Virus record (IMG/VR): IMGVR_UViG_3300037088_001235
Coordinates: 1-25,058 of that record
Length of the DNA stretch: 25,058 nucleotides
DNA from: a virus
Reading direction: 5' to 3' (one strand)
Part shown: positions 1 through 25,058 of the stretch, piece after piece
Layout of the letters: each line of letters begins with the position of its first letter
Numbering within the stretch: the first letter of the stretch is position 1
Translations under genes and position numbers: made by a program
Notes under the pieces: generated by a model
What the model was told of the DNA's origin: nothing
What the model saw: only the letters and a program-made list of their open reading frames with translations
Databases searched by the model: none

Positions 1-3000
1 AGGCATGAAAGGCTCGCTATGGTGGCCCATCGGGATCGTGGTGTATAGCCCGTACCCGAAGTTGTTCGCGACGCCGACGACCGCCGCGACGACGCAGACG
101 GAGGGAAGCTTTGCCTCGATCCGCGCCGGGAGTCCCGGCGTCCGGAAGAATCCCTTCTTGACGCTGTAGGTGAACGTCTTCGAGTCCAGTTTGAAGAACC
201 GGATGCCCGCCGCGTGCGGGCACCGGAGCGTTTCGAACGATGCATAGCTGGCCGGTTCGCCAGCCCAGTAACGCTGGAACTGGAAGCTGCCGGAGGGGAC
301 CACGTCCCCGTCGCTGCCGGGGCCGACGATCTGCGCGCACTCGTACGACCGCCTGCCCGCGTTGTTCGGGTCCGCAGCCTCGTCGTTGAACACCACGAAG
401 TCACCCACCTTGAAGACGCGCGCCGTCGCGGGATTCATCGTACAAGCCACGGTCAACGGATCGGCGTCTTTGCCGACTGCGGCGTCAATGCTGGCCCACA
501 GGTCAACCGCCAACTCGTCCACATAGAACAGCAACATCGTGACCTCGTGCGCGCTCACGATGTTCATATTCCCTGCGTCGTCTGGAAGCACCTGCATGTC
601 GTCCAGAACGAACGTCCCGTAGTCGGAGAGCTTCGGCGTACCGATGACGTCGCCGGGAGGTCCGGTGTCGTAAAGGATCTCTTCCGGCACCGGCGTGGGC
701 ACCATGTCGGCGGGCTTCGGGCCAGCGACGAGATCGTACATGCTGTCCGTGGTCGTGCGTCCCTGCACGTCGATGCTGAAGTCCTTGTTCAGCCGCCAGG
801 ACGCCAGTCGGAACTCTCCGGACCCACTGGGCATATCTGCGGTGGTCATCGAGCAGACCATTCCCGGTTCCGTGTTGAGCGCGAGCACCGTGGTCTTGAA
901 CCCGATCTGGCGCGCCGCTTTCCACTCCGCGGCAGACGTGCCACCCAACTCTTCGCGCAGCCTCGTACTCACGATCCGCGCTGCCTGACTCTTGGTGGAA
1001 GTGCCGGAGAGGTTGACGCTGGACTTCAGGAACATCGGACCCGCGCCGCCGCCGATTTGCGTGGCGTGGTCGATATCGTAGACCGCCACGCTGTTGTTCA
1101 CGAACGCGAAGTCCTGGTCCGCGAAATTGGCTGTGAGGTGATTGAACGACGGCTTGAGCGGAGCCAGTTGAAGGCTGCGGAACAGGATGTTGCCGTCCGT
1201 GAACGCCTCGACCGCGGACGAGTTCTCGCGGACGCCGATGCGGATCTTGCCGAAGGAGAAGGTGTAATAGCCGAGGCAGTTCATCAGCACTTCCTGGAGC
1301 CAGTCCCGGAGTGGCTTCTCCTCCTGGAGCGTGCCACGGAAGGCGAACTGCGTCTCGCTGCCCACGCCGACCATCTTGGTAACGCTGTCGTTGCAGATCG
1401 TGGCAGCGTCGAGCGCGGCTTGCACGTCGAAGTAGGTCTCTGCGGTGTTCAACTGTGCGGTGGTGGCGTCCGCGCCCAGCCGGAGCCCGCGCGCACGGAG
1501 CAGCATGTTGATGGCGATCCAAACCGGATTGGTGAGCGCAGGTCCGTACGTCCGGACGCCGAGGCTGGTCCACACCCAACCGCGCATGCCCTGCTGGACC
1601 GTCGCGATCATCGCGTGGTCGCCAGGCTTCGAGAGTTGGAGCCCCTTCGAGTCGGACCTGCGGATTACGATGAACGCCGTGCCCGCCGCGAAGTTGTCCT
1701 TGTACGTGGAGTTGCCGGAGTAGACCTTGCGGAAGTCGCCGCCCGTGGTGTTGCCGGATTGGTCGAGTGAGAAGAAGTCGGTCGCTCCAGCCGGGTCGTC
1801 GCCCAAGCAGGTCCGGAGGCCGAGGCTATTGGCCGGAAAGCCGTGGTGCGCCTGCCCGTCGAGCGTGTGGCCCACCAGCGTCTCCGCTGTACCGTCGCCG
1901 TCCTTGTCCTCGTAGTGCGTGGGCGTGTACGCCACGAGCGGTCCTTCGCCCACGATGCCCAACGCCTCGTAAAAGTCGCTCTCGTCCCGTCCCGCCGCGA
2001 CCTTGCAATTCACCGGCATGTCGGTGTCGGTGTACACCTCCGCGAGTACTTGGTCGTAAATCGAATCTGCAACGAGCGACACGCTGGTGATGTTCGACCG
2101 GCCAAAGCCCCACACGCCGGTCGAGTTGTCCTTGATCCGGACGCCTTGCGGTTCGGCCAGGATCGCGCCGTAGTACTTCTTCATCCCGTGCGCGAGGCAC
2201 CCGTTCGGCGTGTCGTAGTTCTTATCGCACTTGCTGGCGTCGGCAGTCGGGAAGTGAACCAGATCGAGCGCGCCGTGGCCAGCGTACGGGCACGCTTGGG
2301 AGTTGAACGCCTTCCAGCACGTGCGGGAGATCTTGCGCGTCGGGTAGGGGAGGTTCAGTTCGTATAAGCCGTCCGACGCCGTGATCTTGAACTCCGGACC
2401 AGCATCCAGCGACCAGTTGACGATGTCGCCCTTCCACAGATCCAGCTTGACGCCCTGCCCCACGTGGAACAGCGAGAACGAAATCGCCGCGCGGTACAGG
2501 TCCACGTCGTTCGCGAGGTCGCGCATCACACGGTCGGCGTTCCCGAACGTGAATGCGGCGTCGTCGGACTCGTTGCCCATGCTCTGCGAGATGCCATCGA
2601 AGTCGATCAGGCGTGCTTGGTAGAGTTGCCCGCCCACCGTGCAACGGCGGTCGGACAGATAGATCGCTGGGTAACCGGCCTGGAGAGGCTGGATCTTGAC
2701 CAGCGGGATGACCTGTTGGACCTGGGAGAGCAGAGCGGTCTGCAAACCGCCAGAAGGGAACCGCGTCACCGTCGAGTTGAGCGTGTACGTCGGGTTCCCC
2801 GAGGGGATCTCGACCAGCGTCACGCCGACCGAGCACACCCAATCCGCGACCATCTGCCAGGAGAGAGGCTCGTTGGCGAACCGGCAGGTCGTCGCGGTCG
2901 TCCCGTTGCCGTCGTCGTTCGGCGCGTTGTACGTGAACGCGCCGAGCGGCCCGTACTTCGACTCCCAGAAGTTCCGGAGCGAGAGGCGTTGGGTGTCGTT

Positions 3001-3201
3001 CATCCACGTGCGCCGCACGGTGAACCGGCGCGCGCCGGTGCCCAGCAGGAACCGTTGCTCGATCTTCGCGTTGCCGGTCCCGAACTGGTGGATGGCCACG
3101 TCCGGATGGTTGGCGCGCCCGTACGGGTACTCGGGGATGATCGGGAACGTGCCGGAGGCTGCGATATCCGGAACGGTGATGTTGCCGATTTGGTCAGGCA
3201 T
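1..3201 (-). CDS. Tail-tip/hub protein, fused gpM-, gpL- and gpJ-like domains (C-terminus beyond window)
   Basis: The frame is open from ATG at 3201 to the left edge, about 1067 codons with no stop; an in-frame TGA directly precedes the ATG, so the start is fixed. Residues about 55-135 (RRFTVRRTW ... VEIP) match the pattern of the gpM-like protein two genes upstream. Residues about 165-400 resemble lambda gpL: Cys295, Cys304, Cys325 and Cys334 (around ACPYAGHG and KCDKNYDTPNGC) match the cluster that binds a 4Fe-4S centre in the gpL family. From about residue 560 the sequence has the layout of the gpJ/hub family (RDWLQEVLMNC, then a basic beta-rich stretch and an Ile-Asp-Asp-like segment). 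In lambda these are separate proteins of the tail tip that caps the tube and contacts the host. No strong ribosome site is seen. The domain limits and the gpJ call are inferred; the cysteine motif is directly visible. Confidence 0.85.
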   Translation of the reverse strand, partial: MPDQIGNITVPDIAASGTFPIIPEYPYGRANHPDVAIHQFGTGNAKIEQRFLLGTGARRFTVRRTWMNDTQRLSLRNFWESKYGPLGAFTYNAPNDDGNGTTATTCRFANEPLSWQMVADWVCSVGVTLVEIPSGNPTYTLNSTVTRFPSGGLQTALLSQVQQVIPLVKIQPLQAGYPAIYLSDRRCTVGGQLYQARLIDFDGISQSMGNESDDAAFTFGNADRVMRDLANDVDLYRAAISFSLFHVGQGVKLDLWKGDIVNWSLDAGPEFKITASDGLYELNLPYPTRKISRTCWKAFNSQACPYAGHGALDLVHFPTADASKCDKNYDTPNGCLAHGMKKYYGAILAEPQGVRIKDNSTGVWGFGRSNITSVSLVADSIYDQVLAEVYTDTDMPVNCKVAAGRDESDFYEALGIVGEGPLVAYTPTHYEDKDGDGTAETLVGHTLDGQAHHGFPANSLGLRTCLGDDPAGATDFFSLDQSGNTTGGDFRKVYSGNSTYKDNFAAGTAFIVIRRSDSKGLQLSKPGDHAMIATVQQGMRGWVWTSLGVRTYGPALTNPVWIAINMLLRARGLRLGADATTAQLNTAETYFDVQAALDAATICNDSVTKMVGVGSETQFAFRGTLQEEKPLRDWLQEVLMNCLGYYTFSFGKIRIGVRENSSAVEAFTDGNILFRSLQLAPLKPSFNHLTANFADQDFAFVNNSVAVYDIDHATQIGGGAGPMFLKSSVNLSGTSTKSQAARIVSTRLREELGGTSAAEWKAARQIGFKTTVLALNTEPGMVCSMTTADMPSGSGEFRLASWRLNKDFSIDVQGRTTTDSMYDLVAGPKPADMVPTPVPEEILYDTGPPGDVIGTPKLSDYGTFVLDDMQVLPDDAGNMNIVSAHEVTMLLFYVDELAVDLWASIDAAVGKDADPLTVACTMNPATARVFKVGDFVVFNDEAADPNNAGRRSYECAQIVGPGSDGDVVPSGSFQFQRYWAGEPASYASFETLRCPHAAGIRFFKLDSKTFTYSVKKGFFRTPGLPARIEAKLPSVCVVAAVVGVANNFGYGLYTTIPMGHHSEPFMP

Positions 3202-3348
3202 TGGTCAAGGAACGCGTTGGTTGGAAGTCGATATGGTTGGCTGGCTCACGCGCACAGGGCGCGTTAGGCGCGCCGGAGGCCTCCCAGTGGTCGCCAACTA
3301 CCACCGGAGCCTCCGACGCGACGTGGGCTACGCGACGGGGACTGCGGC
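3202..3348. other. Intergenic stretch with two inverted repeats
   Basis: This is the only sizeable gap inside the tail operon. It holds a GGCGCG / CGCGCC hairpin at 3258-3274 with a 5-base loop. Immediately after it is a nested structure, CGGAGGC at 3274-3280 with GCCTCCG at 3309-3315, enclosing GTGGT 3287-3291 and ACCAC 3300-3304. No T-run follows on either strand, so it does not look like an intrinsic terminator. It could be an RNA structure that limits or separates translation of the tail-tip gene, or an mRNA processing site; this is inference. Confidence 0.35.
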
Positions 3349-3660
3349 TTAGATCGCGGGCGTGATGCTCAGGTTGCCGCCCGCCGTGTCCTGGATGACT
3401 GCGATCTTGTCGGTCGACGCGCAGACGAAATACTCCGGCAACTTGGCTGGCAGGAACATCGAGGTCGCCAATGCGGTCGGGTTCGCGCCGAACAGGATGT
3501 GGCAGTCCGTGGTCGATACCACGCGCACCACGATGCCGCCGACCGCCGCGCTCTGCGCCGAGGCTGCACCGACCGCGACGTTCTGCGTCGTCCCCGGTTT
3601 CATGGCGGGGAACGCGCCTCCCGGTACGCCGCAAACGGCGCTGATCTTTCCTGTCGTCAT
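3349..3660 (-). CDS. Small putative virion protein, 103 aa
   Basis: ATG at 3660 is preceded by AGAGGAG, which overlaps the TAG stop of the upstream gpM-like gene, so the two are coupled; the stop is TAA at 3349. The protein is beta-rich with alternating small and hydrophobic residues. It carries a segment of the type MFLPAKLPEYF ... KIAVIQDTAGG near the C-terminus, which I recall from unnamed small proteins in tail or capsid gene clusters. There is no signal peptide or membrane segment. Its place between the gpM-like and tail-tip genes, where lambda has K and I, suggests a tail or virion accessory protein. The exact role is unknown, and it shows no NlpC/P60 or K-type motif. Confidence 0.75.
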   Translation of the reverse strand: MTTGKISAVCGVPGGAFPAMKPGTTQNVAVGAASAQSAAVGGIVVRVVSTTDCHILFGANPTALATSMFLPAKLPEYFVCASTDKIAVIQDTAGGNLSITPAI

Positions 3661-3672
3661 GATGTTTCTCCT

Positions 3673-4074
3673 CTAAGCCAACTCGATGAGTTCGATCTGC
3701 ACGTCCGACCTGCCAGGCGTGACCGACTGGTTCCAGTCCGTGTTGAACCGGACGACGTACCTGCCGGTCACCGCCGCGCCGGTCGGGTCGTACGAGAACT
3801 TCGGACTGGCCTCGTACGGGTCGTAAAAGTAGAACGGTTCGTGCGTGCCGTTCCGCGCGTCATAGAAGCTCCGCAGCGCGGCCAACTGGGTTGGAGTAAG
3901 CCGCTTCGTGATGGTCCACTTCTTGCGACTGGTCGCCGCCTGCGCCGACCGCTGCGACTCGCCGTTCCGGTATTCGTTGTCGATGACGGGGTACTCGCGC
4001 GTGTGGACGAACGCGCGGCAGAGGCTGTTGGGCAGCACCGTGGCGGGTGCGGCGTTTGCGACGCTGCCCGGCAT
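3673..4074 (-). CDS. gpM-like minor tail protein, 133 aa
   Basis: The start ATG overlaps the tape measure stop (TAATG), indicating translational coupling. The C-terminal two thirds carries the pattern of small minor tail proteins: KKWTITKRLTPTQLAALRSF, then FYFYDPYE, a RYVVRFNTDW strand, and an ending of the form SDVQIELIEL. In lambda, gpM is added at the tail tip next to the tape measure protein. Length is 133 residues against 109 for gpM. The same pattern recurs in the N-terminal domain of the tail-tip protein two genes downstream, so the two look paralogous. Family call is by pattern and position, not by a search. Confidence 0.75.
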   Translation of the reverse strand: MPGSVANAAPATVLPNSLCRAFVHTREYPVIDNEYRNGESQRSAQAATSRKKWTITKRLTPTQLAALRSFYDARNGTHEPFYFYDPYEASPKFSYDPTGAAVTGRYVVRFNTDWNQSVTPGRSDVQIELIELA

Positions 4075-7000
4075 TACGAAGTCACCAGGCCGGGGCTCAA
4101 TTGGAGGCTGGTCAATTCCCGGCGACCAGCGTTGGACCGCGCCGCGCTCAACGACGCACTCGCGACCACGCGGGGGTTGTTCGCGATGGCCTGTACCGCC
4201 TGCCCCTGGAGCAGGCTGGTGGTCGCAGGACCGTCGAGTTGGATCACCACCGGTCCCGCGCCGGAGGCCACACCGCTGCCGATGCTATCCATCGACGGAA
4301 GCCCGCCCATGCCGGGGAGCGCCGTGCCGTTGGAGTATCCGGGCGATTGGAACAGGGAGCCGCCCGACTGCACCAGATCGAGCGAGTGGACCTGTGCGGG
4401 CATCCCCTTGGTCTGCTGGCCCGTGCTCATGGCGTACAACTGGATCAGGTCACGGATCTGCGCCGTCCGGATCGCCATGTCGAGGTTGCCGCCGTACGAT
4501 TGCTTCGCGGTGTCCACGATCTGCTGCAAGAGTGCTTTGTCGGGGATGTCGACTCCGTACAGATCCTTGATCTTCTGGCGCGCCTTCTCGACCGCGCCTT
4601 TGATAAACAACCGGACCATGCCCGCCGCGAAGCCCGCGATCCCGCCGATCAACGCGCCCAGGGGACCGCCGAACTTCGCGCCAATGAGCGCGCCGCCCGC
4701 CGTCGTCTCCGCGACGCCGATCTTACCGCCGCGCCGGAGACCGTCCATCGCCAGGATCGCGCCGCCAGCCAGCATTGCGCCGCCCTTCATCCCGCCGATG
4801 CCCTTGGCGTCCGCGAGCTTCGTCATATTGCCCGCCTCGTCCATGCTCCAACGCTCGGGCTTGAACCCGATGTTGCCGAGGCTCGTGAGCATCTGCTTCC
4901 AACCGGCGATGCTCTGTTTGAGGTTGGCCAGGACGCCGACGCCAGCCTTTGACGTGACGCCACCACTACCGGTACCCGCGCCGCCACCGGCACCGCCCAG
5001 GATGATCTGCGCCGCCTGCTGCTGGCTCATGCTGCCGCCACCGGGAACAAACGGAGGCGTGCCCCAACCGCCGCCCGCGCCGCCGGGGATCGCGCCGCCA
5101 CCTGTTCCGCCGAACACCGGCACCGCGCCGATGCCCAGCAAGCCACCCAGCCCGCCCAGCATCCCGCCGCTACCGCCAGGCCCGGTCCCGCCACCCGCGA
5201 ACGTGACCTTCTGGCCGGTGAACATCTGCATCAGCATGGCCGCGACGCGCGACGTGACCACGTCCTTGATGGCCGTCAGGAGCGCGGTCTTCAGCGAGTT
5301 ACCGATGGCCTTCCACACCGACTGCGACTTGGTGAGGAGCGCATCGAAGACGCCACCAGCCTGCTGTTTGAGCGAGTCGAAGATCTGCCGGTTGTGCTCG
5401 CGCACCAACTGCGTGGTCCGGTTGGCTGCGTTCTCGCGCGCCGCTTGGATCGCGGCGTCGTTGGCCTCCTCGCCCTGGTCGCGGATATCCTGGCGTTGCT
5501 GGGTCAACTCCGCGATCCGCGCGGTGATCGCATCGGCCTTGTAGCCAAGCCGCTTGAGCGTCAACTCCTCCTCCAGCAGCATGCGCGAGGTGTCCATGTC
5601 GAACAGACTTTGTTTGACCTCATGGACCTTCTCCAGGTAATCGATCTCGATGGAAGCCTTCTGCTGCTCGACCGCGATCTTCTGGCCGAGCGTCTGCGCG
5701 TCCATGCCCTCGACCTGCCGCAGCCGCGCGTCTCGCTCGAAGCCCGCCCGCTGTTCCTCGAACGCGTACACGTCCCGCAGGTGATCCAGGTTCTTCTCGG
5801 CGATTTGGACGTCGTACTCCAAACGCTTCTGGTAGCGGTGCGATTCGAACTCCAACGCCTTCTGACGCGCCTCCTCATCGACCTTGACCTGCTCCGCGAG
5901 CGTCTTCCTGTTCTCCAGCGCGAAGTGGTCCTTGAACGCCTGAAACTTCTTCTGTGCCTGATCGATAATGGCGTCCCACGCCGCCTTGGTAAGCGATACC
6001 TGATGGGACACGCCCTTGTCGTCCACGAACGACGTGCGTCGCGCGATCTCCGTGTTGATCTCCGCGACGTCCTTGGCGTACCCGGTCTTGCCCGCGCCGC
6101 CAGCAGCAATCGCCTGGTCTTTGAAGTACCGCTCGTTCTCGACCTGATGCTTCCGGATCTCCAGTTGGAGTTTGAGCGCCTCCGGGTCGGGCTGGCCCGC
6201 GAGGTGGAGTTTGGGCAGGCCCGCGCCGAACGGAGTATCCTCCTCGCCGGGGATCGCCTTGCGGCCGGAGATGAGTTCGCGGATCGCGGCGTCGTCCATG
6301 CCTCGCTTACGGAGGTCTGCAATCTTGACCTTGCCCGAGACAACGTCCTTGCGGAGCGCGTCCGTCTCCATCTGCTTATAGCGCGCGTCCATCCCCTCCT
6401 TCATGTCGGAGTACTCTTTGTAAATGATCGCGCCCGCCCCGATGATGCCGCCCGCCAGCAGGAACGCGGGGTTGACTGCCATCGCGAGGTTGAGCGCGCC
6501 TTGCGCGAGCGCCCACGCCTTGGTTGCCGCCGTGATCGTGGCGATGATGCCGACGAGGACGAGCGTGCCCTTCCCGAACTTCTCGATGGCGTCCGTGTGC
6601 TCACCGAAGAAGGAAACCATGCCCTTCAGGAGACCGACCACGAGCATCAACTCGCCTTGGAACGCCTTGCCGACGTCCTCCTTGAGATCCTTCATATCGC
6701 GGGAGAGCTTCGCCATCTGACCGTCGAACGTGCCCGCCGCCTCTGCCGCCGCACCGTGGATGTTCTTCGCGGAGTCCACGATGGCGAGATACCGGACCAT
6801 CTTGATCTGGTTCTCGTCAAGGGTCTTACCGTGAAGTTGCGCCTGTAGCCGCGCCACCTCCTCTGCCTTGGCGAGGTCGGGAAAGAGGCTCAGGGACCGG
6901 AGGCCCCGGGACTGGCCCGTCTCGATCGCCAGCATGATCTTCTCGAACGCGTCCGCTGCACTGATCCCTTCCGTGCTTACGGCGGCGGCGTCCTTGGCGA

Positions 7001-7448
7001 TCTTGGCGAGGCTCTGCGCCTTGTCCAGACCGATATCCGCGATGATGAGCTTCTGAACGCTGGTGGTGGCATCCGACGCCGCATAACCCACCTCGCGGAT
7101 CGCGTCGATTGCCTTTTGCGCGGCGGCTGCGCCGTCGCCATGCGACTTGGCCAGCGTGCGCGCGATGGCGACCGCGCGGTCGGCATGCGCCGCTTCCTTC
7201 GCCGCCTCGACGGTCCACTCCTTCGCGAATTCGATTGCCCGCTTGATCGCGTCCGCGAGGAGGTTGCCGGCCAAAGCGCCCTTCGCCATCGAAGCCGTCA
7301 TACCGTCGATACCCTGCGAGGCGGCACGGGCCGACTTGGTGGCTGCGGCTTCGATGCCCGAGAGGTTCGCGTTGACGCTCTTGATGGACTGGTTGGCCTT
7401 GTCCACCTCCACGGTGACGACCAGTTCGATCTGGTTATTGTTTGCCAT
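4074..7448 (-). CDS. Tail tape measure protein, 1124 aa
   Basis: This is the longest complete gene in the tail cluster, directly after the chaperone as in lambda (gpH is 853 aa). Tape measure proteins set tail length and later help deliver DNA across the host envelope. Residues 1-270 are Ala/Lys-rich helices. Residues about 295-345 form paired hydrophobic segments (GTLVLVGIIATITAAT ... AFLLAGGIIGAGAIIY). About 410-690 is a long charged coiled coil. A Gly-rich stretch lies near 765-860, and a Gly-zipper-like hydrophobic segment (GGALIGAKFGGPLGALIGGI) follows towards the C-terminus. At roughly 1.5 angstrom per residue in a helix, the protein would imply a tail of about 150-170 nm. The ATG has only a weak ribosome site, consistent with coupling to the overlapping chaperone reading frame. 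Confidence 0.92.
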   Translation of the reverse strand: MANNNQIELVVTVEVDKANQSIKSVNANLSGIEAAATKSARAASQGIDGMTASMAKGALAGNLLADAIKRAIEFAKEWTVEAAKEAAHADRAVAIARTLAKSHGDGAAAAQKAIDAIREVGYAASDATTSVQKLIIADIGLDKAQSLAKIAKDAAAVSTEGISAADAFEKIMLAIETGQSRGLRSLSLFPDLAKAEEVARLQAQLHGKTLDENQIKMVRYLAIVDSAKNIHGAAAEAAGTFDGQMAKLSRDMKDLKEDVGKAFQGELMLVVGLLKGMVSFFGEHTDAIEKFGKGTLVLVGIIATITAATKAWALAQGALNLAMAVNPAFLLAGGIIGAGAIIYKEYSDMKEGMDARYKQMETDALRKDVVSGKVKIADLRKRGMDDAAIRELISGRKAIPGEEDTPFGAGLPKLHLAGQPDPEALKLQLEIRKHQVENERYFKDQAIAAGGAGKTGYAKDVAEINTEIARRTSFVDDKGVSHQVSLTKAAWDAIIDQAQKKFQAFKDHFALENRKTLAEQVKVDEEARQKALEFESHRYQKRLEYDVQIAEKNLDHLRDVYAFEEQRAGFERDARLRQVEGMDAQTLGQKIAVEQQKASIEIDYLEKVHEVKQSLFDMDTSRMLLEEELTLKRLGYKADAITARIAELTQQRQDIRDQGEEANDAAIQAARENAANRTTQLVREHNRQIFDSLKQQAGGVFDALLTKSQSVWKAIGNSLKTALLTAIKDVVTSRVAAMLMQMFTGQKVTFAGGGTGPGGSGGMLGGLGGLLGIGAVPVFGGTGGGAIPGGAGGGWGTPPFVPGGGSMSQQQAAQIILGGAGGGAGTGSGGVTSKAGVGVLANLKQSIAGWKQMLTSLGNIGFKPERWSMDEAGNMTKLADAKGIGGMKGGAMLAGGAILAMDGLRRGGKIGVAETTAGGALIGAKFGGPLGALIGGIAGFAAGMVRLFIKGAVEKARQKIKDLYGVDIPDKALLQQIVDTAKQSYGGNLDMAIRTAQIRDLIQLYAMSTGQQTKGMPAQVHSLDLVQSGGSLFQSPGYSNGTALPGMGGLPSMDSIGSGVASGAGPVVIQLDGPATTSLLQGQAVQAIANNPRVVASASLSAARSNAGRRELTSLQLSPGLVTS

Positions 7449-8378
7449 GCGCGTTGGTCCGCTCGCGATCCAGCAGGTCCCGTTCGTCGTCCAGGATCAG
7501 CATCGTGTAGAACTCATCTGCCCGGACATCGTCCAGGCCGACATGTATTCCCAGGTTGAGCGCTGCGCGCAGGTCCAGTGCGCGCCGGATGAGCAATCCG
7601 GCCTCAGAAGTCTGCGCCGCGTCGAGTTGGTCTTGGGGGCAGTGGTCGCACCGGCCACCCTCTGGCGCGTCCGGACATAGGCCCGGATCGCACAGGTCGT
7701 CGCGCCGGAGCGCCCAGTGGACGAGGTAACGCAGGGAGGGCCGTTCCGGCCACTCCCCCGCTAAAAACTTGCCTCCCGATCCTCCTGGAAGGATGCGTCG
7801 AGAGCGTCGATGGCGGCTTTGACCGCGATGGCCTGATGGATGATCGGCACGTCTCCGACGTACCCCTCCGTGGCGTCGAGGAGCCTCTTGTACAGGTCGC
7901 CCGCCGCGCGCACGTTGATCGTGAGTTCCTGCCGGTTGAACGGCAGGTCCAGCACGCGAGCGAAGCCGCGCCGGTACTGGTTCACGTCCTTCGCGGACGG
8001 CATCTTGAGGAGGACCTTCGCGGTGGCGCCCAGCACCCGGAGTGTCACGCGGAAGGAGTCGCCCGCCAGGACAACGTCGTCCACATCGCAGGTGGAGAGT
8101 TGCTCGATGACCTTCTGCGCCTCGAACGCATCGACTTCAGGTCCCTCCTCGGTGCGGATCTTCGCCAGCATCGCGGCGTCGATATCCTCACCGTTCGGGA
8201 TCGTCGTCTCAGAGATCCCGCGCCCGAGTTGCTTCACGATCACCTTGCGGCGGCGCTGGCGTTCGACCCACTCGTCGTCGGACGGGAAGCGGGTCCGGAC
8301 GGTCTTGACGCCGTCCGGTCCCCGAAGTTGGATGGCGACCGGCCTGGTCGCGTCAAAAACAGGAGCGTTGCTGTCCAT
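7435..8378 (-). CDS. Tail assembly chaperone, long -1 frameshift product (G-T type fusion), about 314 aa
   Basis: The 205-residue chaperone ends AGT TTT TAG at 7761. The -1 frame continues from TTA (7764) without a stop to TAA at 7435, adding 109 residues and overlapping the tape measure start by 14 bases. That downstream frame has no ATG, GTG or TTG in its first half, so it is unlikely to start by itself. Slipping back one base on TTT re-pairs perfectly with TTT and bypasses the stop. A stable hairpin follows. This is the arrangement of lambda gpG/gpGT, where a minor frameshifted product binds the tape measure protein through its T part and recruits tube protein. The extension has a Cys cluster (CDPGLC ... 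GGRCDHC) and ends in a charged helix, VRADEFYTMLILDDERDLLD. Coordinates are the span; the join is at about 7765. Confidence 0.75.
7734..7767 (-). promoter_or_regulatory. Programmed -1 ribosomal frameshift signal (TTT TAG slip site plus hairpin)
   Basis: On the minus strand the sequence reads AGT TTT TAG, with five T at the 0-frame stop. Three bases after the stop a hairpin begins: GGGAG (7757-7753), a bulged T, GGCCG (7751-7747), loop GAA, then CGGCC and CTCCC ending at 7734. This gives ten base pairs with one bulge, at the short spacing typical of stimulatory structures. The usual tandem heptamer is absent, because AGT cannot re-pair well on AAG. A P-site slip on TTT with the stop in the A site is therefore the likelier mechanism. 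Frameshifting itself is inferred. Confidence 0.65.
7761..8378 (-). CDS. Tail assembly chaperone, short product (gpG type), 205 aa
   Basis: ATG at 8378 has AAAGGAAC about ten bases upstream. The protein is soluble and mainly helical, starting MDSNAPVFDATRPVAIQLRG and ending EDREASF at the frameshift site. It lies between tail tube and tape measure genes, where siphophages encode the chaperone that coats the tape measure protein before the tube polymerises around it. Lambda gpG has 140 residues, so this version is longer, with a basic RQRRRKVIVKQLGRG segment near residues 40-54 and a second helical half. Sequence similarity within this family is weak, so the call rests on position plus the frameshifted extension. 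Confidence 0.8.
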   Translation of the reverse strand: MDSNAPVFDATRPVAIQLRGPDGVKTVRTRFPSDDEWVERQRRRKVIVKQLGRGISETTIPNGEDIDAAMLAKIRTEEGPEVDAFEAQKVIEQLSTCDVDDVVLAGDSFRVTLRVLGATAKVLLKMPSAKDVNQYRRGFARVLDLPFNRQELTINVRAAGDLYKRLLDATEGYVGDVPIIHQAIAVKAAIDALDASFQEDREASF

Positions 8379-8393
8379 TTGTCGTTTGTTCCT

Positions 8394-9434
8394 TTACTGG
8401 CAGATCTGATCTACCGCACACTTGCCGACCGCCGTCAGAATGCCGTTGGTGACGTGGTACATCGGCAGGCACTCGACTGCGACGGTGAGAATCTGGTCCG
8501 TCTCCGCGATCTCAACCACCGAGTAGGTGATTTGCTGCCACGTCAACTGGAGCGAGTTGCTCACGTCGTACGCCAGCGTGACGACCGCCGTGCCGGTCGT
8601 CTGCGCCTTGAGCTTCGTGTACTCGTCCGATCCGTTCATGAACCGCGCGACGAACTTCAGGTTGCCCGCACGGTTGCCGAACTCCAGCCGCCCGCGAATC
8701 GCGCCGGTGGTCCCGTCGCCCGCCGTCTGGAAGCCGGAGCCCGGGAAGAAGCCCGCATCCATCCGGATGTTGTTCTTCCAGCCAGTCTCCAGGGAGACGA
8801 TGTTCTTGTTGGTCACATAGTCGACGCCGTTGATCGACAGCGTCAGCGAAGCGGACGGCAGGAGCTTCTCAGCGGTCGCGGCGGGCATCGTGATGCCGGT
8901 CGCGGTGTCGATCATCTTGCCGGAGCCGACCAGTTCGACGCTGATCTTGCTGTTGGCGCGGCCAGGCCCGGAGCCAACGCTGATCTGGAAGGACTCGATG
9001 GCCATCCCGACCGCTTGCCGGTCAACCACCACGCCGCCGCCAGGCCGGATCTGCTCGACGTACGAGAGGTACGGCAGGTCTGCGGCGTCCCCAGCGGAGG
9101 GGATAAGCGGAGTGCAGGTGTACACGTACGGCCCCGCGCCGGTCTTGACGACCTTCCCCAAGGCAAAACAGACCGCCCACGCGCCAATCTCCGCGCCCAG
9201 ATATTTCTCGAGGGTGACACCCACGTCCCACGCCGTCTTGAACGTGACGGTCGGGAATTCGTGGCCCTTGCCGTACTCGTCGGCGTCGTTTTCCGTGGCA
9301 AGCTTCGGGTTCGCGAGAGAGGCGTTCAACTTGCTGAAGCGCCACATATCGGCTGCGACGCTGGCGGTCACAATGTCGGCCTGCTTCTTCTTCCCGAAGC
9401 AGACCAGAACTTCCTGTAGCCTAGTCGTGGACAT
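8394..9434 (-). CDS. Major tail tube protein, 346 aa
   Basis: ATG at 9434 follows a strong GAGGAGGTAA ribosome site. The protein is beta-rich throughout, with no membrane segment, as expected for the tube subunit that stacks in hexameric rings around the tape measure protein. Typical features are an N-terminal segment ending in a Trp-Arg-Phe motif (SVAADMWRFSKL), a central domain with DRQAVGMAIESFQISVG, a Gly-rich NNIRMDAGFFPGSGF stretch, and a C-terminal ITYSVVEIAETDQILTVAVE strand. It is larger than lambda gpV (246 aa), which suggests an inserted or extra surface domain. It is followed by the chaperone gene 15 bases downstream. The assignment is from order and composition. Confidence 0.8.
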   Translation of the reverse strand: MSTTRLQEVLVCFGKKKQADIVTASVAADMWRFSKLNASLANPKLATENDADEYGKGHEFPTVTFKTAWDVGVTLEKYLGAEIGAWAVCFALGKVVKTGAGPYVYTCTPLIPSAGDAADLPYLSYVEQIRPGGGVVVDRQAVGMAIESFQISVGSGPGRANSKISVELVGSGKMIDTATGITMPAATAEKLLPSASLTLSINGVDYVTNKNIVSLETGWKNNIRMDAGFFPGSGFQTAGDGTTGAIRGRLEFGNRAGNLKFVARFMNGSDEYTKLKAQTTGTAVVTLAYDVSNSLQLTWQQITYSVVEIAETDQILTVAVECLPMYHVTNGILTAVGKCAVDQICQ

Positions 9435-9576
9435 TCGTCGTTACCTCCTCGTTGGACGGCGCGGCGCACTGGCTCCAGCCAGTGACCATGAGCGGCGTCA
9501 GTACCTCGGGCGTGGCATCAACTTCCTTCGGTTCGCCCACTCCGAAAGGCGGCTTCATCCAAACTTTGTCGGGCAT
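9421..9576 (-). CDS. Small phage protein, 51 aa
   Basis: ATG at 9576 directly abuts the TAA of the upstream tail-completion gene, and the TAG stop lies 14 bases inside the tail tube gene, so the reading frame is tightly packed between two real genes. The peptide begins MPDKVWMKPPFGVGEPKEV and continues TPEVLTPLMVTGWSQC. It is acidic, with a Trp/Pro-rich start and one Cys, and resembles unnamed small proteins I recall beside tail tube genes. It contains the ribosome site of the tube gene. No function can be assigned from the sequence. Confidence 0.7.
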   Translation of the reverse strand: MPDKVWMKPPFGVGEPKEVDATPEVLTPLMVTGWSQCAAPSNEEVTTNVHD

Positions 9577-10050
9577 TTATTGGTCTCCGATCTCGGTGAA
9601 CGTAATGGGGACTTCGAAGTAATCCAGGCCCTCCGCGTCCGTCTGGCGTTGGATCAACGGCAGGTCCATCGGGTGGCAGTCGGGGTGGATCGAGGTATTC
9701 AACATCTGCTGCCCTCCGTGCGCTGGTACGCCCTTCGTGATGAGCCGGAAGATCCGGTAGTACGGAGTGGGCGGGTCGCCATCGACCGTCTCACGCGCCC
9801 GGACGAACAGCGTCACCTGATGCTTCCACACGTCGAAGCCGCCGAAGGTGCCAGGCCCAGTGCCCTGCCAAGCAGCCATGATCGACGGCGCGGGCATCGA
9901 GTGGATCGCGTGCGTGAGGCTGACCTTTTTCGGGTACTGGTCGTGGTACGCGAAGATCCGGCCTGGGTCGCCAGCCATCTCGACCAGCAGTTCGGGAATG
10001 TCTTGCAGGACCGCGACGAGGTTGTCTACCAGGACGGAGGTGTCAATCAT
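9577..10050 (-). CDS. Tail completion/terminator protein (gpU position), 157 aa
   Basis: The start overlaps the stop of the upstream gene by four bases (ATGA), and its own TAA abuts the next ATG. The length and the place just before the tail tube gene fit the tail terminator, which caps the finished tube and forms the joint with the head (lambda gpU, 131 aa). An N-terminal helix (VLVDNLVAVLQDIPELLVEM) is followed by strands such as FDVWKHQVTLFVRAR and a C-terminal DYFEVPITFTEIGD, an alpha/beta layout like that of terminator proteins. No catalytic motif is seen. It may equally be another neck component. Confidence 0.65.
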   Translation of the reverse strand: MIDTSVLVDNLVAVLQDIPELLVEMAGDPGRIFAYHDQYPKKVSLTHAIHSMPAPSIMAAWQGTGPGTFGGFDVWKHQVTLFVRARETVDGDPPTPYYRIFRLITKGVPAHGGQQMLNTSIHPDCHPMDLPLIQRQTDAEGLDYFEVPITFTEIGDQ

Positions 10051-10499
10051 TGCTTACCGCCAAGGCTGCGTTCGATGACCATCCGCGGCGCGATTTCCGC
10101 GAGGAGTTGCTGCGCGGTCTGGTGGACCACTTGGCGATTCTTGGGTGAGAAGACTGCCCAGGGCTCGATCTTGCTGGTGATCCACGCCTTGATCCGGTCC
10201 TTGCGAGTCGAGTTGCTGGCCTTGGCCTTGTTTTCGCTCACCGACCGGACCTGGAAGTTCCGGAGCATATTGCCGGTCAACATCAGATCCCGGCGATTGC
10301 CCTTGCCCATCTTGGTCTTGCGAATTGCGTAGTAGCGGGAGAGAGGCTTCGCCGCGCCATCGTTCGGTCCCTGCGCCGCCGCCAGCCGGTTCTTGACGGA
10401 CGCCAGCCCGACGTTGCCGATCTTGAACATCTGCGCCTGCTTGATGTTGAGCCGGTCGAGACGCGCCTCTTTCTTCTGGTAGATCCTGACCGAAGCCAT
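10047..10499 (-). CDS. Putative neck / tail-completion protein (gpZ position), 150 aa
   Basis: ATG at 10499 lies 7 bases beyond the previous stop. The protein is very basic, rich in Lys and Arg, with segments IYQKKEARLDRLNIKQA and YYAIRKTKMGKGNRRDLMLT, then MLRNFQVRSVSENKAKASN. Proteins of this type (lambda gpZ, HK97 gp10 and the wider virion-morphogenesis group) sit between the head-tail joining and terminator genes and complete the tail end that docks to the head. The basic surface would suit contact with DNA or the acidic connector. The exact family cannot be decided by eye. Confidence 0.6.
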   Translation of the reverse strand: MASVRIYQKKEARLDRLNIKQAQMFKIGNVGLASVKNRLAAAQGPNDGAAKPLSRYYAIRKTKMGKGNRRDLMLTGNMLRNFQVRSVSENKAKASNSTRKDRIKAWITSKIEPWAVFSPKNRQVVHQTAQQLLAEIAPRMVIERSLGGKQ

Positions 10500-10506
10500 A
10501 GGAGCC

Positions 10507-10803
10507 TCACGCCGCCGCGCGCATGGAAAGCACGATGCCGCCCATCGAGTCGACGTTCACTTCGAATACCGTGTACGTCACGCCGTCAAGGACCACCACG
10601 TCCCCATGCTCCGGGTGGGTGGTGAAGTCTGCCAGGCCAACGAAGAGACGTGCGTACAGGCCCTCGCGGTGACGCTCCTCGTCGGAGTCCTTCATCACGA
10701 CGCCCATAACGGCGAACGGCGCGTCGGTGCCCTGCTGGTAGGACACCGCCGTCCCGAACGTCTTGACGCACGCCTTGTTGAGCGCGGCAAATGGATCTGC
10801 CAT
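10507..10803 (-). CDS. Head-tail joining protein (gpFII-like), 98 aa
   Basis: The protein starts MADPFAALNKACVKTFG and continues with strands AVSYQQGTDAPFAVMGVVMKD, LYARLFVGLADF and GDVVVLDGVTYTVFEV. This is the order seen in the small lambda gpFII family: an N-terminal helix, a variable loop, a strand followed by a Gly-Asp turn and a final beta strand. FII binds the portal-gpW complex and provides the surface onto which the finished tail attaches. Length 98 compares with 117 for lambda FII. The position after the capsid group and before the neck genes agrees. Confidence 0.7.
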   Translation of the reverse strand: MADPFAALNKACVKTFGTAVSYQQGTDAPFAVMGVVMKDSDEERHREGLYARLFVGLADFTTHPEHGDVVVLDGVTYTVFEVNVDSMGGIVLSMRAAA

Positions 10804-10807
10804 TGGA

Positions 10808-11287
10808 TTAGCTCAGGATGTGGACCCGATACGAGACCTTCACGCGCAGCACAGCGTCGTTGGCTGCGTTGCCGGTGAACTCGCCCGCGCCCATGTTGTG
10901 CAGCACGAGCGGCTGGTTCTCGCACCCCGTCCGCGCGGTGATCGGATCGAGTTTCACCAGGCCGTACGTCACCTGATCCGCAGCCTGATCGATGAAGCCG
11001 GTCGTCTCGATGGTCTGCGACACCTGAACGCCCGCCCCGTTCTGGTATTTGATCGCGAGGTTGGCCGTGGCCTCCACCAGGACGTTCGCGCCAGCCTTGA
11101 GTTGCAGGACCGCCGACAAGAACTCCAGCACCTTGCCAACGCCAGGCGCGGGTACAAGCGTCTTCGGCGTGGCGCGAACCGCCTTGATCTCGGCGTTCGC
11201 CACGAGGACGTCCGCGAACTTGAAGTCCGCGCCGCCCTGATTCAGCAGAGGTACGACGACCTTGCCCTTAAACTTTTGCGCGCCCAT
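10808..11287 (-). CDS. Putative virion structural protein, 159 aa
   Basis: ATG at 11287 was chosen because GGAAGGAG lies at good spacing before it and the frame upstream is Arg/Cys-rich and overlaps the neighbouring gene. The protein opens MGAQKFKGKVVVPLL and contains FKFADVLVANAEIKAVRATPKTLV, GAGKVLEFLSAVLQL-type strands, QTIETTGFIDQAADQ and a final VLRVKVSYRVHIL strand. It is beta-rich and lacks membrane segments. I recall similar unnamed proteins next to capsid genes. It may be a head surface or decoration protein; this is inference from fold type and context. Confidence 0.75.
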   Translation of the reverse strand: MGAQKFKGKVVVPLLNQGGADFKFADVLVANAEIKAVRATPKTLVPAPGVGKVLEFLSAVLQLKAGANVLVEATANLAIKYQNGAGVQVSQTIETTGFIDQAADQVTYGLVKLDPITARTGCENQPLVLHNMGAGEFTGNAANDAVLRVKVSYRVHILS

Positions 11288-11525
11288 GGGGTTTCTCCTT
11301 CCGGTTCTTGGTTTGGGGATTTGCGGAAGGCTCGACCTGCTCAACCTTCCGCGTTTCGAACAACTGGCGCATGCGCTGCAAGTACAACCGGCGCGGTCCC
11401 GGTTCGTCCGGAGGAGACGGCATCGCCTCCCCCGGTTTGAACCGGACGCCATTGAAGACCGGCAAGCGCGCTGTCGCCAGGAACGAGGCCGAGGGATCGA
11501 ACCTCGGCAGTGAACGGTAAGCCAT
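11268..11525 (-). CDS. Small protein after major capsid gene (gpFI position), 85 aa
   Basis: ATG at 11525 has GGAAGGAGG at proper spacing. The stop TAA lies 20 bases inside the next gene. The peptide begins MAYRSLPRFDPSASFLATARLP, with a Pro-rich middle (GEAMPSPPDEPGPRRLYLQRM) and a Lys/Arg-rich tail. It is low in order-promoting residues, so it may be partly disordered. It occupies the place of lambda gpFI, a packaging accessory protein, but I see no sequence resemblance that would justify the name. Extension of the frame further upstream is rejected, as it runs into the capsid gene. Confidence 0.65.
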   Translation of the reverse strand: MAYRSLPRFDPSASFLATARLPVFNGVRFKPGEAMPSPPDEPGPRRLYLQRMRQLFETRKVEQVEPSANPQTKNRKEKPHGRAKV

Positions 11526-11539
11526 CGGAGCCTCCTTCC

Positions 11540-12529
11540 TTACGCAATCGCCGTGGTGAAGAAGTACCCGAGTTCGGGCGCCACCAGTTTGATGTCGAAC
11601 GCCATCTCGATCTCCACGATGTCGGACGAGATGATCTCCCAGCGATACCGCTTCACACGGTTGCCCTCGTTGCCCGCGCCCAGGTAGCCGGTCCACCCGA
11701 AGGTGTACGCAGCAGAAGGCGTGAGCAGGCCCGGATTCGCGGCCACGTTGCAGAGCAAGGCGCTCTTGGCACCGATGAAGGAGTGCGCTGCGGTGACACC
11801 TTCACCTGCGGTGTTTTCGATGGACCCCATCACGAGGATGCGGTCGATCTCAAGGATCGCCGCCAAAGCCTCGCGGGTGATCCGCGCGGGACCGCCGTTC
11901 GTCTGGCCGTACTTCACGCGGTCCACCAGATCAGGGTGGTCCACGAGTTTGAGCCACACCGGTTCGGAGATGACCAGGGTGTTGGCGGGATAGCCGGTGG
12001 CCTGCTTGATGGCGAGCTTACCGGAGCGAATGTCCTCGATGGGGTTCGATGCGGGATCGTTCCACTGGAGAAACTGGGTGGCGAGCGGGCCTGCGGCGAC
12101 GCCCGTCATGTCGGTATTCCACTTGCCGGTCGTGAACAGGTTGGCCGCGAAAATCTTCTCGCGCCGGATCAACGCCTGCTGCGTCAGGAACTCCGTCGCA
12201 TCGCGGTCGATGTTGAGCACGGCGTCCGCGTTGCCGCGCAACTGGTCGGGGATCGGCTTGGCTTCGGCCCACACGTCCGCGAAGTAGGTCGGCGTGTTGT
12301 CGAGCCGGTAGCCGGAGCTTACGGCCGGAGTTCCGGGCGCGCGCTTCTGCATCTGGTCGCGGAAGAAGTCGCCGCGATTGTAGACATAGTACCGGTCGCT
12401 CTGCTTGCTGACCGGGATAACCGGGCAGACCTGCGCTGCAACGAACTGGTCCTGGGCCTGAAGATACGCGATGCTGATCTGCGTCAGCGGCGTATTGACA
12501 TGAACGTCACCGGGTGTCGGCGTGTACAT
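11540..12529 (-). CDS. Major capsid protein (gpE-like), 329 aa
   Basis: ATG at 12529 follows AGAGGAGAG at nine bases. Length 329 is close to lambda gpE (341). The sequence has the E-type HK97-fold layout. The N-terminal arm TPGDVHVNTPLTQISIAYLQ leads to FVAAQVCPVIPVSKQSDRYY, then NRGDFFRDQMQKRAPG. Next come the helix with RREKIFAANLFTTGKW, the P-domain segment YPANTLVISEPVWLKLVDHPD, the ARITREALAAILEIDRILV helix, and a final ISSDIVEIEMAFDIKLVAPE strand. It forms the capsid shell around the scaffold before protease maturation. The capsid cement gene lies upstream, separated by a terminator-like hairpin, which probably alters the ratio of the two products. Confidence 0.92.
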   Translation of the reverse strand: MYTPTPGDVHVNTPLTQISIAYLQAQDQFVAAQVCPVIPVSKQSDRYYVYNRGDFFRDQMQKRAPGTPAVSSGYRLDNTPTYFADVWAEAKPIPDQLRGNADAVLNIDRDATEFLTQQALIRREKIFAANLFTTGKWNTDMTGVAAGPLATQFLQWNDPASNPIEDIRSGKLAIKQATGYPANTLVISEPVWLKLVDHPDLVDRVKYGQTNGGPARITREALAAILEIDRILVMGSIENTAGEGVTAAHSFIGAKSALLCNVAANPGLLTPSAAYTFGWTGYLGAGNEGNRVKRYRWEIISSDIVEIEMAFDIKLVAPELGYFFTTAIA

Positions 12530-12565
12530 ACGTTTTTACTCTCCTCTCATCTGTTTTGCGGGCAC

Positions 12566-12595
12566 AAAAAAAGCCCCGCGCCCGAAGGCCGGAGC
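12566..12595 (-). terminator. Intrinsic terminator/attenuator between capsid cement and major capsid genes
   Basis: Read on the minus strand, GCTCCG GCC TTCG GGC (bulged G) CGGGGC forms a hairpin with a UUCG tetraloop and one G-U pair, followed by seven T. Only about 37 bases separate it from the capsid start, leaving little room for a new promoter. It should therefore be leaky, or overridden by an antiterminator, if capsid is made from the same transcript. Confidence 0.75.
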
Positions 12596-12621
12596 TTCCC
12601 GTGCCGCCCGCTTGTTGTCTG

Positions 12622-12987
12622 CTACCGCTGAAGGATCAGCAGAGCCGGGATGATGCTCCCGTCTCCTGCTCCCGCCGCCAGGGCCTTCGCGACGATCTTG
12701 CCGGCCGCATGCGTGATGCCCTTGCCGTTGGCGTCCGTGTCGAGCGACGCACCGTTGGCAACGGCAGCGCCGCACATGATTTTGACCACCATGCCGGGGA
12801 CCGTGTAGAACGAGCACGGACGACCCTGCGCGGCGGGCTTGTCCGCAATCACGCCGTCCGCAGCCAGACCAGCGCCGGTCGTCGCCACCTGCCCGTTGGC
12901 GTCAATCGAGCCGAAATAGAACTGCTTCGCGGAGAGGTCTGCGCTCGCCGGGACCGAAATCGCTTGGTTTCCAACTTCGTAAGCCAT
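12622..12987 (-). CDS. Capsid cement / decoration protein (DUF2190-like), 121 aa
   Basis: ATG at 12987 follows AAAGGAG. The protein has the order of the DUF2190 capsid cement family: N-terminal NQAISVPASADLSAKQFYFG, then a Gly-rich GVIADKPAAQGRPCSFYTVPG repeat, VVKIMCGAAVANGASLDTD, and a terminal Ala/Gly segment DGSIIPALLIL. Such proteins bind the expanded capsid surface and stabilise it against internal DNA pressure, filling the role of lambda gpD (110 aa). It lies between protease/scaffold and major capsid as gpD does. It has a single domain with no membrane segment. Confidence 0.82.
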   Translation of the reverse strand: MAYEVGNQAISVPASADLSAKQFYFGSIDANGQVATTGAGLAADGVIADKPAAQGRPCSFYTVPGMVVKIMCGAAVANGASLDTDANGKGITHAAGKIVAKALAAGAGDGSIIPALLILQR

Positions 12988-13025
12988 CTGTTTGTGTCTC
13001 CTTTCGTTGTGACTGGATCGCCTGC

Positions 13026-13544
13026 TTAGTTCGTCCGCACCGTTGCAGACTTCTCTGCGAGGTACTGGTTGTAAAGAGTGGGGTTGAGCTTCATCGCCTC
13101 CACGTACGCCGACGCGAACGTGATGTGCTTGCTGGCGGCGATCTGCGTGGCGGCGGCGTTCAACTGCGCCTCCGCTCCGACCGGCGAGGCGTCCACCTGC
13201 GAGTTGATCTGCGTACCCTGCGACTTCGCCGCCTTCTTCGCGAGCAAAGCCTCGCGCGCCTGCGCCACGGTCATGCGCTTGCCGATGGCTTCGGACAGGA
13301 ACTCCGGCGTCCCAGCGAGCGTGCAGAGCGCGGCGATCTCCTCGTGCTCTCCGCGAATCCGCGCTTCGATGGCGGCGGCATCCACGACCGGCGCCGCCGG
13401 AGGAGCGGCAACGGGTTCCGGCGCGGCGGGAGGTGCTGCGACGGGCGCGACCGGAGCCGGTACCTCCACAGCGGGTTGGGTTTGGGCGGGCGCGGCCACA
13501 GGAATGGGTGCGTCTGCCGGTTTCGTATCGGGCGTTTGTGCCAT
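13026..13544 (-). CDS. Nested scaffold protein (Nu3-type), in-frame internal start, 172 aa
   Basis: Met320 of the protease frame (ATG at 13542-13544) is preceded by a purine-rich GAAGGAAAGAGACGACT, giving a plausible internal ribosome site. The product would start MAQTPDTKPADAPIP, a Pro/Ala-rich linker, followed by helices EARIRGEHEEIAALCTLAG, MTVAQAREALLAKKAAK and a C-terminal VEAMKLNPTLYNQYL. Lambda makes its scaffold Nu3 in the same way from within gene C. The internal start sits exactly at the boundary between protease and scaffold parts, which supports it. Independent expression is inferred. Confidence 0.6.
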   Translation of the reverse strand: MAQTPDTKPADAPIPVAAPAQTQPAVEVPAPVAPVAAPPAAPEPVAAPPAAPVVDAAAIEARIRGEHEEIAALCTLAGTPEFLSEAIGKRMTVAQAREALLAKKAAKSQGTQINSQVDASPVGAEAQLNAAATQIAASKHITFASAYVEAMKLNPTLYNQYLAEKSATVRTN

Positions 13545-14501
13545 AGTCGTCTCTTCCTTTCCTTCTGCGATCTGCGCTTCGGCAGACGCCGTCGCGCGAA
13601 CTTGCCTCGATGCACGAGACGCTTGCGTCAGCGCGGCGAGTGCATCGTCAAAACTTCCGACCTGATCCGCGAGTCCAGCTTTGATGGCACTCTCGCTCCA
13701 GAACAGGCCAGCATCCGTCTTGCGGACGAGGGCGGCGCTGATGCCACGGTTGCGCGCCACCAGCCCCACAAACATCTCGTACAGCCGGTCCACCTCTCCT
13801 TGGAGGTTGGCGCGGGCATCGTCCGACAACGGCTGGTGCGACGAGAAGTCGTTCTTGCGCGCGCCAGCATAGACCGCCGTATATTTCCGGCCCATCTTGT
13901 CGTCCCACCCGGACTGGTCCATGTGCACCGCGATCACTCCGACGCTGCCGACGCCGCCCGTCTTGGTAACGAACACGCGTTGGGCGCTCGATGCCAGTGC
14001 GTATGCCGCGGAGAACGCCTCGTCGTTGGCGATGGCGTAACAGGGCTTCTGCTCGCGCACCGCGTACACGTCGTCCGCGAGATCGAACAACCCGCCAACC
14101 TCACCGCCAGGCGAGTCCACATCGAGCAGCACGCCTCGGATGCCGGGATCGTCGCGGGCGTCCGCGAGCATGGTCCGGATCGTTTCGTAAGACTGGAGGC
14201 CCGATTCCGCGTCCATCCAGGACGCCTTCTTGACCAGCGTGCCCGAGATCGTCAGGACCGCGATGCCGTCCGGTGTGACGGGGTACGCCTTCCGGCCAGA
14301 CGCCAGCGCGAGATCCTCCTCCTCGCTGTCGGCAGGTGCAGGGCGCGTCACCGTGACCGGCAGACCATCCACCACGAGGTGCTCGCTCAGGCCGATGCGC
14401 GGGCCAATGGCATCCAGGATCACCATCAACTTGTCGACCTGGACCATCAGCGGGACGCCGAAGACGCGCGCCGCGAGGTGCGGCAGATAGGTTTGCTTCA
14501 C
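13026..14501 (-). CDS. S49-family head maturation protease with C-terminal scaffold, 491 aa
   Basis: The start is GTG at 14501, overlapping the portal stop as GTGA, with AAAGGAG eight bases upstream. Residues about 75-300 form a SppA/ClpP-fold S49 protease like lambda gpC. They contain GVLLDVDSPGGEVGG (122-136) and EAFSAAYALASS with the probable nucleophile Ser164. GGVGSVGVI follows, then YAGARKNDFS with the probable general base Lys216; the 52-residue Ser-Lys spacing equals that of bacterial SppA. Residues 320-375 are Pro/Ala-rich and the rest is helical, fitting a scaffold. The protease cuts the scaffold and itself out of the prohead. Lambda gpC has 439 residues. Catalytic residues are assigned by pattern. 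Confidence 0.92.
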   Translation of the reverse strand: MKQTYLPHLAARVFGVPLMVQVDKLMVILDAIGPRIGLSEHLVVDGLPVTVTRPAPADSEEEDLALASGRKAYPVTPDGIAVLTISGTLVKKASWMDAESGLQSYETIRTMLADARDDPGIRGVLLDVDSPGGEVGGLFDLADDVYAVREQKPCYAIANDEAFSAAYALASSAQRVFVTKTGGVGSVGVIAVHMDQSGWDDKMGRKYTAVYAGARKNDFSSHQPLSDDARANLQGEVDRLYEMFVGLVARNRGISAALVRKTDAGLFWSESAIKAGLADQVGSFDDALAALTQASRASRQVRATASAEAQIAEGKEETTMAQTPDTKPADAPIPVAAPAQTQPAVEVPAPVAPVAAPPAAPEPVAAPPAAPVVDAAAIEARIRGEHEEIAALCTLAGTPEFLSEAIGKRMTVAQAREALLAKKAAKSQGTQINSQVDASPVGAEAQLNAAATQIAASKHITFASAYVEAMKLNPTLYNQYLAEKSATVRTN

Positions 14502-16156
14502 TTGCCCGACTCCTTTCTGGTGCGCTTCTTGGCTGGCGGCTTGGCCGGAGGTTTCGGTTTCGCGGGAGGCCCGCCCGAAGCACCCGGATCGCCAACGTCC
14601 TCCGGGCTGGTCGCCTCCACCTTCTCCGCGCCGCGCATATCGGTCCTGCGCGGGTCGGAATCGAGGATCAGTTCCAACTCGTCGGCGCGCTCATTGTCCT
14701 TCGCGATCTGCTGATCGACCGCCTCCTCGTCCTCGCCAGTCTCATTGATCGCCATGCTGCGCGACTTGAGGCCCGCCCGGATCGCGATCACCTCGGCCTT
14801 CACGTCCTTCTCCGGATCGACCCAAGCCCACTTCGGCGTGTGCCACTGCACCGCGAGGTAATCTGCGCGGTTGGCCTGGTAGTCTCGCGCATCCAACTCG
14901 CCAGCCAGCACCGCTGCCTCGATGAACGCCCGCCACACGGGGCGACAGAACTGGAAGATGAACACGCCGTACTGGACCTGCTCGCACAGCCTCCGGAACG
15001 ACAGGATGCCCGCGCGGATCGAGCTATAGCTCGTCTGCGACAAGTCGCCGGTCAGCATGTCGTACGGCATCCCCAAGCCAGCGCCGATCCGGAGCAACGT
15101 TTGGCGTTCGAACGCCTCGTAGTTGCCGCCAACGTCGGCGGGGTCGGTGAACTTCACGTCCTCGCCGGGTTCGAGGTCCATCATCGTCCCGGCTTCAAGT
15201 TGCGCCACCTGGACACCGGCTTCGGAATCCGGCGTTGCGCCTCCGGCATCCGTGGCCTGCGCGCTCGTCTGCTCGTTGCCGAAGAACGGGTCCTCCGGGT
15301 TCTGCCGGATAATGAACGCCATCATCATGGCGGCGAACTTCTTCCGGAGCAGTTCGGCGTCGTCGTACTGGTCCAACTCCCACAGCCGCACGAGAGCGTT
15401 GGCCAGCCACGGAATGCCGCGGAGTTGACCGGGGCGCATCGGACGGTACAGGTGCATCACCTCGGCGGCGGGAATCCGCAGCAGGTCGAGGTAGTTCGGG
15501 AAGAACAACCGCTCGCCCGGATGCTCCTTGTAAAAGTAGTAAGCCGTGCGGCGCCCGTCCGGATCGAACTCAATCGAGGCGCGCACGGAGTTGCCCTGCG
15601 GCGTCTCCGGAGTGGGGCGCGCGAGGTAGAACGGCAACTGCTCTGCCTCCATGACCTGGAGTTGAAGCGGGACCATCAAGCCCCAGTCCAACGCCCGCAG
15701 GTGCTTCCGTGCGAAACACTCGCCGCCCTCGACCATCGACCGGAACGCGAGCGCTTCGAGGCCGTAGAAATCGGTTACGCCAGCCGCATCGCACTCGTTG
15801 GCGAACTGCGACCAGAGCTTTTGGACCTTCTCCTTGGTGGCTTGGTCGGGATGGAGGGACTGCGGCTTGATGCCGTTGCCGATGGCGTTGCAGACCCACT
15901 CATCGATCGCCTTCGCCGCCCATCCGTCCTTGCGCGCCATGTCCCGCGAGCGCGCCACCAACTGGTCCGCGCTTTGATACCACACGGAGTTGACCGCATC
16001 GCGAGTCGTGGCCCACGACCCGAGCCTCCGGCCCGAGGTCGCAGCCTCGTACGGGGACGAACTGGCGCGGCGGGCCGGTGCGCCTCCCTGTGATCCTGCT
16101 GGCGCACCCGTCCCGCCCCGCTTGAAGCGAGTTAGAAAACTGGAAAACTTCAGCAC
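14498..16156 (-). CDS. Portal protein (lambda gpB family), 552 aa
   Basis: The start is GTG at 16156, two bases after the gpW stop; the stop overlaps the protease start. The sequence follows the lambda-type portal: TTRDAVNSVWYQSADQLVARSRDMARKDGWAAKAI-type opening (residues about 50-85), VCNAIGNGIKPQS, LRIPAAEVMHLYRPMRPGQLRGIPWLANAL at about 230-255, and the LLRIGAGLGMPYDMLTGDLSQTSYSSIRAG core near 360-390. A KWAWVDPEKDVKAE segment and a Lys/Pro-rich, probably disordered tail complete it. The dodecameric portal is the DNA entry channel and terminase docking site. Lambda gpB has 533 residues. The GTG start has only a weak ribosome site, so coupling to gpW is likely. Confidence 0.95.
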   Translation of the reverse strand: MLKFSSFLTRFKRGGTGAPAGSQGGAPARRASSSPYEAATSGRRLGSWATTRDAVNSVWYQSADQLVARSRDMARKDGWAAKAIDEWVCNAIGNGIKPQSLHPDQATKEKVQKLWSQFANECDAAGVTDFYGLEALAFRSMVEGGECFARKHLRALDWGLMVPLQLQVMEAEQLPFYLARPTPETPQGNSVRASIEFDPDGRRTAYYFYKEHPGERLFFPNYLDLLRIPAAEVMHLYRPMRPGQLRGIPWLANALVRLWELDQYDDAELLRKKFAAMMMAFIIRQNPEDPFFGNEQTSAQATDAGGATPDSEAGVQVAQLEAGTMMDLEPGEDVKFTDPADVGGNYEAFERQTLLRIGAGLGMPYDMLTGDLSQTSYSSIRAGILSFRRLCEQVQYGVFIFQFCRPVWRAFIEAAVLAGELDARDYQANRADYLAVQWHTPKWAWVDPEKDVKAEVIAIRAGLKSRSMAINETGEDEEAVDQQIAKDNERADELELILDSDPRRTDMRGAEKVEATSPEDVGDPGASGGPPAKPKPPAKPPAKKRTRKESGK

Positions 16157-16158
16157 GG

Positions 16159-16371
16159 TTAGAAGCCCTTGCTCGACATCAGACGAGTCTGGCGGCGGCG
16201 CGTTCCCGACTTGGACCGATTCGCGTTGACCATGTAGTTCTGCGCCTTGATCTCCTCATCGGTGGAGCGGAACTCGACCGCGCGTCCGTCCGAAGCGACG
16301 ACACGCTTCTCGGGCGAGGCGATCCGATTCAGAGAGTCCTGAACCTGCTGGTTGTCAAATACGTCTGCCAT
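16159..16371 (-). CDS. gpW-like head-tail joining protein, 70 aa
   Basis: This small basic protein lies between large terminase and portal, exactly where lambda has W (68 aa). It begins with a helix (VFDNQQVQDSLNRIASPEK), then RVVASDGRAVEFRSTDEEIKAQ, matching the gpW pattern of helix, beta turn with Gly-Arg ... Val-Glu-Phe, and second helix, and ends in a basic RSKSGTRRRQTR tail. gpW plugs the portal after DNA packaging and forms the platform for gpFII. The start lies 3 bases beyond the terminase stop. Confidence 0.8.
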   Translation of the reverse strand: MADVFDNQQVQDSLNRIASPEKRVVASDGRAVEFRSTDEEIKAQNYMVNANRSKSGTRRRQTRLMSSKGF

Positions 16372-16374
16372 CGC

Positions 16375-18306
16375 TCATCTCCCAAATCTTCCGCTTACCC
16401 GCCGGCCGCGCCGTGGCTGCGCCGGTTTCTGCTGCTGCGCAGGAGCCTGCTGCTGCGTCGGCTTCGGCGCGGGCGACATAGGAACACCCATGCGTTCCGC
16501 GACCACGCGCCAGTGTTTCTCCTGGAACCGGTCCAGCCCGACGCGCGCCGCCGCCGCGCGAGCATAGACACGACAGTCCAGGCCCTCGTTGCGCTCGCGC
16601 ATCTTTTGCCACTCCAGTTTGCGGTAGCCCTTGACGAGCTTCGCCACCAACTGTTCGGCGGTGATCTGCTTAAAGTACTCCTCGCTGTATCGCGGGAAGT
16701 GGCAGTATCCGGGCGGGAACGAGACTCCCTGTGCGAGATCCTCGTCGGTGGGGCTATCCAGCCTGAGCCAACGGTACAACTCCTCCTTGGCCATGCCGGA
16801 GTTGACGGGCCAAACCTTCACGCCTCGCTTCAATTTCACGCCGAGGGGTCCAACTTCTATCGGGGAAGCAGACCCGATGATCGCCGGAGCGCGCGAGTCT
16901 CCCTTGACCACGAGCACGCGATTGCCCTGCCGCCGCGCCCATTCGTACACTTCGTTGGTCGCATACCCGGAATCGACGGCCAACTGGATGATCGGCAACT
17001 CCAGCCCGCCAAGCGTTGTGAACGTCTCGTTGAGCAGGCCGGTCAACTTCTCCCACACCTGTGGGCGCGCGGTGTCTCCTTCGAAGACCCGGTAATCGAT
17101 CGACCAGGACTCCTTGCCCCGCCCCCACGCGACGACCTCGACTTCGATGCGATCCCGCTGAACGTCCGCGCCAGCCGTGATGAAGATGCCGCCGCGCGGC
17201 ACCAGGCCGATCTTGTACTGTTCGCGCCGGTCGTACAACTTCTTCCAGTCCGGAGCCTCGCCCAGCAGAGTCCACGTATCGCCCAGCACGGTGTTCACGA
17301 AGACCTGGAGGAGCGACGGGTTCTTCTGCGCCTGCTCGAACTGCTTGGCGGCGTCTCCCCACGAGAACCATCCCACCGGGGAGTACAGGCTGGAGAGGTG
17401 GAAGCCAGCCGTCTTGCCGTCGCCTTTGGCGGTCGCGCGCCACGCGCCGCGCGGCAGCATCCACTGCTTCTGGTGGTTGTGAATCTGCTGGCCGCAATGC
17501 TCGCAAACGTAAAGCGCCTTCTCCGCTTCCCCTTTGGGCCACCTGAGTTGCGAGAACTTGAGCACCTGCAACTCGCGGCAGGTCGGGCACGGCACGTGGT
17601 AGTACCGCTTGTCGCTCTCTTCGAACGCGGCCTCGATCCGCGACATGCCGGTGATCTTCGGCGTCGAGACGAGGAACACTTTGCGGCGCGCGAACGTCCT
17701 GGTGCGCGCCAGCGCCAGATTGATCGGGTCGCCCTCGCCGTCCACATCGCCGGGATACCCATCGATCTCGTCCAGGAACAGATACCGCGCGGCCATCGAC
17801 CGGAGGCCGACCGCGGAGTTGGCGCCGGTCATCACCAGCACGCCGCCCGGAAACTCTTTCGCCAGGACGGTGTTGCCGGAGTCGCGTGAACGAGGGTCGT
17901 GAACGAGCCTCCGGAGCACTTCCGACTCCTCGATCAGAGGATCGACCCTCTGCTTCGAGTTGCGCTTGGCCATCTCGACGGTGGGCTGGACCGCCATCAT
18001 CGGGCCTGGCGCCTGGTGGATCACGTACCCGATCCAGTTGTTGCCGCACTCCGTCCCGCCGATCTGCGCGCCTTTCATGAAGACCGTGCGCTCGATCAGC
18101 GACATGGGCGAGAGGCAGTCCATGATCTCGCGCAGGTAGGGCGTCCGATCCGTGCGCCACTGGCCGGGTTCGGACGACGCGCGTTGCGAGAGCGTCCGGT
18201 ACTTGTCGGCCCACTGCGAAATCGTGAGCAGAGGGTCCGGTCGCGCGCCCGCCGCCGCCGCCGCGCGTAGGGTCGCTTCAGTTGGCGAGGGAGTCTGCGT
18301 AATCAT
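16375..18306 (-). CDS. terL: Terminase large subunit (GpA family), 643 aa
   Basis: Length 643 matches lambda gpA (641). The ATPase part has the atypical Walker A loop MKGAQIGGTE (residues 77-86) and Walker B RYLFLDEID (174-182, Asp179-Glu180), followed by the coupling motif VFLVSTPKITGMS. A four-cysteine zinc site is formed by C240/C243 and C268/C271 (VPCPTC, YVCEHC). The RNase H-like nuclease carries probable metal ligands Asp380 (ITAGADVQRDRIEV) and Asp444 (LAVDSGYATNEVY). The enzyme cuts concatemeric DNA and pumps it into the prohead through the portal. The C-terminus is Gln/Pro-rich and basic. The start overlaps the small subunit by 29 bases. Confidence 0.96.
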   Translation of the reverse strand: MITQTPSPTEATLRAAAAAGARPDPLLTISQWADKYRTLSQRASSEPGQWRTDRTPYLREIMDCLSPMSLIERTVFMKGAQIGGTECGNNWIGYVIHQAPGPMMAVQPTVEMAKRNSKQRVDPLIEESEVLRRLVHDPRSRDSGNTVLAKEFPGGVLVMTGANSAVGLRSMAARYLFLDEIDGYPGDVDGEGDPINLALARTRTFARRKVFLVSTPKITGMSRIEAAFEESDKRYYHVPCPTCRELQVLKFSQLRWPKGEAEKALYVCEHCGQQIHNHQKQWMLPRGAWRATAKGDGKTAGFHLSSLYSPVGWFSWGDAAKQFEQAQKNPSLLQVFVNTVLGDTWTLLGEAPDWKKLYDRREQYKIGLVPRGGIFITAGADVQRDRIEVEVVAWGRGKESWSIDYRVFEGDTARPQVWEKLTGLLNETFTTLGGLELPIIQLAVDSGYATNEVYEWARRQGNRVLVVKGDSRAPAIIGSASPIEVGPLGVKLKRGVKVWPVNSGMAKEELYRWLRLDSPTDEDLAQGVSFPPGYCHFPRYSEEYFKQITAEQLVAKLVKGYRKLEWQKMRERNEGLDCRVYARAAAARVGLDRFQEKHWRVVAERMGVPMSPAPKPTQQQAPAQQQKPAQPRRGRRVSGRFGR

Positions 18307-18814
18307 TCAAACCTTTGCGGATCTCGACGCTCAAAATCTCATGCACGCGCGCCATGTCCATCTTGTCCGCGCGCTCGGGCGGCAGACCCGCCGCGATCAG
18401 CATGTCCCTGATCTCCGCCGCGATGCCCGCGCACACGCGATCCGCGAGATTGAGCATCGCGTCCCGGCGCTGCCGGTCGATGTTGAACTGCGCGATCTTC
18501 ACCTCGTCCTTGGAGACGAGGCTCGCGACCTTCTCCTCGTACTCGATCTTCGCCAGCCGCGCCTGATAGTGTTCGCGGACGGCCCGCGCCTTGGTGTACT
18601 GCGCCGCGCCGAACGCCTCCTGGTCGTCCTCCGGCTGGTGGCGCACGACCGGGCCGCGCGTCTTGGTATTTGCCGCCCAGTCCTGGTCTGCCTGGTCAGA
18701 CTCAATCCGGCCATCCGGCAAGGTGGAGATCCGGCCGGAGGAGATGGCCCGCTGCACTGTGGAGAGGGCGGTCCCGCGCTTCCGCGCGTACGCTCGCTGG
18801 GTCATTACTGCCAT
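18278..18814 (-). CDS. terS: Terminase small subunit (Nu1-like), 178 aa
   Basis: The N-terminus MTQRAYARKRGTALSTVQRA with ISSGRI ... DGRIESDQADQDWAAN is the winged-helix DNA-recognition pattern of the Nu1 family. A long helical region (about 65-130) follows, with Lys/Glu alternation, then a C-terminal helix expected to contact the large subunit. Length 178 compares with 181 for lambda Nu1. It recognises the packaging site and recruits the large subunit. ATG at 18814 has CAGGAAT upstream. This is the first gene of the morphogenesis operon; the 92-base region to the divergent plus-strand gene should contain its promoter, but no convincing -35/-10 pair is visible. Confidence 0.88.
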   Translation of the reverse strand: MAVMTQRAYARKRGTALSTVQRAISSGRISTLPDGRIESDQADQDWAANTKTRGPVVRHQPEDDQEAFGAAQYTKARAVREHYQARLAKIEYEEKVASLVSKDEVKIAQFNIDRQRRDAMLNLADRVCAGIAAEIRDMLIAAGLPPERADKMDMARVHEILSVEIRKGLNDYADSLAN

Positions 18815-18842
18815 GCGAATATTCCTGAACTTTCCGCTTTAC

Positions 18843-18869
18843 TTCCGGCTTGACCGAAGTGATGAATCG
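18843..18869 (+). repeat. Leader motif copy A (TTCCGG ... AGTGATGAATCG)
   Basis: A 27-base element, TTCCGG then TGACCGA and AGTGATGAATCG, lies just upstream of the DUF3489 gene. A second copy with the same ends and identical last 12 bases lies upstream of the next plus-strand gene at 19440. Its ATG at 18862 is in frame with the gene downstream, so it may be an alternative start or a shared promoter/operator. Confidence 0.6.
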
Positions 18870-18906
18870 TCATGCGCGGATCAACCGCCGAAAGGATAAA
18901 CACCAG

Positions 18907-19368
18907 ATGAAAACGAACGCAGACGCCACCACGACCACCGAAGCCGCCGCCGTTGCGGAACAGGGCGCGACCACCGCGCCGGAGCAGGCCACCATGAAGG
19001 GCAAGGCCAGCAAGAAGCAGGGCGCGCCCAAAGGCCAGAAAGTCCCCAAGAAGCCCGCCGCCAGCAAGAAGACCAGCAAAAAGGCCAGCAAGCCCGCCGC
19101 CAAGAAGGATGCCAAGCCCGCCAGCAAGAAGGCATCCAAGACCGAGAAGGACGCCGCCGTACCGCGCGAGTTCAGCAAGAAGGCCATCGTCCTGGACCTC
19201 ATGCGCCGCAAGGACGGCGCGACGATGGCCGAGATCGCCAAGGCCACGGACTGGCAGAACCACAGCATCCGGGGCTTCATCTCCGGCAACCTCACCAAGA
19301 AGATGGGCCTCACGGTCGAAAGCACCAAGAACGAGGCTGGCGAGAGGACGTACCGCATCGCGAAGTAA
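18907..19368 (+). CDS. DUF3489 winged-helix protein with Lys/Ala-rich histone-like N-terminus, 153 aa
   Basis: Residues 30-82 are a low-complexity Ala/Lys/Pro/Ser tail (repeats such as KKASKPAAKKDAKPASKK), like histone H1 or HU C-terminal tails. Residues about 88-153 match the DUF3489 pattern: SKKAIVLDLMRRKDGATMAE, DWQNHSIRGFISGNLTKK, then LTVEST and RTYRIAK. This is a winged-helix domain with a conserved Trp and His. A DNA-binding role is inferred; in phages DUF3489 proteins are of unknown function. ATG at 18907 was preferred as AAAGGATAAA lies upstream, but ATG at 18862 and 18850 are in frame. It stands alone on the plus strand, opposite to the terminase operon, with its own terminator. Confidence 0.85.
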   Translation: MKTNADATTTTEAAAVAEQGATTAPEQATMKGKASKKQGAPKGQKVPKKPAASKKTSKKASKPAAKKDAKPASKKASKTEKDAAVPREFSKKAIVLDLMRRKDGATMAEIAKATDWQNHSIRGFISGNLTKKMGLTVESTKNEAGERTYRIAK

Positions 19369-19389
19369 GCACTTTTGCCCTCCCACAAG

Positions 19390-19414
19390 CCGCCCGGAAA
19401 CGGGCGGTTTTTTT
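19390..19414 (+). terminator. Intrinsic terminator of the DUF3489 gene
   Basis: CCGCCCG - GAAA - CGGGCGG forms a perfect seven-pair stem with a GNRA loop, followed by seven T. It lies 21 bases after the stop codon. Confidence 0.93.
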
Positions 19415-19439
19415 GCTTCGGGCGCGATTATTCTCTTGC

Positions 19440-19467
19440 TTCCGGGGCCAGCCGGAGTGATGAATCG
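19440..19467 (+). repeat. Leader motif copy B (TTCCGG ... AGTGATGAATCG)
   Basis: The element reads TTCCGG, GGCCAGCCGG, then AGTGATGAATCG, and sits immediately upstream of the 101-residue gene. The last 12 bases are identical to copy A at 18858-18869. As in copy A, its ATG (19460) is in frame with the downstream gene. Confidence 0.6.
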
Positions 19468-19474
19468 AGGTGCC

Positions 19475-19780
19475 ATGAAGACCACCACCAAGAAACAGCA
19501 GAAAGACTACAACGGATTTGCGATCCCCATCCTTCCGGACACCCAACTTGGCCTCGCGATGCTGATCGCAGAGGACGAGGACGGCCACACGCAGCCTGTC
19601 GCCGTAGCGAGCACGATCAACGAAGCCAAGGAGATCGCCCAGAGCGACTTGGCTGGCCGGATGCGCCGCCTCGAACGCGGAGACGATCCCGGCCTCTGCC
19701 CGTACGAGTACAAGGTCTGGGCGCAAGGCATCGACGGAGACTACCGCATCGCCGCCACGCTAAAGGCATCCTCCCTGTAG
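19475..19780 (+). CDS. Small conserved-looking protein of unknown function, 101 aa
   Basis: ATG at 19475 has GAGG about six bases upstream; an in-frame ATG at 19460 would add five residues. The protein opens MKTTTKKQQKDYNGFAIPIL and continues GLAMLIAEDEDGHTQPVAVA, STINEAKEIAQSDLAGRMRR and CPYEYKVWAQGIDGDYRIAA. It is acidic after a Lys-rich start and has an alpha/beta pattern without membrane segments. I do not recognise a named family. It forms a stand-alone cassette: the same leader motif as the DUF3489 gene before it, its own terminator after it, and convergence with the methyltransferase gene downstream. Confidence 0.82.
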   Translation: MKTTTKKQQKDYNGFAIPILPDTQLGLAMLIAEDEDGHTQPVAVASTINEAKEIAQSDLAGRMRRLERGDDPGLCPYEYKVWAQGIDGDYRIAATLKASSL

Positions 19781-19798
19781 GGACCGCGCCTTCGCCAA

Positions 19799-19824
19799 GC
19801 CGCCCGGAGACGGGCGGCTTTTTT
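19799..19824 (+). terminator. Intrinsic terminator of the 101-aa gene
   Basis: GCCGCCCG - GAGA - CGGGCGGC forms a perfect eight-pair stem followed by six T. It sits between convergent genes. On the minus strand no T-run follows, so it should act mainly on plus-strand transcripts. Confidence 0.93.
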
Positions 19825-19833
19825 GGTTCATGG

Positions 19834-21123
19834 TCACTGGCTCACCGGGTGAGCCTGCTCCACTCCTGCCACCAGATCATCGAACGCGCGTCCGGACTGC
19901 TGGTGCCGCGCGGCCTGCCCCGTGAACGCCTGCCAACGCCGGATGATCACGTCGCAGTACTTCGGGTCCAACTCGATGACGCGCGCCTGCCGCCCCATCT
20001 TTTCGCAGGCGATGATCGTCGTCCCGCTCCCGCCGAACGGGTCCAGGATCGTGTCGCGCGACTTGCTGTTGTTCCGGAGGGCGCGCTCGACCAACTCCAC
20101 CGGCTTCATTGTCGGGTGCTCGCGGTTGGCAGCGGGCCGGTTGATCTGCCACGTGTCTCCCTGGTTACGGTCGCCGCACCAATAGTGCGTCCCCCCCTCG
20201 CGCCAGCCGTACACAATCGGTTCGTACTGGTGGCGGTAGTCTCCCCAGCCCAGAGTGAAGTGGTTCTTCACCCAGATGATGATGCCCGACCAGTGGCCTC
20301 CGGCGTCCAGGAACGCCTGCCGGATCGTGTGCAACTCCGACGAGGACATGCAGATGTACACCGCGCCCTTGCAGACGGCGAGCATGTTCGCGGAGGCGTC
20401 CTTCAGGAAATCGTAGAACTTGGACCCGAGCGCGTCGTTCTTGATCTTGAGCTTCTTCTCGGTGCGACCCTCGTAGTTGATGTTGTACGGCGGGTCGGTG
20501 AACACCATGTCGGCCAAGCCGCCGGCCAGAACTTTTTCCACATCCGCCAGGACCGTGGCATCGCCGCACAGTAGCCGGTGCTCGCCAAGCACCCACACAT
20601 CGCCCGCCACCGTGGTCGCCGTCGCCTCGGGCTCCGGCGCGTCGTCGTCGTCCGTCAATCCGGTCTTGGACTGGTCGCCGGTCAGGATCTCCTCAATCTC
20701 GTCGTCGCTGAACCCAACGAGGTCGAGATCGAAGTCGTCCTCCTTCAAGGACTCCAACTCGACGCGCAGCATGTCCTCGTCCCATCCGGCACTCAGAGCC
20801 AGGCGGTTGTCTGCGAGGACGAGCGCGCGTCGTTGGGTGTCGCTGAGATGGTCCAGGACGATGACCGGCACCTCGGCCATGTTGAGCTTCCTGGCAGCAG
20901 CCAGGCGCGCGTGGCCAGCGATGATGATGCCGTCCGCGCCGACCAGGATCGGATTCGTCCAGCCGAACTCCGCGATGCTGGCCGCGACCTGCGCGACCTG
21001 CTCCTCGGTGTGGGTGCGCGCGTTGCGGGCGTACGGGATGAGTTTGTCGAGCGGCCAGAACTGAACGAGGAGGTTGCGAAGGCGATCGCCCAACGTCGTG
21101 TTATCGATGGCTGTGGTTTTCAT
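19834..21123 (-). CDS. ParB-like domain fused to DNA methyltransferase (DPPY type), 429 aa
   Basis: Residues about 20-110 are a ParB/Srx-like domain: PYARNARTHTEEQV, SIAEFG ... PILV, and the signature IIAGHARLAAARKL (67-80). Residues 175-400 are an amino-methyltransferase of beta order, with catalytic motif IV DPPYN at 210-214 and the AdoMet-binding motif I DPFGGSGTT at 361-369. The NREHPTMKP segment precedes motif I as in phage adenine methylases. It would methylate an exocyclic amino group, probably adenine N6. The role may be protection against host restriction or marking DNA for packaging; this is inference. ATG at 21123 has GGAGAGG upstream. It is a clear paralogue of the methyltransferase two genes upstream. 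Confidence 0.92.
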   Translation of the reverse strand: MKTTAIDNTTLGDRLRNLLVQFWPLDKLIPYARNARTHTEEQVAQVAASIAEFGWTNPILVGADGIIIAGHARLAAARKLNMAEVPVIVLDHLSDTQRRALVLADNRLALSAGWDEDMLRVELESLKEDDFDLDLVGFSDDEIEEILTGDQSKTGLTDDDDAPEPEATATTVAGDVWVLGEHRLLCGDATVLADVEKVLAGGLADMVFTDPPYNINYEGRTEKKLKIKNDALGSKFYDFLKDASANMLAVCKGAVYICMSSSELHTIRQAFLDAGGHWSGIIIWVKNHFTLGWGDYRHQYEPIVYGWREGGTHYWCGDRNQGDTWQINRPAANREHPTMKPVELVERALRNNSKSRDTILDPFGGSGTTIIACEKMGRQARVIELDPKYCDVIIRRWQAFTGQAARHQQSGRAFDDLVAGVEQAHPVSQ

Positions 21124-21141
21124 CTTCGCAACCTCTCCGGG

Positions 21142-21678
21142 TTAGGCCGTCACTTTGGGCTGGGCCTGATTGACCACGTTCGCAATCGACGTAGTGGCAC
21201 TGGCGAGGGCCTGGACGATCTGCTGCAACGTCGCCAGGACCGGCGTGATGGTCGCGTCCACCTGCTTGGCGACCGCCGCCGCGACAGCCTGCGCGTCCAC
21301 GCCGACGCCAGCCGCGCTCACATCCGTGGCGCGGTTGGCGGGCACGGCGCCAGCCGTCAGGTTCGACCCCGCGCCGCGCGTGATCGGGTTCAACTCGTCG
21401 GTCCAGAGAGCATCGGCGGCGACATCGGCGTGCCGCACGGCCTGCTTTGCGACCATGTTGGCCGTCTCGACGCTGTTCTGGAGCGCCTGGAGAGCGACAT
21501 TCTGGATCTGGTCGAACTGCAATTGCGAACGGCGCGCGATTTGCAGATCGAGATCCTGGTAAGCATCGTACGTGCGCTTCCCGTTGAGCGCGGTCAGTTC
21601 GGAGTGAGCCTTGAAAAACTCGTCCGTTCCAGTTTCAAATTCACGTTCCCCGTTGTTCGGGGTATCGACTTCCGGCAT
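21142..21678 (-). CDS. Unknown Ala-rich helical protein, 178 aa
   Basis: ATG at 21678 follows AAAAAGGAG and was preferred over an earlier ATG at 21702. The acidic N-terminus (MPEVDTPNNGEREFETGTDE) leads to helices with SQLQFDQIQNVALQALQNSV and AKQAVRHADVAADALW. A Gly/Asn/Pro linker follows, then an Ala/Val/Gln-rich helix (AVAAAVAKQVDATITPVLATL). There is no signal peptide or clear membrane span. It is sandwiched between the two methyltransferase genes with short gaps, so it is probably co-transcribed. I do not recognise its family; an oligomeric coiled-coil virion or regulatory protein is possible. Confidence 0.75.
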   Translation of the reverse strand: MPEVDTPNNGEREFETGTDEFFKAHSELTALNGKRTYDAYQDLDLQIARRSQLQFDQIQNVALQALQNSVETANMVAKQAVRHADVAADALWTDELNPITRGAGSNLTAGAVPANRATDVSAAGVGVDAQAVAAAVAKQVDATITPVLATLQQIVQALASATTSIANVVNQAQPKVTA

Positions 21679-21723
21679 AGTAGAACTCCTTTTTGCTAAC
21701 ACGTTGGTTGAGGATGATTGGGC

Positions 21724-23298
21724 TTACGACGCCTTGCGCTTGCGAGGCCCGTAGTGAGGGTTAGGCCCGTTGTGTTTGATGGCGCGCGAGTCCTGCGCCT
21801 TCGGATTCAAAGCCTGTTCGATGGGTACGCCGCGCGCCGCCGCGACCGACTGGAACGTGGCTGTCTCGTCGCCCGCGCCCAACAGCAACGGCGTCTCGCC
21901 GGTCAGGTTCCAGATGCGATGAAGGATCACATCGCAATACCCCGCCGAGAGTTCACACCCGTACGCGGCGCGATCCAGCAACGCCGCCGCCGCCATCGTG
22001 GTTCCGCTCCCCATGAAAGGATCGAACACGATGTCGCCCTCGTCGGAGAACGCCAGCAGGAAGAACTGCACGAGCGCGCGGGGGAACGGAGCCGAGTGCG
22101 TCCCCTGCGACGACTCGCTCTTGACCTCGACCACGTTCGACGGGCGCGCAACGCCTGCGAATCGGCCATCCGAATCCGACAGGCTGTTGCGCGACCGTTG
22201 CCAGGCATTCTGATTCTTGCCGCCATCCGCTGCTGCGCCACGCGGTCCAGTGCCCAGCAATCCACTTCCGGACGTTGATTTCGGGTTACCCGGACTGTAA
22301 TCGAAGCAATCCTCCGACTCGTGTCCGACCCGCTTGGGCCGGAACTTGATGGTCTGCTGGCGGCAGAAGTGGAACACTGGTTCCCATGCGTTTTTGAAGC
22401 GGTTGTTCCAGCCGCCAGGAACGCCGTTGTCTGTCTTACGCCAGCAGAACTCGTCCACGAACCGCCAGGACCACGCGCGGCGGTGCGCGATAACCAGATC
22501 CTTCACGTACAGATTCCGCTCGCCCTCGTCGGCGTGCTCCTTGATGTTCAGGAAATAGGAGCCATCCTCCGCGAGCACCGACGCGATGTTCGTGGCCACG
22601 TCCTTGTACCAAGCCACATACTCGTCCGGAGGGACCGGCTTGAACCCGCTGGTCGAGTCGTACTCCCTCTGTGTGGCATACGGAGGCGACGTGATGCAGA
22701 CGTTGGGGCGCGCGTCGTCCAGGAGTTTCAGAACGACCGTCAAGTCGCGGCAGTCACCGCAGATCAGGCGGTGGGGCCCGATGGTCCACCGGTCACCAGG
22801 CCGGGTAACTGGGTTGGCTGGCTCCGCGGGAACCGCTTCCTCCTCCATGTCCGGGCTGGACTGCGGTTCGTCGCCCGCCAGGAGATCCTCCAACTCGTCG
22901 TCGGAGAAACCCACGAGCGCGAGGTCCACGCCGTCCTGCTCCAGGTCGTGCAACTCCGCGGCAAGGATCTTCTCGTCCCACCCTGCGTTGAGCGCGAGCT
23001 TGTTGTCCGCGATGACGTACGCGCGTCGTTGAGTCTCGCTGAGGTGATCCAGGACGACGACTGGCACCTCAGCGAGTCCCAACTTGCGAGCAGCCAGGAG
23101 ACGACCGTGGCCCGCGATGATCCCGGCGTTACTATCTACCAGGATCGGCGCGTTGAAACCGAACTCCGCGATGGATGCGGCGATCTGCGCCACCTGCTCC
23201 GGCGAGTGCGTCCGCGCGTTCTTCGCGTACGGCACCAGCCGGTCGGTAGGCCACAGTTCGATGCGCCGCGCCATCGCGGGCGCGATTAGAGAGTTCAT
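21724..23298 (-). CDS. ParB-like domain fused to DNA methyltransferase (SPPY type), 524 aa
   Basis: The N-terminal ParB-like domain (PYAKNARTHSPEQV, IIAGHGRLLAARKL at 60-73, ADNKLALNAGWDE) is closely similar to that of the 429-aa protein. The methyltransferase part has motif IV TSPPY at 203-207 and motif I DPFMGSGTT at 426-434, beta order. SPPY is the usual form in N4-cytosine methylases, so its target may differ from that of its DPPY paralogue; this is inference. A long insert (about 320-400, Gly/Ser/Asn-rich) separates the motifs, likely target recognition. ATG 23298 lies 11 bases after the tRNA-Thr CCA end; ATG 23274 is an alternative. Neither has a ribosome site. Frame extension further upstream is only the translated tRNA. 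Confidence 0.9.
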   Translation of the reverse strand: MNSLIAPAMARRIELWPTDRLVPYAKNARTHSPEQVAQIAASIAEFGFNAPILVDSNAGIIAGHGRLLAARKLGLAEVPVVVLDHLSETQRRAYVIADNKLALNAGWDEKILAAELHDLEQDGVDLALVGFSDDELEDLLAGDEPQSSPDMEEEAVPAEPANPVTRPGDRWTIGPHRLICGDCRDLTVVLKLLDDARPNVCITSPPYATQREYDSTSGFKPVPPDEYVAWYKDVATNIASVLAEDGSYFLNIKEHADEGERNLYVKDLVIAHRRAWSWRFVDEFCWRKTDNGVPGGWNNRFKNAWEPVFHFCRQQTIKFRPKRVGHESEDCFDYSPGNPKSTSGSGLLGTGPRGAAADGGKNQNAWQRSRNSLSDSDGRFAGVARPSNVVEVKSESSQGTHSAPFPRALVQFFLLAFSDEGDIVFDPFMGSGTTMAAAALLDRAAYGCELSAGYCDVILHRIWNLTGETPLLLGAGDETATFQSVAAARGVPIEQALNPKAQDSRAIKHNGPNPHYGPRKRKAS

Positions 23299-23309
23299 GG
23301 CGTTGTGAA

Positions 23310-23385
23310 TGGAGCCGGGAGCCGGAATCGAACCGGCAACCGCTTGATTACGAATCGAGTGCTCTGCCAGTTGAGCTACCCCGGC
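23310..23385 (-). tRNA. tRNA-Thr (anticodon CGT)
   Basis: This is a 76-base cloverleaf with encoded CCA. The acceptor GCCGGGG pairs with TCCCGGC (last pair G-T), the D arm is GCTC/GAGC, the anticodon loop is TTCGTAA, the variable loop has five bases and the T arm is GCCGG-TTCGATT-CCGGC. The anticodon stem CTCGA/TCAAG has one C-A mismatch in the middle. Anticodon CGT reads ACG (Thr). Its 3' end is 11 bases from the methyltransferase start, so both probably share a transcript. Confidence 0.93.
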
Positions 23386-23456
23386 TTTCGGATGCTCGCT
23401 TCCGCTGGCGAAAATGATTGAACTCTCGCCGGATCGAGCGCACAATCGAGATCACG

Positions 23457-23663
23457 ATGGCAAGACTCAATCACATTTCCGTCGAGATCAATGCGACGTT
23501 TGGCAGCACCTTTCAAGAAGAGACTGCGCTGCGGATGCTTCAAAAGATCGTTCAGGGTTGGAGGAAGTTCTACCTTTCCAAACACTCGAAGAACGCCATC
23601 GAGTTCCGCATCATCAACGTTGAAACCGCGCCGGAAGAATCGGCGCTGGTAACCCGTCGTTGA
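23457..23663 (+). CDS. Small protein of unknown function, 68 aa
   Basis: The frame starts ATG at 23457 (weak GAG upstream; TTG at 23418 is an in-frame alternative) and ends TGA at 23663. The peptide begins MARLNHISVEINATFGSTFQ, followed by a helix LRMLQKIVQGWRKFYLSKHS and NAIEFRIINVETAP. The amphipathic composition looks like a real small protein. G/C at third positions is lower than in the structural genes, suggesting different ancestry. The opposite strand also has an open frame here, but it is Arg-rich outside this interval. It is divergent from tRNA-Thr. Function unknown. Confidence 0.5.
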   Translation: MARLNHISVEINATFGSTFQEETALRMLQKIVQGWRKFYLSKHSKNAIEFRIINVETAPEESALVTRR

Positions 23664-23936
23664 CGACTCGCGCGCAGGACCCCGCGCCAATCGCCCACGT
23701 TTGGCCCCTGACGCGCCGCATTGCTGGCGACTGAGGCGTTGGGCCACCGACCAGGCCGGGGCGCACGTGGCGCGCCGGGTGCGATTCCGGGCCGACCGCT
23801 CCGACCGCCTCACAATTGTTCTGACGGTAGCTAAATCGTGAGATCGCGTAACGCGCCGGAGTTACTCGCCCGGTAGTACCTAAATGGAACGCAACGTGCT
23901 ATGGACAATCGGATTACCATTCGACGTGTCGCCTGT
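23664..23936. other. No gene identified
   Basis: About 270 bases lack a supportable gene on either strand. Small inverted repeats occur (GCCAA ... TTGGC across 23690-23710 and ACAATTGT near 23812-23820), but none is followed by a T-run. No convincing promoter pair or tRNA is seen. Confidence 0.4.
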
Positions 23937-23978
23937 AAAACAGCAACGCCGCCGACGTGTTGCCACATCGACGGCGTT
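23937..23978 (-). terminator. Long GCAA-capped hairpin, probable terminator of the minus-strand unit
   Basis: On the minus strand AACGCCGTCGATGTG (23978-23964), loop GCAA and CACGTCGGCGGCGTT (23959-23945) form a 15-pair stem. The two differences are G-U pairs on this strand but would be A-C mismatches on the other, which fixes the orientation. GCTG and TTTT follow. The stem is longer than normal for a terminator, so a structured small RNA is an alternative. Confidence 0.65.
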
Positions 23979-24066
23979 ACCCTCTCGAAACAGTGGTGCT
24001 CTCACAGTCCTTGGATCGATCGGTCCTTGTGGTACTCACGAACAGAATGGCTCGCTCGTCCAGCAT
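23977..24066 (-). CDS. Possible 29-aa peptide before the long hairpin
   Basis: ATG at 24066 begins MLDERAILFVSTTRTDRSKD, and the TAA at 23977 overlaps the first base pairs of the 15-pair hairpin. AAGGCAGAGAG lies upstream of the start. It is too short to judge from composition. It would be the second gene of the unit that begins with the 119-aa gene. Confidence 0.25.
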   Translation of the reverse strand: MLDERAILFVSTTRTDRSKDCESTTVSRG

Positions 24067-24098
24067 GGTGCTCTCTGCCTTGTTGGCTGGGGATCGGT

Positions 24099-24458
24099 TC
24101 ACAACGCTGGCGCAAGGCAATCAAGCAGCACGCGCAAGAAGATCGGACGCACGCACTCAGGCGCCAAGTGATACTCCATCCCCTGGTCGCTATGGTTGAC
24201 GTGCCCGGACAACGGCCTCAACGCCCAAGGGCGATGACCGTCATCGAGGTGGTGCTTGAAGGAATAGCCCTTGCCCATGTAATCGCGAATCGTGGTTGGC
24301 TTCGGATCGCCGTGCCGCTTGTACATCACGGCCCGCGAGATACGCCCTTTCGGATGGCGCACAATCTTTGCCAGCCCATCGCGTTCGAGTTTCAACACCC
24401 GGCGTTCCTGCACGAAGCCTTGGAACGCTTGATCGTAGGAATAAAGCGGGACCGTCAT
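24099..24458 (-). CDS. Small basic protein of unknown function, 119 aa
   Basis: ATG at 24458 has GGAG six bases upstream; an ATG at 24470 is in frame but lacks a site. The protein begins MTVPLYSYDQAFQGFVQERR and continues LKLERDGLAKIVRHPKGRIS, RAVMYKRHGDPKPTTIRDY, GYSFKHHLDDGHRPWALRPL, ending PIFLRVLLDCLAPAL. It is rich in Arg, Lys and His, with no membrane segment. It resembles no family I can name. A good promoter and a leader hairpin lie upstream and a hairpin terminator downstream, so it looks like an independently expressed accessory gene. The overlapping plus-strand frame is considered a shadow. Confidence 0.65.
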   Translation of the reverse strand: MTVPLYSYDQAFQGFVQERRVLKLERDGLAKIVRHPKGRISRAVMYKRHGDPKPTTIRDYMGKGYSFKHHLDDGHRPWALRPLSGHVNHSDQGMEYHLAPECVRPIFLRVLLDCLAPAL

Positions 24459-24574
24459 GGTCGTCTCCATGACGCTCGAAAGTGAAGTGGTGCTGTTGGT
24501 CGATTGGCTGAGAGTTTGGGACGCCGCCGACCGACACGTCTAGCGGCTTGGTTTGCGGGATAGAGTTTTTATTT

Positions 24575-24594
24575 CGAGGTGTCCCGGCACCTCG
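24575..24594 (-). promoter_or_regulatory. Leader hairpin / operator-like palindrome CGAGGTG-N6-CACCTCG
   Basis: A perfect seven-pair inverted repeat with a six-base loop lies about 10-30 bases downstream of the predicted transcription start of the 119-aa gene, and an A-rich stretch follows. It could be an operator bound by a dimeric repressor or a 5' mRNA stabilising hairpin. It is not followed by a T-run, so it is not a terminator. Confidence 0.55.
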
Positions 24595-24610
24595 TATGGG
24601 GTACTGGCGG

Positions 24611-24640
24611 ATTATCGCAGGAAACGTAATCGCGCGTCAA
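24611..24640 (-). promoter_or_regulatory. Sigma-70-type promoter for the 119-aa gene
   Basis: On the minus strand TTGACG (24640-24635), an 18-base spacer and GATAAT (24616-24611) match the consensus at five of six positions each. An A-tract (seven A) directly upstream could act as an UP element. It begins about 19 bases after the tRNA-Val 3' end and gives a leader of roughly 145 bases. Confidence 0.75.
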
Positions 24641-24658
24641 TGTTTTTTTGCGGGGAAG

Positions 24659-24735
24659 TGGTGGGCCCGACAGAACTCGAATCTGTGACCTTCTGCGTGT
24701 CAAGCAGACGCTCTAACCAACTGAGCTACGGGCCC
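24659..24735 (-). tRNA. tRNA-Val (anticodon GAC)
   Basis: This is a 77-base cloverleaf with encoded CCA. The acceptor GGGCCCG pairs with CGGGCCC, the D arm is GCTC/GAGC, the anticodon stem TCTGC/GCAGA encloses loop TTGACAC, and the T arm is ACAGA-TTCGAGT-TCTGT. All stems pair fully. Anticodon GAC reads GTC/GTT (Val). Confidence 0.95.
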
Positions 24736-24782
24736 GCAAAGCCATCGTACCAAACTTGCAGAGGACTGACCAAACAGGAATC

Positions 24783-24810
24783 AAAAAAGCCGCCCGACCT
24801 GCGGGCGGCT
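24783..24810 (-). terminator. Intrinsic terminator of the right-edge gene
   Basis: On the minus strand AGCCGCCCG - CAGGT - CGGGCGGCT forms a perfect nine-pair stem running into six T. It lies 17 bases beyond the stop of the right-edge gene and upstream of tRNA-Val. The stem core is the same as in the two plus-strand terminators near 19.4 and 19.8 kb. Confidence 0.93.
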
Positions 24811-24827
24811 GGCGGGCCGTCGTCGCG

Positions 24828-25058
24828 CTATAGCTCCCTGATCTTGTTGGCCAGCCTCACGCCGACCGTCCGCACGCCACACGAGCGGTCGTACGCCGCC
24901 TCGTTGCCCACCGCCTCCAGAAACTCCTGTTTGCCGTCGTCGCCCACGAACGTGATCACGTTGCGGTCGACCATCGCAGGCTTCTGCTCCTCGAAGTGGG
25001 TGTCGAGCACCCACTCCGCGTACGCCTTTTCTCGATCCGTCAATCTCATCCAAGCCAT
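24828..25058 (-). CDS. Small protein of unknown function at right edge, 76 aa (may be longer)
   Basis: The frame is open to the window edge and happens to begin with ATG at 25058; a second ATG at 25049 gives MRLTDREKAYAEWVLDTHFE. It continues MVDRNVITFVGDDGKQEFLE and ends VRTVGVRLANKIREL before TAG. It is acidic to neutral, alpha/beta, without membrane segments. The upstream sequence is outside the window, so the true start is unknown. It is followed by a strong terminator. No family recognised. Confidence 0.65.
   Translation of the reverse strand: MAWMRLTDREKAYAEWVLDTHFEEQKPAMVDRNVITFVGDDGKQEFLEAVGNEAAYDRSCGVRTVGVRLANKIREL

Follow-up and report, generated by a model that had tools for sequence, protein, structure and literature searches.

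In this study, comparison of a phage tail module with its relatives led us to conclude that two of its genes are probably expressed through a G/GT-type programmed −1 frameshift of the lambda-type tail module, in which a decayed A_AAU_UUU heptamer would act as a U_UUU tetramer and the adjoining UAG stop codon would not be required. The window, that is, the whole stretch of DNA analysed (25,058 nucleotides of IMG/VR record IMGVR_UViG_3300037088_001235), carries two overlapping open reading frames (ORFs) between the presumed tail tube and tape-measure genes, with the second ORF in the −1 frame of the first. Conserved frames, a conserved slip site, coding constraint and constraint on a downstream hairpin are all observed in the sequences. 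An earlier note had proposed a probable −1 frameshift in the tail chaperone gene, with a slip that seemed to depend on a stop codon occupying the A site; the programmed signal is now backed by conservation in 134 relatives, and the need for the stop is not supported, given the relatives with sense codons between the site and the stop. The features of this region are as follows.

8394 to 9434, minus strand: presumed tail tube protein gene upstream of G, 346 aa, assigned by position.
7761 to 8378, minus strand: ORF of a G-like tail assembly chaperone in the 0 frame, 205 aa, assigned by its position between the presumed tail tube and tape-measure genes, with 134 relatives.
7764 to 7770, minus strand: slip site A_AGU_UUU, a degenerate A_AAU_UUU, whose U_UUY tetramer (7764 to 7767) is the invariant core in degenerate relatives.
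7761 to 7763, minus strand: 0-frame stop UAG, directly 3′ of the slip site and adjacent to it in most relatives.
7734 to 7757, minus strand: bulged hairpin of 10 pairs, with codons GGG GAG and CCC TCC kept beyond the amino acids.
7435 to 7767, minus strand: T-like −1 frame of 110 codons plus the stop at 7437–7435, with four conserved cysteines, most likely made only as the G-T fusion.
4074 to 7448, minus strand: ORF of the tape measure protein, 1124 aa, assigned by length and position, its start overlapping the end of T.

The 0 frame of G terminates with GCA AGT TTT TAG, the stop lying at 7763–7761, and the −1 frame, counted from TTT at 7767–7765, remains open for 110 codons, of which 109 lie beyond the re-paired TTT, ending at 7437–7435 and overlapping the tape-measure start at 7448. 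The frame ends given earlier (AGT TTT TAG, then a 109-codon open −1 frame up to the tape measure) were correct, as was the statement that the first half of the −1 frame has no start codon, since the earliest ATG, GTG or TTG in T is a TTG at codon 58. The slip site A_AGU_UUU departs from the strict tandem heptamer X_XXY_YYZ, AGU being mismatched when re-paired on AAG, and has the make-up of a Z_ZZN (U_UUY) tetramer, with UUUU at 7767–7764 and a hairpin 6 nt downstream. More than 6 kb of the window recurs as an identical copy in a second contig of 45 kb (L002/L082).

Relatives of G and T were collected from IMG/VR contigs and bacterial (Bryobacterales) genomes. After duplicate removal, 136 loci yielded both genes, with T in the −1 frame of G in 135, and 134 were analysed after L329 and L345 had been left out, the latter because the stop of its G gene could not be located. 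L329 was considered as a frame-0 relative and dropped, as an extra C inside T (CCCTCCCCTGCGG) marks an indel or assembly error; this C lies in a C run of T at ~4970–5060 of an Acidobacteria contig and may reflect either an assembly error or a decaying prophage. All 134 relatives keep T in the −1 frame of G, and this universal relation strongly disfavours a sequencing indel in the window. The earlier note had named such an indel, or loss of the −1 frame in relatives, as evidence against frameshifting; the contig copy is identical and the frame relation holds in 134/134. That the two frames differ only through transcriptional slippage on the T run, or through a sequencing or assembly indel, is exceedingly improbable: there are five consecutive T on the coding strand at the site, a run that is short for polymerase slippage, and CCCAAAC replaces it in most relatives, while the indel is opposed by the universal −1 relation and the identical second contig.

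The constraint on the −1 frame bears on how T is translated. Over the 33 codons around and after the slip in 61 diverse relatives, the nonsynonymous/synonymous ratio (a dN/dS-like ratio) was 0.08 in the −1 frame versus 3.9 and 5.0, and the same stretch contained 0 stops in the −1 frame versus 27 and 37 in the other frames; judged from these substitutions, purifying selection acts strongly on the −1 frame just past the slip. In the window, this constrained stretch precedes any possible T start codon, and thus T would be translated continuously from the junction. The first in-frame start codon of T is scattered over positions 1–105 among the 134 relatives, and 125 of them have no T start codon upstream of the slip. 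Independent initiation of T was rejected on these start-codon positions together with the −1-frame coding constraint. Separate production of T without frameshifting, with ribosomes reinitiating or initiating internally past the G stop, could draw on the TTG at codon 58 of the window T and on the translational coupling that is common among overlapping phage genes, but we consider it very improbable, because the amino acids are strongly conserved from the slip site across the start-less codons of the window, the start positions vary among relatives, and the junction itself is without a start. Moreover, five relatives (e.g., L029, L054, and L133) have a −1-frame stop immediately 5′ of CCC AAA, so that the −1 frame reaches back no further than the two heptamer codons and the shift is confined to C_CCA_AAC.

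The junctions of all 134 relatives hold one of four slippery sequences, CCCAAAC (81), AAATTTY (29), GGGAAAC (6), or a U_UUY tetramer behind a poorly re-pairing first codon (18/134, the window included), so that 116/134 carry a strict tandem heptamer. Of 7,943 other in-phase positions in these genes, just 2 have a strict heptamer. No site lacking both heptamer and U_UUY was found among the 134 relatives. The window had earlier been contrasted with tandem-heptamer sites lying away from the stop; this contrast does not extend to its family, as this very position is occupied by a tandem heptamer in most relatives (CCCAAAC 81, AAATTTY 29, GGGAAAC 6). In place of the TTTTTAG of the window, most relatives have CCCAAAC, and U_UUY is kept in the 18 degenerate relatives. 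In a tree of G and T built with the site removed, the nearest relatives of the window have AAATTTT (0.11 changes per column), and the degenerate state requires at least 8 changes, 6 of them forced by supported branches. On this phylogenetic evidence, the A_AGT_TTT of the window is a decayed A_AAT_TTT. Every degenerate site retains U_UUY, which is partly a matter of class definition. The most economical interpretation is repeated decay of the first heptamer codon, with the UUY tetramer sufficing for the slip. Among −1 tetramers in Escherichia coli, U_UU.C and U_UU.U rank next after A_AA.G in slip-proneness, and they slip only with a strong downstream stimulator (PMC4066793). Annotation pipelines restricted to X_XXY_YYZ would overlook the 18/134 decayed sites.

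Sense codons intervene between site and stop in 32 of the 116 strict-heptamer relatives. The stop lies one codon later in 30 of them (22 CCCAAAC, 6 GGGAAAC, and 2 AAATTTT, the last being L053/L159) and L258 and L342 (both AAATTTT) have it eight codons further on. L073 (~2995–3046) has the same AAGTTTT as the window, followed by CAA, with the 0-frame stop 14 codons on and 13 sense codons in between; it is a single contig and represents a natural test of stop-independence. A shifty stop lies directly 3′ of the slipping codon and is required for the slip; here, the stop adjoins the site in the window and is not adjacent in L073 and the four AAATTTT relatives. As the position of the stop varies among relatives, the stop does not appear to be required in the family. 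A link between heptamer decay and the adjacent stop was also tried and rejected, because 17/18 degenerate and 25/29 intact AAATTTY sites have the stop adjacent, and there is no association (Fisher p = 0.64).

We nevertheless weighed stop-dependent P-site slippage in the window, whereby tRNA-Phe would shift from T_TTT to TTT while UAG awaits release factor 1 and UUA would be read thereafter. In favour of this mechanism, re-pairing in the P site is perfect, 17/18 degenerate relatives hold TTY right before the stop, and L230 keeps TTY there although the base 5′ of AGT is also altered. Precedents include barley yellow dwarf, groundnut rosette and pea enation mosaic viruses, with UAG at or next to the site (PMC4737148), and potato virus M, whose AAAAUGA is described in the same source as a −1 shifty stop with P-site slippage. 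In contrast, L073 has AAGTTTT CAA without an adjacent stop, intact-heptamer relatives have the stop 1 or 8 codons away, and the hairpin would sit just 3 nt beyond the A-site codon. When the HIV heptamer was followed by an introduced stop, −1 shifting fell in both bacteria and mammalian cells because the release factor competes (PMC4373837). Considering both sides, we regard a stop-dependent slip as unlikely. With 6 nt between TTT and the first pair of the hairpin, the spacing also fits TTT rather than TAG as the A-site codon.

A contribution of the stop in the window is nonetheless conceivable because first-codon (AGT) re-pairing is lost there, and a stop-assisted slip is compatible with our data because both routes yield the same protein. 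In pea enation mosaic virus and potato virus M, slippage benefits from an adjoining stop (PMC4737148), and the published stop effects would fit a modulating role by analogy. The adjacent UAG may modulate the ratio of products and would not be required for the slip. We offer only as a tentative and rather doubtful suggestion that the family moved repeatedly from a tandem two-tRNA slip (CCCAAAC, AAATTTY) to a single tRNA-Phe on U_UUY with the stop in the A site, where a competing release factor would set the G:GT ratio of the window. The more than 130 orthologous sites range from strict heptamers through to decayed tetramers, and 0, 1, 8 or 13 sense codons lie between site and stop; this natural series would allow the roles of P-site re-pairing and the adjacent stop to be measured in a single genetic context.

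RNA folding confirmed the ten-pair hairpin that had been noticed three bases past the stop. It occupies 7757–7734 as GGGAG-(U)-GGCCG-GAA-CGGCC-CUCCC, with one bulged U, and starts 3 nt past UAG and 6 nt past UUU. Taken alone, the window hairpin is not exceptional, with z = −1.5 in dinucleotide shuffles and p of about 0.14 in synonymous-codon shuffles. Across 61 relatives, the downstream 50 nt were more stable than synonymous-codon shuffles at p < 0.05 in 24, with ~3 expected, and the median z was −1.4. The Gly codon of the hairpin 5′ arm is GGG in 49/53 sequences versus 8/51 at another Gly further along the gene (p = 3e-16); the Glu codon of this arm is GAG in 52/54 versus 18/50 at a later Glu (p = 9e-12). 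GGGGAG follows AAATTTY after a spacer of 5 nt and CCCAAAC after one of 8 nt. All eight core pairs are complementary in 23/61 relatives and the lower five in 34/61, and a sister clade (GATGATCCGTC) disrupts the lower stem. We consider the structural support for the hairpin to be moderate, as it comes mainly from synonymous-codon conservation. In L258 and L342, ~8 extra codons lie between AAATTTT and the hairpin region, with both frames open, and the spacer to the GGGGAG-equivalent position is 26 nt; the stimulator there must therefore differ. A second element, AGGAGGAT at 7771–7795 (minus strand), ~10 nt 5′ of the slip site, looks like a dnaX-type stimulatory Shine-Dalgarno sequence. As a stimulator, this AGGAGG was rejected, because 0/61 relatives exceed synonymous shuffles and it is therefore explained by the encoded residues.

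We propose the following as the most probable model for the expression of the two proteins. Most ribosomes would terminate at UAG and release chaperone G, and a minor fraction would slip back one base at A_AGU_UUU and add 109 more codons, resulting in G-T. The hairpin 6 nt downstream would aid the slip. tRNA-Phe would re-pair perfectly from UUU to U_UUU and the preceding Ser codon would re-pair poorly, so that the site would behave as the known U_UUY tetramer type. The slip would most likely occur with UUU in the A site or while UUU translocates, and the adjacent UAG would terminate the unshifted protein and perhaps tune the ratio. That the ribosome slips here, how often it does so and which codon then occupies the A site are what we infer.

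A G/GT-type frameshift is expected in a long-tailed phage; Xu, Hendrix and Duda reportedly described in 2004 counterparts of the G/GT −1 frameshift in long-tailed dsDNA phages. The window shares with lambda G/GT (PMC5009743) the gene order tube, G, T, tape measure, a −1 shift near the end of G, and T as a fusion. Its head and tail module is also lambda-type, with a GpA terminase, a lambda-family portal, and an S49 peptidase as the head genes in common, and a gpE-like capsid and a minor tail protein also present. In contrast to lambda, its G and T have no detectable sequence or fold similarity to known chaperones, its site A_AGU_UUU_UAG contains no strict heptamer, and its T has four conserved cysteines. 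Among viral sites adjoining a stop, groundnut rosette virus has AAAUUUU next to UAG with a ~5-nt spacer to a stem-loop, and GGAUUUU of pea enation mosaic virus likewise combines imperfect P-site re-pairing with perfect UUU (PMC4737148). However, these umbravirus and luteovirus sites belong to plant RNA viruses with eukaryotic ribosomes and unrelated genes. Potato virus M AAAAUGA (Gramstat 1994, cited in PMC4737148) resembles the window in a −1 tRNA slip on a homopolymer before a stop, and differs in that, reportedly, no sense codon could take the place of its stop, whereas relatives without an adjacent stop exist here. Z_ZZN (U_UUY) sites of the IS1 and IS3 families and E. coli reporters are similar in that only the UUY tRNA re-pairs well and strong downstream structure is needed (PMC4066793); unlike those tetramers, the window tetramer adjoins a stop and goes back to a tandem heptamer of its own gene family.

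Searches of Pfam, PHROGs and PDB with the G and T sequences gave no match, and their fairly confident models (mean pLDDT 85 and 84) showed nothing significant against PDB and BFVD folds; the tape measure ORF (4074–7448) and the presumed tube gene (8394–9434) had no profile match. G/T chaperone proteins diverge widely. Because neither sequence nor fold places G and T in a known family, their chaperone identity rests on gene order and synteny, from which a G/T chaperone role may be proposed. G and T are a previously undescribed protein family. Cysteines C26, C31, C40 and C43 of T (C-x4-C-x8/9-C-x2-C; T at 7438–7767, minus strand) are invariant in 27 aligned T domains and possibly form a zinc-binding knuckle in the −1-encoded extension. 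In L159, which is outside this alignment, Phe replaces the first cysteine.

No relatives of G or T were found in the INPHARED phage set. Relatives occur at 34 bacterial-genome loci, nearly all from Bryobacterales or other Acidobacteriota, and for this reason the host of the IMGVR_UViG_3300037088_001235 phage is probably a soil bacterium of the order Bryobacterales (Acidobacteriota). Upstream of the terminase, two adjoining ORFs (19834–21123 and 21724–23445, minus strand) each have a ParB_N-like N-terminal domain fused to an N6/N4 DNA methylase. Two tRNA genes, Thr-CGU and Val-GAC, lie on the minus strand at 23310–23385 and 24659–24735. The ORF listed at 21724–23445 begins by reading through the first of them (GVAQLAEH...GSIPAPGS), and its true start therefore lies further downstream.
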